DNA from: Rhodoferax sp. BLA1
GTDB taxonomy: Bacteria; Pseudomonadota; Gammaproteobacteria; Burkholderiales; Burkholderiaceae_C
Direction of reading: 5' to 3'
NCBI RefSeq assembly: GCF_013416775.1
Contig: NZ_SZVI01000001.1
Span: 124,001-188,000 of the forward strand
Length of the DNA: 64,000 nucleotides
The translations under genes were made by a program, and so were the position numbers. Below the pieces are notes generated by a model. The model was not told the DNA's origin. It saw only the letters and a list, made by a program, of their open reading frames with translations, and ran no database searches. Below are positions 1 to 64,000 of the stretch, piece by piece (position 1 is the stretch's first letter; every line of letters begins with the position of its first letter).

Positions 1-587
1 ACGCGCTCGACCCGGTGCCGGTGGCCTGCCAGCTGGTGCAGGGTTTCCAGAGCATCATCAGCCGCAACCTCAAACCGATTGACGCTGGCGTGATCTCGGT
101 CACCATGATCCACGCGGGTGAAGCCACCAACGTGATCCCCAACAGCTGCGAGTTGCAAGGCACGGTGCGCACCTTCTCCTTTGAGGTGCTGGACCTGATC
201 GAACAACGCATGAAGGACATGACTGAACAGCTGTGCGCCGCGTTTGGCCTGAGCGCCGACTTCGACTTCCACCGCAACTACCCACCCACCATCAACAGCG
301 CGACTGAGGCCGGGTTTTGCCGGCAGGTGATGGCCGAGATTGTGGGGCCCGACAAGGTGCAGGTGCAGGAGCCGACCATGGGTGCGGAAGATTTCTCGTA
401 CATGCTGCAGCAAAAACCGGGCTGTTACGCCTTCATCGCCAACGGCGACGGCAGCCACCGCGAGTTGGGTCACGGTGCGGGTCCGTGTGTGTTGCACAAC
501 GCCAGTTACGACTTCAACGACGCCTTGTTGCCGCTGGGTGCAACCTACTGGGTGCGGCTGGCGCAACGCTGGCTGAGCCGAGCCTGA
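1..587 (+). CDS. M20 family amidohydrolase (hippurate hydrolase-like), C-terminal part
   Basis: This is the C-terminal half of an M20-type metallo-amidohydrolase, the family that cleaves N-acyl amino acids such as hippurate. The reading frame is open from the left edge, so the start lies outside the window. The visible part contains the dimerisation domain (SVTMIHAGEATNVIPNSCEL) and the C-terminal catalytic segment with GAEDFSYML and the HGAG / LHNASYDFND region typical of N-acyl-L-amino-acid amidohydrolases. The substrate cannot be read from the sequence. The gene converges on a chemoreceptor gene, and a palindromic repeat lies between them. The family call is firm and the substrate open. 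Confidence 0.85.
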   Translation, partial: ALDPVPVACQLVQGFQSIISRNLKPIDAGVISVTMIHAGEATNVIPNSCELQGTVRTFSFEVLDLIEQRMKDMTEQLCAAFGLSADFDFHRNYPPTINSATEAGFCRQVMAEIVGPDKVQVQEPTMGAEDFSYMLQQKPGCYAFIANGDGSHRELGHGAGPCVLHNASYDFNDALLPLGATYWVRLAQRWLSRA

Positions 588-625
588 TGGCCCCTGGGCT
601 GACCGAGATCACCGAGCTATACAAA

Positions 626-672
626 AAATAGCTATCAGCCCTTTATAAAAAAGGGCTAGAGGCCATTTTTGC
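626..672. repeat. Dispersed palindromic repeat, copy 1
   Basis: This intergenic element has the core AGCCCTT, a short A/T spacer, then AAGGGCT, flanked by ATAGCTAT on the left and AGAGGCCA on the right. It sits between two convergent genes, where it could act as a bidirectional transcription end. Nine further related copies occur in this window (listed separately). Confidence 0.8.
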
Positions 673-763
673 ATCAAGCCCAGCATGAACCAAAGCCTTC
701 GCCATCAAGAGGAAGGCCAGCGGGGAGACCGGCAACTTGGCCGTTGACACAGCCGTCGCCAGG

Positions 764-2341
764 TCACCGCAAGAGCGGCCGGGTTCCCACGGTGGAGGCA
801 AGGTGAAACACCGAAACCGCTTGCTCCAGCTCTTGTGCCTGGCGGCGCATGGAGTCTGCGGCGGCAGCGGCCTGCTCGACCAGGGCGGCGTTTTGCTGGG
901 TCATCTGATCGATTTCACTGACCGAGTCACCCACATGGGTGATGCCGCGCCCCTGTTCTTCGGTGGCTTCACTGATCTGGGACACCAGGGCGCTGACCCG
1001 TTTGACCGCTTGCATGATGTCGTCCATGGTCCGTCCGGCGCCTTCAACCTGCTCGCTGCCCACGCGCACCTTGTCGCTGGAGTCTGAAATCAGGGTCTTG
1101 ATTTCCTTGGCTGCCTGCGCAGACCTCTGCGCCAGTGTGCGCACCTCGCCCGCCACCACCGCAAAACCACGCCCTTGTTCACCCGCGCGAGCCGCTTCCA
1201 CCGCCGCATTGAGTGCCAGGATATTGGTCTGAAACGCAATGCCATCGATCACCGCAATGATCTCTTCGATACGGTGGGATGCGCTGTTGATCTCGCTCAT
1301 GGTGGTCACCACACGGGACACCGCCTCCCCACCACGCTGCGCCACCAGGCTGGCTTCCTGCGAGAGTGTGTTGGCCTGTCGTGCGTGGTCGGCATTCTGG
1401 CGCACCGACTGGGTGATTTCGTCCATGGCGGAGGCCACCTGCTGCACATTGCTGGCCTGCTGCTCGGTCCGGTGCGACAAATCGTTGTTGCCCTGAGAAA
1501 TTTCGGTGGACGCAGTGGCAATGCTGTTGGTGCCCTGGCGCACCTGGTAAACGATGCGCTCCAGGGAACTGGTCATCTCACCCATATTGCGCATCAGCTC
1601 GGCGAACTCGTCATGCCCCTGCACTTGCGGCTGTTGGCTCAAATCCCCCCCGGCAACCGCCCGGGCCACCGATACCGCTGCATCGAGCGAGCGTTTGATG
1701 TGCCGCGTCACACCCAAGGCCATCCACAAACCCAACAAACCCAGCACCACAGCAATCCCCAGCTGCCACAGGGCCCGTTGACGCGCCTGCGTCTTGACTT
1801 CTGCCACCTTGGCATCCATCAAGCTGCGTTGCAGCGCAGAAAAGGCGGCAATGTGTTCGTTGTAACTCTTTTGGGCAGGGACAAAGCCGTCGTCAAACGC
1901 TTTGACAGCCCCCTCCACATCGCCACTTTTGCGCAGTTCTGCCATTTGCCCCAAAGACTTGAGCAAGGCCTCGCGCTTGGGTGTCATGGCGTCAAACCAG
2001 GCTTTCTCTTGCTCAGAGGTGGACACCTCGCGAATCTGGTTGAACATGGCGCCAACCGCCTTGACCAAAGGGCCAATTTCAGGGCCAAACAACTGCGCCA
2101 GTGCGGGGTCGGTTGACCGATTGACCGCCATCAGACGCACCGTGGTTTCCTGCGACAGAGCCTTCCAGGTCTCCGTCAAACGTAATTTCTCCAGGTCGCT
2201 GCTGACCAGTTGGTCCATCGCCCGGGCGGACTGTTGTTGCTGCAACAACGCCAGACCGGCACTGGCAAACAACAGGATCAGCAAGGCGCCAAAAGTCACC
2301 GTCAACCGAGCCATGACGCTCAAACCAGATAGAAATTTCAT
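764..2341 (-). CDS. Methyl-accepting chemotaxis protein with 4-helix-bundle sensor
   Basis: This is a transmembrane chemoreceptor of about 525 residues. A first membrane helix lies near residues 9-31. It is followed by a helical periplasmic region of the 4HB_MCP type (about 35-185), a second helix near 190-210, a HAMP domain, and the cytoplasmic signalling hairpin with the conserved tip [21 protein letters not shown] chose the ATG at 2341, which has GGAAAG six bases upstream, over the GTG two codons earlier. Unlike the two Cache receptors later in the window it has no C-terminal xWxxF tether. The ligand is not predictable. It stands alone, with no che genes beside it. Confidence 0.93.
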
Positions 2342-2516
2342 GCGCACTTTCCGCTTCAGTGTTCAAAGTACCCCGACCGTCCTCAGGGCTCAGCGGGATG
2401 GCGAGGCATTGGGTTTAACTTCCGTTGCAGTTCAGGCTTTGTGGCCCGTGGGGGCAAAAACCAAACCCGACGAATGTAGCGTCAAAGCCCCAAATATGGC
2501 AAGCCATTCGCTGCGG

Positions 2517-3284
2517 TCAGTGGCCAAAGCGCCGCTCAGCCATTTCCAGCAGGCCATCAAACAGCAGGTTGTCCACCAGCTCAAAAGGCTGGGTCATGCT
2601 GGGCGCCACCTTCCAGCCGGCGCCACCGGTCATCAGACACAAAGGCTCGGCGCCACAGTGTTGGCGCACATGCTGCAGCATCCGATCCACCGCACCCACA
2701 ATCGCAAAGGTGCCGCCGCTGGTGAGGGCGTCGCTGGTGTTGGTGGGGAAATCGACCACATTGCCGGTCGGCACACTCAGGCCTGCGGTGCCGGACTCCA
2801 TAGCGCGCAACATGATGCCGTGACCGGGCAAAATCAGGCCGCCCAGAAAACGGCCGGTGGCGTCCAGCGCGTCCACGGTGACCGCGGTGCCCACCATCAC
2901 CACAACCATCGGTCGCGCCGGGCCTTGGGCCAAGCCACGGTGCCAGGCGCCAATCATGGCCACCCAGCGGTCAGCGCCCAGGCGTGCCGGGTAGTCATAT
3001 CCGTTGGTAACACCGGCCTCTTCGCTGCTGGCCACCACCCATTGGGCGGACACGTCCCACAGCTCCATCTGTTCTTCGACCCGGCGTTTGACCGCCTCCC
3101 CCGCCACCAGGCAACCCAACACACAACGCGGCGGCGTGATCTGAGCCCAGTCGCCTTCGGCCAGTGTTTCGATGTTGTCGAGGAATTGCACCCCCTGCGC
3201 CAGCACCGGGGCGTCGCGCCTGGGTGCAGCATGCAGGGCCCATTTCAGGCGGGTATTGCCCACGTCCATTGCCAAAAAAGTCAT
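2517..3284 (-). CDS. coaX: Type III pantothenate kinase
   Basis: Phosphorylates pantothenate to 4'-phosphopantothenate, the first step of coenzyme A synthesis, in the cytoplasm. The N-terminus reads [15 protein letters not shown], the phosphate-binding signature of the ASKHA-fold type III kinases. GADRW and [11 protein letters not shown] follow, with a GGLILPG segment further on. A longer frame exists, but the ATG at 3284 places the signature where the family has it, giving 255 residues. In many betaproteobacteria coaX follows birA; no birA is adjacent here. No regulatory signal was seen. Confidence 0.92.
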
Positions 3285-3477
3285 GGCGGGGATTATCAGC
3301 ACAAACCAGGTGCCCATCGGCGCTGCTGCCAAGCCAGCAGGCGCTGACATCGTGTCGTTTGCGCTACCTCAATAAAACAGTGCACGTTTGTGCCGCGCTT
3401 GTGCTTGGGCGTCGACAGGCTCAGCCCAAACTTGCAGCCCACCACCGCCGGACACAGATCAGCGGCGTTAGCTGACA

Positions 3478-4590
3478 CTAACTCTGGCGCCAAGGCAGGC
3501 CATGAAAGCGCCAGCCACCGCGCCGGTTGCGCTGGGCGTGCTCGTTGGGGTCGCCCTCAAAGCCTTCGAGGATGTTGTAGGCCTGCAGCCCCAGCTCGGT
3601 GGCCCGCTGGGCCGCTGCGACCGAGCGCACCCCGCTGCGGCACAACAACAGCACTTTTTGGCCAGCGGGTACCGCCGCGTGCAACTGCGCATCAAAGTCC
3701 GGGTTCATGGCCATACCGGGCCACTGTTTCCAGGCCACAGCAGTCGCACCGGGCACAAAACCGACCCAGGCGCGCTCAGCATCGGTGCGCACATCCACCA
3801 GCACCGCTTCACCCGCCTCAAACCATTGCCAGGCCAGCATGGGCGACACATCCCCGGCATAACCGTCAGCCGGGCGCGGCAGCAGGCTCTCTGGCGCCGG
3901 AGCGTCATGGCGCAGGCCGGAGCGCAGGTTGGCGGGCACTGCCTCCTGGATGCGTTTGGGCGGCGGCAGTTTCAGCGCGTCCATGATGGCCACAAACTCC
4001 GCCTCGGTTTTGCCTGCCACCCGGGCGTTGCTGGCCTTTTCCTGGCCGATGCTTGACTGGGTTTTGCCCTGGTAGTCATGCCCTGGCCAGACGGTGGTGT
4101 CGTCGGGCAGCTTGAACAACACCTCGGTCAGGCTGTGGTACATCTGGACCGCACTACCGGACTGGAAATCGGTGCGGCCACAACCGTTGATCAGCAAGGT
4201 GTCCCCCGTGAACACATGCTTGCGCCAGACAAAACTCATGCTGCCAGCGGTATGGCCCGGTGTGTGCAGGGCACTGATCTGCTCAGCACCGAAGGCCAGC
4301 ACGTCGCCGTCCTGGAGCTGCACCGACGCGGTGCTGATGCCACAGCCTGCCGGTGCAGTGGTTTTGGCGCCAGTCAGTTCGGCGAGCTGGCCTGCGCTGG
4401 TGATGTGGTCGGCATGGGCATGGGTTTCCAGCGCCCAGATCAGTTTGAGGCCATGTTCGCGCAACACCTGCAGGTCACGCGCGATCTGGGTGTCCACCGG
4501 GTCAATGATCACGGCATCACGGCTGGCCGGATCAAACAGGACGTAGGTGTAGGTGCTGGAGGCGGTGTCAAAAAGCTGGAGGGGTGTCAT
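3478..4590 (-). CDS. Persulfide dioxygenase-rhodanese fusion (ETHE1-like)
   Basis: This is a two-domain sulfur enzyme of 370 residues. Residues 1-240 form a metallo-beta-lactamase fold of the ETHE1/persulfide dioxygenase type, with the metal motif THAHADH (56-62), HTPGHTAGSM, GDTLLINGCGRTDFQ and PGHDY. Residues about 265-370 form a rhodanese domain with active-site loop LLLCRSGVRS (Cys near 322). Fusions of this kind are known in Burkholderiales; the expected chemistry is oxidation of glutathione persulfide to sulfite, with sulfur transfer by the rhodanese part. The start is the ATG at 4590 (MTPLQLFDTASSTYTYVL). The gene is divergent from icmF. It may instead be one of the broader MBL-rhodanese proteins of unknown substrate. 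Confidence 0.85.
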   Translation of the reverse strand: MTPLQLFDTASSTYTYVLFDPASRDAVIIDPVDTQIARDLQVLREHGLKLIWALETHAHADHITSAGQLAELTGAKTTAPAGCGISTASVQLQDGDVLAFGAEQISALHTPGHTAGSMSFVWRKHVFTGDTLLINGCGRTDFQSGSAVQMYHSLTEVLFKLPDDTTVWPGHDYQGKTQSSIGQEKASNARVAGKTEAEFVAIMDALKLPPPKRIQEAVPANLRSGLRHDAPAPESLLPRPADGYAGDVSPMLAWQWFEAGEAVLVDVRTDAERAWVGFVPGATAVAWKQWPGMAMNPDFDAQLHAAVPAGQKVLLLCRSGVRSVAAAQRATELGLQAYNILEGFEGDPNEHAQRNRRGGWRFHGLPWRQS

Positions 4591-4681
4591 GGCATCAGGT
4601 CCGATGAAGTTCAAGGCAGTGGCTGGCGACCACATGGCAATGTAACGCGAAAGCACCGTTTCAAGTACCATGCGGACCAGA

Positions 4682-4703
4682 TTGACGTTGACGTCAACGT
4701 CAA
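4682..4703. promoter_or_regulatory. 22-bp perfect palindrome, probable operator
   Basis: Positions 4682-4703 are a perfect inverted repeat built from TTGACGTTGAC and its complement. It lies between the divergent persulfide dioxygenase and icmF genes, 67 bp before the icmF ATG. A palindrome this long and perfect in a divergent promoter gap is very likely a dimeric regulator site. ACGT-centred palindromes of this style are what I recall for MerR-family regulators of branched-chain acyl-CoA catabolism (LiuR type), but that link is from memory. No regulator gene is adjacent. Confidence 0.7.
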
Positions 4704-4707
4704 GTCA

Positions 4708-4736
4708 GTTCAAACCGGTGAAATCGCGGTTTGAAC
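4708..4736. other. Inverted repeat in icmF 5' leader
   Basis: GTTCAAACC (4708-4716) and GGTTTGAAC (4728-4736) form 9-bp perfect arms around an 11-base spacer, just downstream of the 22-bp palindrome and 33 bp before the icmF start. It could be a second operator or a hairpin in the mRNA leader. Confidence 0.5.
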
Positions 4737-4769
4737 CTTAAAACGATAAGTACCCGACTGGAGACAACC

Positions 4770-7700
4770 ATGACCGACCTGTCCGCCGACCTCAAGGAAC
4801 TGGCCCAATACCGCCCGACCCACAAAGTGCGTTTTGTCACCGCCGCCAGCCTGTTCGACGGGCACGACGCCTCGATCAACATCATGCGCCGCATCCTGCA
4901 GAGCATGGGCGCCGAGGTGATCCACCTGGGCCACAACCGCAGTGTGGACGAGGTGGTGACCGCCGCGCTGCAGGAAGACGTGCAGGGCATAGCCATCAGC
5001 TCCTACCAGGGCGGCCATGTGGAGTATTTCAAATACATGGTGGACCTGCTCCGGAGCCGGGGTGGCGCCCACATCCAGGTGTTTGGCGGCGGTGGCGGCG
5101 TGATTGTGCCCAGCGAGATCGCCGAATTACATGCTTACGGTGTGCAACACATCTTCAGCCCCGAAGACGGCCAGCGCATGGGCCTGGCCGGCATGATTGG
5201 TCAGATGGTGAAGTCGTGTGACCTAGACCTCACTGCTTACGCGCCGACCCAGATCGAAGCCATCCAGGGCCACACTGACGCCAGTTGGCGTGCGCTGGCG
5301 CAGCTCATCACGGCGCTCGAGAACGAAAACGCCTCGGGAGTAGGTAAAGGCGAGTTTTCAGTGCCTTTTAAGGCTCTAGCCCTTGATATACAAGGGCTAG
5401 CAGCTAGAAAAAATATACCAGTTCTGGGTATCACCGGCACCGGTGGTGCAGGCAAATCGTCACTCACAGATGAACTGATCCGCCGCCTGCGGCTTGATCA
5501 GAGCGACAGCCTGCGCGTGGCGGTGATCAGCATCGACCCGAGTCGCCGCAAGAGTGGTGGCGCGTTGCTGGGTGACCGCATCCGTATGAATGCCATCAGT
5601 CCGTGGCAGAGCGGCCCCAAGGTGTTCATGCGCAGCCTGGCCACGCGCGACTTTGGTTCAGAAATCAGCGCTGCCCTGCCCGACGTGCTGGCCGCCTGCA
5701 AGGTGGCTGGTTTCGACCTGATCATTGTGGAAACCTCGGGCATTGGCCAGGGCGACGCGGCCATCGTGCCGCATGTGGATGTGCCCTTGTATGTGATGAC
5801 GCCCGAGTTTGGCGCGGCCAGCCAGTTGGAGAAAATCGACATGCTGGACTTTGCCGAGTTTGTCGCCATCAACAAGTTTGACCGCAAGGGCGCTTCTGAT
5901 GCGCTGCGCGATGTGGCCAAACAGGTGCAGCGCAACCGCGAAGCCTTTACCGTGCCGCCCGAACAGATGCCGGTGTTTGGCACCATGGCCGCACGCTTCA
6001 ACGACGACGGTGTGACCGCGCTGTACCAGGCGCTGAAGCTGCGGCTGGCTGAACTCGGCCTGCCGCTGTGCGACTCACATCTACCCATGGTGACGGTACG
6101 CCACAGCACCAACCAGAGCCCGGTGGTACCCGCCGCACGCACCCGCTACCTGGCCGACATTGCCGACACGGTGCGTGGCTACAAGCAAAAAGCCCGCGCC
6201 CAAGCCAAGCTGGCGCGTGAAATCCAGCAATTGCGCGCCGCCGCCACAATGCTGCAAGACAACGGCACCAGCGCAGCTGCCGAGGCCGCCCAGCAACTGG
6301 CCCATCAACGCGAGCAGACCCAAGACCCCGCCGCCCACAAACTGCTGGCCCAGTGGCCCGAGATGCAACGCGCCTACGCGGGTGACGAATACGTCGTCAA
6401 AATCCGCGACAAAGAAATCCGCACTGCCCTCACCACCAGATCCTTGAGTGGAACCCCCATACGCAAGGTGTGTCTGCCCCAGTACGAGGACCATGGCGAG
6501 ATCCTCAAGTGGCTGATGCTCGACAACGTGCCTGGCAGCTACCCCTACACCGCCGGCACCTTCGCCTTCAAGCGCGAGAACGAAGACCCGACGCGTATGT
6601 TCGCCGGGGAAGGCGACCCGTTTCGTACCAACAAACGCTTCAAGTTGCTCAGCTCAGGCATGGCGGCCAAACGCCTGTCCACCGCGTTTGACTCGGTCAC
6701 GCTTTACGGCAACGACCCCGATCCGCGCCCGGACATCTACGGCAAGGTCGGCAACAGCGGGGTGAGCATTGCCACCATTGACGACCTGAAAGTGCTGTAC
6801 AGCGGGTTTGATTTATGCAGCCCCAATACCAGTGTGAGCATGACCATCAACGGCCCGGCGCCGAGCATCCTGGCCATGTTCATGAACGCCGCCATCGACC
6901 AGAACCTGGACAAGTTTCAGAGTGACAACGGCCGCGAACCCACCGACACCGAAGCCGCCAAGATCCGCGAATGGGTGCTGGCCAATGTGCGCGGCACGGT
7001 GCAGGCCGACATCCTCAAGGAAGACCAGGGCCAGAACACCTGCATCTTCAGCACCGAGTTCAGCCTCAAGGTCATGGGTGACATCGCCAGTTATTTTGTG
7101 CACCACAACGTGCGCAACTTCTACAGCGTGAGCATCAGCGGATACCACATCGCTGAAGCGGGCGCGAACCCGATCAGCCAGCTGGCGTTCACACTCTCCA
7201 ACGGCTTCACCTTTGTCGAAGCCTACTTGGCGCGCGGCATGTTCATTGATGACTTTGCGCCGAATCTGAGTTTCTTCTTCAGCAACGGCATGGACCCTGA
7301 ATACACCGTGATGGGCCGTGTCGCGCGGCGCATCTGGGCGGTGGCGATGAAAGAGCGTTACGGCGCCAACGAACGCAGCCAGAAGCTCAAATACCACATC
7401 CAGACCAGCGGGCGCAGCCTGCACGCACAAGAGATTCAGTTCAACGACATCCGCACCACCTTGCAGGCGCTGATTGCCGTCTACGACAACTGCAACAGCT
7501 TACACACCAACGCGTTCGACGAGGCCATCACCACACCGACCGAAGACTCGGTGCGCCGCGCGATGGCGATCCAGCTCATCATCAACCGCGAATGGGGTCT
7601 GGCCAAGAACGAGAACCCGTCACAGGGCGCCTTCATCATCGAGGAACTGACCGAGCTGGTCGAAGAAGCGGTGTTACTGGAGTTTGAGCGCCTCACCGAG

Positions 7701-8090
7701 CGTGGTGGTGTGCTGGGCGCCATGGAAACCGGTTACCAGCGCGGCAAGATTCAGGACGAGTCGATGACGTATGAGATGCTCAAACACACCGGTGAATTGC
7801 CCATCATCGGTGTCAACACCTTCCGCAACCCGCATGGTGACCCGGTGAATGACAAACTGGAGCTGGCACGCTCCACCGACGAAGAAAAACAAAGCCAGTT
7901 GCAGCGCCTGGCCGACTTCCACACCCGCCATGCGGCCGAGGCACCGGCCATGCTGAAGAAACTGCAACAAGCCGTGATCGACAACCAAAATGTGTTTGAG
8001 GTGCTGATGGACGCGGTGCGCTGCTGCTCCCTGGGTCAGATCACCAACGCCTTGTTTGAGGTAGGTGGGCAGTACCGGCGTAACATGTAA
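4770..8090 (+). CDS. icmF: Fused isobutyryl-CoA mutase IcmF (B12-dependent, with G-protein chaperone)
   Basis: An adenosylcobalamin enzyme of 1106 residues that interconverts isobutyryl-CoA and n-butyryl-CoA (some members act on related short branched acyl-CoAs). The order is: N-terminal B12-binding domain with DGHDASI (His 32 as the likely lower cobalt ligand) and [10 protein letters not shown]; a MeaB-like GTPase with Walker [10 protein letters not shown] (Lys 229), which reactivates and protects the mutase; then the TIM-barrel substrate domain with [18 protein letters not shown]. The ATG at 4770 is preceded by GGAGA; an upstream TTG in frame is less likely. Residues about 200-214, just before the GTPase, are encoded by a dispersed palindromic repeat (see 5365-5413). 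It is alone in its transcript and divergent from the persulfide dioxygenase. Confidence 0.95.
5365..5413. repeat. Dispersed palindromic repeat, copy 2, inside icmF
   Basis: CTAGCCCTTG (5376-5385) and CAAGGGCTAG (5391-5400) are perfect 10-bp arms, followed by AGCTAGAAAAAATATA. This is the same element found intergenically elsewhere in the window. It is read in frame here as part of the linker between the B12 and GTPase domains ([15 protein letters not shown]). Base composition is clearly AT-richer than the surrounding gene. Confidence 0.85.
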
Positions 8091-8112
8091 TTGTGATGCA
8101 GGGTTACTCTGT

Positions 8113-8163
8113 TTTTGATAGCTATATGCCCTTTTGATACGAGGGCTAGAGGCTAAAAATGCA
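8113..8163. repeat. Dispersed palindromic repeat, copy 3
   Basis: GATAGCTATATGCCCTT ... GAGGGCTAGAGGCTAAAAATG follows the consensus of the family with a slightly degenerate core. It lies just after the icmF stop, between two convergent genes and directly before a strong terminator hairpin. Confidence 0.75.
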
Positions 8164-8164
8164 T

Positions 8165-8197
8165 AAAAAAAACGGCCCGATTTGGGCCGTTTTTTTG
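8165..8197. terminator. Bidirectional intrinsic terminator
   Basis: AAAAACGGCCC (8168-8178) and GGGCCGTTTTT (8184-8194) form an 11-bp stem with a 5-base loop, and A- and T-tracts continue on both sides. It serves icmF on the plus strand and the small gene at 8226-8393 on the minus strand. Confidence 0.9.
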
Positions 8198-8225
8198 GCG
8201 CCGCATGAAGCGGCTATAGCAGGGA

Positions 8226-8393
8226 TCAGCCGCCTTTTTTGCAACGCTTGCCAGGGTTTTTCTTGTTGTTGGTGGCAACGCCGCGCTCCAGGCTGCGCAT
8301 CTGGCCGTGGCCAGCGGTGTAGCACACGCCCTTGGGGGCAACAGGACGGGGCGTCGCTTTGCGGTCAGCTTCTGTACGAAATTCTTTGGCCAT
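8226..8393 (-). CDS. Small basic protein of unknown function
   Basis: A 55-residue reading frame starting MAKEFRTEADRKATPRP and ending NNKKNPGKRCKKGG. It is strongly basic at the C-terminus and has two cysteines (one in KGVCYTAGHGQM, one in the tail RCKKGG). It ends about 30 bases before a strong terminator whose minus-strand T-tract suits it, which supports it as a real transcription unit. I do not recognise the family. It could be a nucleic-acid-binding or ribosome-associated small protein, but that rests only on charge. No membrane segment or signal peptide. Confidence 0.6.
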   Translation of the reverse strand: MAKEFRTEADRKATPRPVAPKGVCYTAGHGQMRSLERGVATNNKKNPGKRCKKGG

Positions 8394-8519
8394 GATGAAT
8401 GGGCTCCGGCAGGTTGGTAAAAGGGACGATTATCCTATTTTTTAGATTGGCTGTTCCCAAGCCAAAGACGAAGACCTCTCAAGCGCCCAAAAGCGGGCGA
8501 TTGGTGCGTGATCAGCGCC

Positions 8520-9881
8520 TTACTTGGGGGTGCTGCGTTGAAAACGCCACCACACCATATAAATCGCCGCCAACAACAAAGGCAGCGACAGCATCGCCCA
8601 CAACTCGCCCCGGTAGACTGAATAAATCAGGAAACGCACCTGGTGCCCGCCGTCGGTAAACGCGGTGATCAGGCCCAGTCCGGCAGAATCAAAAGACGGT
8701 GTCTCTCTGGCCAGTTTGGTGTAGAGCGGCGCCATATTGGAAGCAATCAGCAAAAACGTGATGATGACCGGCACACCGGCCACCACCGCGCGAAACACAT
8801 TGCCGCGAAAGATCAGCACCGACAAGGACATCACCGAGAACAGGTTGGGCAAATCCCCTAGCGGCAAGACTTTGTTACCAGGCAGCACCAGCGCAATCAG
8901 CACCGCCAGCATCATCAGAATCAGCCCGGTGACCATCACCGACTTGTGGTGCATCAGAAAACCGGTGTCCATCGCCACAATCAAATTTTTGCGATGTGGG
9001 AAGAACCGCGTCACTTGGTCGCGCAAGGCCACGGTTACCGGCATCATCGCGTCACCAATCAGCCCGGCACTCTTGGGCAACAAGAACATGACCGCTGAAA
9101 TGTGCACCGCCAATTCCAGCGTGGCACCCAAGTTATAACCTGCGGCCATGGCCAAAACCAGGCCCATCACGGCACCAATGATCATTGGTTCACCCAGCAT
9201 GTCCAGGCCACTGCCGGCCGACGGCTCGTCACCCTTGCTATGGGGGTTGTAGTTCAGGTTTTTGAGCACCGGAATGCGATCTAGCAGCCAATCCACACAC
9301 ACGGCGTAAGGCACCAGTCCGTTGACCGACACCGGGGAGGCCGAAATACCCACCAGACCGGTTTCCCGCTCCACATCAGGTGCGGTCCATTCGGTCATCT
9401 TGAAACAAAACACCGCAATCACCAACACGGCTGACAAGCCCAGCGTCATGCTGCCAGTGACCGACATCACCAGCGCACCCATCAACGCAAAATGCCAGTA
9501 GTTCCAGATGTCAATGTAAATGGTGCGGGTCCAGCCCAAAGCCAGCATGAGTAAATTGGCCACCAGCACCAGCGGGATGGAAATAGCCGCCAGCGGCGAG
9601 GCCCAGGTGATGGCGGCCAAGGGCGGCCAGCCCACGTCCAGCACCGGGAAATTGAGCCCCCGCACGCTGGTGAGCTGCTGCACCGCCGGGCTGATGTTGG
9701 CCACAAAGAAGTTGAAGGCAATAAACACCCCAGCAAAACCCGCCGCCAAGCTGACCGTGCTGAGCACTACCTGGCGCAGCGGCAGCCGAACCGCCAGCGC
9801 AATGAAGAAGATGATGATGGGCAGCATCACATAGGCCTTGAAACTGAAAAAGGCCGTCAAAAACGCTTGGAGAGACTGCAT
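8520..9881 (-). CDS. PTS galactitol-type permease, IIC component
   Basis: A polytopic membrane protein of 453 residues matching the GatC family of phosphotransferase-system IIC permeases. It has about a dozen hydrophobic segments, and PHRKNLIVAMDTGFLMHHKS and the ITAFTDGGHQVRF stretch near the C-terminus resemble the family. GatC normally works with cytoplasmic IIA and IIB subunits that pass phosphate to the sugar. Neither is encoded beside it, and neighbours on both sides are unrelated. It may use distant subunits, or work as a non-phosphorylating carrier. The ATG at 9881 gives a normal-length N-terminus. The family call is good; the substrate is unknown. Confidence 0.82.
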   Translation of the reverse strand: MQSLQAFLTAFFSFKAYVMLPIIIFFIALAVRLPLRQVVLSTVSLAAGFAGVFIAFNFFVANISPAVQQLTSVRGLNFPVLDVGWPPLAAITWASPLAAISIPLVLVANLLMLALGWTRTIYIDIWNYWHFALMGALVMSVTGSMTLGLSAVLVIAVFCFKMTEWTAPDVERETGLVGISASPVSVNGLVPYAVCVDWLLDRIPVLKNLNYNPHSKGDEPSAGSGLDMLGEPMIIGAVMGLVLAMAAGYNLGATLELAVHISAVMFLLPKSAGLIGDAMMPVTVALRDQVTRFFPHRKNLIVAMDTGFLMHHKSVMVTGLILMMLAVLIALVLPGNKVLPLGDLPNLFSVMSLSVLIFRGNVFRAVVAGVPVIITFLLIASNMAPLYTKLARETPSFDSAGLGLITAFTDGGHQVRFLIYSVYRGELWAMLSLPLLLAAIYMVWWRFQRSTPK

Positions 9882-10020
9882 GGTGTGGCTTGGTTCAATC
9901 TGGGAGGAGAAAGCGGGAGTGAAGGTTTGGCTAGGCAGGCGGCGCCTGGCTCAGCCCGCAGCACATGGGTCCATGGTGTCAAACAGGCGGTGTGTGTGTG
10001 GACCACCTGCTGCCAAGCTG

Positions 10021-11067
10021 TTACGCCGCTTCTTTGTAAAACATGTTTTTTTGCAGCGTGCGCCCGACCATGGGCGCCACCTTGTCGTGAATGGCGCCAA
10101 TGTGTGCAGGGGTGGTGCCGCAGCAGCCGCCCACAATGTTGACTAGGCCTTCTGCCGCAAACTCACCAACCAGGCGGCTGGTGACATCAGGGGTTTCATC
10201 AAAGCCGGTGTCGCTCATCGGGTTGGGCAAGCCGGCATTGGGGTAACAGCTGATGAAGGTATCAGGTGCGGCTTTGTTCAACTCCTGGATGTAGGGGCGC
10301 ATCAAGGTGGCGCCCAGTGCGCAATTCAGGCCAATGGCCAGCGGCTGCGCGTGACGCACGCTGTGCCAGAAGGCCGTCACCGTCTGACCGCTGAGAATCC
10401 GCCCCGAGGCATCGGTCACCGTGCCGCTGATCATGATCGGCAGGCGCTCACCACTGGCTTCAAAAAACTCGTCAATGGCAAACAGTGCGGCCTTGGCGTT
10501 TAACGTGTCAAAAATGGTTTCAACCAGCAGCACGTCTGCCCCACCCTGCACCAGCGCCTGCACTTGCTCGTAGTAGGAAGCACGTAACTCCTCAAACGTC
10601 ACATTGCGTGCACCTGGGTCGTTCACATCGGGGCTGATGCTGGCGGTTTTGGGTGTGGGGCCCAGGGCGCCGAGCACAAAGCGTGGTTTGTCGGGGGTAG
10701 AGAACTTGTCGCAAGCGGCTCGCGCTAATTTGGCCGAGGCCAGGTTCATCTCGAAGGCCAGATCGGCCATGTCGTAGTCAGCCTGGGCGATACGGGTGGC
10801 GCCAAAGGTGTTGGTCTCGATCATGTCGGCACCTGCGGCCAGATACCGCTCGTGGATGTCGGTGATCACGTCCGGGCGGGTCAGGCTCAACAACTCGTTG
10901 TTGCCTTTGACATCCTTGTGAAAGTCTTTAAAACGCTGGCCACGGTATTGGGTTTCGTCAAGCTTAAAGCGCTGGATCATGGTGCCCATGGCGCCATCCA
11001 GCACCAGGATACGGGTTTCAAGCAGGGCGGGCAGTTGTTGGGCGCGGGTGTAGGTCAGGCGTGTCAT
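10021..11067 (-). CDS. metH: Methionine synthase N-terminal module (homocysteine S-methyltransferase), split MetH
   Basis: A 348-residue homocysteine-binding module of cobalamin-dependent methionine synthase. It has the N-terminal [10 protein letters not shown], the zinc-ligand segments GLNCALG and GGCCGTTP, and ends right after the barrel, as MetH module 1 does. E. coli MetH has about 1230 residues with pterin, B12 and AdoMet modules following. Here the protein ends with a stop at 10021 and no second part follows; the next gene is the PTS IIC. In Comamonadaceae MetH is commonly split into two genes, so this is a normal half rather than a broken gene, but the partner is not in this window. 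Confidence 0.88.
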
Positions 11068-11150
11068 GGCGCTATTGTAGAAAGCCGTCTTCTATCTGGC
11101 TCTTTGCTGGCGGTTCACCCCGTTTGGCCCATGGACGTGCGAACGCGGAC

Positions 11151-11375
11151 TCAATGCAGCGAACAGCCGCCCGGCCCTGCCGCGTTCGGGCAGCCGCCAC
11201 AGGGGCTCGGTGGCATAGCCGCCATGTCTGGGCCGGAGGCTGTGGTGGCAAACACCGACAGCTGTTTCTCGAGCACTTTGGAATGACAACTCGGGCATTC
11301 AGGAACGGTGTCTGAACGCACCAAGGCTTCAAACTTGTGGCCGCAATCGCTGCAGGCGTATTCGTAAATGGGCAT
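11151..11375 (-). CDS. FmdB family zinc-ribbon protein
   Basis: A 74-residue protein starting MPIYEYACSDCGHKFE and continuing with ECPSCHSK, which gives two CxxC pairs that form the zinc ribbon of the FmdB/CxxC_CxxC_SSSS family. A third group of cysteines (CGGCPNAAGPGGC) sits in the flexible tail. Family members are small putative regulators of unsettled function. The gene is upstream of metH on the same strand with an 83-base gap and could be cotranscribed with it. Confidence 0.88.
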   Translation of the reverse strand: MPIYEYACSDCGHKFEALVRSDTVPECPSCHSKVLEKQLSVFATTASGPDMAAMPPSPCGGCPNAAGPGGCSLH

Positions 11376-11489
11376 GACAACTCCTTGTGTGGTGCGGAAT
11401 TATCGATCTGCCGAAAGCCCTTCCAGCAACCAAACAGCCAGACACCGACTCAAGAAAAAATCAAACAGTACACAGCGGCACAGGCAGGT

Positions 11490-11720
11490 CTACCACAGCA
11501 GAACATTCAGAGCCCGCCCACTCACCTCCAGCGCGTGCGCCGTGTGGTTGTAGGCGATGCTGCCGTGTGTCTCGGCTTGCCTGGCATCACCCGTTTCGTG
11601 GAGCAACGCCGCTTGCCGATGGTGTTTGACGGCTTTCTCCAGTTGTACGGCCGCTTCACGGTGGAGAAACTGCGGGGTCACGATGGACACCGGGGAAACG
11701 TTTGCGTCTGTGTAGCTCAT
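11490..11720 (-). CDS. Small conserved-looking helical protein, function unknown
   Basis: A 76-residue protein starting MSYTDANVSPVSIVTPQF. GGAGTG lies a few bases before the ATG at 11720, which decides this start over a Met seven codons earlier. The middle is helical and rich in His and Ala (KAVKHHRQAALLHETGD, then HALEVSGRALNVLLW). There is no signal peptide or cysteine. I do not recognise a named family; His-rich small proteins of this look are common in Comamonadaceae. It is followed downstream by the FmdB gene on the same strand. Confidence 0.6.
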   Translation of the reverse strand: MSYTDANVSPVSIVTPQFLHREAAVQLEKAVKHHRQAALLHETGDARQAETHGSIAYNHTAHALEVSGRALNVLLW

Positions 11721-11818
11721 GTTCACTCCATGATGGGTCAAAAGACCATCTTAGAGTGGCGCTTTTGGGTTAACAGTGCGCCACCACACAAACGATCACA
11801 GCAGGAACTGGTACATTG

Positions 11819-11907
11819 GATTCGGGTCTCCAAACCCCCACGCCTCTCCTCCCTGAGCGTGGCCCCGCAAGGGGTTACAAGCCCGGACACAGCGCCGGGC
11901 TTTTTTT
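11819..11907 (+). ncRNA. Candidate small RNA with CU-rich anti-Shine-Dalgarno loop
   Basis: In a gap without genes, the plus strand shows consecutive hairpins ending in an intrinsic terminator. CACGC / GCGTG (11839-11843, 11857-11861) enclose the loop CTCTCCTCCCTGA; CCCC GCAA GGGG follows (11863-11874); AAGCCCGG (11879-11886) pairs with CCGGGCTT (11895-11902) and is followed by seven T. No plus-strand gene lies upstream that needs this terminator. The loop is complementary to GGGAGGAG, so it could base-pair with ribosome binding sites, as in CCUCCUCCC-motif sRNAs of other proteobacteria. The 5' end is a guess; no clear promoter was found. Confidence 0.55.
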
Positions 11908-11967
11908 GGGCCTCACGCCGATGTTCGGCACCGCACAGAAGCGCGGGCGAGTACCTTATACAGTCAA

Positions 11968-12049
11968 CAGGTCACACATCCATGGACAGCCACCGGCGTA
12001 TTGGCCGGTACCGAGGACTAAACCCAGCCTTGAACCGCTGGGTTTTTTT
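11968..12049 (+). ncRNA. Second candidate small RNA or terminator-bearing transcript
   Basis: ACCGGC (11992-11997) pairs with GCCGGT (12004-12009). AAACCCAGC (12020-12028) pairs perfectly with GCTGGGTTT (12037-12045) and is followed by a T-tract, a plus-strand intrinsic terminator. A possible -10 (TTATAC, about 11957-11962) would start a transcript of about 80 bases. It is separate from the first candidate because that RNA already ends at 11907. It may simply be a backup terminator. Confidence 0.4.
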
Positions 12050-12068
12050 ACGTCTGGCGTCAGAAAGC

Positions 12069-12096
12069 AAAAAGCCCATCGCAATGATGGGCTTTT
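12069..12096 (-). terminator. Terminator of the Asn-Asp-Gly tRNA transcript
   Basis: AAAAGCCCATC (12070-12080) and GATGGGCTTTT (12086-12096) give an 11-bp stem with a 5-base loop. On the minus strand it follows tRNA-Gly and ends in a T-tract. Its stem is identical in sequence to that of the terminator at 12399-12425. Confidence 0.85.
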
Positions 12097-12111
12097 GCTA
12101 TATCAACCATA

Positions 12112-12187
12112 TGGAGCGGGAAAAGAGGTTCGAACTCTCGACCTATACCTTGGCAAGGTATCGCTCTACCAACTGAGCTATTCCCGC
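12112..12187 (-). tRNA. tRNA-Gly (GCC)
   Basis: A cloverleaf of 76 bases including an encoded CCA. The 5' acceptor strand is GCGGGAA, the anticodon loop TTGCCAA, and the T-loop TTCGAAC. It is last in the Asn-Asp-Gly series on the minus strand. Confidence 0.96.
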
Positions 12188-12199
12188 ATTTTTCACTTT

Positions 12200-12276
12200 T
12201 GGCGGAGTGGACGGGACTCGAACCCGCGACCCCCGGCGTGACAGGCCGGTATTCTAACCAACTGAACTACCACTCC
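12200..12276 (-). tRNA. tRNA-Asp (GTC)
   Basis: A cloverleaf of 77 bases including encoded CCA, with acceptor GGAGTGG, anticodon loop CTGTCAC and T-loop TTCGAGT. It lies 12 bases upstream of tRNA-Gly. Confidence 0.96.
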
Positions 12277-12306
12277 ACTCGGTTTCTTTTGCATCACAAA
12301 AAAATA

Positions 12307-12382
12307 TGGCTCCTCGACCTGGGCTCGAACCAGGGACCTACGGATTAACAGTCCGGCGCTCTACCAACTGAGCTATCGAGGA
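12307..12382 (-). tRNA. tRNA-Asn (GTT)
   Basis: A cloverleaf of 76 bases with encoded CCA, acceptor TCCTCGA, anticodon loop CTGTTAA and T-loop TTCGAGC. It is the first tRNA of the Asn-Asp-Gly series, just downstream of the tRNA-Phe terminator. Confidence 0.96.
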
Positions 12383-12398
12383 ACAATGTGGCACAAAG

Positions 12399-12425
12399 AA
12401 AAGCCCATCACAGGGATGGGCTTTT
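12399..12425 (-). terminator. Terminator of tRNA-Phe
   Basis: AAAAGCCCATC (12399-12409) and GATGGGCTTTT (12415-12425) form an 11-bp stem downstream of tRNA-Phe on the minus strand, with a partial T-tract after it. The stem sequence is the same as at 12069-12096. Confidence 0.75.
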
Positions 12426-12433
12426 ACCATTTC

Positions 12434-12509
12434 TGGTGGCCTGGGGCGGAATCGAACCACCGACACAAGGATTTTCAATCCTCTGCTCTACCGACTGAGC
12501 TACCGGGCC
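12434..12509 (-). tRNA. tRNA-Phe (GAA) with an acceptor-stem mismatch
   Basis: A cloverleaf of 76 bases with encoded CCA, anticodon loop TTGAAAA and T-loop TTCGATT. The acceptor strands read GGCCCGG and CCAGGCC, so position 5 (C) faces position 68 (A) and does not pair; the other six pairs are canonical. All other parts look normal, so it is probably functional. Confidence 0.94.
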
Positions 12510-12565
12510 TAAGCCTCATAGTATAGCAGTTTGAATGCGCAGTTCTAGGACAAGGCGCCAGATTT

Positions 12566-13246
12566 TCAGTTGCGTTTGGTACGCGACAGATTCACACCCA
12601 GCTGTTTGAGCTTGCGGTACAGGTGCGTGCGCTCCAGACCAGTCTTTTCGGCAACACGTGTCATGGAGCCGTTTTCTTTGGTCAGATGAAACTCAAAGTA
12701 GGCTTTTTCGTACTCGTCACGGCCTTCACGCAAGGGTTTGTCGAGCATGAAGTTCTGCGTTGACTGCGGACCGAGATCGGCCACCGCCTCATGGTTGACA
12801 CCGACGATCTCACTGACCTTGATCAGGCTGTCGACACGTGGACTCATCAGACCCGGTAGTGGCGCAACCTGCTTGCGTGGCGAGCCCCGCGCCAAGCCCT
12901 GCTCCACCGCTTTGAGCAGCTTCTGCAGGGTGATGGGCTTCTCAAGAAACGCCAACGCGCCAATGCGTGTCGCTTCGACTGCGGTGTCAATGGTGGCGTG
13001 ACCACTCATCATGATCACCGGCATGGTCAGCGCACCGGTGGCGGACCACTCCTTGAGCAAGGTCACACCATCGGTATCGGGCATCCAGATGTCCAGCAAC
13101 ACCAAGTCAGGCCGCTCACGGTGCCGGGCAGCACGCGCTTGTGCGGCGTTTTCGGCCAATTCGACGGTATGGCCCTCGTCGTTGAGGATGTCACACAACA
13201 AATCACGAATGCCCAGTTCGTCATCCACCACCAAAATGTTTGCCAT
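12566..13246 (-). CDS. NtrX-like response regulator without AAA+ domain
   Basis: A 226-residue response regulator. A receiver domain occupies residues 1-120 (acid pocket VVDDE, phospho-acceptor Asp in LVLLDIWMPDTDG, conserved Lys in FLEKPI). A Fis-type helix-turn-helix is at the C-terminus (MTRVAEKTGLERTHLYRKLKQLG). Classical NtrX has a sigma-54-activating AAA+ ATPase between the two; here only a linker is present, so it should not drive sigma-54 promoters by the usual route. It lies 40 bases downstream of the NtrY-like kinase, its obvious partner. Conserved with rsmB and DUF4390 in Burkholderiales. Confidence 0.9.
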   Translation of the reverse strand: MANILVVDDELGIRDLLCDILNDEGHTVELAENAAQARAARHRERPDLVLLDIWMPDTDGVTLLKEWSATGALTMPVIMMSGHATIDTAVEATRIGALAFLEKPITLQKLLKAVEQGLARGSPRKQVAPLPGLMSPRVDSLIKVSEIVGVNHEAVADLGPQSTQNFMLDKPLREGRDEYEKAYFEFHLTKENGSMTRVAEKTGLERTHLYRKLKQLGVNLSRTKRN

Positions 13247-13286
13247 GTTGTGCCGTTTCCCTTAAATGTGCCTGCTTTGTGCAGCC

Positions 13287-15566
13287 TTACGTCGTCTGAT
13301 GCGTCTGTGCGCGTTCCACACTGAATGATAACGACACCTGAGCCCCCACCACCTGGCCATCCAGCAGCTGATTGGTGATTTCGACCCGTGTGCCGTGCTC
13401 GTCTGCTATCTTTTTCACCACAGCCAGCCCCAAACCGGTGCCTTTGTCCTTGGTGGTGACGTAGGGCTCGAAGGCGCGTTTGAGGATGTGATCAGGAAAA
13501 CCGGTGCCACTGTCTTGCACACTCAGGCGCACACGCTGCGCACCGGGCAAACACCGGGTTCTGATCAGGACCGGGTGTTGTGGGCCTGTCCGGCCGGCAC
13601 TGACGGTCGCATCCTGTGCGTTTTGCAACAGGTTATGCAAGACCTGGCGCAGTTGCTGGGGGTCACCCAGCACAGGGACGCAGGCGGGATCCAGCTCGGC
13701 AAGAATGGGCACCTGGGCGTGATCCGGGGCATACAGGTTGAGCACCTCTTGCACCAGCGCATTGAGGTCAAGGGATTTGAGTTCAGCTGCAGGCAAACGG
13801 GCGTAGTCGCGAAATTCGTTGACCAGCCGTTTCATGGCCTCGACCTGGTCAACAATGGTTTTGACAGACTTGGTTAGCAGGGTCTGTTCTGTGGCGGCCA
13901 GCTTGCCGGTCAGTTTCATCTCCAGGCGCTCTGCCGAAAGTTGAATCGGGGTCAAGGGGTTCTTGATTTCATGGGCCAGCCGCCGCGCCACCTCGCCCCA
14001 GGCCTGGGCGCGCTGGGCAGACACCACCTCAGAAATGTCGTCAAATACCAACAAATTCTGGTTGCCGGGCAGTTCGGCCCCCCGCGCAATCAAGGTGATG
14101 GTGGTGTTACTGGGGCGGCCTGTTGGGTCCAGGCTGGTATTGCCCAGCTCAAACGACTGTTGCCAGTGGTCCAGGTTGCGCTCACGACCATAGGCCAGAA
14201 AAGCCTCGAACTGTTGCTGCACCGCTTGACCAAATGCCGCCAGCCCATCGATGTCGGCCAAGCGCTTGCCTTCATAGGCCGCCAGTGGCAACTTCAGGAT
14301 GCGGGTGGCGCCGGGGTTGGAGGAGGTGACGGTACCGTCAGGCTCCAACACCAGCACCCCAGCGGTCAAGTTGTCCAGAATGGTTTGTAAGTTGGCGCGT
14401 GCTGCATTGGTTTGCGCCATGCTGGTGTGCACCGCCTGGCGCGCCTCCAGCAGCTGCTGGGTCATGTCGGCGAAAGAGCGGGTCAGGCCATCGAGCTCGT
14501 CTTTGCCGCGCAAAGAGGCTTTGGGCGAGAGGTCCCCCGCAGCCACCTCGCGCACCCCATCGGCCAACACCAGCAAAGGCCGGGCAATTTGGTTGCCCAT
14601 CACCACCGCCAACAACACACCGCCAAATACCGCCATGAACAGGCTCAGCGTCAAAGTACCGATGTACATGCGACGCAGGCCTTCCCGCGCCAAGGCGCGT
14701 TCTTGGTACTCGCGGTTGGCCTGGGTCACGGCCAAAGCGTTCTCCACCAGCGTGCTTGGCAAGGTTTTGCCGGCCAACACAAACCGAGCTTCACCCAGCG
14801 TGCCGACCGCCGCACTGTTGACGAACGCAAGAACCTTGATCCGTGCGGGTGTTGCACCGGGCACCAGACCCTCGTCCAGTCCTTCAATCCAGGTGATGGC
14901 ACGTTGGCTGCGGGCGGCTCGAAACTGCTGCGGCGTGGGCATCTCCGGGGTCAGTTGGTAACGCGAATCACCGGCGGCCGCCACCAGACGCCCCGAAGCA
15001 CGCCACAGCTGCAGGTCGTCCGCCCCCATCGCGTCGCGCGCACGCTCCAGCGGCAGCGCCACGCTGACGTCGGCCTTGTCAGCCAACTGCGCTGCCGCAG
15101 TGCGGGTTTTACCGACCAAGTCGGCCGACAAGGCCTCCAGCGTGGTGCGACCCAGATTCAAACCCGCAGCCAGCGCACCTTCGACCTCCACATCGAACCA
15201 GCTCTCGATGGAGCGAGACACAAACTGGTAAGACACCACATAAATCAGAACACCTGGTGCAAACCCGGCCAGGGCAAACACGGCGGCCAGTTTGACCAGC
15301 AAACGGCTGCCGAACTTTTTTTGCCGCAAGCGTTTCACCAGCCGCCAGGCAATCCAGGCAATCGCCAGCAGCAGCAACACAGCCACCACCACGTTGACGG
15401 CAAATAGCACCTGGTAGTTGCGCTCATACAAGACCCGGTTGCTGGTGGCTTGCGTCAATAAAAACATGAGCACCAAACCCACAGCCACCATGGCTGTCAG
15501 GCCAAAACCAATGGTCCAGCGCAGCGCCTTGGATTTTCTGGATGCCTCAGCGCCCGTGGCACTCAC
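13287..15566 (-). CDS. NtrY-like sensor histidine kinase
   Basis: A membrane histidine kinase of 759 residues. It has N-terminal membrane helices (about 17-40, 50-70, 85-110), a periplasmic sensor stretch, a further helix near 300-325, HAMP, a PAS domain (ILDNLTAGVLVLEPDGTV), HisKA with AHEIKNPLTPIQLSAERL, and HATPase with KGTGLGLAVVKKIADEHG. The layout matches NtrY of the NtrYX system, tied in other bacteria to nitrogen or redox/envelope responses. It starts with GTG at 15566; the GTGA overlap with the DUF4390 stop points to translational coupling. The signal is unknown. Confidence 0.92.
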   Translation of the reverse strand: MSATGAEASRKSKALRWTIGFGLTAMVAVGLVLMFLLTQATSNRVLYERNYQVLFAVNVVVAVLLLLAIAWIAWRLVKRLRQKKFGSRLLVKLAAVFALAGFAPGVLIYVVSYQFVSRSIESWFDVEVEGALAAGLNLGRTTLEALSADLVGKTRTAAAQLADKADVSVALPLERARDAMGADDLQLWRASGRLVAAAGDSRYQLTPEMPTPQQFRAARSQRAITWIEGLDEGLVPGATPARIKVLAFVNSAAVGTLGEARFVLAGKTLPSTLVENALAVTQANREYQERALAREGLRRMYIGTLTLSLFMAVFGGVLLAVVMGNQIARPLLVLADGVREVAAGDLSPKASLRGKDELDGLTRSFADMTQQLLEARQAVHTSMAQTNAARANLQTILDNLTAGVLVLEPDGTVTSSNPGATRILKLPLAAYEGKRLADIDGLAAFGQAVQQQFEAFLAYGRERNLDHWQQSFELGNTSLDPTGRPSNTTITLIARGAELPGNQNLLVFDDISEVVSAQRAQAWGEVARRLAHEIKNPLTPIQLSAERLEMKLTGKLAATEQTLLTKSVKTIVDQVEAMKRLVNEFRDYARLPAAELKSLDLNALVQEVLNLYAPDHAQVPILAELDPACVPVLGDPQQLRQVLHNLLQNAQDATVSAGRTGPQHPVLIRTRCLPGAQRVRLSVQDSGTGFPDHILKRAFEPYVTTKDKGTGLGLAVVKKIADEHGTRVEITNQLLDGQVVGAQVSLSFSVERAQTHQTT

Positions 15567-16216
15567 TTGACACGCTCCAGGTCAAGTGGCTGCGACAGCC
15601 GCAGTTCAATCAGCCAATCTGACTGTCCCAGGGTGCCAATCTGTAGTGGCCGCGGCAGTTGTGATGTGTCCAGCTCAAAGCTGAAATCCACCAGGTAGTT
15701 GCTGGCAGAAGGCAGGTCTTGCAGCTCCGCAATCTTCCAACGCGAAATGCGGCGCACCACTGCCATGGCGTCGTCCAGGCTGTCGAAACTTTGACCCAGC
15801 GTGAGCCCCTGGGTGGTTTCGTTCATGTCGGCGGCACCGATAGTGAGTCGCCAGCGCCGTGTCAGGGGGTGGTAGGCCAGCCGCAAACGCCGCTGCGCGG
15901 TGGCGATGGTCTTGCTGGTCCAGTACCAGCGTTCGCGCAGCAGCTCGGACTGCACCACAAAATAGATAGGGATACCTTTGTACAGCGCGTCTTCCACCAC
16001 CACAGGCAGCTCAAACTTGAGCTGGACCGACAGCAGCAAGCTGTTCTCCGAGCGTTCCAGCGTCAAAGACGTCCGACCACCCGACTCTGCCGCACTGGCG
16101 GCTGCAGCTGCCACAGGCGTCCAGCCCTGCAACCAACACAGCAGGACAGCCGCCAACAGCCCAGCCCAGCCGCTAGGCCGCTTGCTTTTCGAGTAAGGCG
16201 TAATAAAAGCCATCAT
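15563..16216 (-). CDS. DUF4390 domain protein, probably secreted or periplasmic
   Basis: A 217-residue protein with a basic N-terminus and a hydrophobic stretch (GWAGLLAAVLLCWLQGW) ending in an Ala-rich region, which looks like a signal peptide or single anchor. The mature part is beta-rich (LTLERSENSLLLSVQLKFEL and RERWYWTSKTIATAQRRLRL), as in DUF4390. Function is unknown. It sits between rsmB and the NtrY-like kinase in a conserved order, overlapping both (44 bases with rsmB, GTGA with the kinase). That suggests a role connected to the kinase's periplasmic sensing. The start may be either of two consecutive ATGs. Confidence 0.85.
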   Translation of the reverse strand: MMAFITPYSKSKRPSGWAGLLAAVLLCWLQGWTPVAAAAASAAESGGRTSLTLERSENSLLLSVQLKFELPVVVEDALYKGIPIYFVVQSELLRERWYWTSKTIATAQRRLRLAYHPLTRRWRLTIGAADMNETTQGLTLGQSFDSLDDAMAVVRRISRWKIAELQDLPSASNYLVDFSFELDTSQLPRPLQIGTLGQSDWLIELRLSQPLDLERVK

Positions 16217-17495
16217 GGTCACCGATGAGATTGTCAGCGGGTGTTGCACCTTGTAGGTCGCCGTGGGGCAACAAATGTCCAGGGGAGCTCAGCATTGTGA
16301 CTTGGCTGTGGTTGGCAAGAAACGCGGCCACCTGCTGCGCCCCTTCCTGGCGGAACACCGAGCAAGTGCAATACAGCAGCCGACCACCCGGTTTCACAAG
16401 CGGCCACAGTTTTTGCAGCAAACGCGCCTGGATGGCGGCCAGTTGGGCAATGTCGGTCTGCCGCCGCAGCCAGCGAATATCCGGATGCCTGCGCACAATG
16501 CCCGCAGCCGAGCAAGGGGCGTCCAGCAAAATCGCATCAAATGGGGTGCCATCCCACCAGGCCGACACGTCCGCGGCGTCGGCCGCCAGCACCTGAGCCT
16601 GCAGGCCCAGGCGGGCCAGGGTCTGGTGGATACGTTCACAACGCAGCGGATCCACGTCCAGCGCGGTGACCTGGGCCTGGCTCAGCTCCAGCAGATGGGC
16701 GGTCTTGCCACCGGGTGCGGCACAGGCATCCAGCACCCGCAGTCCGTCCACCGGCGCCAGGCCGGACAACAACATGGGCGCGGCCAACTGGGCCGCACTG
16801 TCCTGCACCGACACCCAGCCTTGCTCAAAACCGGGCAAGTGCTGCACCGCACAGGCGTTGGCCAGCAGCACACCATAGGCCCCAATGAGGCTGGCCGGGA
16901 TGCCGACCTCAGACAGTTTCTCCAGATACTGAGCTGGTGTGCCCAGGCGGGCATTCACACGCAGCACCATGGGGGCGTGCTGGTCAGCCGCCGCCAGGAT
17001 GTCTTGCCACTGGTCGGGCCAATCGGATTGCAGTTGCTTGATCCACCAGGCCGGATGGTTCCAGCGCGCCACCGGGTCGGTGTCCGTCTGCGCCACCAAC
17101 AGCTCACGTTCACGCAGGAAACGGCGCAGACAAGCATTGACAAACGAGGCTTGCGCCTTGAGGGCTGGCGTGCGTTTGGCGCACTCCACAGTCTGGTTGA
17201 CCAGTGTGAAGGCATCGTAGGACGCATTTTGGGGGCGCCACAACAAGGCCAGTGCCGTGCACAACAGGGCATCCACGGCAGGCGGGGGGTTGCGGGAGGC
17301 CAGCAGTTTTCGCAGCGCCTGCGCACGGCCCAGGGAGCGCAACACCTCAAAACTCAAGGCCTGCACACCAGGCCTCAGCGCTGGCGCCACTTCCGCCAAG
17401 GCGGCCGTGCCGGACTGGCCCTGGCGGATGGCATGTAGCACCTGGGTGACCGCTTGGAGTTGGCGCCACAAAGGCAATCGCTGTTCGTCATTCAT
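16173..17495 (-). CDS. rsmB: 16S rRNA (cytosine-967 C5)-methyltransferase RsmB
   Basis: Methylates C967 of 16S rRNA using S-adenosylmethionine. The protein has 440 residues: an N-terminal NusB-like RNA-binding region (about 1-140) and a Rossmann methyltransferase domain with DACAAPGGKTAHLLEL (AdoMet site), LLDAPCSAAGIVRRHPDIRW (motif IV Cys) and LLYCTCSVF (catalytic Cys, motif VI). I use the ATG at 17495; a GTG lies just before it. It is the first gene of the rsmB-DUF4390-ntrY-ntrX group. Confidence 0.95.
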   Translation of the reverse strand: MNDEQRLPLWRQLQAVTQVLHAIRQGQSGTAALAEVAPALRPGVQALSFEVLRSLGRAQALRKLLASRNPPPAVDALLCTALALLWRPQNASYDAFTLVNQTVECAKRTPALKAQASFVNACLRRFLRERELLVAQTDTDPVARWNHPAWWIKQLQSDWPDQWQDILAAADQHAPMVLRVNARLGTPAQYLEKLSEVGIPASLIGAYGVLLANACAVQHLPGFEQGWVSVQDSAAQLAAPMLLSGLAPVDGLRVLDACAAPGGKTAHLLELSQAQVTALDVDPLRCERIHQTLARLGLQAQVLAADAADVSAWWDGTPFDAILLDAPCSAAGIVRRHPDIRWLRRQTDIAQLAAIQARLLQKLWPLVKPGGRLLYCTCSVFRQEGAQQVAAFLANHSQVTMLSSPGHLLPHGDLQGATPADNLIGDHDGFYYALLEKQAA

Positions 17496-17510
17496 CACAG
17501 ATTAGGTATA

Positions 17511-17549
17511 AAAAACGCCTCAGGCCCTTATGTATCGGGCGTGAGGCGC
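17511..17549 (-). terminator. rpoC terminator
   Basis: Arms 17516-17527 and 17537-17548 pair over about 11 of 12 positions (CGCCTCA with TGAGGCG, CCC with GGG) around an 8-base loop. On the minus strand the stem is followed by a T-tract. It ends the rpoBC transcript between rpoC and rsmB, and its middle resembles the window's dispersed repeat (CCCTTATGTA). Confidence 0.85.
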
Positions 17550-17571
17550 TATATATTACAGAGCGATCAGC

Positions 17572-20500
17572 TTATTCGGCTGCAGCGCCCTCACCCAGCT
17601 CAGCTTCAGTTTCACCGGCCAGTTCAGCGGCTTCGGCTTCGGCAATGGCACGACGTTCGGCATCGTCCATGTTTTCACGCACATTGCGCGCTTCGTGGTA
17701 AGCCATACCGGTACCGGCCGGAATCAGACGACCCACGATCACGTTTTCCTTCAGGCCGCGCAACTCGTCGCGTTTGCCCATGATGGCGGCTTCGGTCAAC
17801 ACGCGGGTGGTTTCCTGGAAGGACGCCGCAGAGATGAACGAGTCGGTGGACAACGATGCCTTGGTGATACCCAACAACAGGTTGGTGAACACGGCGGGCA
17901 CTTTGCCTTCGGCGCGCAAGGCGTCGTTGGTGTTGAGCATTTCCGAGCGTTCGACCTGTTCACCATTGATGTAGGTGGAATCACCCGCGGCTTCCACCAC
18001 CACACGACGCAGCATCTGACGCACGATCACTTCAATGTGCTTGTCGTTGATTTTCACGCCCTGCAAGCGGTACACGTCCTGCACTTCATCCACGATGTAG
18101 CGCGCCAGTTCTTCGGCACCCAGCAGGCGCAGGATGTCCTGCGGATCGGCCGGGCCGTCCACCACGGACTCGCCCTTGTTGACGATCTGGCCTTCGTGCA
18201 CCAGGATGTTCTTTTCCTTGGGCACGAGTTCTTCCCAGACCTTGCCTTCGGGGTCGGTGATCTGCAGGCGGATCTTGCCCTTGGTTTCCTTGCCGAAAGA
18301 AATGGTACCGGTCATTTCGGCCAGCACACCCTTGTCCTTGGGTGAACGGGCTTCGAACAACTCAGCCACACGCGGCAGACCACCGGTAATGTCGCGGGTC
18401 TTCTGACCTTCGACCGGGATACGCGCCAGCACTTCGCCAGGGCCCACGTCTTGGCCGTCACGCACTTGCACCAGCGCACCAATTGGGAAGCCGATGGTCA
18501 CCGAGTGGTCGGTGCCGGGGATCTTGACTTCGTTGCCGTTGGCGTCGATCAGCTTGACCTGCGGACGCACCACCTTGGCGGAACCACGGCGTTTCGGGTC
18601 GATCACCACCAGGGTGGACAAACCGGTCACTTCGTCGACCTGTTTGGCAACCGTCAGACCTTCTTCCACATTTTCGAAGTGCGCCTTGCCGGCGAATTCG
18701 GTGATGATGGGACGGGTCAGCGGGTCCCAGTTGGCCAGGATCGTGCCAGCCTTGATGGTCTGATCCGCTTTGATCGTCAGAATCGCGCCGTAAGGCACTT
18801 TATGACGTTCGCGCTCACGGCCATGTTCGTCTTGGATGATGATTTCACCGGAACGGGAAATCACCACCAGGTCGCCCTTGCCATTGGTCACATAACGCAT
18901 GGTGGCGTTGAAACCAATGTTGCCGTTGGACTTGGCTTCCACGCTGGAGGCGATTGCAGCACGCGAGGCCGCACCACCGATGTGGAAAGTCCGCATGGTC
19001 AGCTGGGTACCGGGTTCGCCGATGGACTGCGCAGCAATCACGCCCACGGCTTCACCGCCATTGACTAAGCCGCCGCGGCCCAGGTCACGACCGTAACACT
19101 TGGCACAAATACCAAAGCGGGTTTCGCAGGTCAGCGCGGTACGCACCTTGACTTCGTCCACACCAGCGGTCTCGAGCATTTCAATCGTGTCTTCATCGAG
19201 CATGGTGCCAGCCGGTGCCAGCACCGCGCGGTTTTCCGGATGCAAGATGTCGTCGGCAGCGGTACGGCCCAAGATACGGTCACGCAAGGACTCGATGGTT
19301 TCACCACCTTCAACAATGGCGCGCATCAGATAACCGGCGTGGGTACCGCAATCCTGTTCGGTCACCACCAGATCCTGCGTCACGTCCACCAAACGACGGG
19401 TCAGGTAACCCGAGTTCGCGGTTTTCAATGCGGTATCGGCCAGACCTTTACGCGCACCGTGGGTGGAGATGAAGTACTCCAACACGTTCAGACCTTCGCG
19501 GAAGTTCGCGGTAATAGGCGTTTCAATGATCGAGCCGTCGGGCTTGGCCATCAGACCCCGCATACCGGCCACCTGACGAATCTGCGCTGCAGAACCGCGG
19601 GCACCCGAGTCGGCCATCATGTAGATGGAGTTGAACGACTCTTGTGGCACCTTGTTGCCATGACGGTCAATGACGGTCTCCTTGGAGAGTTGACCCATCA
19701 TCACCTTGGACACTTCGTCACCGGCTTTGCCCCAGATGTCCACCACCTTGTTGTAGCGCTCACCAGCAGTCACCAGACCGGAGGTGTATTGCTGGGCGAT
19801 TTCCTTGACCTCTTTTTCAGCGCGTTCGATGATGCCCGGCTTTTCAGTCGGCACCAACATGTCTTCGATCGAGATCGAGATACCGGCACGGGTTGCCAAG
19901 CGGAAGCCGTATTGCAGCAACTTGTCGGCAAAAATCACCGTTTCCTTCAGACCACATTTGCGGAACGAGGCATTGATGAGTTTGGAGATTTCCTTCTTCT
20001 TGAGCGCCTTGTTGATGAACTCAAACGGCAGGCCCTTGGGCAGAATTTCCGACAACAGGGCACGGCCAGCGGTGGTTTCCCACAGCTTGGTCGAAGGCAC
20101 CAGTTCACCGGTTTCCTTGTTCTTGGTGTACTCGGTCAGGCGGACGTTGATACGTGCACTCATCTCGACTTCACCCGCATCAAAAGCGCGCTGGACTTCG
20201 CTCACATCCGAGAAGATCAGGCCTTCACCCTTGCCGTTGATGCGGTCACGGGTGGTGTAGTACAGGCCCAGCACCACGTCTTGAGACGGCACGATGGACG
20301 GCTCGCCATTGGACGGGAACAACACGTTGTTGGACGCGAGCATCAGGGTGCGGGCTTCCATCTGGGCTTCGACCGACAAAGGCACGTGGACGGCCATCTG
20401 GTCACCGTCAAAGTCGGCATTGAAGGCCGCGCAAACCAGCGGGTGCAGTTGGATCGCCTTGCCTTCGATCAGGATCGGCTCAAAGGCCTGGATGCCCAAA

Positions 20501-21786
20501 CGGTGCAGGGTTGGCGCACGGTTCAGCATCACCGGGTGTTCTTTGATGACCTCTTCCAGAATGTCCCAGACCACCGGCGTGCCGGTTTCGACTTCCTTCT
20601 TGGCCGCCTTGATGGTGGTGGCAATCCCCATGGCTTCCAGGCGCGCGAAGATGAAGGGCTTGAACAATTCCAGCGCCATCAGCTTGGGCAGGCCACACTG
20701 GTGCAGTTTGAGCGTCGGGCCCACGGTGATCACCGAACGGCCGGAGTAATCCACCCGTTTACCCAACAAGTTCTGACGGAAACGACCGCCCTTACCTTTG
20801 ATCATGTCGGCCAGTGATTTCAGCGCACGTTTGTTGGCACCGGTCATGGCTTTGCCGCGACGACCGTTGTCCAGCAAGCTGTCCACCGACTCTTGCAACA
20901 TCCGCTTTTCATTGCGTGCAATGATTTCCGGCGCCTTGAGTTCGAGCAAACGGCGCAGACGGCTGTTGCGGTTGATCACGCGACGGTACAGGTCGTTCAA
21001 ATCCGAGGTGGCGAAACGGCCACCGTCCAGCGGCACGAGCGGGCGCAGGTCGGGCGGCAGCACCGGCAACACGTCCAGCACCATCCACTCGGGCTTGATG
21101 CCAGATTTTTTGAACGCTTCAAGCAGCTTGAGACGCTTGGTATTTTTCTTGATCTTGAGTTCTGAGCCGCTGGGGTCGTTGCGCAGCTTCTCGATTTCGC
21201 TTTCGATATCGAGGTTTTGCAACAATTCCTTGACGCCTTCGGCACCCATCTTGGCCTGGAATTCGTCGCCGTATTCCTTGAACTTGGCGTCGAAGTCGTC
21301 TTCGCTCATGATGCTGAATTTTTTCAGCGGGGTCATGCCGGGGTCAGTGACCACATAAGCTTCAAAGTACAACACGCGTTCGATGTCACGCAGGGTCATG
21401 TCCAGCACCAAGCCCAAACGGCTCGGCAGGGACTTCAGGAACCAGATGTGGGCACAAGGTGCGGCCAGATCAATGTGACCCATGCGTTCACGACGCACCT
21501 TGGTCTGGGTGACTTCAACGCCGCACTTTTCACAGATCACACCACGGTGTTTCAGGCGTTTGTACTTGCCGCACAGGCATTCGTAGTCTTTGATGGGGCC
21601 AAAAATCTTGGCGCAAAACAGACCATCACGTTCAGGCTTGAACGTACGGTAGTTGATGGTTTCGGGCTTTTTCACCTCGCCAAAAGACCACGAGCGGATC
21701 TTTTCGGGCGAAGCCATACCAATCTTGATCGCATCAAAATGTTCGTCGGGCGTGAATTGCTTGAACAGGTCGAGTAATGATTTCAT
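17572..21786 (-). CDS. rpoC: RNA polymerase beta' subunit
   Basis: The catalytic beta' subunit, 1404 residues (E. coli 1407). The N-terminal zinc-binding cysteines are in [20 protein letters not shown], the active-site Mg motif is [18 protein letters not shown], and the second zinc site is in [17 protein letters not shown]. The C-terminus is acidic and Ala/Glu-rich. It is 86 bases downstream of rpoB, with a hairpin in between. Full length and undamaged. Confidence 0.99.
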
Positions 21787-21818
21787 GAGACAAATTCCTT
21801 TTAATCAGTGGAAGGCAA

Positions 21819-21844
21819 CATCCGCTCGCAGAGCGAAGCGGATG
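21819..21844 (-). other. rpoB-rpoC intercistronic hairpin
   Basis: CATCCGCT (21819-21826) pairs with AGCGGATG (21837-21844), extended inward by CGC/GCG. There is no T-tract, so it is more likely an mRNA processing or stability element than a terminator. Confidence 0.6.
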
Positions 21845-21872
21845 CCACCCAGCAATACTTTTCGCTATTCAA

Positions 21873-24800
21873 TTAAGAGCGTTCAAGCTCAATATCCAGG
21901 CCCAAGGAACGGATTTCCTTGACCAGCACGTTGAACGACTCGGGCATGCCCGCTTCGATCGAGTGTTCACCCTTGACGATGCTCTCGTAGACCTTGGTAC
22001 GACCCTGAACGTCATCTGACTTGACCGTCAGCATTTCTTGCAAGGTGTAAGACGCGCCATAAGCCTCCAGTGCCCACACTTCCATTTCACCGAAGCGCTG
22101 ACCACCAAACTGGGCTTTACCACCCAGAGGTTGTTGTGTGACCAAGCTGTACGGACCAGTCGAACGGGCGTGCATCTTGTCGTCCACCAAGTGGTGCAGC
22201 TTCAGGTAATGCATGTAACCGACCGTGGTCGGACGCTCGAAGCGGTCACCGGTGCGGCCGTCGTACAGGTAAGCCTGGGTACGGGTTTCAGTCAAGCCCT
22301 TGAGCTTGGCGATGTCGTCCGGGAACGCCAGTTTCAACATGGCGCGGATTTCGTCTTCCGTCGCACCGTCAAACACGGGTGTCGCGAATGGCATACCGGT
22401 GGTGAGGTTCTGCGCCATCTCCAACAACTGGTCGTCGTTGAGTTGGCTCAGGTCTTCCTTGCGGCCGGTCGTGTTGTAGATCTCTTCAAGGAACTTGCGC
22501 AGTTCGGCCACACGGGACTCGGCTTGCAACATGTCACCAATGCGCTGACCAATGCCCTTGCCTGCCCAGCCCAAGTGAACTTCCAGCACCTGACCCACGT
22601 TCATCCGTGACGGCACACCCAACGGGTTCAGCACGATGTCACACGGGGTGCCATCGGCCATGTGCGGCATGTCTTCCACCGGGACGATCTTCGAGACCAC
22701 ACCCTTGTTACCGTGACGGCCGGCCATCTTGTCACCCGGTTGCAGGTGACGCTTGACCGCCACATACACCTTGACCATCTTCAACACACCTGCGGGCAAA
22801 TCGTCACCTTGGGTGAGTTTCTTGCGCTTTTCTTCAAAAGCCAGGTCAAAACTGTGGCGGGTTTGTTCGTTGGAGTTCTTGATGCTCTCCAGTTGCACCG
22901 ACACATCATCTTCAGCCGGACGGATGTCAAACCAGTGGTAACGGTCCACCGAAGCCAAGTACGCTTTGTCGATCTTGGTGCCTTTGGCCAGCTTTTGTGG
23001 GCCGCCATTGGCGACTCTGCCAACCAACAACTTCTCAATTCGGTCAAACGCATCGTTTTCCACAATCCGCAACTGATCGTTCAAGTCCAGGCGGAAGCGT
23101 TTCAGTTCGTCGTCGATGATCTGCTGGGCACGACGGTCGCGCACAATGCCTTCACGGGTGAAGACTTGCACATCGATCACGGTGCCTTGTGAACCTTGGT
23201 CCACACGCAGCGAGGTGTCTTTCACATCGCTGGCTTTTTCACCGAAGATGGCGCGCAGCAGTTTTTCTTCAGGCGTCAGCGTGGTTTCACCCTTGGGTGT
23301 GACCTTGCCCACCAGCACATCGCCAGGTTGCACTTCGGCACCCACGTAGATGATGCCGGATTCGTCCAGACGGTTGAGCTGTTGCTCACTCAGGTTCGGA
23401 ATGTCGCGTGTGATTTCTTCGGCACCCAGCTTGGTGTCGCGCGCCATCACAACCAGCTCTTCGATGTGGATCGAGGTGTAGCGGTCTTCTGCCACGACTC
23501 GTTCGCTGATCAAAATCGAATCTTCGAAGTTGTAGCCGTTCCAGGTCATGAAGCCAATCAGCATGTTCTGGCCCAGGGCCAACTCACCCAGATCGGTGGA
23601 GGCGCCATCCGCAATCACGTCACCCTTGGCCAGCCGATCGCCCTTTTTCACAATCGGACGTTGGTGGATGTTGGTGTTCTGGTTGGAACGTTGGTACTTG
23701 ATCAGGTTGTAGATGTCGACACCGACTTCGCCAGCTTGTGCTTCGGCGTCATTGACACGCACCACCACGCGGGTTGCGTCGACATAGTCCACCACACCAC
23801 CACGGGTTGCCGTCACGACGGTGCCCGAATCAATGGCGGCCACGCGTTCAATACCGGTACCCACCATGGGTTTTTCCGGACGCAGCACCGGCACGGCCTG
23901 ACGCGACATGTTGGCGCCCATCAAGGCGCGGTTCGCATCATCGTGCTCAAGGAACGGCACCAATGAAGCAGCCACCGACACGATCTGTGCGGGCGACACG
24001 TCCATGTACTGCACACGTTCGGCACCCACCAAAATAGATTCACCGGCTTCCCGTGCCGAAATCAGGTCACCCGACAGGCGGCCTTCTTTGTCCAGCGCGG
24101 CGTTGGCCTGGGCGATCACGTATTTGCCTTCTTCGATGGCTGACAGGTAATCGATGTCCATCGTCACCTTGCCATCCACCACGCGGCGATACGGGGTTTC
24201 GATGAACCCATATTCGTTCAAGCGGGCGTACAAAGCCAAGGAGTTGATCAGACCGATGTTCGGACCTTCGGGCGTTTCAATCGGGCACACACGGCCGTAA
24301 TGGGTCACGTGCACGTCACGCACTTCAAAACCTGCACGTTCGCGGGTCAAACCACCTGGGCCAAGAGCAGAGACACGACGCTTGTGGGTGATTTCCGACA
24401 GCGGGTTGGTCTGGTCCATGAATTGCGACAACTGCGACGCACCAAAGAACTCTTTCAAAGCAGCTGAAATCGGCTTGCTGTTGATCAGGTCGTGCGGCAT
24501 CAGAGGTTCTTGCTCCGCCTGACCCAGACGTTCTTTCACGGCCTTCTCAATACGGGCCAGGCCCATGCGGTATTGGTTTTCGGCCAATTCGCCCACACAA
24601 CGCACACGGCGGTTACCCAAATGGTCGATATCGTCCACTTCGCCATGGCCGTTACGCAAGTCAACCAGAATCTTGACCACAGCCAAAATATCTTCGTTGG
24701 TCAACACCATCGGGCCAGTCGACTCAGGACGCCCCATTTTGGCATTGAACTTCATCCGACCAACACGCGACAAGTCATAGGTGTCGGGGTTGTAGAACAA

Positions 24801-25985
24801 GCGCTGGAACAAAGCTTGCACAGCATCTTCTGTTGGCGGCTCGCCAGGGCGCATCATGCGGTAGATCGCCACACGGGCGGCGAACTCGTCAACGGTTTCG
24901 TCGGTGCGCAAGGTCTGAGAGATATATGCGCCTTGATCCAACTCATTGGTGTAGATACACGCCAGATCCTGCACACCCGAGGTGCGCAGTTTCTTGAGCA
25001 AGGCTTCGGTCAATTCTTCATTGGCTTTGGCCAGAATTTCACCGGTGTCGCCATCCACCACATTGCGGGCCACAACACGGCCAATGAGGAAATCCTCAGG
25101 CACCGACACGTGGGTGGTAGCAGATTGCTCCATCTCGCGGGTATGGCGCGCCGTGATACGTTTGTCCTTGGCGACAACTACCTTGCCGTTTTTGTCGGTG
25201 ATGTCAAAACGTGCAACTTCACCGCGCAGGCGTTCGGCCACGAACTCCATCTGCGCACCACTGTCCATCAAGCGGAAGTTGTCGTTGACGAAGAAGTTGG
25301 CCAGGATGGATTCGTGGTTCAAGCCGATGGCTTTCAACAGGATCGTCACCGGCATCTTGCGGCGGCGGTCCACCCGGAAGTACAGAATGTCTTTCGGGTC
25401 AAACTCAAAGTCCAGCCAGGAACCGCGGTAGGGAATGATGCGTGCCGAGAACAGCAACTTGCCGGAGCTATGGGTTTTACCCTTGTCATGCTCAAAAAAC
25501 ACGCCAGGAGAACGGTGCAACTGCGACACGATGACGCGTTCGGTTCCATTGATGACGAAAGAGCCCTTTTCAGTCATCAAGGGCACCTCGCCCATGTACA
25601 CCTCTTGCTCCTTGACCTCTTTAACGACCTTGTTCTGCGTCGTGGAAGACTCGCGGTCATAAATGATCAACTGCACCTTGGCGCGAACGGCCGAGGCGTA
25701 GGTCAAACCACGGGTTTGGCACTCGCGCACATCAAACGCTGGTTTCGCCAGGTTGTATTCGAGGTACTTCATCTCGACAAAACCATTGTGCGAGACGATC
25801 GGGAAGGCTGCACTGAAGGCAGCCTGCAGGCCTTCGGTCGAACGCTTCTTGGGAGCAACATCAGATTGCAGAAACGCGGTATATGCGTCCTTTTGCATCT
25901 GCAACAGGTAAGGAATTTCAAGCACGCTGTCGCGATTGCCAAAATTTTTACGGATTCGTTTGCGTTCGGTGTATGAGTAAGCCAT
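21873..25985 (-). CDS. rpoB: RNA polymerase beta subunit
   Basis: The beta subunit, 1370 residues (E. coli 1342). Recognisable parts are the N-terminal [12 protein letters not shown], the rifampicin pocket region [33 protein letters not shown] (positions given here by sequence only; wild-type residues as in sensitive strains), and the C-terminal [24 protein letters not shown] split around the clamp. The start is [10 protein letters not shown] at 25985; an upstream in-frame start would add five residues without family support. It lies downstream of rplL across a 284-base gap with a hairpin near rplL. Confidence 0.99.
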
Positions 25986-26224
25986 GAAATCTCCGGGCAA
26001 CTGAGGAACCTGGCGGGTCCTGGACGACTTTTTTCTTGGCGATTGGCCGCTACCAATCTATGGCGGACAGTTGCACCTTGCGTGCAACCCGAACCAAGGC
26101 ATCTTCTTCTGTCGGGATGAGAAGACACTGAAAAACGATTGTTTGCTAGGTTTTGAACTAGCTTTTTTAGGCTAGCCAATGGGGCAAAAAATGGCTTTAC
26201 GGTGCGTTCTTTAGAAACACCAAA

Positions 26225-26253
26225 GGCTGGAGGCCTTTGACAGCACTCCAGCC
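26225..26253 (-). other. rplL-rpoB hairpin, likely partial terminator
   Basis: GGCTGGAG (26225-26232) and CTCCAGCC (26246-26253) form a perfect 8-bp stem, flanked by CAAA/CTTTG that extend it with one bulge. On the minus strand it lies 17 bases after the rplL stop and lacks a strong T-tract. In E. coli a partial terminator at this place sets the ratio of ribosomal protein to RNA polymerase synthesis. The rest of the 25986-26269 gap shows no gene. Confidence 0.6.
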
Positions 26254-26269
26254 CTTTGACCTAACTCAA

Positions 26270-26644
26270 TTATTTGAGTTCAGCCTTGGCACCAGCTTCA
26301 ATCAATTTCTTCAGAGCGGCATCAGCGTCAGCCTTGGCCACGCCTTCCTTGACGTTCTTCGGAGCGCCGTCAACCAGGTCTTTCGCTTCCTTGAGACCCA
26401 GACCGGTGATTTCACGCACGGCCTTGATGACCGACACCTTTTGGGCGCCTGCATCCAGCAGAACAACGTTGAACTCAGTCTTTTCTTCGGCAACTGCAGC
26501 AGCAGCACCGCCGCCAGCAGCGGGAGCCGACATGGCTGCTGCGCTCACACCAAATTTCTCTTCGATGGCTTTCACCAGATCGTTGAGTTCCATGACCGTC
26601 ATGCTGTCGAGCGCGGTCAAAAATGCGTCTTTATCGAATGCCAT
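26270..26644 (-). CDS. rplL: 50S ribosomal protein L7/L12
   Basis: Stalk protein of the large subunit, 124 residues. It has the N-terminal dimerisation helices ([20 protein letters not shown]), the Ala/Gly hinge ([18 protein letters not shown]) and the C-terminal factor-binding domain ([20 protein letters not shown]). Four copies bind L10. It is 43 bases downstream of rplJ. Confidence 0.98.
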
Positions 26645-26687
26645 TTTGATTTCCTAACAATATTGATTACTAAATGCCGCAAGCGGA

Positions 26688-27209
26688 TCAGGCTGCCACG
26701 GCTTCGGCGGGTGCTTCTGCACCGCCGCCTTTTTGCTCTGCCAGAGCCGCCAACACGCGCGCGGTGCGCGAAATAGGCGACTGCATCAAGCCCAACAACT
26801 GCGCCAACAACACTTCCTTGGAAGGGATACTGGCCAACTGCTTCACACCCTCGACGTCCAGAGCTTTACCGCCATATGCACCACCACGAATCACCAACTT
26901 GGCATTGGTTTTCGCGAAATCAGCCACCACTTTCGCGGCAGCGACTGCATCTTCAGAAAAGCCATAGATCAGCGGCCCGGTCATCTGGGCAGACACAACT
27001 TCAAAGCTGCTGCCGGCAACAGCACGGCGAGCCAAGGTGTTTTTCAACACGCTGAGGCTAACGCCATTGCTGCGCGCGGTGGAGCGCAATTTGGTCATGT
27101 CGGCAACCGTGATACCCCGGTATTCCGCCATCACGAGCGTTTGAGCTTTAGCGGCGAGGCCAGTCACATCACTGATGACCGCTTCTTTCTCACTGCGATT
27201 TAAACTCAA
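26688..27209 (-). CDS. rplJ: 50S ribosomal protein L10
   Basis: Stalk base protein, 173 residues, which anchors L7/L12 to 23S rRNA and autoregulates rplJL translation. The N-terminus [15 protein letters not shown] and the RNA-binding segment [23 protein letters not shown] are typical, and the C-terminal helix carries the L12 sites. AAGGAG precedes the ATG. Its 260-base leader probably holds the L10 target. Confidence 0.98.
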
Positions 27210-27469
27210 GGTCTACTCCTTCAAAATGTGCCTTCGGGCAAAGATCAAATCCATGCCACCCAACACGCCATATTTCAGCGACCAACTGTTAAGAAACCCA
27301 ACGATTCTTTAGCAGCGGGGTCGCCATCTGCGTTGGCGAGTGATTCATTAAGTGCAAACATTGCAAAGCAAATCATGCACACCAACGGTCTTGGATGGCC
27401 TGCTGACATCTTGCGACATCAGCAACCCACCACACCAGGCACCCTTTTCAGGACGCCCAATTTTTCACA
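27210..27469 (-). promoter_or_regulatory. rplJ leader region
   Basis: A 260-base gap between rplA and rplJ without a gene. In enterobacteria this position holds the L10 leader where L10-L12 binds and represses translation, plus the rplJ promoter. I see no clear -35/-10 pair by eye and infer the leader from position and length. Confidence 0.4.
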
Positions 27470-28165
27470 TCAAGCGGCGATGGTTTGCAAATCAACGCGG
27501 ACACCGACACCCATCGTGCTGGACACGGCAACTTTGCGCAAATACAAACCCTTGCTTGTTGCAGGCTTGGCTTTAGCCAACGCATCAACCAATGCCGCCA
27601 AGTTGCCTTGCAGCTTGTCGTTGTCAAAAGAACGACGGCCAATGGTGGAATGCACAATACCGGCTTTGTCCACACGGAACTGCACTTGACCGGCCTTGGC
27701 GTTGCGAACCGCGGTTGCCACATCAGGCGTCACTGTGCCGACCTTGGGGTTAGGCATCAAACCACGTGGGCCCAGGATTTGACCCAGAGTACCAACGATA
27801 CGCATGGCGTCAGGTGCGGCAATCACAACATCAAAAGGCATGTCACCGGCCTTGACCATGGCAGCCAGATCATCCATACCCACGATGTCGGCACCAGCAG
27901 CTTTGGCTTCTTCAGCCTTAGCACCTTGGGCGAACACAGCCACACGTTTGGTTTTGCCTGTGCCATTGGGGAGCACCACAGCGCCACGCACCACTTGGTC
28001 AGACTTCTTGGCGTCAATGCCAAGTTGAACCGCCACGTCAATCGACTCGTCGAACTTGGCATTGGCGCATTCTTTCACCAAACCAAGCGCGTCACCCAGG
28101 GCGTACAGCTTGCTGCTGTCGACCTTACCTTGGAAGGCCTTTTGTTTTTTAGTCAAGCGTGACAT
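27470..28165 (-). CDS. rplA: 50S ribosomal protein L1
   Basis: L1 stalk protein, 231 residues. It has [20 protein letters not shown] and [22 protein letters not shown] typical of L1. It also acts as translational repressor of the rplKA mRNA. The ATG directly follows the rplK stop, showing tight coupling. Confidence 0.98.
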
Positions 28166-28597
28166 TTAGACACCCTCCACATTCACGCCCATCGAGCGAG
28201 CTGAGCCAGCAATCGTCCGAACCGCGGCATCCATGTCAGCAGCAGTCAGGTCCTTCATCTTGGTCTTGGCGATTTCTTCGAGCTGAGCGCGTGTGATCTT
28301 GCCGACCTTGGTCTTGAGCGCGTTGGCTGAACCCTTGTCAATCTTGACAGCCTTTTTGATCAAAATGGATGACGGGGGCGACTTGATGACAAAAGTGAAA
28401 CTCTTGTCAGCAAAAGCCGTGATCACCACAGGCAAAGGCAGACCTGGCTCAACACCTTGGGTTTGCGCATTAAATGCCTTGCAAAACTCCATGATGTTCA
28501 AACCACGCTGACCCAACGCTGGACCAATGGGGGGGGATGGATTGGCTTTGCCTGCTGGTACTTGCAGTTTGACAAAACCGACGATTTTTTTCGCCAT
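28166..28597 (-). CDS. rplK: 50S ribosomal protein L11
   Basis: L11 of the GTPase-associated centre, 143 residues. The N-terminal domain has [20 protein letters not shown] and the C-terminal rRNA-binding domain ends [13 protein letters not shown]. It is needed for RelA activation and factor binding. A 163-base gap separates it from nusG, so a promoter may lie there, though none is clear by eye. Confidence 0.98.
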
Positions 28598-28760
28598 GGT
28601 TTACTCCTGACGGGTACTAACGCCGAGGCTTGTTTTCAACAAACACTGGCTCCCCGGTATTAACGACTCCACTTATCAGCATTCACACCGAGTCGGAAAG
28701 TGCGAACGCCTCTAGCAAAGCGGACAAAGGGAACCCCCATCCACCAAGCAATAATTCAAC

Positions 28761-29369
28761 TCAGGTTTTTTCGACTTGCGAAAACTCCAACTCAACAGGT
28801 GTGGAGCGACCAAAAATAGTCACAGCAACACGAACTTTGCTCTTGTCGTAATTAACTTCTTCCACCGACCCATTAAAGTCAGCAAAAGGACCTTCTTTGA
28901 CACGCACAAATTCACCCACCACAAATTCAATTTTGTGACGGGGCTTTTCTGTACCCTCCTGCATCTGGCTAACGATCTTCAAGACCTCAGCTTCAGAAAT
29001 TGGAGAAGGACGAGTCTTACCACCACCCACAAAACCAGTGACCTTATTGGTGTGCTTTACCAAGTGCCATGTGTCATCGTCCATGACCATTTCCACCAGA
29101 ACATAGCCTGGAAAAAATTTGCGCTCGGTGGTTTTTTTCTGACCATTCTTGATTTCAACCACTTCTTCCATGGGAACCAGAATGCGTCCAAATTTGGCTT
29201 GCATACCTGCACGGTTGATGCGCTCAAGAATATTGCGCTCAACCGCTTTTTCCATGCCGGAATACGCATGAACAACATACCAACGCAAATCTGGATTGGT
29301 AGGTGCGGTAGCCAGGGTTTGTGCCGCAGTGGGCAAACCCGGAACAGGTTCTGCTACAACATCGTTCAT
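28761..29369 (-). CDS. nusG: Transcription antitermination factor NusG
   Basis: Processivity factor that binds RNA polymerase and links it to Rho or the ribosome; 202 residues. The NGN domain starts at [18 protein letters not shown], the PGYVLVEM strand follows, and the C-terminal KOW domain has [17 protein letters not shown] place the start at the ATG at 29369, whose A overlaps the secE stop (TAATG) and which has GGA seven bases upstream; an in-frame ATG four codons earlier is possible. Confidence 0.97.
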
Positions 29370-29752
29370 TATTTTTTCCATCCAAGGATCAGGTCGTAAA
29401 ACACCCATTCAAGCGTTTTGTCTGTCAGCCACAAAAACAAAGCCATGACAAAAACAAACCCAAACACATACAAGGTCATTTGAATAGCCTCGCGCCGTGT
29501 TGGCCAGACAACCTTCTTGATTTCACGCACCGAATCTTGACCAAAAGCAGTCAGCGCCTTGCCAGATTCCGATGCCAAGAAGACGACGGTCGCCACCGCC
29601 AGACCCACCAAGAGACCCAACCACTGGTACAGCGGACCCTGTTTGGCCAAAACGTAGTAAGCAACCAGCGACAAAATCACCAAAACAACAGCCGCCGCCA
29701 ATTTGGCTTTGTCTGCAGTGGTGTTGACGGTTTGAACTTGAGGAGTAGCCAT
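29369..29752 (-). CDS. secE: Preprotein translocase subunit SecE
   Basis: Essential part of the SecYEG channel in the inner membrane; 127 residues. It has three predicted membrane helices (about 16-36, 42-60, 95-115), as in enterobacterial SecE, and the conserved cytoplasmic helix [19 protein letters not shown] before the last one. It overlaps nusG by one base. Confidence 0.97.
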
Positions 29753-29809
29753 TGTCAGTTGATGTCGAGCATGTTAGTTAGCCGTATTTTTGGCGCTTCC
29801 CAGACGCAC

Positions 29810-29835
29810 AAGCCCGCCGTTTTCACAGCGGGCTT
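29810..29835 (-). other. Hairpin between secE and tRNA-Trp
   Basis: AAGCCCGC (29810-29817) pairs with GCGGGCTT (29828-29835). The T-tract is on the plus strand, not the minus strand, so it is not a classic terminator for tuf/tRNA-Trp. It may mark the 3' side of tRNA processing or terminate antisense transcripts. Confidence 0.5.
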
Positions 29836-29861
29836 TTTAGCCACCTCTTGGCCAATTCAGG

Positions 29862-29937
29862 TGGCAGGGGCAGTAGGAATCGAACCTACAACCTTCGGTT
29901 TTGGAGACCGACGCTCTGCCAATTGAGCTATACCCCT
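29862..29937 (-). tRNA. tRNA-Trp (CCA)
   Basis: A 76-base cloverleaf with encoded CCA, acceptor AGGGGTA, anticodon loop CTCCAAA and T-loop TTCGATT. It lies between tuf and secE, as in most proteobacteria. Confidence 0.96.
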
Positions 29938-29945
29938 ACTGACAA

Positions 29946-31136
29946 TTAAGCAAGAATCTTGGCAACCACACCGGCACCAACGGTCTTACCACCTTCACGG
30001 ATAGCAAAGCGCAGACCTTCTTCCATGGCGATGGGTGCAATCAGCTTCACAGTGATCGACACGTTGTCACCAGGCATCACCATTTCTTTGCCTTCTGGCA
30101 ATTCAATGGCACCGGTCACGTCGGTCGTACGGAAGTAGAACTGAGGACGGTAGTTGCTGAAAAACGGGGTGTGACGACCACCTTCGTCTTTGGACAGCAC
30201 ATAGACTTCACCAGTGAAGTGGGTGTGCGGCTTGATCGAACCCGGTTTGCACAGCACTTGGCCGCGCTGGACGTCTTCACGCTTGGTGCCGCGCAACAAG
30301 ATGCCAACGTTGTCGCCCGCTTGACCTTGGTCGAGCAGTTTGCGGAACATTTCAACACCGGTGCAGGTGGTCTTTTGGGTGTCATGGATGCCGACGATTT
30401 CGATTTCTTCGCCGACTTTGACGATGCCGCGCTCGATACGACCAGTCACCACAGTACCACGACCCGAGATGGAGAACACGTCTTCCACTGGCATCAGGAA
30501 GGCACCATCCACAGCGCGCTCTGGCGTGGGGATGTAGCTGTCCAATGCGTCAGCGAGTTTGAAGATGGAACCTTCACCCAATTCACCTTTGTCGCCTTCC
30601 ATGGCGAGCTTGGCTGAGCCATGGATGATGGGGGTGTCGTCACCTGGGAAGTCATACTTGTCCAGGAGTTCACGCACTTCCATTTCAACAAGTTCAAGCA
30701 GTTCAGCGTCATCCACCATGTCGCACTTGTTCAAGTAGACGATGATGTAAGGCACACCGACCTGGCGAGCCAACAGGATGTGCTCACGGGTCTGAGGCAT
30801 GGGGCCGTCAGCAGCAGAACAAACCAGGATAGCGCCGTCCATTTGAGCAGCGCCGGTGATCATGTTTTTCACATAGTCGGCGTGTCCAGGGCAGTCAACG
30901 TGGGCGTAGTGACGTGCAGCGGTTTCGTATTCAACGTGGGCGGTGTTGATGGTGATACCACGAGCCTTTTCTTCGGGCGCTGCGTCGATTTGATCGTAGG
31001 CTTTGGCTTGACCGCCAAATTTAGCTGCCAGCACGGTGGTGATGGCTGCAGTCAAGGTGGTTTTGCCGTGGTCAACGTGACCAATGGTGCCCACGTTGAC
31101 GTGGGGCTTGGTACGTGTGAATTTTTCTTTTGCCAT
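29946..31136 (-). CDS. tuf: Elongation factor Tu
   Basis: GTPase that brings aminoacyl-tRNA to the ribosome; 396 residues. The start is [20 protein letters not shown] at 31136; the open frame continues upstream through tRNA-Thr but that part is not coding. G1 motif GHVDHGKT, G3 [11 protein letters not shown]4 NKCDMVDD and the C-terminal [16 protein letters not shown]-like segment are intact. This is the tufB-position copy next to tRNA-Trp and secE; a second copy is expected in the str operon elsewhere. Confidence 0.99.
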
Positions 31137-31178
31137 TTTGTGACTCCGAAAAGTAAAAAACCGTCGAACTAATAAATC

Positions 31179-31253
31179 TGGTGCCCATTCCGGGAATCGG
31201 ACCCGGGACCTCTCCCTTACCAAGGGAGTGCTCTGCCACTGAGCCAAATGGGC
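31179..31253 (-). tRNA. tRNA-Thr (GGT)
   Basis: A 75-base cloverleaf with encoded CCA, acceptor GCCCATT, anticodon loop TTGGTAA and T-loop TCCGATT. It is 42 bases upstream of tuf. Confidence 0.95.
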
Positions 31254-31279
31254 GAAATCTTGTCAAATCGATCAAACTG

Positions 31280-31353
31280 TGGAGCGGGGTAGGAGAATCG
31301 AACTCCTCGCTTTAGCTTGGAAGGCTAAGGTATTACCACTATACGAACCCCGC
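31280..31353 (-). tRNA. tRNA-Gly (TCC)
   Basis: A 74-base cloverleaf with encoded CCA, acceptor GCGGGGT, anticodon loop CTTCCAA and T-loop TTCGATT. It is the middle tRNA of the Tyr-Gly-Thr series before tuf. Confidence 0.95.
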
Positions 31354-31438
31354 ACAAATCAGCTCTACAAACAACTTCTGTAGAACCCCCTGCCTTGAGC
31401 ACGCGCCCCAATCAGCTACACAACAATCAATTTATCAC

Positions 31439-31524
31439 TGGTGGAGAGGGATGGATTCGAACCATCGTACTCGTAAGAGGGCAGATTTACAGTCTGCTGC
31501 CATTAACCACTCGGCCACCTCTCC
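31439..31524 (-). tRNA. tRNA-Tyr (GTA)
   Basis: An 86-base class II cloverleaf with long variable arm and encoded CCA, acceptor GGAGAGG, anticodon loop CTGTAAA and T-loop TTCGAAT. It is first in the Tyr-Gly-Thr-tuf transcript. Confidence 0.96.
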
Positions 31525-31538
31525 AGGGTGAGCACAAG

Positions 31539-31566
31539 ATTATGCCATGTAGTTTTGCTTTTTCAC
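31539..31566 (-). promoter_or_regulatory. Possible promoter of the tRNA-Tyr/tuf transcript
   Basis: Reading the minus strand, GTGAAA (31561-31566) and CATAAT (31539-31544) are spaced by 16 bases. The -10 matches the consensus at five of six positions and the -35 at four. It ends 14 bases before the tRNA-Tyr 5' end. Confidence 0.4.
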
Positions 31567-31627
31567 ACTGCTCTCCATGTTTTTACAAAACTGCTCAAAA
31601 AAATTGGTGTCTGCATGATGAGTCCAT

Positions 31628-32341
31628 CTAGGTTTGTTGCGTGCCGTGATACTTCTCTCGCCAGGCTTTGGCTTGGGAAAAGTGTCCACACCCGATAAAC
31701 GGCACCGGCGGGCGCAAGGCCGACAACGGCGAGGGATGGTTGGCGCACAACACCAGATGGCGCTTGGCATCAATCAATGCCCGCTTGCTTTGCGCGTGAC
31801 TACCCCACAACATAAAAACAACCGGAGAGGTGTTGCGCGAGACAGCCTGAATGATGCTGTCGGTCAACACCTCCCAGCCTTTGCCCGAATGGCTGACGGG
31901 CTGCCCCTCCTCCACCGTCAGACAGGTGTTGAGCAACAACACACCATGGCGCGCCCAGCGCACCAGACTGCCACCTGGGCTGGGAAACACTGGCGGAGGT
32001 TCACCCAGATCACGCTGTAACTCTTTGAAGATGTTGCGCAAGGAAGGCGGCAGCGCCACACCGGGCGCGACCGAAAACGCCAGCCCTTCGGCCTGGCCCC
32101 GGCCATGGTACGGGTCCTGGCCCAGGATGACCACTCGCACCGCGTCGGGCGGGGTCAGCTCCAGCGCGCGTAGCGGCGCGGGGGGAAAAACGACCGCCCC
32201 GCTGTCCAGGCGCTGGCGCAGAAACGCGAGCAAGGTCGCGCCCTTGTCAGATTCAAAAAAGTGAGCTACCAGCCCTTGCCAACCGGGGGCTACAGGCCAA
32301 TTTTCTGGATCAGATGATGTCAGTTGCGTCGTTTCAACCAT
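31628..32341 (-). CDS. ung: Uracil-DNA glycosylase
   Basis: Removes uracil from DNA as the first step of base excision repair; 237 residues. The catalytic water-activating motif is VVILGQDPYHGRGQAEGLAF (Asp in GQDPYHG), and the C-terminal motif HPSPLSALR carries the catalytic His. FPSPGGSLVRWARHGVLLLN lies between. It follows trpC on the same strand with a 26-base gap. Confidence 0.97.
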   Translation of the reverse strand: MVETTQLTSSDPENWPVAPGWQGLVAHFFESDKGATLLAFLRQRLDSGAVVFPPAPLRALELTPPDAVRVVILGQDPYHGRGQAEGLAFSVAPGVALPPSLRNIFKELQRDLGEPPPVFPSPGGSLVRWARHGVLLLNTCLTVEEGQPVSHSGKGWEVLTDSIIQAVSRNTSPVVFMLWGSHAQSKRALIDAKRHLVLCANHPSPLSALRPPVPFIGCGHFSQAKAWREKYHGTQQT

Positions 32342-32367
32342 GGCGCGTGAGACTCCCTGGGCTCAGA

Positions 32368-33156
32368 TCAACCAAACAACGCCGCCAGTGCCTCACCCGG
32401 CTCGGGCACACGCATAAAGGCTTCACCGACCAAAAAGGCGTTGACACCCGCCGCCGCCATGCGCAACACATCGTCGCGGGTGTGGATGCCGCTTTCACAC
32501 ACCAGCAAACGGTCTGGGGGGATGTCTTTCATCAGGGTCAGCGTGGTGTCGAGTGACACCTCAAAGGTTTTCAGGTTGCGGTTGTTGATACCAATCAGTG
32601 GCGTTTTGAGCTTGAGCGCGCGCTGCAACTCGTCTGCGTCATGCACCTCCACCAGCACCGCCATGTCCAGGCTGCGGGCGATAGCCTCAAACTCCTTCAT
32701 CTGCGCGTCATCCAGGCAGGCAGCGATCAGCAGCACCGCATCGGCCCCCATGGCTCGTGACTCATAAATTTGGTAGGCGTCCACCATAAAGTCTTTGCGC
32801 AACACCGGCAGCTGGCAGGAGGCGCGGGCCTGTTTCAGGTAGTCGACGCTGCCCTGGAAAAACTGCTGGTCGGTCAGCACCGACAAACAAGCAGCGCCAA
32901 ATTCGGCATAACTCTGGGCGATGTCGGCCGGGATGAAGTCGGCACGGATAACGCCTTTGGACGGACTGGCTTTTTTGATTTCGGCAATCACCGCCGGCTG
33001 GCCTGCGGCGATCTTGGTACGCAGGGCACCCACAAAGTCGCGGGTCAGCACCCGGCTCTCAGCATCGGCGCGCACCACATCGAGTGGTTTGCGATTTTTG
33101 GCGGCGGCCACTTCTTCGTGTTTCACCGCCACAATGTTGTTCAGGATATCAGTCAT
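32368..33156 (-). CDS. trpC: Indole-3-glycerol phosphate synthase
   Basis: Makes indole-3-glycerol phosphate from CdRP in tryptophan synthesis; 262 residues, monofunctional TIM barrel (no TrpF fusion). Motifs are [56 protein letters not shown] and VCESGIHT. Its ATG lies inside the end of the small gene at 33149-33316 (stop TGA eight bases into trpC), so translation is probably coupled. Confidence 0.97.
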
Positions 33157-33316
33157 GTTTAGATGCCTCAGGGGTGGCAGAAAAAGAGTCGGCAGGGGTG
33201 GCGCCTTGTTTCAGGATGTTGACAAACACACGTTTCATCAGCACCCCGACCACGATGAAAAAGACCGAAATGCCGATAGCAATCCAGGCGCCGTCGGTAT
33301 GGAGCAGCTGCATCAT
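33149..33316 (-). CDS. Small single-span membrane protein between trpD and trpC
   Basis: A 55-residue reading frame starting [15 protein letters not shown], with one strong hydrophobic helix (about 10-26: [17 protein letters not shown]) followed by KRVFVN and a polar Ser/Thr/Pro-rich tail. Its start overlaps the trpD stop (ATGA) and its stop lies within the first codons of trpC. Such two-sided coupling is strong evidence that it is translated. Topology by the positive-inside rule puts the C-terminus in the cytoplasm. Function unknown; I recognise no named family. Confidence 0.7.
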
Positions 33317-34362
33317 CCGGCAGCGCTCAAGCTGTGGGCTACCGTCACCAGTTGATCAAGCTTGGCTTTGGCAGCGCCTGATTCAAGAGCAACCCGTGCT
33401 TTCTGGATACCGGCTGCCATCGAATCCACAACATTTGCCGCATACAGCGCAACACCGGCGTTGAAGATCACAATCTCCTTGGCCGGGCCGTCCACATTGT
33501 CCAGCACACCCAACAACATGGCACGCGACTGCTCTGGTGTCTCGACCTTGAAGGCGCGGGTGCTGGCCATGGTCAGGCTAAAGTCTTCGGGGTGGATTTC
33601 ATACTCGGTGACCTTGCCGTCTTTGAGTTCCCCCACCAGGGTGGCGGCGCCCAGACTGACCTCGTCCAGGCCATCCTTGCCGTACACCACCACCGCGTGT
33701 TCGGTGCCCAGGCGCTCCAGCGCACGCACCTGGATACCGACCAGATCGGGGTGAAACACGCCCATCAAGATATTGGGTGCACCCGCCGGGTTGGTCAGTG
33801 GCCCGAGCAGGTTAAAAATCGTCTTGACACCCATTTCACGGCGCACCGGCGCCACGTTTTTCATGGCCGGGTGGTGGTTTGGCGCAAACATGAAGCCCAC
33901 CCCCACCTGCGCGATGCACTGGGCAATCGCTTCGGGCTTGAGGTTGATGTTGACACCGAGCGACTCCATCACATCGGCGCTGCCACTCTTGCTGCTGACA
34001 CTGCGCCCGCCGTGTTTGCTGACCTTGGCACCTGCGGCTGCGGCCACAAACATGGCACAGGTCGAGATGTTGAAGGTGTGGGAGCTGTCGCCGCCGGTGC
34101 CCACGATGTCCACCAGATGGGTTTTGTCGGCGACATCGACCTTGGTGGCGAACTCGCGCATCACTTGCGCGGCGGCGGTGATCTCGCCGATGGTTTCTTT
34201 CTTGACACGCAAGCCGGTGATGAAGGCCGCCAGCATCACCGGCGACCATTCACCGGCCATGATCTGGCGCATGATGTAGAGCATCTCGTCGTGAAAAATC
34301 TCACGGTGCTCGATGGTGCGCAACAGCGCTTCCTGCGGGGTGATTTTGATGGTGTGTGTCAT
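33313..34362 (-). CDS. trpD: Anthranilate phosphoribosyltransferase
   Basis: Transfers phosphoribose to anthranilate in tryptophan synthesis; 349 residues, monofunctional. It has the PRPP-binding [37 protein letters not shown] and [20 protein letters not shown]. The ATG is 30 bases after the LysE-type gene's stop. It overlaps the next small gene by four bases. Confidence 0.98.
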
Positions 34363-34392
34363 ACGCGCTCCTGGTGCGGTCGATACAAAAAT

Positions 34393-35049
34393 CTACGAGA
34401 CGGGATTGTCGGTCAGGGCCAGTTTGAGGCCGAAGGTGATGAACAGGGCGCCAGCGACCCGGTCCAGCCAGTGCATGCCACGCTGCACCAGGCTGGCCCG
34501 GCGCGCCATCCAGGCCGCGGCCAGTGCCCAGCCGGTGTTGACCGGAATGGCATTCACATTGAACAGCACACCCAGTGCCAGAAACACCCAGGTGGTGTGG
34601 GTTGTGCCGGGGGTGATGAACTGCGGCACAAAGGCCAGAAAAAAGATCGCCACCTTGGGGTTGAGCACATTGGTCCAGAAACCGCCGCTGTAGACGCGCC
34701 ACAGATCGGCGGGCAGCGGGGCACCGGCATTGATGCTGGCACTGGGCAACACGTTACCCTGAGCACGGGAGAACAGCAGCCGGATGCCGACATACAACAG
34801 GTAGGCCGCACCCGCCCACTTGAGCAGGTTAAACGCGGTGGCCGAGGCCGCCAGCAAGGCGCCCACCCCCAGCGCTGCGGCAAAGATATGCACAAAACAG
34901 CCGGTGGTGATGCCCAGCCCGGCCACGATGCCAGCGCGCGCACCACTGCGCAGGGCATGGGTCACGATGTACAGGACATCGGGGCCGGGCGTCAGGTTCA
35001 GCAACCAACCGGCGGCGATGAACAGCAGAAGTTGGTGGGTATCGGGCAT
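34393..35049 (-). CDS. LysE/RhtB family amino-acid exporter
   Basis: An inner-membrane exporter of 218 residues with about six membrane helices. The N-terminus LFIAAGWLLNLTPGPDVLYI carries the NxxPGPD signature of the LysE/RhtB superfamily. Family members export lysine, homoserine, threonine or similar amino acids. It is encoded directly after threonine aldolase (9-base gap), which makes a threonine- or glycine-related role plausible but not proven. It sits inside the trp gene run, between trpG and trpD. Confidence 0.9.
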   Translation of the reverse strand: MPDTHQLLLFIAAGWLLNLTPGPDVLYIVTHALRSGARAGIVAGLGITTGCFVHIFAAALGVGALLAASATAFNLLKWAGAAYLLYVGIRLLFSRAQGNVLPSASINAGAPLPADLWRVYSGGFWTNVLNPKVAIFFLAFVPQFITPGTTHTTWVFLALGVLFNVNAIPVNTGWALAAAWMARRASLVQRGMHWLDRVAGALFITFGLKLALTDNPVS

Positions 35050-35058
35050 GGCGCGTGC

Positions 35059-36171
35059 TCAGTGGTGTTCAAAATAGGCACGTATCACCGACACCGCGTG
35101 GTCGATGCCCGCGGCATCCACATCCAGATGGGTGACAAAACGCAACCGGTACAAGCCGGTGGCCAGCACCCCGTGCGAGGTGAGATGCGGTATCAGCCCG
35201 ACCCCGCGCGCCTTGGCGCTATCCACCAAGTCCACAAACACGATGTTGGTCTGCGGCGGCTCCACCACCACCCCAGGCAGGCCCTGCAGGCCGTCGGCCA
35301 GACGGCGCGCCAGCGCATGGTCGTCGGCCAGCCGTGCCACGTGGTGGTCCAGCGCGTGACTACCCGCTGCGGCCAGAATGCCAGCCTGGCGCATGCCGCC
35401 ACCGACCATCTTGCGGATGCGATGGGCGCGGGTGATGAAGTCAGCGCTGCCGCAGAGGACCGAGCCCACCGGTGCACCCAGGCCTTTGCTCAGACACACC
35501 GACACACTGTCAAAACACTGGGCGATGCGGCGTGCCTCGTTAACGATGGCGTCATAAGTGATAGCTACTGGTCCAATATTCACGAGGGCTTGAGGCTGAT
35601 TTGACACATTCATGCCAGCCAACTGCGTGGCCTGCGCCACCGCCGCGTTGAACAGTCGCGCGCCGTCCAGGTGCCGCGCCAGACCGTGGCTTTTGGCCAA
35701 ATCGGTTGCCGCTTGCACATAGTCCAAGGGCAGCAGCTTGCCGCCAAAGGTGTTCTCCAGCGTGAGCAGCCGGGTCTTGGCAAAGTGGGCGTCGTCGGGT
35801 TTGATGGCCGCGTCGATGTCGGCCAGCGCCAGCGTCCCGTCAGCTTGATGTTCGAGCGGCTGGGGCTGGATGCTGCCCAGCACCGCCGCGCCACCACCCT
35901 CCCAGCGGTAGGTGTGCGCCATCTGGCCCACGATGTATTCGTCTCCGCGCTGGCAGTGCGCCATCAGGCCACACAGATTGCTTTGTGTGCCAGTAGGCAC
36001 AAATAATGCGGCCTCAAAACCCAGCATGTTGGCCAGCTTGTCCTGCAAAGCATTCACGCTGGGGTCATCGCCAAACACATCGTCACCCACGGGTGCCGCA
36101 GCCATGGCGGCACGCATGGCGGGAGTGGGCTGGGTGACGGTGTCACTGCGCAGATCAACAGTTTTCAGCAT
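35059..36171 (-). CDS. ltaE: Low-specificity L-threonine aldolase
   Basis: PLP enzyme that splits threonine or allo-threonine to glycine and acetaldehyde; 370 residues. It starts VDLRSDTVTQPTPAMRAAM, has GDDVFGDDPSVNALQ, GTQSNLCGLMAH, the HLDGARLFNAAV segment and the PLP lysine in CLSKGLGAPVGS. A degenerate copy of the dispersed repeat lies in the frame (about 35557-35604) and encodes a stretch with NVSNQPQALVNIGPVAI between the DGARLFNA and PLP segments. Other residues look intact, so the enzyme is probably active. Start ATG at 36171. Confidence 0.94.
   Translation of the reverse strand: MLKTVDLRSDTVTQPTPAMRAAMAAAPVGDDVFGDDPSVNALQDKLANMLGFEAALFVPTGTQSNLCGLMAHCQRGDEYIVGQMAHTYRWEGGGAAVLGSIQPQPLEHQADGTLALADIDAAIKPDDAHFAKTRLLTLENTFGGKLLPLDYVQAATDLAKSHGLARHLDGARLFNAAVAQATQLAGMNVSNQPQALVNIGPVAITYDAIVNEARRIAQCFDSVSVCLSKGLGAPVGSVLCGSADFITRAHRIRKMVGGGMRQAGILAAAGSHALDHHVARLADDHALARRLADGLQGLPGVVVEPPQTNIVFVDLVDSAKARGVGLIPHLTSHGVLATGLYRLRFVTHLDVDAAGIDHAVSVIRAYFEHH
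35557..35604. repeat. Degenerate dispersed repeat, copy inside ltaE
   Basis: GATAGCTACTGGTCC, an AT-rich spacer, then GAGGGCTTGAGGCTGATTTG align with the family pattern GATAGCTACTAGCCC...AAGGGCTAGAGGC. The arms no longer pair perfectly. It is read in frame in threonine aldolase. Confidence 0.6.
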
Positions 36172-36182
36172 ATTTATGAGAT

Positions 36183-36224
36183 TTTGGCTTCTAGCCCTTA
36201 TTTAACAAGGGCTAGAAGCTATGG
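36183..36224. repeat. Dispersed palindromic repeat between trpG and ltaE
   Basis: GCTTCTAGCCCTT (36187-36199) and AAGGGCTAGAAGC (36208-36220) are 13-bp perfect arms around an eight-base spacer. It fills most of the 73-base gap between trpG and ltaE on the minus strand and could weaken read-through from trpEG. Confidence 0.85.
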
Positions 36225-36244
36225 TTACTGAAGCAGCTCGCGCA

Positions 36245-36859
36245 TCAAGCGCGCTGGTTATCGGCGGGACGCGGGGCCAGGAAGTTCTTCAGCATCGCGT
36301 GGCCGTGTTCGGTCAGGATGCTCTCGGGGTGGAACTGCACACCTTCGATGTCCAGCGTGGTGTGTTTCACACCCATGATTTCACCGTCATCGGTCCAGGC
36401 GGTCACCTTCAAACAAGCCGGGCAGTTGTCGCGCTTGATCGCCAGCGAGTGGTAACGATTCACGGTGAACTGCGCGGGCAGGCCCGCAAACACACCTTCC
36501 TGCGTGGTGGTCAAAACACTGGTTTTGCCGTGCATGAGCTGCTGCGCCCGGATGATGGTGCCGCCAAAAGCCGCACCAATCGCCTGGTGGCCCAGGCAGA
36601 CGCCCAGAATCGGCAGCTTGCCAGCAAAGTGCTGGATCGCCGCGACCGAGATGCCGGCCTCAGCTGGTGAACATGGGCCGGGCGAGATCACCAAGCGGTC
36701 CAGTTGGCCCGCTGCCAGCATCGCGTCGATCTCGTCAATCGTGATTTCGTCGTTGCGCGCCACAGTGACCTGCGCCCCCAGCTCGCCCAGGTACTGGACG
36801 ATGTTGTAGGTGAAGCTGTCGTAGTTGTCGATCATCAGGAGTTGGATAGGTTTGCTCAT
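36245..36859 (-). CDS. trpG: Anthranilate synthase component II (glutamine amidotransferase)
   Basis: Supplies ammonia from glutamine to TrpE; 204 residues. Class I amidotransferase with [16 protein letters not shown], the nucleophile loop [15 protein letters not shown] (catalytic Cys) and the [10 protein letters not shown] triad segment. It starts three bases after the trpE stop, so it is cotranscribed with it. It could also serve folate synthesis (PabA role), which is common in bacteria with one TrpG. Confidence 0.97.
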
Positions 36860-36862
36860 GAT

Positions 36863-38404
36863 TTACTCCAGACCTTCTTCAACCAGTTCTGCCGCCCGTA
36901 ACAAGGCGCGCGCCTTGGCTTCGGTTTCTTTCCATTCGAGCTCAGGCACCGAGTCGGCGACCACACCGGCTGCCGCCTGCACATAAAGCATCTGGTCCTT
37001 GATGATGCCGGTGCGAATCGCAATCGCCACGTCCATGTCGCCCGCGTAACTCAGGTAACCACAGGCGCCACCGTAGATGCCGCGTTTGGTCGGCTCCAGC
37101 TGGTCGATCAACTCCATCGCATGCACCTTGGGCGCACCGGTGAGCGTGCCCGCCGGGAAGGTGGCTTTGAGCACGTCCATGCTGCTCATGCCGTCCAGCA
37201 GCGTACCTTCGACGTTGCTCACGATGTGCATCACATGGCTGTAACGCTCCACACAAAACGCGTCGGTGACCTTGACGCTGCCGATTTGGGCGATGCGGCC
37301 AATGTCGTTGCGCGCCAGGTCGATGAGCATGACGTGTTCAGCGCGTTCCTTGGGGTCGTTGATCAGCTCCACCTCGGCGGCCTTGTCCAGCTCGGAGGTG
37401 GCGCCGCGCGGGCGCGTGCCGGCCAGCGGGCGGATCGTGATTTTCTGAGCGGCTTGGCCTGCCTCCGTGACCTGCTCCTGGCGCACCAGAATCTCCGGGC
37501 TGGCACCGACCACATGGAAGTCCGCACCACCCTGCACTGCCCCGCTGAAGTTGTAGTAATACATATAGGGGCTGGGGTTGAGCGAACGCAGCGCGCGGTA
37601 CAGACTCAAAGGGCTTTGTGTGTAGCGTTTCTTGATGCGCTGGCCGACCTGCACCTGCATGAAGTCGCCACCGGCAATCAGCTCCTTGGCGCGCTCCACG
37701 GCAGCGATGTAGTCGACCTTGGCAAAGTCGCGCTGCGCGGTCTGACCTGCGCTGGGCCGGATCTCGGGCGCCTGGACACTGCCACGCAGCAGGGTTTTTA
37801 ATTCCGCTAACCTTTTTGTAGCTTTCTCATAAGCACCCGCCTGGGTCGGGTCGGCATACACCATCAAATGCAAGGTGCCAGACAGGTTGTCGATCACCGC
37901 CAGCTCCTCACACTGCAGCAGCAAAATGTCGGGCGTGCCCAGCTCATCGGGCGGACAGGTGGCTTGCAGTTTTTTCTCGATGTAACGCACCGCGTCGTAG
38001 CCAAAATACCCCGCCAAGCCACCACAAAAACGCGGCATGCCGGGCTGCAGCGCGACCTTGAAGCGCTTCTGGTAGTCGGCAATAAAGTCCAGCGGGTTGG
38101 CTTGGCTGGTTTCCACCACCACACCATCGGTCACCACCTCGGTACGCGCTTGTTCACCAAAACCGCTGGCACGCAACAGGGTGCGTGCGGGCAGGCCAAT
38201 AAAGCTGTAGCGACCAAAGCGTTCGCCCCCCACCACCGACTCCAGCAAAAAGCTGAAAGCAGCGCTGCGGGTGAGCTTGAGGTAGAGCGAGAGCGGGGTT
38301 TCCAGATCGGCAAAAGCCTTGGCACTCACCGGGATGCGGTTGAAGCCCTGGCTTGCCAGTTCATCAAATTCGGATTGAGAAATCACGGAAGAGGTTCTTT
38401 CCAT
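36863..38404 (-). CDS. trpE: Anthranilate synthase component I
   Basis: Converts chorismate to anthranilate; 513 residues. It has the chorismate-binding domain with RPLAGTRPRGAT, EHVMLIDLARNDIGR, SHVMHIVSNVEG, PAGTLTGAPKVHAMELIDQL and GIYGGACGYL. The Ser/Leu feedback pocket near the N-terminus (YLKLTRSAAFSFLLESV) is present, so tryptophan inhibition is expected. The ATG at 38404 (MERTSSVISQSEFDEL) has no clear ribosome site; a GTG at 38386, with GGAAAG upstream, is a possible alternative. No tryptophan-rich leader peptide was found upstream. Confidence 0.97.
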   Translation of the reverse strand: MERTSSVISQSEFDELASQGFNRIPVSAKAFADLETPLSLYLKLTRSAAFSFLLESVVGGERFGRYSFIGLPARTLLRASGFGEQARTEVVTDGVVVETSQANPLDFIADYQKRFKVALQPGMPRFCGGLAGYFGYDAVRYIEKKLQATCPPDELGTPDILLLQCEELAVIDNLSGTLHLMVYADPTQAGAYEKATKRLAELKTLLRGSVQAPEIRPSAGQTAQRDFAKVDYIAAVERAKELIAGGDFMQVQVGQRIKKRYTQSPLSLYRALRSLNPSPYMYYYNFSGAVQGGADFHVVGASPEILVRQEQVTEAGQAAQKITIRPLAGTRPRGATSELDKAAEVELINDPKERAEHVMLIDLARNDIGRIAQIGSVKVTDAFCVERYSHVMHIVSNVEGTLLDGMSSMDVLKATFPAGTLTGAPKVHAMELIDQLEPTKRGIYGGACGYLSYAGDMDVAIAIRTGIIKDQMLYVQAAAGVVADSVPELEWKETEAKARALLRAAELVEEGLE

Positions 38405-38794
38405 CAAGTGCCGTTGGCCTGAGCCATCCTCATACAAGGGAGAAGGCCTCAAAACCATCCGGCTGCAGCACGGGGCTGCGGTTCATACAAACAGGACAAG
38501 GGTGTCAGCGCAGGGCCAACGACGTGTGCAACGGACGCCAGGGCCAGGCTCCCCGGTCGCTGCAACCTGTGAGGATGATTTTGTGGATGAACATGGCTTG
38601 AGTGTAGCAAAGCACCTTGCTGGCACGGGTGATGCTTGGACAAATCCACCCACATAACGCGGCGTCATCTGGCTATTGCGGATGAGTTCATGTACTTATG
38701 GCAACAAGCCTTGATGCATTGCAATAAAACAGCCATGCCGCGTTGGGACAATGGATCTCGTCACGCTCGTTTTCACTCTGAAAGTTCTTAGGCC
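38405..38794. other. Gap between trpE and first Cache chemoreceptor
   Basis: 390 bases without a convincing gene. It must contain the divergent promoters of trpE (minus) and the chemoreceptor (plus). I looked for a trp leader with tandem Trp codons and for a flagellar sigma-28 promoter and found neither in convincing form. Confidence 0.5.
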
Positions 38795-40828
38795 ATGTTT
38801 TCTTTTTTTGATACCCTGCGCGGCAAAGTGGTCGGTGTCACTGGCACCCTGGTTCTTTTGGGGCTGCTGGTCCTGACGGCGACCAATCTGTGGATGGCCC
38901 GGCAAAACGCCATGACCTCGATGGCCGACCAGACCCGTGCCCTGGCCCACGCCCATGCGGTGGGTGTGGCCGACTGGATGGCGACCCGGCACCAGGTGGT
39001 CAAATCTGTGGCGAGTCGGATCGCAGAGGCCGACCCCGTTCCCTTTTTGCAAGATGCCAAAGTTGCCGGCAGCGTCGACACCGTGTACATCGGCTACCCG
39101 GACAAACGCATTGTTTTTTCAGAGCCACAGAATCTTCCGCCGGACTACGACCCAACCGCCCGGCCCTGGTACAAAAAGGCCGCTGCCGCCACCGGCCCGG
39201 TGGTGACTGATCCCTATGTGGACGCTGCGAGCAAAAAGCTGGTGATCACCTTTGCCTCGGCCATCCAGTCTGGCGGCCAAGTGCAGGCCGTGACCGCTGC
39301 GGATGTGTTCATGGACGGGGTGGTTCACAACATCGCATCCATCCGCCCAACGCCCGGAACCTACGGCATGGTGGTGTCCAAAGACGGGCGCATTGTGGTG
39401 CATGAGGACAGCACCCTGCTGCTCAAACCCCTGTCTGACCTGGCGCCAGCGCTGGCCAACCGGACCATGGATTCACTCACTCAGAGTGAAGGTCTGCAGG
39501 CATTGGAGATCAACCACGAAAGTCGGCTGGTTCAAGCGCAAGCCATTCCTGGCACCGACTGGGTTCTGTTGGTGGCATTGAAGCCCGATGAGGCCCTGGC
39601 CGGCATCACCGCCATGATGTGGTCGTCCATCATCAGCAGCTTGGTGCTGGCGGTGGTCACTGTGTTAATCATTGCCGCGTTGCTGACCAGCCTGCTCAAA
39701 CGCCTGCCGATCCTGCGTGATGCGATGGATGACGTGGGTGCAGGCCATGGGGATCTGACCCACCGCGTGCCGGTCAGCGGCAACGATGAACTGGCGGCTA
39801 TTGGCTCGGGCTTCAACCAGTTTGCCGAAAAAGTACAGGCCGTCCTGATCAGCGTGCGCCAACATGCCGAGGGCGTGGCCACTGCCAGCTCCGAGATCGC
39901 CCAGGGCAATCAGGACCTCTCCAGTCGCACCGAATCGCAAGCCAGTGCGCTGCAGGAAACAGCGGCTTCCATGGAAGAGCTGTCTTCCACCGTCAAACAA
40001 AACGCGGATAACGCGCGCCAGGCCAACCAGTTGGCCCTGAGTGCCTCGACAGTGGCGGTGCAAGGTGGTGAAGTCGTCGCGCAGGTGGTGGACACCATGA
40101 AGGGTATCAATGAAGCGTCAAGAAAGATCAGCGACATCATCAGCGTGATCGACGGCATTGCCTTCCAGACCAACATCCTGGCCCTGAATGCTGCGGTAGA
40201 AGCCGCCCGCGCTGGCGAACAGGGTCGTGGTTTTGCAGTCGTCGCCTCAGAAGTGCGCAGCCTGGCCGGGCGCAGTGCCGAAGCCGCCAAGGAAATCAAA
40301 CTGCTGATCAACAACAGCGTAGAACGGGTCGAACAAGGCACTGCCTTGGTGGACAAGGCTGGCAGCACGATGACCGAGGTGGTGACCTCGATCAAACGCG
40401 TGACCGACATCATGGGCGAGATCAGCGCCGCCAGCCATGAACAAAGCCAAGGCGTGAGCCAGGTCGGTGAAGCCGTCACACAGATGGATCAGGCCACGCA
40501 ACAAAACGCGGCTTTGGTCGAAGAAATGGCCGCAGCGGCCAGCAGCCTGAGGAGCCAGGCGCAAGATCTGGTGCAAACAGTGGCGGTGTTCAAGCTGGGG
40601 GCGGGGGATAGCAGCTTGGGTGGCATCCACACGACAGCCGTGCGGGTCCAGCCAACAACAGCGACACCCATCAAAGGGCCTGCACCACGGCCAGCAGTTG
40701 CCAGCAAAACACACCGTCCCCAAGCGCGACTGCCCGCAGCCAATGCAACACCGGCACGCGCCGCAGCACCGGTTGCCAAAGCGCCCAAGGCAGCCGCCAG
40801 CGAAGAAGGTGACTGGGAGAGTTTTTGA
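38795..40828 (+). CDS. Cache-domain methyl-accepting chemotaxis protein A
   Basis: Chemoreceptor of 677 residues. A membrane helix lies at about 10-32. A long periplasmic Cache sensor follows (about 35-275, with [20 protein letters not shown], the dCache ligand-pocket motif). A second helix near 282-305, HAMP, and the signalling hairpin with [20 protein letters not shown] come next. It ends GDWESF, matching the xWxxF pentapeptide that tethers CheR and CheB in E. coli Tar/Tsr (NWETF). A near-identical paralog follows in tandem. Cache pockets of this kind usually bind amino acids or carboxylates; the ligand is unknown. Confidence 0.95.
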
Positions 40829-40863
40829 TCCGGCGCACAGTGGCCACAGGACAACTACTTAAT

Positions 40864-40907
40864 CAATAGCTACCAGCCCTTTACACATAAGGGCTATCTC
40901 GTCTTTT
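40864..40907. repeat. Dispersed palindromic repeat after chemoreceptor A
   Basis: AATAGCTACCAGCCCTT ... AAGGGCTATC follows the family pattern. It and the 30 bases before it are also found after the tandem paralog, so it belongs to the duplicated unit. Confidence 0.8.
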
Positions 40908-41073
40908 TACACACAATCAACCCTGGTCGCGTTACCCAACTTGGCCGATAGTGGTTGGCCCATCTGCTTGTGCTAAAACACATGAAGAAGTGCAGCACAA
41001 TAACCTTGTTAGCCTTGTTGGATTGCGAAAATAGGCGTTCTTGACATTTTTCCTGAACTGAGGGCTCTTCACC

Positions 41074-43116
41074 ATGTTTTCATTCTTTCGTACCTTACGT
41101 GGCAAAGTGGTCGGCGTCACCGGCGCCCTGGTTCTTTTGGGGCTATTGGTCCTGAGCGCGACCAATCTGTGGATGGCCCGGCAAAACGCCCTGACCTCCT
41201 TGGCTGACCAGACCCGGGCCCTGGCTCATGCCCATGCGGTGGGTGTGGCGGACTGGATGGCGAGCAAGCACCAGGTGGTCAAATCTGTGGCAGGCCGAGT
41301 CGCTGAGGCAGACCCCGTTCCCTTTTTGCAAGACGCCAAAATTGCGGGCGACGTTGACACCGTGTACATCGGCTACCCCGACAAACGGTATGTTTTTTCT
41401 GATTCACGGGTCCAGGCTCCAGAGTACGACCCAACCGCCCGGCCCTGGTACAAAAAGGCAGCCGCCGCCACCGGCCCGGTGGTGACTGATCCCTACATCG
41501 GCGCCAAAAGCAAAAAGCTGCTGATCACTTTTGCCTCGGCCATCCAGTCTGGCGGCCAGTTGCAGGCGGTGACGGCAGCCGACGTGCTGATGGACGCGGT
41601 GGTTCACAACATCGCCTCCATTCGCCCCACACCAGGCACCTACGGCATGGTGGTGTCCAAAGACGGGCGCATTGTGGTGCATGAGGACGGCGCCTTGCTG
41701 CTCAAACCCCTGTCTGACCTGGCGCCAGCGCTGGCCAGCCGGAACGTGGAATCACTCATCCAGAGTGAGGGCCTGCAGGAACTGGAGATCAACCACGAAA
41801 TGCGGCTGATCCAGGCGCAAGCCATCCCGGGCACCGACTGGGTTCTGTTGGTGGCTTTGCAGCCCAGCGAAGCGCTGGCGGGTGTCAACGCCATGATGTG
41901 GTCGTCCATCATCAGCAGCTTGGTGCTGGCGGTGGTTACCGTGTTAATCATTGCCGCGTTGCTGAGCAGCCTGCTCAAACGCCTGCCGATCCTGCGCGAC
42001 GCGATGGAAGACGTGGGTGCAGGTGATGGGGATTTGACCCACCGCGTGCCGGTCAGCGGCAACGATGAACTGGCTGCCATTGGTGCTGGCTTCAACCAAT
42101 TTGCAGAAAAAGTGCAAGCGGTGCTGATCAGCGTGCGCCAACATGCCGAGGGCGTGGCCACCGCCAGCTCCGAGATCGCCCAGGGCAACCAGGACCTCTC
42201 CAGTCGCACCGAATCGCAAGCCAGTGCGCTGCAGGAAACCGCCGCGTCCATGGAGCAGCTCAGTTCCACCGTCAAACAAAACGCGGACAACGCTCGTCAA
42301 GCGAACCAGCTCGCTCTGAGTGCGTCTACCGTTGCGGTGCAAGGTGGTGAAGTTGTTGCCCAGGTGGTTGACACCATGAAAGGCATCAACGAAGCGTCTC
42401 GCAAAATATCGGACATCATCAGTGTCATCGACGGTATCGCGTTCCAGACCAATATCCTCGCTTTGAACGCTGCTGTCGAAGCCGCCCGCGCCGGTGAACA
42501 GGGCCGTGGTTTTGCCGTGGTGGCCTCAGAAGTGCGCAGCTTGGCTGGGCGCAGTGCCGAAGCCGCCAAGGAAATCAAACTGCTGATCAACAACAGTGTG
42601 GAACGGGTCGAACAAGGCACTGCCTTGGTGGACAAGGCTGGCAGCACGATGACCGAGGTGGTGACCTCGATCAAACGCGTGACCGACATCATGGGCGAGA
42701 TCAGCGCCGCCAGCAACGAACAAAGCCAAGGCGTGAGCCAGGTGGGTGAGGCAGTGACACAAATGGACCAAGCCACCCAGCAAAACGCGGCTTTGGTCGA
42801 AGAAATGGCCGCTGCGGCCAGCAGCCTGCGCTCACAAGCACATGACCTGGTGCAAACGGTGGCGGTGTTCAAGCTGGGGGCGGGGGACAGTGGCGGTACA
42901 GGCAACATGGGCAACACAGCGCCGGTGCGGGTATCACCAGCAGCGCCAGCTCAGATCAAAGGACCGGGCCTGAGCACAACAGCAGCAAGCAAGGCGCGCA
43001 ATACCCCCATGGCCCGGCTTCCTGCGGCAAGCGCCACCCCGGCGCGGCCTGCTGCACCGGTTGCCAAAACGCCCAAGACAGCCGCCAGCGAAGAAGGGGA
43101 CTGGGAGAGTTTTTGA
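41074..43116 (+). CDS. Cache-domain methyl-accepting chemotaxis protein B (tandem paralog)
   Basis: Chemoreceptor of 680 residues with the same layout as its upstream neighbour and an almost identical protein: helix, Cache sensor ([20 protein letters not shown]), helix, HAMP, signalling domain, C-terminal GDWESF tether. The periplasmic part differs at scattered residues, for example around [11 protein letters not shown] versus [11 protein letters not shown], so ligand preference could differ. Parts of the signalling region are identical at DNA level, but about 42230-42480 carries many silent changes, which suggests gene conversion. Its 3' flank with a repeat is shared with copy A. Confidence 0.95.
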
Positions 43117-43143
43117 TCCGGCGCACGGTGGCCACCGGAAAAC

Positions 43144-43196
43144 TACTTAATCAATAGCTACTAGCCCTTTACATATAAGGGCTGAATCGGCTTTTG
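43144..43196. repeat. Dispersed palindromic repeat after chemoreceptor B
   Basis: AATCAATAGCTACTAGCCCTT ... AAGGGCTGAATCGG, the counterpart of the copy at 40864-40907, now between the convergent chemoreceptor B and recQ genes. Confidence 0.8.
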
Positions 43197-43205
43197 GCAT
43201 CAAAC

Positions 43206-45146
43206 TCAGCCCGCTTCCAGGGCCTCAATCACCTCCAGCACCGCCGCGCCGTAGGCCTCCAGCTTGCGCACCCCCAGGCCGCTGATGCCTTGCAGTTGCT
43301 CCAGCGATTGCGGCGCGGTCTGGGCAATCGCCACCAGCGTGGCATCGTGAAAAATCACATAAGCGGGCAGGTTGTGCTCTTTGGCGACTTCGGCGCGCCA
43401 GGTTTTGAGTGCGGCGTAGCGCTGTTGCTGGGCGGCGTCCAGCACTGCCGGGGCTTTGGCCGTGCTGCCGGGGCTGCCGCTGCGGCGCGACTTGCGCTCA
43501 GGCTTGGCCAGCGCCTGGCGCAGGCGGATCGGCACCTCCCCTTTGAGCACCGCACGTGAGGTTTCGGTGAGCGCCAGCGTCTGGAACGCCTGTGCGTCCA
43601 CCGCCACCGCGCCAATGGCCAGCAATTGGCGCAAGACGCTGCGCCATTGGGTCTCGCTCAAATCGGCACCAATGCCAAAAGTGCTGAGCGCCTCGTGGCC
43701 GCGCTGTGTCACCTTCTCGGTAACCTTGCCACGCAGGATGTCCACAATGTGCCCGGCACCAAAACCAAAACCGCTCATCTGCTGCACACGGTAGATGGTG
43801 GACAGCAGCTTGCGCGCGGCGTCAGTAGCGTCCCAGACCTCAGGCGCTTGCAGGCAGTTATCGCAATTCCAGCACTTGGCCCCCACGCTTGCCACTTCGT
43901 GTGCTGCGCTGCCCCCCGAGGGGGCCGTGCCTAGCTTGGGACGGCCCGGCGCGTCGGCGTGCGCTTCGTAGGTCTCGTCGAAGTACGCCAGCAGTCGCAC
44001 ACGACGGCAGTCGGTGGCTTCGGCCAGGCCCAAGAGCGCATCCAGCTTGCCGCGCAGGCCTTGTTTGAACTCTTCCTCGGCCGGGCTCTCGTCGATCATG
44101 CGGCGCTGGTTCACCACGTCCTGCAAGCCGTAACACATCCAGGCGTCTGCAGGCTCGCCGTCGCGCCCGGCGCGACCGGTTTCCTGGTAGTAGCCTTCGA
44201 TGTTTTTGGGCATGTCCAGATGTGCCACAAACCGCACGTCGGGCTTGTCGATGCCCATGCCAAAAGCGATGGTCGCCACCATCACAATGCCCTCAGACCG
44301 CAAAAACCGGTCCTGGTTGGCTTGGCGCACCTTGGCATCCAGCCCGGCGTGGTAAGGCAAAGCGGCAATGCCGTTGTCACACAACAGCTCGGCCGTGTCC
44401 TCGACCTTTTTGCGCGACTGGCAATACACCACACCGGCGTCGCCCATGTGTTCGTCGCGGATAAAGCGCAGCAATTGCTGGCTGGCTTCGCGCTTCTCGA
44501 CAATCGTGTAGCGGATGTTGGGCCGGTCAAAACTGCTGATGAACAGGCGTGCGTCCTGCAGTTGCAGCCGCTCAATGATGTCGGCACGGGTCAGCGCGTC
44601 GGCGGTCGCGGTCAGCGCGATACGCGGCACGCTGGCGTAGCGCTCGTGTAATACGGTGAGCGCGCGGTATTCGGGCCGGAAGTCGTGGCCCCACTGGCTC
44701 ACACAATGGGCCTCGTCAATCGCAAACAGGCTCAAATGCCCACGTTCTTGCAAGGCGTCGAGTTGCGCCAGAAAACGCGGTGTGGTGACCCGCTCGGGGG
44801 CCGCGTACAGCAGGGTGATGTCGCCCTGCATCAGGCGGCGCTCGACCTGGCTGGCCTGCTCAAACGACAGCGTGGAGTTCAGGAACTCGGCCTTGACACC
44901 GGCCTCATGCAAGGCGCCGACCTGGTCGTGCATCAGCGCAATCAGCGGCGAGATCACCACCGTGATGCCCTGCCCGGCCTGCTGGCGCGCAATCGCCGGG
45001 ATCTGGTAACACAGGCTTTTACCGCCCCCGGTGGGCATCAGCACCAGCGCGTCGCCGCCGCGCGTGACGTGTTCAATGATCTCGTGTTGCGGCCCGCGAA
45101 AGGCCTGGTAACCAAAGACGTCTTGGAGAATGGAGGTGATGGACAA
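43206..45146 (-). CDS. recQ: ATP-dependent DNA helicase RecQ
   Basis: A 3'-5' DNA helicase of the RecF pathway, 646 residues. It has Walker [17 protein letters not shown], the DEAH box in [19 protein letters not shown], motif [11 protein letters not shown], the zinc-binding region and a C-terminal HRDC domain. In the zinc region the first cysteine ([12 protein letters not shown]) is separated from the CWNCDNC cluster by 45 positions rather than about 17 as in E. coli; the extra 28 or so residues ([19 protein letters not shown] and flanks) are encoded by a GC-rich palindromic insertion. The four zinc ligands remain. Probably functional. Confidence 0.95.
43878..43950. repeat. GC-rich palindromic insertion in recQ
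   Basis: The segment contains GCCCCCCGAGGGGGC (43911-43925 region), an almost perfect palindrome, with CACTTCGTGTGCTGCGCT on one side and GTGCCTAGCTTGGGACGGCC on the other. Its composition and the extra protein length at this exact point mark it as inserted DNA. I recall similar GC-rich units scattered in Comamonadaceae genomes; this differs from the AGCCCTT family. Confidence 0.6.
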
Positions 45147-45162
45147 GGTGGTCTACTGATAT

Positions 45163-45210
45163 TTTGATAGCTACTCGCCCTTTTTACATAAGGGCTGGAG
45201 GCCAAAAAAG
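45163..45210. repeat. Dispersed palindromic repeat upstream of recQ
   Basis: TTGATAGCTACTCGCCCTT ... AAGGGCTGGAGGCCAAAAAAG follows the family pattern. It starts 17 bases upstream of recQ, so it probably lies in the recQ leader or promoter region. Confidence 0.8.
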
Positions 45211-45392
45211 CTTATAACTTGGACCTCAGAAGCCGGTGCAGCTCAGGCGAGCGGCGCTATTGTCCCATTTGGCGCAGTTGGCCAGTGTCCTTACACAGCC
45301 TCGGACCGCCTGTTGGCGAGGGATCACGCCGCTGATATTGGCCATGTGCAGCACGTCAAGCGCCCTCAATGCACCGGATCAGCATTGTCTTC

Positions 45393-45413
45393 AAATGAGA
45401 ACTGTTGTCATTT
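45393..45413. promoter_or_regulatory. Fur-box-like inverted repeat
   Basis: AAATGAGAACTGTTGTCATT plus a final T has 9-base arms with one mismatch around a 3-base centre, and its core TGAGAAC T GTTGTCA resembles the 7-1-7 Fur site. It lies 113 bases upstream of the DUF2325 gene. The rest of the 45147-45525 gap holds a repeat and a 20-codon frame (45425-45487) without a clear ribosome site. Confidence 0.45.
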
Positions 45414-45525
45414 ACAATCAAAACATGAGCCAAATTACCCCACTCAATCTGGCACAGGCCGCCCACAAGCCCAAGATAACGGTTTGAGAAAGACACCACG
45501 CCATCCTCCACGCATCGGGGCACCC

Positions 45526-46173
45526 ATGAACCTGAACCCACACGACATGGACCAATTGATCAGTGAACACCATGCGCTGATGCGTCACTGCGGCCAGATT
45601 CAGACACGCTGCAGCAATCTGGTGCAGGCACAGGCCATCACCATCCATCAGCTAAGTGCCCAGGTCATGCGCCTGCGCGCGGCGGTTATCGTCCGCGACA
45701 CCACGCTGGCATGGGCACGCGAGGATCGCGCCGAACTGGAGGCCACCATGCCCGGTCTGCCCAGACGGGTCTCGCTGTCGCGACACGTGGACACACTGCT
45801 CGCACGCATCCAGGACTTGATGCGTGAGCGGTTTCACTGGCAGCAAGGTGGTCTGGCAAAACGTGTGGCGGCCAGCGACGACTTCCCGCCCCCGGTGCGC
45901 GCCAGCGCCCTCGGTAGTCCCGAAGATGTCGCGCCAGTTGACGACTTGGCCAGCCTCGAAAACAGCCTGGTTGCCGCTGATCTGGTAATTTGCCAGACTG
46001 GCTGCCTCAGCCACGGTGCGTACTGGCGCGTGCAGGACCATTGCAAACGCACCGGCAAAACCTGCGTGTTGGTCGAACAGCCCGATGTTGTCCGTATCGT
46101 CCACATCCACAACCCGCTGACGCGCGAAACGGCCGCCGACGCGGCTTCTTCGCTGGACATGGCCCCGTCATGA
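45526..46173 (+). CDS. DUF2325 domain protein
   Basis: A 215-residue protein. The N-terminal half is helical (HHALMRHCGQIQTRCSNLVQ and following, with a possible coiled coil to residue 120), and the C-terminal half is the DUF2325 domain with DLVICQTGCLSHGAYWRVQD and CKRTGKTCVLVEQPD. Function is unknown. I chose the ATG at 45526, preceded by GGGG; the frame continues upstream without a better start. A Fur-box-like site upstream hints at iron control. It faces the SMR gene and shares no operon. Confidence 0.85.
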   Translation: MNLNPHDMDQLISEHHALMRHCGQIQTRCSNLVQAQAITIHQLSAQVMRLRAAVIVRDTTLAWAREDRAELEATMPGLPRRVSLSRHVDTLLARIQDLMRERFHWQQGGLAKRVAASDDFPPPVRASALGSPEDVAPVDDLASLENSLVAADLVICQTGCLSHGAYWRVQDHCKRTGKTCVLVEQPDVVRIVHIHNPLTRETAADAASSLDMAPS

Positions 46174-46234
46174 TGCGGGCAGACACCCGCCAGAGGCAAG
46201 ACATGTGTGGAGATCGGGCTATGAAGCGGATCTA

Positions 46235-46569
46235 TCAAAGATTGAGGTTCAGGCAGACCACGCCAAGCACGATGAATGCGAGACCCATCAGCCGTGCAAC
46301 ATGGAAGGCCTCGCCGAACCACAACATGCCCACCATGGCGGTCAGCGCGGTGCCAACACCGGCCCATACCGCGTAGGCCAAGCCCATCTCAAGCTGCCGC
46401 ACTGACACAGACATCAACCAGACCGCCAGCGCATACAACGCGCCAACGGCCAGTGATGGCAACAGCCGCGTGAACCCATCGGCATAACGCAAGGCAAGGC
46501 AAGGGTACCGGCCACTTCGGCCGCGATGCTGGCTGCGAGCAACAACCAGGCGAGTGTTTGGGAATGCAT
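46235..46569 (-). pseudogene. SMR family multidrug efflux gene with 5-bp repeat frameshift
   Basis: The start MHSQTLAWLLLAASIAAEVA and the rest (ADGFTRLLPSLAVGALYALA, then LAYAVWAGVGTALTAMVGM and a last helix ending VVCLNLNL) make a complete four-helix SMR transporter of EmrE/SugE type, with the membrane Glu of SIAAEVAGT. They lie in two frames. The shift is at three tandem GCAAG units (46489-46503); with two units the frame would be restored, giving 109 residues. AAGGAGAGG stands before the ATG at 46569. It may be an inactive gene, a phase-variable gene or a sequencing error. Confidence 0.8.
46489..46503. repeat. (GCAAG)x3 tandem repeat
   Basis: Three perfect copies of a 5-base unit in the coding region of the SMR gene. 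Because 5 is not a multiple of 3, gain or loss of a unit switches the reading frame. Confidence 0.9.
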
Positions 46570-46695
46570 GGCATACCTCTCCTTCAACCCCGCGCTGTAC
46601 CGGGCAGGGTTGGGAAGAAGAAAAGCGGTACCCCAACGCCAAAATTGTAGTCTGAAGCGCTTCTGCCACACCGACGGCACAACACCCAGTTTGAC

Positions 46696-47409
46696 TCAAG
46701 GCAGGCCCAGTTTTTCCTTGAGTTCTCCGAGCAAACGGCGGCTGACCGGGATGCGCCGTTTGTGGCGGGTCAGGATTTCGACCGCGCCGGTCTCCAGGAA
46801 GCTGATTTCCTGGATCTGCTCGGGGTTGACCAGGTACTGCCGGTGGCAGCGCAGAAACGGGGTTTTTTCCTCCAAGGTGCGCAAGGTCAGTTCGGTGAAG
46901 TGTTCCGTGCCTTCGTTCGTGGTGACATACACACCGGCGGTGCGCGAGGTGGCGTATTCGATGTCGTCGATCTTGATCAGCAACACCCGCTGATGCCCCG
47001 GACACGGGATCTGTTTGAGCGGTGCCGCTGCGGTAAACAGGGCGGCGCTGGGCTTGCGGTCACGTCGCAGGCGTTGCAAGGTGAGCGCCAGGCGCGCCGG
47101 GTCAATCGGTTTGAGCAGGTAGTCAAAGGCGTTCTGGTCAAAGGCCTGCAAGGCGTATTCGTTGAACGCGGTCAGGAACACCACGCTGGGCATTTTCTCG
47201 GGGTCGAGCATGCCCAGCATCTCCAGCCCGCTGATGCGCGGCATCTGGATGTCGAGAAAGATGACCTCGGGGTTGAGCCGGTGGATGGCCGAGATGCCTT
47301 CGATGGCGTTGCTGCACTGGCCCAGGATCTCGATGTCGCTCTCCTGACCCAACAGCCTGGCAATCTCTTCGCGCGCGGGCAACTCGTCGTCAATGATCAG
47401 GACTTTCAT
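46696..47409 (-). CDS. LytTR-type response regulator (BtsR-like)
   Basis: A 237-residue response regulator: receiver domain 1-120 (IDDELPAREEI, phospho-acceptor in VIFLDIQMPRISG, Lys in LLKPID) and a LytTR DNA-binding domain (about 135-237, LLIKIDDIEYATSRTAGVYV and FLRCHRQYLVNPEQI). The start overlaps the stop of the kinase gene by four bases. By analogy with BtsSR of E. coli, which switches on a CstA-family pyruvate transporter, its target could be the cstA/pflB/ackA/focA genes upstream. It could also be of the AlgR or YpdB type. Confidence 0.92.
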   Translation of the reverse strand: MKVLIIDDELPAREEIARLLGQESDIEILGQCSNAIEGISAIHRLNPEVIFLDIQMPRISGLEMLGMLDPEKMPSVVFLTAFNEYALQAFDQNAFDYLLKPIDPARLALTLQRLRRDRKPSAALFTAAAPLKQIPCPGHQRVLLIKIDDIEYATSRTAGVYVTTNEGTEHFTELTLRTLEEKTPFLRCHRQYLVNPEQIQEISFLETGAVEILTRHKRRIPVSRRLLGELKEKLGLP

Positions 47410-49133
47410 GCCGGGTACACCTCCATGGTGGTTGAAACCTCGCTGGGTGCCAGCGGCAGTTGCAGGGTGACGCGGGTGAACACCTCACGCTCACAGCTCA
47501 CCTCCAACCCGTAGGCCGGGCCGTAACGGGTGGCAATCCGCCGACGCACCAGGTGCATACCCAGGCCGCTGCCGGTGCCTGGGGCGGGCTCCACATACAG
47601 GCCAGCGTTGTCCTCGACACTGAGCAGCAGCATCTCGTCCTGCGCCCGCGCCGATATCCGGATGCGGCCAATGCCCAGCAACTGCGAGGTGCCGTGTTTG
47701 ATGGCGTTTTCGACAATCGGCTGCAGAGAAAAAGCGGGCATACGAACATGGCGCAAACCGTCCGGGATGTCAAAGTCCAGCACCAGCTGGCCGAGAAAGC
47801 GTGCCTGCTCGATTTCGAGGTAAGCGGTCACATGCTGGACTTCCTCACTCAGGCTGGCCTCTTCGCTGGGGCGTTTGAGGTTGTTGCGGAAAAAGGTCGA
47901 GAGGTTCAGCACCAAGTGGCAGGCTCGCTCCGAGTCGCGCCGGATCACGGCCGACAAGGTGTTGAGCGCGTTGAACAAAAAATGCGGGTTGACCTGGGCG
48001 TGCAACAACTTGATCTCGGACTGCGCCAGCAACTCGCGCTGGCGCATGTAATGGCCCGCCAGAATCTGGTTGGAGAGCAGCCGAGCAATGCCTTCACCCA
48101 AGGCGCGGTTGATGGTGGAAAACAGACGGGTGCGGGGCTCATACAGCTTGACGGTGCCAATCACATGGTTTTCCTCACCTAGCAACGGGATGATCAGCGA
48201 GGCCGCCAGCGGGCACTTGGGGTTGATGGAGCAGCGGTAGGCCACCTCGTTGCCATCGGCATAAACCACCTCGTTGTTGGCGATGGCCCGTTGTGTCAAC
48301 GCCGAATTGATCGGTGTGCCTGGCAAATGGTGGTCGCTGCCGATGCCGATGAAGGCCAGCAGGTTCTGGGTGTCGGTGATGGCGACCGCACCCACCCCGG
48401 TTTCTTCGTAAATGATGCGGGCCACCTGGTGGCTGGTGTCGCTGTTGAAACCCGAGCGCAGCAGCCCCTCCACCCGCGCCGCAATCGCCAGCGCCTTGGT
48501 CGAAAACACGCTCGACTGGCGCTCGTAGAGCTGGCGCCGGTCCAGCAAAATACGCATGAACAGACCCGCCCCGAGTGAGTTGGCCAGCAGCATCGGCACC
48601 GCAATCTGCTCAACCAGATGTCTGGCGACCTCGGGAGGCTCCACCAGCCAGAGCAGGATCGACATCTGCGCTATTTCGGCACACAAGGTCACCAGCGCAA
48701 TCGGCACCGGCCGAAACAGGGTGCCAAAACGCCCGCGCCGGATCATGTACAGGTGAAACAGACCACCAATCAGCCCTTCCACCACGGTAGAGACCATGCA
48801 GGCAAACGCCGAAGACCCGCCCAGCGAATACCGGTGTAGGCCACCGGTGAACCCCACAGCCAGCCCCACCGACGGCCCGCCCAGAACCCCACCGAGAACG
48901 GCGCCGATGGCGCGTGTGTTGGCAATCGAATCGTCGATCCTGTGACCGAGATAGGTGCCCATGATGCAAAACAGCGAGAACACCACATAACAGGTCACCC
49001 GGTGCGGCAGCCGGATGGTGACGTGCATCAGCGGGATAAAAATGCGGGTGCGACTCAGCAGGTAGGCAATGACCAGGTAAACACAGGTCTGCTGCAGCAG
49101 GGTCAGGATCAGTTCGATGGAAGCAAGGCTCAT
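47406..49133 (-). CDS. LytS-family sensor histidine kinase (BtsS-like)
   Basis: A 575-residue membrane kinase. Five or six helices of the 5TM-5TMR_LYT type fill residues 5-170, including GAVLGGVLGGPSVGLAVGFT. A GAF-like domain follows (about 215-350, with CSINPKCPLAASLIIPLLG), then the His_kinase box HAQVNPHFLFNALNTLSAVI (phospho-His) and an HATPase domain ending GSGLGMHLVRRRIATRYG. This order is that of E. coli BtsS and YpdA, which sense extracellular pyruvate. The neighbours (formate transport, acetate kinase, pyruvate formate-lyase, CstA) fit the same signal. The ligand is inferred. Confidence 0.9.
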   Translation of the reverse strand: MSLASIELILTLLQQTCVYLVIAYLLSRTRIFIPLMHVTIRLPHRVTCYVVFSLFCIMGTYLGHRIDDSIANTRAIGAVLGGVLGGPSVGLAVGFTGGLHRYSLGGSSAFACMVSTVVEGLIGGLFHLYMIRRGRFGTLFRPVPIALVTLCAEIAQMSILLWLVEPPEVARHLVEQIAVPMLLANSLGAGLFMRILLDRRQLYERQSSVFSTKALAIAARVEGLLRSGFNSDTSHQVARIIYEETGVGAVAITDTQNLLAFIGIGSDHHLPGTPINSALTQRAIANNEVVYADGNEVAYRCSINPKCPLAASLIIPLLGEENHVIGTVKLYEPRTRLFSTINRALGEGIARLLSNQILAGHYMRQRELLAQSEIKLLHAQVNPHFLFNALNTLSAVIRRDSERACHLVLNLSTFFRNNLKRPSEEASLSEEVQHVTAYLEIEQARFLGQLVLDFDIPDGLRHVRMPAFSLQPIVENAIKHGTSQLLGIGRIRISARAQDEMLLLSVEDNAGLYVEPAPGTGSGLGMHLVRRRIATRYGPAYGLEVSCEREVFTRVTLQLPLAPSEVSTTMEVYPA

Positions 49134-49169
49134 GGGCTTAACTTTACTGGCAGATGCCTTGCGTCACCC

Positions 49170-49198
49170 GGCCACATGGGTTCTGCAACCATGTGGCC
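49170..49198 (-). other. focA-btsS junction hairpin
   Basis: GGCCACATGG (49170-49179) pairs perfectly with CCATGTGGCC (49189-49198) around a nine-base loop, with further CCGG/CCGGG pairing outside. No T-tract follows on the minus strand. It lies in the 82-base gap between the two genes. Confidence 0.7.
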
Positions 49199-49215
49199 CG
49201 GGTTCTACGCCCTGA

Positions 49216-50181
49216 TCAGGCGTCTTTGAAGCTGCTTTTCTGCGTCGCCGCCTTGCTCGGCTGGCCGCGGCGGTAAATCGCCCAGTACACCCCACCCACA
49301 AGCAAGGCGCCCCCCACCCAGTTGCCCAAGGTCACAGCAACCATGTTGATCGCAAAGTGGTCAACCTGAATACTGGGCCGGGCCATCCCGTGGCTGGCCA
49401 GATCAGCCCAGAACGAGTCCGGTGCCCACCATTCGATGAACAGGCCCATCGGAATGAAATACATATTGGCCACACAGTGTTCGAACCCGGCGGCAACAAA
49501 TGCCGCAACCGGGAGAAACATGGCCATGATCTTGTCACCGATGCTGCGCGCGGCCATCGCACACCAGGTCGCCAAACACACCAGCACATTACACAGAATG
49601 CCGAGGAAAAACGCATTCACCGGTGGTAGCGAACTCTTCGCTGTTGCAAAGTACAAAGCAGAAGCCCCCACCTCACCGTGGCCAAAGGTGTACTGCCCCG
49701 AGAGGAACACCAAGGTCGCCACGCCAAGGGCCCCGACAAAGTTGCCGAGCCAGACGGTGACCCAGACACGGAACATGTGACCGGTCTTCACGCGGCCACT
49801 GGCCCAGGCCATCACCATCAAGGCGTCACTGGTGAAAAGCTGCGCCCCGGCAATCACCACCAGGATCAGCCCGAGCGAAAAAGTGGCCCCCATCAACAGC
49901 CGCATCACCCCAAAAGGCAGGTGGTCTGCTGCGCCAGAGATGGTGACCGTGGCAAACAGGCCACCCAGGGCAACAAAGGCACCGCCCAGGATAGCCAGGC
50001 CGAACAAGACCCAAGGTGCCAACTTGGCTTTTTTAACGCCCACATCTTCAGCCGCCAGGGCAACGGCATCGGGCAGCAAGGGGTCCATGGAGAAACCGGC
50101 GCTTGCGCCGGGAGTGGCCGAGCTTTTGGCGTGCTCAGCATGGTGCTTGGGAGAGCATCCGTCCTCAGTGTTTTTGAACAT
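49216..50181 (-). CDS. focA: Formate/nitrite transporter family channel (FocA-like)
   Basis: A pentameric membrane channel for formate or a similar anion; 321 residues with six helices after a longer polar N-terminus (about 1-50). It has the pore histidine in GFEHCVANMYFIPMG and the slide-loop region LFTSDALMVMA. Together with pflB and ackA, formate is the natural substrate; nitrite or acetate are possible. The extended N-terminus contains GCSPKHHAEHAKS, unusual in its histidines. It follows ackA with a hairpin in the 62-base gap. Confidence 0.92.
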   Translation of the reverse strand: MFKNTEDGCSPKHHAEHAKSSATPGASAGFSMDPLLPDAVALAAEDVGVKKAKLAPWVLFGLAILGGAFVALGGLFATVTISGAADHLPFGVMRLLMGATFSLGLILVVIAGAQLFTSDALMVMAWASGRVKTGHMFRVWVTVWLGNFVGALGVATLVFLSGQYTFGHGEVGASALYFATAKSSLPPVNAFFLGILCNVLVCLATWCAMAARSIGDKIMAMFLPVAAFVAAGFEHCVANMYFIPMGLFIEWWAPDSFWADLASHGMARPSIQVDHFAINMVAVTLGNWVGGALLVGGVYWAIYRRGQPSKAATQKSSFKDA

Positions 50182-50197
50182 GACAGTCGTGTGGTGA

Positions 50198-50225
50198 CAA
50201 GGCCGGGCTGATCAGCCCGGCCTTG
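50198..50225 (-). other. ackA-focA junction hairpin (28-bp perfect palindrome)
   Basis: CAAGGCCGGGCTGA (50198-50211) is followed at once by its complement (50212-50225). The palindrome is perfect and GC-rich and ends 17 bases before the focA start on the minus strand. With no T-tract it looks like a processing or stability element. Confidence 0.75.
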
Positions 50226-50243
50226 GGTTCTTTGGTGGAAAAC

Positions 50244-51470
50244 TCAGGCTTGGCCCAATGTGTGCCCCAGCACCCGGATGGTGTGTTTGGCGATCATTTT
50301 TTCTTCGTTGGTCGGAACAATGAACACCGGCACCTTGGCGTCAGCGGCAGAGATGTCATAGGCCTTTTTCGCATTGGCAGCGGCATCGACCTTGACACCC
50401 AGCCAGGCCAGTTGTTGAACCACAGCGGCACGGATTTCTGGCGAGTTTTCACCAATGCCGGCGGTGAACACCAGCGCATCAAGCCCGCCCATGGACGCGG
50501 CCATGGCCGCCACTTCCTTGGCCACGCGGAAGCAGAACAAGTCCACGGCCTTCTGGGCTGCGGGCTCACTCGACTCTTGCAGCACCTTCATGTCGTTCGA
50601 AATCCCGGAAATGCCGAGCAACCCGGACTGGCGGTACAGCAGGTCTTCGAGCGCTTCGAGTCCCATGTTCTTCTCGCGCATCAGATAGAACAAGACACCG
50701 GGGTCGATGCTGCCGCTGCGGGTGCCCATTGGCACGCCGTTGAGCACCGAGAAACCCATCGAGGTATCCATGCTCTGCCCGCCCTTGACCGCACACAGGC
50801 TGGAGCCATTGCCCAGATGGCAGATGACCACATGGCCCTGGGCCAAATCGGGACGGGTTTCCCGCAAATGGCTGGTCACGTATTCGTAGGACAGGCCGTG
50901 AAAGCCGTAGCTGCAGACACCTTCGTCGGTCAGCGCCTGGGGCAGACCAAAGTGGCGCGCCATGGCTGGCTGGGTGCTGTGGAAAGCGGTGTCAAAACAA
51001 GCCACCTGTTTCAGATCAGGGAAGTTCTTGGCCAGGATACGGATCGGCGCCACATTGTGTGGCTGATGCAGCGGGGCCAGGGGCACCAGGCTGTCGAGCT
51101 CGTCGAGCAAGGTCGGGGTCACCTGCATCGGCTGACCCAGGTTCATGCCACCATGTACCACGCGGTGGCCCACAGCCACAATGTCGTAGTCGACCAGGGT
51201 GGTGCCGAGCCAGTCCAGCACATACTGGAGCAGGGTGTCGCGGTTATCGGAGTCTTTGGCGTTCCAGGTATGGGCACCCAGCGGGCGGCGGTCGGCACTT
51301 TTGGCTTCGAAGCGGGCCTCGCTGCCGATGCCTGAAATCTGCCCAGACAGCAGAGTTTCCAGGTCGTCACCCTGTGCGTTTTGGCGGAAGGCCGAGAATT
51401 TCAGGCTCGACGAACCGGCGTTGAGCACCAGGTAAGCGGCTTGTTTGGCAGAAACGGTATCAGCTAACAC
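50244..51470 (-). CDS. ackA: Acetate kinase
   Basis: Interconverts acetyl phosphate + ADP and acetate + ATP; 408 residues. It has the N-terminal LVLNAGSSSLKFSAF, HRVVHGG, ACFDTAFHST, CHLGNGSSLCAVKGGQSMDT and the C-terminal FTAGIGENSPEIR. The start codon is GTG at 51470, preceded by AGAGGAAA. No phosphotransacetylase gene is beside it, so acetyl phosphate must come from a pta elsewhere. It is between pflB and focA. Confidence 0.97.
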   Translation of the reverse strand: MLADTVSAKQAAYLVLNAGSSSLKFSAFRQNAQGDDLETLLSGQISGIGSEARFEAKSADRRPLGAHTWNAKDSDNRDTLLQYVLDWLGTTLVDYDIVAVGHRVVHGGMNLGQPMQVTPTLLDELDSLVPLAPLHQPHNVAPIRILAKNFPDLKQVACFDTAFHSTQPAMARHFGLPQALTDEGVCSYGFHGLSYEYVTSHLRETRPDLAQGHVVICHLGNGSSLCAVKGGQSMDTSMGFSVLNGVPMGTRSGSIDPGVLFYLMREKNMGLEALEDLLYRQSGLLGISGISNDMKVLQESSEPAAQKAVDLFCFRVAKEVAAMAASMGGLDALVFTAGIGENSPEIRAAVVQQLAWLGVKVDAAANAKKAYDISAADAKVPVFIVPTNEEKMIAKHTIRVLGHTLGQA

Positions 51471-51640
51471 GTGATTTTCCTCTTAGTGAAAAGGGCTTGA
51501 CCCAGCCGGGACGAGCAAACGCCGACAGGTCAAGCGACTTTGGCTGGACGCAGCCCAGCCAGTCATAGCGGTCACGGGCACTTGGATATGTGTTGGGTGA
51601 CCAGGCGGCACTAACACGCCCTCACCCTCGCCCGTGACTT

Positions 51641-51665
51641 GCCGCCATCTATACAGGATGGCGGC
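51641..51665 (-). other. pflB-ackA junction hairpin
   Basis: GCCGCCATC (51641-51649) pairs perfectly with GATGGCGGC (51657-51665) around a seven-base loop, 20 bases after the pflB stop on the minus strand. There is no T-tract. Confidence 0.7.
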
Positions 51666-51684
51666 GGAAGACCTCCAACCGACC

Positions 51685-53937
51685 TCAGTGACCGGCGTGG
51701 AAGGTGCGATTCACCACATCGAGTTGCTGCTCACGCGTCAGCTTGATGAAGTTCACCGCGTAGCCTGACACGCGGATGGTCAGTTGCGGGTACAGCTCGG
51801 GATGGTCCATCGCATGCAACAGGGTTTCACGGTCCAACACGTTCACGTTGATGTGGTGGCCATTGCTCTCGAAGTAACCATCCAACATGCCCGCCAGGTT
51901 CTTGACCCGTTCACCTTCGGTGCGGCCCAGGGCGCCTGGCACCACGGTGAAGGTGTAAGAGATACCGTCTTGCGAGCAGGTGTAGGGCAGCTTGCACACC
52001 GAAGACATCGACGCCAGCGCGCCCTTTTGGTCACGGCCGTGCATTGGGTTGGCACCCGGTGCAAACGGCTGACCGGCCTTGCGGCCATCGGGCGTGTTGC
52101 CGGTCTTCTTGCCATACACCACGTTGGAGGTGATGGTCAGCACCGACATGGTGGGTGTGGCGTCGCGGTAAGCGCGTTGTTGCTTGAGGTAACCCATGAA
52201 GGTCTCAACAGCCCAGGTGGCAATGCTGTCAACACGTTCGTCGTTGTTGCCGAAAGCCGGGTACTCACCTTCAATCTTGAAGTCGGTCGCCAGGCCACGT
52301 TCGTCACGAACCACCGAGACCTTGGCATAACGCATGGCCGACAAGGAGTCAGCCACCACCGACAGGCCGGCAATACCGCACGCCATGGTGCGTAGGATGT
52401 CGCGGTCATGCAGTGCCATTTCGATACGTTCGTAGGCGTATTTGTCGTGCATGTAATGGATGGCGTTGAGCGATTTCATGTAAACGCCCGACAGCCACTC
52501 CATCATTGGCAGGAACTTGGCCACCACATCGTCGTAGTTGAGCACGTCACCCAGGATCGGCTCGAACTTCGGACCCACCTGGTCACCACTGAGCTCGTCG
52601 CGGCCACCGTTGATGGCGTAAAGCATGGTTTTGGCCAGGTTGGCGCGGGCACCAAAGAACTGCATCTGTTTGCCAATACGCATGGCGGAGACGCAGCAGG
52701 CGATGCCGTAGTCATCACCCCAGTACGGACGCATCAGGTCGTCGTTTTCGTATTGCACCGAGCAGGTGTCGATCGAGGTTTTGGCACAGAATTCTTTGAA
52801 GCCTTGTGGCAGTTTCTCGGACCACAACACGGTCAGGTTTGGCTCGGGTGCAGGGCCCAGGTTGTACAAGGTGTGCAGCACGCGGAAGCTGGTTTTGGTG
52901 ACCAGGGAGCGGCCATCTTCACCCACACCACCGATGGACTCAGTCACCCAGGTCGGGTCGCCAGAGAACAATTGATCGTATTCTGGCGTACGCAGGAAAC
53001 GCACGATACGCAGCTTGATCACCAGGTCATCCATCATTTCCTGGGCGTCTTTTTCGCTGATCAGGCCAACCGCCAGGTCACGTTCGAAATAGATGTCGAG
53101 GAAGGTTGAGACACGGCCAATCGACATGGCGGCGCCGTTTTGCTCCTTGACCGCAGCCAGGTAAGCCAGATAGGTCCATTGCACGGCTTCGCGGGCGTTT
53201 TCTGCCGGGCGACCGAGGTCAAAGCCATACTTGGCACCCATTTGTTTGAGCTCGTCGAGGGCACGGAATTGCTCGGAGACCTCTTCGCGCAAACGAATCA
53301 CACTTTCGGTGAACTCCACACCGTCGAGTTCGTGGAACGAGGCTTTCTTGAAAGCACGCAGCGCGTCGATGCCGTACAGGGCCACACGGCGATAGTCACC
53401 AATGATGCGGCCACGGCCATACGCATCGGGCAGACCGGTCAGGATGGCCGATTTGCGGGCCTTCATGATTTCTGGCGAGTAGACGTCAAACACGCCGCTG
53501 TTGTGGTCTTTGCGGTATTTGGTCCAGGTCTCTGTCACTGCTGGGTCCATCTCGAAACCAAAAGCGTTCAGACCACCTTCCACCATGCGCAAACCACCGT
53601 TGGGCATGATGGCGCGTTTGAGCGGCGCATCGGTTTGCAGACCAACGATGATTTCTTTGTCTTGATCGATGTAGCCAGCGTCATGGGCGGTGATGCTGGA
53701 GGGTTTCAGGGACACATCGAGAACCCCCTTTTTCTGTTCCTGTTTCAGCAACTCTTGCAGCTTGGCCCAGAGGGCGGTGGTACGTGCTGTTGGCCCCTCG
53801 AGGAAAGAGGCGTCGCCGAGATACGGCGTGTAATTGGCCTGGATAAAGCCCCGAACATCCACACTTTCCGTCCAAGCACCGGTCGCAAAACCAGCCCAGG
53901 GATCCTGACGACTTGCAATTTTTGTTAACGCGTTCAT
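51685..53937 (-). CDS. pflB: Pyruvate formate-lyase
   Basis: Oxygen-sensitive glycyl-radical enzyme that splits pyruvate with CoA into acetyl-CoA and formate; 750 residues. The twin active-site cysteines are in [17 protein letters not shown] and the radical glycine is in [12 protein letters not shown] near the C-terminus. [20 protein letters not shown] is typical. I chose the second ATG (53937), with AGGA six bases upstream, over the ATG two codons earlier. Activity needs the radical-SAM activase PflA, which is not encoded nearby. It is unusual in a betaproteobacterium and points to anaerobic fermentation. Confidence 0.97.
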
Positions 53938-54013
53938 TGACATTCCTATAAGGTTAAGTTGGCTTGTGGCTATTGGATGCATTAACCTGGTAGATCAAGA
54001 CATCCTGTTATCG

Positions 54014-54040
54014 CGACAAAGGCCGGGTGGGCCTTTGTCG
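54014..54040 (-). other. cstA-pflB junction hairpin
   Basis: CGACAAAGGCC (54014-54024) pairs perfectly with GGCCTTTGTCG (54030-54040) around five bases. It begins 11 bases after the cstA stop on the minus strand and has no T-tract. Confidence 0.75.
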
Positions 54041-54051
54041 TAGATGGCATA

Positions 54052-55866
54052 TCAAGCGGCGGACGGCAACATGCTCGGAGGAATCGCTGTAGATTCACCC
54101 CGGGCTTTCCATAACTCGGCCCAGCGCTTGAGTGAGGCAAACATGATGACCATGCCCAGGACCATCATGGCCGAGGCGATCACCGCATTGAACAGGCTGT
54201 ACCCTTTGACAGCAGCATTCAGATAAACATTGGCAATCATCCAGTAGCCGGCGTAGTTCACCGTGACAAACAGGTAAGCCAGAGGAATCAGGCAGGTCAG
54301 GGCATAAATGCGTTTCTTGGAGATGCGCATGATGATGGTGGCACCGATCATCAGACCCACCGAGGCCATCAACTGGTTGGACACACCAAACAGCGCCCAG
54401 ACCGAGCTGATGTCACCCGAGAGCAGCAGGTAGCCCCACAACACACAGGCAATGACACTGGCGGTGATGGCCGCAGGCATGGAGTCCAGGCGTTTCATGG
54501 CCGGAAATACATCACCCAGCAAGTCCTGAATCAAATAACGTGACACACGGGTGCCGGAGTCCACTGCGGTCAGAATGAACACCGCTTCGAACATGATCAC
54601 AAACTGGAAGAAGTAAGCCGCCAGATCGGTGAACCAAGACAACTTGGTGAAGATGTAGGCCATGCCCACAGCCAGCGTCACCGCACCACCGGTGCGACCG
54701 ACCAGGTCAAGGCCCATTTCCTGGCTCAGACGAGGCAAGTCCACCACGGTCATACCCAGGGTCTTGAACACTTCGGGGGTGGAGTTGATGGCAAAGTAGT
54801 CAGCGGGATGCAAGGAGGTTGCAGCAATCAGGGCCATCACGGCCACCAGACATTCCACCAGCATGGCGCCAAAGGCCACAGGAAGGATATCGCTCCACTT
54901 GTCAACCAGTTTGGGCGTGGTGCCCGAGCCAATGAAGGCATGGAAACCAGAGATCGCACCACAGGCAATGGTGATCGAAATGAACGGCCAGACCGAGCCC
55001 TTGATGATCGGGCCACCGCCGTTGATGAACTCGGTCACCGCTGGGAATTGGATGGTTGGGTTGATGAACACCACACCCACCACCAAAGCCGCAAACACAC
55101 CAATCTTCATGAAACTCGACAGGTAACCACGTGGTGTCAGCAACATCCAGACCGGCAAGGCGGTCGCAAAGAAGGCGTAAATCGGCAGAATCCAGCTCAC
55201 AGTGGTCTTGTGTAGCGTCAGCCAGTCACCCACCATCGTGCCTTGCAAATGGGGGCCGTAGGCAATAGAGGCCACGATGGCCGCCAGCCCCAGGTAGGTT
55301 GCCCATTTGGAGGAGCCAAAGTAACGCTCAAACAAGCCCAGCGCAATCGCGATTGGCACCGTCATGAACACCGCAAACGTGCCCCAGGCGTTGCGCTCGA
55401 GCGCATGAACCACCACAATCGACAGACCCGCCATGGTGATGGTGATGATGCACAACATCGCTAGGCCGGTACTCCAGCCAGCCACCGGGCCAAGCTCGGC
55501 TTTGGCGACTTCCGAGAGCGACTTGCCCTGGTGCTTCATGGAAGCAAACAGCACCACGGTGTCGTGCACCGCGCCACCGATCACCGCCCCGACCAGCAGC
55601 CAGATGAAGCCCGGCAGATAACCGAACTGCGCCGCCAGCACCGGGCCGACCAGTGGTCCGGCTGCCGCAATCGCGGCAAAGTGTTGACCTGCATTCACCC
55701 ACTTTTTGGTGGGCACGTAGTTTTTGCCATCTTGCAGCTGGTGCGATGGCGTCACATCCCTGTCGTCGGCAGCCAGGACCTTGTTGACAAAGAATACCCC
55801 GTAAAAGCGGTATGCAATGGCAAGGACGCAGACTGTAACGATCACGAAATATATCGCTTGGTCCAT
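54052..55866 (-). CDS. cstA: CstA family carbon-starvation/pyruvate transporter
   Basis: A membrane transporter of 604 residues with many helices. It has GPLVGPVLAAQFGYLPGFIW, VGAVIGGAVHDTVVLFASM and GFHAFIGSGTTPKLV typical of CstA. E. coli CstA and BtsT are about 700 residues; this is the shorter form with a reduced C-terminus. E. coli relatives take up pyruvate (BtsT by proton symport; CstA also peptides in older work). Here it heads the pflB-ackA-focA-btsSR run, so pyruvate uptake is the best guess. Confidence 0.92.
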   Translation of the reverse strand: MDQAIYFVIVTVCVLAIAYRFYGVFFVNKVLAADDRDVTPSHQLQDGKNYVPTKKWVNAGQHFAAIAAAGPLVGPVLAAQFGYLPGFIWLLVGAVIGGAVHDTVVLFASMKHQGKSLSEVAKAELGPVAGWSTGLAMLCIITITMAGLSIVVVHALERNAWGTFAVFMTVPIAIALGLFERYFGSSKWATYLGLAAIVASIAYGPHLQGTMVGDWLTLHKTTVSWILPIYAFFATALPVWMLLTPRGYLSSFMKIGVFAALVVGVVFINPTIQFPAVTEFINGGGPIIKGSVWPFISITIACGAISGFHAFIGSGTTPKLVDKWSDILPVAFGAMLVECLVAVMALIAATSLHPADYFAINSTPEVFKTLGMTVVDLPRLSQEMGLDLVGRTGGAVTLAVGMAYIFTKLSWFTDLAAYFFQFVIMFEAVFILTAVDSGTRVSRYLIQDLLGDVFPAMKRLDSMPAAITASVIACVLWGYLLLSGDISSVWALFGVSNQLMASVGLMIGATIIMRISKKRIYALTCLIPLAYLFVTVNYAGYWMIANVYLNAAVKGYSLFNAVIASAMMVLGMVIMFASLKRWAELWKARGESTAIPPSMLPSAA

Positions 55867-56246
55867 TTTTACTTCCTCAATAAATGCTTAAGTGTTTGAT
55901 CACGGGGCGCATGTTAGGAGGGGTCAAATGGCCTTGGAGGCTTTTCCAGAGAGCGGTAAAAAGACGGGGGTGAACGGTCAAAACAGCAGGTTGAACGGAA
56001 GCTTGCATCTCGGTTCGGCACGGTGTTTCAAAAAATTTTATTTCCGTTTCACAATGTGGCTATCTTACCTCAAGCTGACACCGTTTTTCCAAAAACCGGC
56101 TTGGCTCGATAGACGCTCTTTAATTGATATCTATAAACCCTTGTTACAAAAGGGCTACAGCCGAATTTGATATAGAAGACACGGCCAAGCAGGCCCATCG
56201 GATTGGCCGTCACCCACACCGACAGGGAGCTTTCAGGGTTAGTCTG
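55867..56246. other. Gap upstream of cstA
   Basis: 380 bases without a gene. It contains a dispersed repeat (56119-56170), an AT-rich stretch (about 56030-56070) and must include the cstA promoter. No clear -35/-10 pair or FNR site was found by eye. A 3' end for the carbamoylase genes on the same strand should also lie near 56246. Confidence 0.5.
56119..56170. repeat. Dispersed palindromic repeat upstream of cstA
   Basis: AATTGATATCTATAAACCCTT ... AAAAGGGCTACAGCCGAATTTG follows the family pattern with changes in the left arm. It separates the carbamoylase gene at 56247 from the cstA leader. Confidence 0.7.
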
Positions 56247-57197
56247 TCAGGCCAATAAACGGCCATCTGCGGCCAGGGTTTCACCTTTTCTGGCCGTGAT
56301 CAAGCCATAAGCCTGCGGCTGGCGATGCAGGTCGAAGTTGAACGTGGTGCGTTTGTAAATGGCACAGAAGTCCAGGTCGCAGCGGGCAATAGCCATCTCA
56401 TCACCTTTAGTCAGGCAGCGCGCCACCACCTCGCCTGAGGGCGCAATGATGCAGCTGCCTCCAATGCTGTCCACCCCTTCTTCGACCCCGGCTTTGGCCA
56501 CCCCCACCACCCAGGTGCCGTTCTGGTAGGCCCCGGCCTGCATCGAGAGCTGATTGTGAAACAGTGACAAATCGTCATGCTCGGGCGCGGGTGCGTTGTG
56601 CACCGGGGTGTTGTAACCAATCAGCACCATCTCAACACCTTGCAAGCCCATTACGCGGTAGGTTTCAGCCCAGCGCCGGTCATTGCAGATGGCCATGCCC
56701 AAAACACCACCAAAGGCCTGCGTCACCTGCCAGCCCGTGCCGGGAGTGAAGTAACGTTTTTCCAAATGCTGGAAACGGCGCCAGGGTTCGTGCTCAGAAT
56801 GGCCGGGCAGGTGCACCTTGCGGTACTTGGCCACGATCTGGCCGGTGCGGTCCACCAGAATCGAGGTGTTGTAGCGCACCTCGCCTGCGGCCTCCTGCGC
56901 CAGTTCGGCGTAGCCCAGGTAGAAGCCTACCCCCAGTTCACCCGCCAGGTCAAACAGCGGCTGGGTGGCAGCATTGGGCATGCTGCGCTCAAAAAAACTG
57001 TTGAGCTCGGCCTCGTCTTCGATGTACCAGCGCGGGAAAAAAGTGGTCAGTGCCAGTTCTGGAAACACAATGAGCTGGGCGCCCACGGCGTGGGCCTGGC
57101 GCATCAGCGCACACAGGCGCGCCACCACCTCGGTGCGGGAGTCTGAGCGCTGGATGGGGCCAAGTTGCCCGAGGGCGACATTGAGATAACGTGACAT
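56247..57197 (-). CDS. N-carbamoyl-D-amino-acid hydrolase-like nitrilase superfamily enzyme
   Basis: A carbon-nitrogen hydrolase of 316 residues. The Glu-Lys-Cys triad is visible: IVFPELALTTFFPRW (Glu), KYRKVHLPGHSEHEPWRRFQ (Lys) and GMAICNDRRWAETYRVMGL (Cys). FQHLEKRYF and SMQAGAYQNGTWVVG closely recall the Agrobacterium D-carbamoylase, which turns N-carbamoyl-D-amino acids into D-amino acids, CO2 and ammonia. The start MSRYLNVALGQLGPI at 57197 fits the family; an upstream ATG would add nine residues. It follows an M20 carbamoylase gene by 23 bases. Substrate chirality is inferred from family resemblance only. Confidence 0.87.
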   Translation of the reverse strand: MSRYLNVALGQLGPIQRSDSRTEVVARLCALMRQAHAVGAQLIVFPELALTTFFPRWYIEDEAELNSFFERSMPNAATQPLFDLAGELGVGFYLGYAELAQEAAGEVRYNTSILVDRTGQIVAKYRKVHLPGHSEHEPWRRFQHLEKRYFTPGTGWQVTQAFGGVLGMAICNDRRWAETYRVMGLQGVEMVLIGYNTPVHNAPAPEHDDLSLFHNQLSMQAGAYQNGTWVVGVAKAGVEEGVDSIGGSCIIAPSGEVVARCLTKGDEMAIARCDLDFCAIYKRTTFNFDLHRQPQAYGLITARKGETLAADGRLLA

Positions 57198-57220
57198 AAG
57201 AGGGATGACTCCAAGTAGGT

Positions 57221-58456
57221 TCAAGACGGGCGGTTGGCCAATGCCAGCACCACCTGCAACAGCAGCTGCGCGCCGCGTTGCAAATCGGCGGGTTCGGTGT
57301 GCTCACGCACGTTGTGGCTCAGACCACCCACGCTGGGCACAAAAAACATGGCGGTGGGACACACACGGGCCAGCATCTGGGCATCGTGCCCTGCCCCGCT
57401 GGGCAGTCGCTGGTAACTGCAGCCCAGGGCTTGTGCCTGCTGCTCCACCAGATCAACCACGGCGGGGTCAAAGGCCACCGGATCAAAACGCGCCAGGGTG
57501 CGGGTGCGGATGGACACGCCTTCAGCCTGCGCTACGCTGTTGGCATAGGCAAGAAGATCACGCTCCGCTTGCGCCAGCGCACTGGCATCGGTGTTACGCA
57601 GGTCTACGGTAAACACCGCCTTTTGTGCGATGACATTGACCAAGTTCGGACTGAGCCGCAACGCCCCGACGGTGGCCAGTTGGCGGCCACCCATGCGCTG
57701 ACTCAACGCACGTGCAAACACCGCCACTTGCGCCGCCACCAGCGCGGCATCGTGGCGCATGCCCATCGGCGTGGTCCCCGCGTGGTTGGACTGACCCTCC
57801 ACGGTGAACTCGGTCCACGAGATGCCTTGCACCCCTTCGACCACACCAATCTGCAAGTCCATTTGCTCCAGCACGGGGCCTTGCTCAATGTGCAACTCCA
57901 CATAACTGTCCACCTGCGGTGCACCCACCGGGACGCAGCCCAGGTAGCCGATGTGTTGCAACTCGCTCTGCACCGATACACCCTCGGCATCACAGGTGGC
58001 CAAAGCGTCAGCCAGAGGCAGACCACCCACATAGACCAAGCTGCCCATCATGTCGGGCTGAAAGCGCGCACCCTCCTCGTTGGTGAACACCGCCACGGTC
58101 AAAGGGCGGCGGGTCTGTATACCGGCATCAATCAGCGTGGCCACGAGTTCCAAACCGGCCAACACACCATAGTTGCCGTCGTACAAACCGCCGGTGCGCA
58201 CGGTATCGATGTGGGAGCCCACCATCACCGGTGGCAAGTCTTGCGTTCCGGACAAGGTGCCAAAGATGTTGCCAATCGCATCCACCTCAACACGCAGACC
58301 CAATTCGCGCATGCGCGCCACGGTCCAGTCGCGGCCCTGACCATCGGCCTCGGTGAGTGCCAGGCGATTGACACCACCACCGGGCAAGGCGCCGATCTGT
58401 CCCAGCGCCTGCAGACTATCCAAAAGACGCTGACCATTGATTTGTGGGGTGCTCAT
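57221..58456 (-). CDS. M20 family N-carbamoyl-L-amino-acid hydrolase / allantoate amidohydrolase-like
   Basis: A zinc amidase of 411 residues of the hydantoinase/carbamoylase group. It has GSHIDTVRTGGLYDGNYGVL (metal His, Asp), FTNEEGARFQPDMMGS (metal and catalytic Glu), ELHIEQGPVLEQ, GQSNHAGTTPMGMRHDA (dimerisation-domain signature) and SGAGHDAQML. Relatives hydrolyse N-carbamoyl-L-amino acids, beta-ureidopropionate, allantoate or ureidoglycine-type substrates. It overlaps the upstream diaminopropionate ammonia-lyase by four bases (ATGA), so the pair are probably translated together. The exact substrate is open. Confidence 0.88.
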   Translation of the reverse strand: MSTPQINGQRLLDSLQALGQIGALPGGGVNRLALTEADGQGRDWTVARMRELGLRVEVDAIGNIFGTLSGTQDLPPVMVGSHIDTVRTGGLYDGNYGVLAGLELVATLIDAGIQTRRPLTVAVFTNEEGARFQPDMMGSLVYVGGLPLADALATCDAEGVSVQSELQHIGYLGCVPVGAPQVDSYVELHIEQGPVLEQMDLQIGVVEGVQGISWTEFTVEGQSNHAGTTPMGMRHDAALVAAQVAVFARALSQRMGGRQLATVGALRLSPNLVNVIAQKAVFTVDLRNTDASALAQAERDLLAYANSVAQAEGVSIRTRTLARFDPVAFDPAVVDLVEQQAQALGCSYQRLPSGAGHDAQMLARVCPTAMFFVPSVGGLSHNVREHTEPADLQRGAQLLLQVVLALANRPS

Positions 58457-59691
58457 GCTGCAACCACATCCTGGCGTACCTGGCTGGCACTGCGGCCCAC
58501 CAGTTGTTGGTACAAGGCTGGGTCGGTGTCGCCCTCGCTGCCAAACAACAGCACCCGACTATCGGGTGTCAGGTCCAGGGCGGTGCGGGCTGCGCTGTCT
58601 TGCGCCATCAGCAGCAGCGCCGCCAGACCGGCCACCGCAGACTCACCAGCCACGATGGTGGGGTCCCCCTGCGGCGGGCTGGCCAACAAACGCATAGTTT
58701 CCACCGCCGCCGCATCGGGAATGGTGCAAAAGGCGTTGGCACCGCTGGCCAGCACCTGCCAGGCCAACAAAGACACCTCGCCGCAGGCCAGGCCAGCCAT
58801 CAGGGTGTCCAGATCCCCCTTGACCGCCACCACCTCACCTGCACCTGCACGTGCACTTTGCAACAGGCAGTCGGCCCGCTCAGGCTCCACCACAACAAAC
58901 ACCGGGCGCTGCTCGGGGTTGCGTTCCCAGAAATAGGCACACACCGCCGCCGCAAAACCGCCCACACCGGCCTGCACAAACACATGGGTGGGCCACTGCG
59001 GCAAGGCGTTGACCGCCTCATGCACCATCAACTGGTAACCCTGCATCACATCACGCGGGACGTCCATGTAACCCGGGTACGAGGTATCCGAGATCACAAA
59101 CCAGCCATGGGTCTTGGCATCAAGATCAGCCTGTTGCACCGCCTCGTCGTAATTGCCGCTGGTACGCACCACTTGGGCGCCGTAGCGGGCAATCGCCTGC
59201 TTGCGCCCCTCACTGACGGTTGCGTGGATGTAGATGACACAACGGCAACCCAGCATCTGCGCGCCCCAGGCGACGGAGCGGCCGTGGTTGCCATCGGTGG
59301 CGCAGGTCACGGTGATGTCGCCACAGGCCTGGCGCAAGGCCGGATCACGCTGCAACTCGGCGTGACTCACCGGGCGGCCCAGACGTTGACCCAGTTCACG
59401 ACACAACAGGCGTGCCACCGCATAGGCACCACCCAGCGCCTTGAAGCTGCCCAAGCCAAAACGCGAACCCTCGTCCTTGTAGTGGATGCTGCCCACACCT
59501 GCAGTGCGTGCAAGGCTAGGTAAAACACACAAGGGCGTGACCGCATAACCCGGCCAAGCGGTGATGACGGCTTGCGCTTGTGCCAGTGCCGGGGCACTGA
59601 GCAGGCTGGCGCGCTGTTCACCATACAGTTCGGCAGGCTGAAAACGGGGATTAACGAGCAAAGTAAAAGGGTGGGTAGTCAATGGATTCAT
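58453..59691 (-). CDS. Diaminopropionate ammonia-lyase
   Basis: PLP enzyme that converts 2,3-diaminopropionate to pyruvate and two ammonia; 412 residues. The PLP lysine is in RFGLGSFKALGGAYAVARLL, followed by TCATDGNHGRSVAWGAQMLG and the glycine-rich phosphate loop region VFVQAGVGGFAAAVCAYFW. It resembles YgeX of E. coli. The ATG at 59691 has no clear ribosome site; an ATG at 59736, inside the regulator's end, is possible. It follows the RpiR regulator at once and overlaps the M20 carbamoylase gene. Confidence 0.9.
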   Translation of the reverse strand: MNPLTTHPFTLLVNPRFQPAELYGEQRASLLSAPALAQAQAVITAWPGYAVTPLCVLPSLARTAGVGSIHYKDEGSRFGLGSFKALGGAYAVARLLCRELGQRLGRPVSHAELQRDPALRQACGDITVTCATDGNHGRSVAWGAQMLGCRCVIYIHATVSEGRKQAIARYGAQVVRTSGNYDEAVQQADLDAKTHGWFVISDTSYPGYMDVPRDVMQGYQLMVHEAVNALPQWPTHVFVQAGVGGFAAAVCAYFWERNPEQRPVFVVVEPERADCLLQSARAGAGEVVAVKGDLDTLMAGLACGEVSLLAWQVLASGANAFCTIPDAAAVETMRLLASPPQGDPTIVAGESAVAGLAALLLMAQDSAARTALDLTPDSRVLLFGSEGDTDPALYQQLVGRSASQVRQDVVAA

Positions 59692-59701
59692 GGGTGGGGT
59701 T

Positions 59702-60553
59702 TCAAAAAGAAGGTTCAAGGTCAGCCAATTGCGCATGGGCCTGCTCGATAGCAGCCATGCGGGCGCGGGCTTTGGGGGTGAGTTTGGTCAAGGTGGTGCT
59801 GGCCAGGTAATTGATCAGGCTGATGGCGCCCACATAGGAGTCAAAAACCGCGTCATCATCGGCCGGACAGACAAACAGCGCCTGTGCACGCGACGACAGG
59901 GCAGACACATGGGCGTCGCTGACCAGCACCAGCACCGCACCCGCATCACAGGCGAGATTCACCACCTGGCTCAGGCGACGGGTGCGGCGGCGAAAGTCCA
60001 TGGCCAGCAACACATCACCACGGCGGATGTCGGCCAGGCGCTCGGCATCGGCCCCGGCGCCATCGTTGAGCAGAAACACATTGCCACGCAACTGCGACAA
60101 CAGGGCCTGCGCATAAAAAGCGGCCATGTAGCCATTGCGGTAACCCACCACCCAGACCCGTGGCGCGCCTGCCAGCCACTTGGCGGTCTGCTGCACCTGA
60201 CTGTCTTGCACACTGTCGGCGATGGCCTGCAACTGCTGCGCATCCTGCGCCATGTGCTGCTGCAGCGGGCTGGCGCGTGTGCCCTGCTGCGCCATGCGGT
60301 ACAGCGGCGAGGGCTGGGGCGCACCGTCACGCAGGTGTTGCCGAAAGGCCTGAAAGTCGGCAAACCCCAGGCGCTTGAAAAAGCGTGCGGTACTGGCCTT
60401 GGACACACCTGCCAGCGCCGCCAGTTCGGTGGCGTTGTAGGCCAGCAGGTCTTTTTCATGTGCCAGTACCACATCGGCCAGTTTGCAGTCCACCTGCGAC
60501 AGGTCTGCGTACTGGCTCTGGATACGTTCTTTTAAGGAGGGGATCTGGGTCAT
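59702..60553 (-). CDS. MurR/RpiR family transcriptional regulator
   Basis: A 283-residue regulator: N-terminal HTH_6 domain (about 1-80, with LLAYNATELAALAGVSKASTARFFKRLGF cut short here as LAALAGVSKASTARFF) and a C-terminal SIS domain (about 120-260, PRVWVVGYRNGYMAAFYA and DVLLAMDFRRRTRRLSQV) that would bind an effector. SIS domains usually bind phosphosugars, but RpiR relatives near amino-acid genes are known. It heads the minus-strand catabolic genes and faces the ABC importer; paired repeats in the gap are its likely operators. Confidence 0.92.
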   Translation of the reverse strand: MTQIPSLKERIQSQYADLSQVDCKLADVVLAHEKDLLAYNATELAALAGVSKASTARFFKRLGFADFQAFRQHLRDGAPQPSPLYRMAQQGTRASPLQQHMAQDAQQLQAIADSVQDSQVQQTAKWLAGAPRVWVVGYRNGYMAAFYAQALLSQLRGNVFLLNDGAGADAERLADIRRGDVLLAMDFRRRTRRLSQVVNLACDAGAVLVLVSDAHVSALSSRAQALFVCPADDDAVFDSYVGAISLINYLASTTLTKLTPKARARMAAIEQAHAQLADLEPSF

Positions 60554-60617
60554 GGCAAGTTGGCTGGCTGGTTTTGGTGCCTATCTCCCCAAAACAGGGC
60601 AGTCGGCGCACCATCAA

Positions 60618-60633
60618 GAAACATATTTTTCAT
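60618..60633. promoter_or_regulatory. Operator-like repeat 1 in RpiR/ABC intergenic region
   Basis: GAAACATATTTTTCAT is an imperfect inverted repeat (GAAA ... TTTC) that recurs at 60647-60662 with one change. It lies between the divergent RpiR and ABC genes. GAAA/TTTC half-sites are what I recall for RpiR-family sites. Confidence 0.6.
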
Positions 60634-60646
60634 AGTTTAGTTTTGT

Positions 60647-60662
60647 GAAACATATTTTCCAT
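60647..60662. promoter_or_regulatory. Operator-like repeat 2 in RpiR/ABC intergenic region
   Basis: GAAACATATTTTCCAT matches the repeat at 60618-60633 at 15 of 16 positions and is spaced 29 bases from it, about three DNA turns. That spacing fits cooperative binding on one face. Confidence 0.6.
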
Positions 60663-60762
60663 ATTGTCCACGATCTGTTTGCAAGGGTGGTGCCAGGCGG
60701 AATTCAGGCGGCACACATCTTGCGTCAAGCCCACTGTGTCCCATTTTTTTACAGGAACCCCC

Positions 60763-61560
60763 ATGACATTCAAAGCGATCTCCACCTTGGCTGGCCTGTT
60801 GGCTAGCGCTGTTTTGTCCCTGGCAAGTCCCGCGCATGCGGCCGATGACTCCCTCACTGCGGTGTTGGCCAAGAAGTCCATCGCCCTGGGTGTGGCCTCT
60901 GACTTTCCCCCTTATGGCTACATGGGACCTGATTTCAAACTCACCGGTGTGGACGTTGCCACAGCGCAACTGATCGCCGACAAACTCGGCGTGAAAGCCG
61001 ACTTTGTGCCGGTCAGCACCCCCAACCGTATCCCCTACCTGCAGACCAAAAAGATTGACTTGATCGTCTCGGCTCTAGGCAAAAACCCGGAGCGTGAAAA
61101 AGTGATCGATTTCACCGTTGCCTACGCACCGTTCTTCCAGGCGGTGTTTGGCCCCAAGGCGCTCAGCATCAAGAGTTTTGACGACCTGGCTGGCAAAAGT
61201 ATTGCCGTCACTCGCGGCACCATCCAGGACGACGTGTTGCAAAAAGTGGCCCCACCCACGTTGAAGATCCAACGCTTTGAAGACGACTCCACCACCGTAG
61301 CCGCCTTCCTGTCGCAACAGACCCAACTGCTGGCCACCGGTGCGGCCGTGGCTGCCGCCGCCATTCAGAAAAACCCACAGATGCAGGCCGAATACAAGCT
61401 GCTGCTGAAAGACTCGCCCAACTTCATTGGTGTGCGCAAGGGTGAAACCGCGCTGCTGACCAAGGTCAACGAGATCCTGCGCGCCGCCAAGGCCGATGGC
61501 ACGCTGGAGCAGTATTCCCAAAAATGGCTGGGCCGCGGCACCGGCGTTTTGCCTGACTAA
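60763..61560 (+). CDS. Polar amino-acid ABC transporter, substrate-binding protein
   Basis: A periplasmic binding protein of 265 residues with a signal peptide (MTFKAISTLAGLLASAVLSL, cleavage likely after AHA near residue 26). The mature protein has GVASDFPPYGYMGPDFKLTG and DVATAQLIADKLGVKADFVP, typical of the polar amino-acid SBP_bac_3 family. AGGA precedes the ATG at 60763. It is the first gene of a four-gene importer operon. Its ligand is unknown; the divergent genes suggest a ureido- or diamino acid. Confidence 0.94.
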   Translation: MTFKAISTLAGLLASAVLSLASPAHAADDSLTAVLAKKSIALGVASDFPPYGYMGPDFKLTGVDVATAQLIADKLGVKADFVPVSTPNRIPYLQTKKIDLIVSALGKNPEREKVIDFTVAYAPFFQAVFGPKALSIKSFDDLAGKSIAVTRGTIQDDVLQKVAPPTLKIQRFEDDSTTVAAFLSQQTQLLATGAAVAAAAIQKNPQMQAEYKLLLKDSPNFIGVRKGETALLTKVNEILRAAKADGTLEQYSQKWLGRGTGVLPD

Positions 61561-61590
61561 ACAGCAGTTGCTCGCCAGCCCCAGATCACC

Positions 61591-62253
61591 ATGATTGAAT
61601 TTGACTTTGGCACCGTCCTGGCCCAGTGGCCCATGCTGCTGCGTGGGCTGGTGCTCACCGTCATCCTGACCGCCATCTCGGCGGTGCTGGGTGCACTGCT
61701 GGGCACCGCCTGTGCCTGGGCGCGGCTGCATGGTGGTCCGCTGCTGAAACGGGGGGTGGGCGCCTATGTGGAGCTGGCGCGCAACACGCCGTTCATCATC
61801 CAGCTGTTTTTTATCTTCTTCGGCCTGCCCTCACTGGGCTTGCGCCTGTCGGTGGAGGTCGCCTGTGTATTGGCCATGGTGCTCAACCTGGGCGCTTATG
61901 CCTGCGAGATTGTTCGCGCCGGTCTGCAGACCACGCCCAAAGGCCAGCTCGAAGCCGCTTTGAGCCTGGCGCTCACGCCCTGGCAAACCTTCTCACGGGT
62001 GGTGTTGCCACCGGCGCTGGCGCGCATCTGGCCGGCGCTGGTGAGCCAGATCATCATCGTCATGTTGGGTTCGGCGGTGTGTGGGCAGATCTCGGCCGAA
62101 GAGTTGTCGCAGGCAGCCAACCTGATCTCCAGCCGCACCTTCCGCAGTTTTGAGTCCTACATCATCGTGACCGCCATCTACCTGCTGCTGGCGATCGCGC
62201 TGCGCCAGTTGTTGTACTGGGTCGGGCCACGTTTCATTTTTGCCAGACGTTAA
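61591..62253 (+). CDS. Polar amino-acid ABC transporter permease 1
   Basis: Inner-membrane permease of 220 residues of the HisM/GlnP type with about five helices. The EAA loop, which contacts the ATPase, is in GQLEAALSLALTPWQTFSRV, and the start is MIEFDFGTVLAQWPMLLRG. It follows the binding protein by 30 bases and precedes the second permease by 13. Confidence 0.94.
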   Translation: MIEFDFGTVLAQWPMLLRGLVLTVILTAISAVLGALLGTACAWARLHGGPLLKRGVGAYVELARNTPFIIQLFFIFFGLPSLGLRLSVEVACVLAMVLNLGAYACEIVRAGLQTTPKGQLEAALSLALTPWQTFSRVVLPPALARIWPALVSQIIIVMLGSAVCGQISAEELSQAANLISSRTFRSFESYIIVTAIYLLLAIALRQLLYWVGPRFIFARR

Positions 62254-62266
62254 CAAGCAGGCCACC

Positions 62267-62911
62267 ATGGTTCAGTTTTCTCTCTGGGACATCTTCACCT
62301 TTTTGCTGGGGGCCGCGCGCTGGACAGTGGCACTCTCGCTGATCGCCTTCATCGGCGGCGGCCTGGCCGGTCTGGGCCTGCTGATGCTGCGTTTCTCCAA
62401 GCTGCCGGGTGTGTCCACGGCGGTGGTTTGGTATGTGCAGATTTTTCAAGGCACCCCCTTGCTGATGCAGCTGTTTTTGGTCTACTTTGGCCTGGCGCTG
62501 CTGGGCATGGACACCTCGCCGCTGGTGTCTGCCGCCATCTGCCTGACTTTGTACGCCAGCGCCTACCTCACCGAAATCTGGCGCGGCTGTGTCAATGCGG
62601 TGCCCAAGGGGCAATGGGAAGCCTCCACCAGCCTGGCGCTGACCTACACCGAGCAGATGCGCTATGTGATCTTGCCGCAGGCGATGCGGGTGGCGATTGC
62701 ACCCACCGTGGGTTTTCTGGTGCAGATCATCAAGGGCACAGCGCTGGCATCCGTCATCGGTTTTGTCGAGCTGACCAAAGCCGGGCAGATGATCTCCAAC
62801 GCCACCTACCAACCGTTTCTGGCCTACTGTTTTGTGGGCCTGTTGTACTTTGTCCTGTGCTACCCGCTCTCGTGGTGGAGTCAGCGCCTGGAAAACCGCC
62901 GTCTGGCCTGA
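62267..62911 (+). CDS. Polar amino-acid ABC transporter permease 2
   Basis: Second permease, 214 residues, starting MVQFSLWDIFTFLLGAARW. It has five helices and the EAA loop GQWEASTSLALTYTEQMRYV. It would form a heterodimer with the first permease. The ATG at 62267 is the natural start; the frame runs further upstream without support. Confidence 0.94.
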   Translation: MVQFSLWDIFTFLLGAARWTVALSLIAFIGGGLAGLGLLMLRFSKLPGVSTAVVWYVQIFQGTPLLMQLFLVYFGLALLGMDTSPLVSAAICLTLYASAYLTEIWRGCVNAVPKGQWEASTSLALTYTEQMRYVILPQAMRVAIAPTVGFLVQIIKGTALASVIGFVELTKAGQMISNATYQPFLAYCFVGLLYFVLCYPLSWWSQRLENRRLA

Positions 62912-62914
62912 TTT

Positions 62915-63664
62915 ATGACCTCATCCTCCGCTCCCCCCTTTGCCCTGGTCGACATTCGCGGCCTGCACAAAAGTTTTGGCGCCACCGAAGTGCTCAAGGG
63001 CATCGACCTGCAAGTGGGCCGCAAAGAAGTGGTCTGCATCATTGGCAAAAGTGGCTCAGGCAAAAGCACCTTGTTGCGTTGTATCAACGGGCTGGAAAGC
63101 TTCGAGCGCGGCAGCCTGTCGGTTGACGGCCAGGCGCTGAAACATGGCGACGCCAATGCCATGCGGGAACTGCGCCAACAGGTCGGCATGATTTTCCAGA
63201 GCTTCAACCTGTTTCCGCACCTGAGCGCCGGGCGCAATGTGATGCTGGCGCCAACCCTGGCCAAAAACATCCCCAAGGACGATGCACGTACCCGGGCCCT
63301 GGCCTTGCTGGAGCGTGTTGGCCTCGGGCAATTGTTTGACCGCATGCCCGACCAGCTTTCGGGCGGGCAGCAACAACGTGTGGCGATTGCGCGTGCGCTG
63401 GCGATGTCACCCACGGTGTTGTTGTGTGACGAGATCACCTCGGCGCTGGACCCGGAGCTGGTGGGCGAGGTGCTGCAAGTGGTGGAAATGCTCGCGGCCG
63501 ATGGCATGACGCTGATCCTGGTCACCCATGAGATGGCTTTTGCCCGCAAGGTCAGCGACCGCGTGGTCTTCATGCACCAGGGCCTGATCCACGAAGCGGG
63601 CACCCCCGACGAAATCTTCAACCACCCGAAAACCCCCGAGCTGCGGCAGTTTCTGTCGATGTAG
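62915..63664 (+). CDS. Polar amino-acid ABC transporter ATP-binding protein
   Basis: ATPase of 249 residues of the GlnQ/HisP type. Walker A is [20 protein letters not shown], the signature [17 protein letters not shown], Walker [18 protein letters not shown], and the H-loop [16 protein letters not shown]. It starts three bases after the second permease ends and completes the importer. A repeat lies downstream. Confidence 0.96.
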
Positions 63665-63732
63665 CCTGGCTGAACCAAGTGAACGATGGCGCTTTGTGCT
63701 GACCAGAACCAGCTGCAGCAGACATATCGCTA

Positions 63733-63776
63733 TAGCTTAAATAGCTTCTAGCCCTTTTAACAAAAGGGCTAGAAGC
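63733..63776. repeat. Dispersed palindromic repeat at right edge
   Basis: TTAAATAGCTTCTAGCCCTTT, a short spacer, then AAAGGGCTAGAAGC give long perfect arms (GCTTCTAGCCCTTTT with AAAAGGGCTAGAAGC). It lies between the convergent ABC ATPase and EAL genes and may terminate both. Confidence 0.85.
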
Positions 63777-63892
63777 ACAAAACACCTGAAAGTTTGACCT
63801 ACACAAAGTGTGGACCAACCTACGCCATCTGCCACGCCTGGCCACCCTCACCCTGCGTGCAAAGCCCCACACCAACAAGTCACTCGCCACGT

Positions 63893-64000
63893 CTAAGGAT
63901 GCTTCCGGCCTTCATGCTTGTGCCAATAGACCAAAAATGCCTTTGAATTGATGGCCGGGCTGTAGAGGTAGCCCTGAAACTCGTCACAGCCCAGTTGCGC
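63893..64000 (-). CDS. EAL-domain protein, C-terminal end (partial)
   Basis: The last 35 residues of a minus-strand gene that continues past the right edge. The sequence begins AQLGCDEFQGYLYSPAI, which is the conserved C-terminal segment of EAL domains (cyclic-di-GMP phosphodiesterases; LGCDxxQGY). It then reads NSKAFLVYWHKHEGRKHP and stops with TAG. The N-terminal domains, and so its activity, cannot be judged here. Confidence 0.85.
   Translation of the reverse strand, partial: AQLGCDEFQGYLYSPAINSKAFLVYWHKHEGRKHP

Follow-up and report, generated by a model that had tools for sequence, protein, structure and literature searches.

Small RNAs of the anti-hemB type (Rfam RF02837) have been described in Burkholderia. 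In B. cenocepacia the RNA is ncS04, which is 105 nt long, expressed, has a 3' end confirmed by RACE and is stated to bind Hfq (PMC5688073). The same account reports no significant change in its expression under the qPCR conditions used, and so gives no hint of a signal. In B. pseudomallei, anti-hemB is listed as trans-acting (PMC3521395). A further family, the double-hairpin betaproteobacterial toxic sRNAs (RF02278), includes ncS27, overexpression of which is reported to attenuate growth and to affect genes for amino acid and sugar use (PMC5688073; reviewed in PMC10987360); the family is mentioned further in PMC4603805 and PMC7011215. For Bordetella pertussis, a preprint describes the sRNA S17 as directly repressing BP2158 by pairing at the 5'UTR, on the basis of compensatory mutations, and as not similarly toxic in E. 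coli (PMC11722255). Rhizobial RNAs SmelA075 and SmelA099 are described as carrying CCUCCUCCC loops (PMC3927594). RF02837 is widespread, being found at E ≤0.1 in 93 of 100 sampled relatives of the present organism and over its cut-off in 80 of them, compared with six and none, respectively, of 14 control genomes; yet the passages of the literature cited here state no function for it.

The window analysed is a 64,000 nt stretch (C10:124001-188000) of a 4.46 Mb genome in 15 contigs, over which Rfam returned only tRNAs at gathering thresholds. Nucleotides 11824-11907 of the plus strand show the anatomy of an RNA of about 84 nt with four hairpins, the last of which is an intrinsic terminator (Table 1). 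A TTAC linker separates the GCAA hairpin from the perfect 8 bp terminator stem, and seven T occupy positions 11901-11907, two of them inside the stem. RNA folding reproduces the four hairpins at these places and adds two pairs within the large loop, where CUCCUCCC stays unpaired. A previous sequence-only reading had noted stacked plus-strand hairpins ending in such a stem and T run, as well as an anti-Shine-Dalgarno motif displayed in the largest loop, and both observations hold. It had placed the RNA at 11819-11907; the end is correct, while the first base lies 5 nt upstream of the start proposed here. The segment 11820-11907 folds with z = -3.36 (none of 200 shuffles as good), and the longer 11816-11909 with only z = -1.86 (8 of 200). 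A scan of 11380-12130 detected four terminator-like sites, the RNA's own among them, where 0.8 were expected. Folding by itself is moderate evidence; the strong evidence beyond chance is comparative.

Table 1. Features of the sRNA locus and other model matches in the same genome (window positions unless a contig is named).
Feature	Position	Strand	Basis or remark
83-aa ORF, divergent from the sRNA, 83 nt upstream	11490-11741	-	no Pfam or NCBIfam match
-10-like TACATT, preceded by TG and one base (extended -10)	11812-11817	+	6 nt before first hairpin
5' mini-hairpin GGGT-CTCCAA-ACCC	11824-11837	+	fold; R1 match starts at 11824; both-side changes in 4 of 4 pairs (57 rows)
Loop hairpin CCACGC-CTCTCCTCCCTGA-GCGTGG	11838-11862	+	fold; both-side changes in 6 of 6 pairs (57-row alignment)
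13-nt anti-Shine-Dalgarno loop CUCUCCUCCCUGA	11844-11856	+	loop of second hairpin
Short GNRA hairpin CCCC-GCAA-GGGG	11863-11874	+	fold; 57-row alignment
Intrinsic terminator AAGCCCGG-ACACAGCG-CCGGGCTT (stem/loop 11879-11902) with U tail	11879-11907	+	fold; terminator scan; 57-row alignment
Possible diverged sibling (R1 match 11984-12049)	11971-12049	+	30.5 bits; start by analogy
R1 match, hemB-linked copy (position from the RF02837 match)	C10:473354-473438		52.7 bits
R1 match, loop TTTGCCTCA	C12:141807-141885		55 bits
R1 match, doubtful	C9:2230-2306		33.9 bits

RF02837 itself matches 11837-11908 with 41.7 bits, under its gathering cut-off of 49.5 bits (E 1.6e-8 for the 421 nt searched; E 4.1e-8 genome-wide), and the alignment runs over model positions 1-81 of 81, including loop and terminator. 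Some of its same-genus matches are shorter and have the frame of the window copy. A covariance model of this short form (R1) was made from ten relatives, the window being excluded. Its match to the window copy scores 60.7 bits (E 2.9e-12 in 64 kb), begins at the first base of the 5' mini-hairpin, extends into the U tail and covers the whole 79-position frame.

Covariation was assessed on several alignments. Twelve of 20 fetched loci, together with the window, formed alignment A1, ten formed A2 (the window, G019 and G005b being dropped) and eight are in neither. A2 is a free MAFFT alignment with a structure chosen by the analyst. In the window-free ten-sequence alignment, 95.7% of 187 cells pair and 18 cells show double changes, where shuffling gives 7.2 ± 2.0 and sliding the partners no more than two; two of the five covariation measures (pairs changed on both sides, and further pair types) were not above shuffles. 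Alignments A3 and A4 were fitted to R1, so that they lean to that model, and both include the two window matches; of the model-fitted alignments, one of 42 distinct rows was 98.3% paired with 104 double-change cells (25.9 in shuffles) and one of 57 rows was 97.5% paired with 113 (30.5 in shuffles), all five measures exceeding all 500 shuffles in each case.

No sigma-70 consensus promoter was found by a strict scan of 11380-12130, and a promoter-like element becomes visible only through comparison of relatives. Among the 57 model matches, 37 have a TAnnnT motif exactly 6 nt ahead of the match start and 44 have one at 5-7 nt, any other spacing occurring at most four times; TG is in the extended -10 place in 26. 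In the window copy the element is 6 nt from the first hairpin, inside the 5-7 nt range typical of the short form. The fixed spacing points to a start near 11824, and judging from these motifs the sRNA is likely to be transcribed alone in this organism. Two plus-strand mechanical ORFs cross the site (279 aa, 11337-12176; 141 aa, 11816-12241), and a coding reading was set aside because both run through tRNA genes. Taken with the covarying helices, the R1 match and the RF02837 match under the cut-off, the fixed -10 position shows the structural conservation in relatives whose absence the earlier reading would have counted as a refutation, and the first reading of the site as an anti-Shine-Dalgarno sRNA is supported.

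The same genome holds an RF02837 copy over the cut-off (57.6 bits), divergent from a hemB gene that passes the porphobilinogen synthase cut-off (511 vs 297 bits), and hemB lies within the fetched 2.2-3.1 kb at 26 of 30 RF02837 loci (L008-L037). This hemB-adjacent place, typical of the family, is not that of the window copy. Its minus-strand neighbours are, on one side, the 83-aa ORF, an FmdB-type zinc-ribbon protein and a homocysteine S-methyltransferase and, on the other, tRNA-Gly, -Asp, -Asn and -Phe and an NtrX-like response regulator. By tblastn over L046-L064 and L145-L177, hemB was detected only at L147 (the genome's own hemB-linked copy) and L170 (a 94-nt copy in G045). The window RNA is a dispersed paralogue of the known betaproteobacterial anti-hemB-type sRNA, and the site very probably encodes a genuine short regulatory RNA, able to cover ribosome-binding sites of mRNAs. 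A search of open-access papers returned no earlier account of the short paralogues.

The 83-aa ORF has no match in Pfam or NCBIfam, and relatives of it are divergent from sRNA copies at L191 (1681-1917, 96 nt upstream) and L195 (1672-1920, 83 nt upstream). The response regulator has NtrX as its top NCBIfam match, under the cut-off (153 vs 600 bits), and its closest counterpart in named genomes, at 85% identity, comes from a Rhodoferax MAG; the host is accordingly taken to be Rhodoferax or close to it. Eighty named loci with an NtrX-like gene were inspected; tRNA-Phe is present in 71, while a regular-expression scan found no copy near the gene and the best R1 match had an E of only 0.035, at least eight of the loci ending less than 500 nt past the gene and so being uninformative. 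Short-form copies on the same side of an NtrX-like gene occur at L152, L063 and L189.

At E 0.01, R1 matches 107 of 139 relatives. Counted as R1 matches that score 55 bits or more over no more than 91 nt, a definition that excludes the G045 copy, the short form is present in 28 of 84 genomes of the genus. Of 299 sampled genomes of the family, 51 have a match at E 1e-6, and outside the genus the short-form thresholds are reached only in G180 (82 bits) and G262 (61.9 bits). The genome of the window has five R1 matches at E ≤1 (Table 1). The one nearest to the sRNA starts 77 nt past it (E 2.1e-5 for the window, 0.0015 genome-wide), and has TACAGT at 11959-11964, hairpins and a family-like terminator; the anti-Shine-Dalgarno loop is absent. 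Its fold (11975-12051) has z -4.21, its DNA matches elsewhere are terminator-sized only, and it is possibly a diverged sibling of the sRNA. Neighbouring same-strand pairs of model matches, some degenerate, were also seen at L185, L156, L064, L195 and L189.

The copies sit among different genes at the 18 loci inspected. An opposite-strand tRNA gene (ARAGORN) lies 101-206 nt downstream of 9 of the 30 first copies; this convergence was noticed in that set and is weaker in the second, where it was found for 3 of 22 further copies, fetched later and partly from the same genomes. With one of the two copies outside the genus (L204, not L205), the total is 13 of 54 (also L145, L049, L152, L052, L160, L161, L166, L169, L172, L186, L187 and L198), and the kinds of tRNA differ. 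None of the 30 RF02837 loci L008-L037 has a tRNA within 300 nt. At about 45 tRNA genes per 4 Mb, the chance expectation is well below 1% at random sites, and higher if only intergenic sites are counted. By eye, short GGTACAAAACC-like and TGGTGGCTACA-like stretches were noted between the sRNA and different tRNAs at L160, L169, L172, L186, L187 and L052. At L168 (1584-1880) an apparent intron-bearing opposite-strand tRNA directly follows the sRNA terminator; it was also seen by eye and stands outside the count.

CCTCC is present in the second-hairpin loop of 33 of the 57 matches and anywhere in the match in 35. The 24 loops lacking it comprise near variants (CTTCCC), unrelated loops and three weak matches, including 11984-12049 of the window; wholly different loops are TTTTGTTCACCCCTTCTC (L195) and TTTGTTCATTTG (L194). 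Because the training loops of R1 were CCTCCC or CTTCCC, any other loop lowers a copy's score, and some such copies may have escaped the count. A broader but tentative reading, which we consider possible without favouring it, starts from this persistence of the frame beyond the loop: in this genus the ancestral hemB-linked sRNA may have become an expandable frame, in which a unit of promoter, three constant hairpins and terminator is duplicated into new places, frequently facing tRNA genes and at times in tandem, with one loop free to change. The window would then hold one classical copy and one with its loop already replaced; CCUCCCUGA, UUGUUCACCCCUUCU, GUUCAUUUG and further loops would act as distinct seeds, and duplication combined with loop change would supply the cell with new regulators. 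The short paralogues separate constant from varying parts, offer loop variants on one frame for comparison, and may be an example from nature of how duplication gives rise to new sRNA regulators.

The best overall explanation, to which we give a probability of roughly three in four, is a stand-alone gene for a trans-acting sRNA, a dispersed paralogue of the hemB-linked anti-hemB, whose loop blocks ribosome binding with Hfq. The extended -10 promoter would give a transcript from about 11824 to its own terminator at 11907. The RNA would keep a fixed frame of 5' mini-hairpin, loop hairpin, GNRA hairpin and terminator, the U tail being the probable site of Hfq binding; an hfq gene is present in the genome (102 bits). 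By pairing with purine-rich Shine-Dalgarno sequences, the loop would block ribosome binding on selected mRNAs. By analogy with the related sRNAs, masking of Shine-Dalgarno sites with Hfq is the most likely action of the window RNA.

The targets may be guessed to include uptake genes for amino acids and amines. Searches of the genome for TCAGGGAGG-N2-10-ATG gave two hits (none with the reversed control) and for GGGAGGAG-N1-10-ATG three (seven with the control); no convincing gene start was found among these hits, the ORFs being only 14-86 aa. AGGGAGG-N3-10-ATG gave 14 hits, two of them one overlapping site, against five for the control, an enrichment that says little on this RNA because any Shine-Dalgarno-like motif is expected to exceed its reversed pattern. 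Two of the 14 look like real starts, those of a PotH/PotB-like permease (300 aa, best NCBIfam match PotH, under the cut-off at 333.6 vs 489) and of azlD. The permease stands behind an ATPase passing the potA subfamily cut-off (L236, 601-2619) and azlD behind azlC (L237, 808-1841), so that AGGGAGG precedes the start of the second gene in both pairs. On this pattern the polyamine-type permease and azlD count as candidate targets, though weak ones. A HipA_C hit seems to begin within a gene.

A transcribed RNA might instead mimic the 16S rRNA 3' end, or tie up Hfq or other RNA-binding proteins, with no pairing to particular mRNAs. The loops UUCACCUCCCUGA of several relatives contain UCACCUCC, which is also present in the 16S rRNA 3' end, and the genome has few long, perfect target matches ahead of start codons. 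Variation of the loop on an unchanging frame would be unusual for a fixed 16S mimic, however, and related sRNAs are reported to pair with mRNAs, S17 by compensatory mutations (PMC11722255); we regard this explanation as improbable, if the strongest of the competitors.

Somewhat less probable still is a dispersed repeat whose copy is functionless in this strain and is kept by recent duplication. Sites do differ between genomes, as many as 11 matches occur in one genome (G005), tandem or neighbouring copies exist, and so do copies without the loop motif. Flanks are also common to some copies within G005, G100 and G112, so duplication of larger stretches is possible. Against this, the window copy has all helices, loop and -10 element intact, a repeat of the tRNA 3' end exceeds 11 nt in none of the 13 tRNA-linked loci tested, and searches for plasmid or phage matches found none. 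That the site is only a terminator or a set of chance hairpins, for example serving transcription of minus-strand genes, is very improbable: strong hairpins are common beside tRNA clusters and the strict promoter scan was empty, but only on the plus strand is the stem followed by the T run, and the entire frame fits the window-free model.

Among the known systems, RF02278 (ncS03, ncS05, ncS27/bdhR1 and ncS62) was rejected as a home for the window copy, which falls far below its cut-off (22.2 vs 50 bits, E 0.029). SmelA075 and SmelA099 are similar in having constant anti-Shine-Dalgarno loops on stems that vary in sequence, but they carry the motif on each of their three or four hairpins, whereas the window RNA has it on one; they are likened here by description. 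S17, also betaproteobacterial, is likewise compared by description: its C/U-rich unpaired sites are described as pairing near the ribosome-binding site, and its short form arises by processing of a longer RNA. Anti-hemB differs from the window copy in its place beside hemB and in a longer second hairpin of the RF02837 model where the window RNA has the short GNRA hairpin, and the window copy stays under the family cut-off. The two nevertheless align over the whole model, share a nearly identical loop (UCUCCUCCCUGA) and end in a terminator with a U tail.
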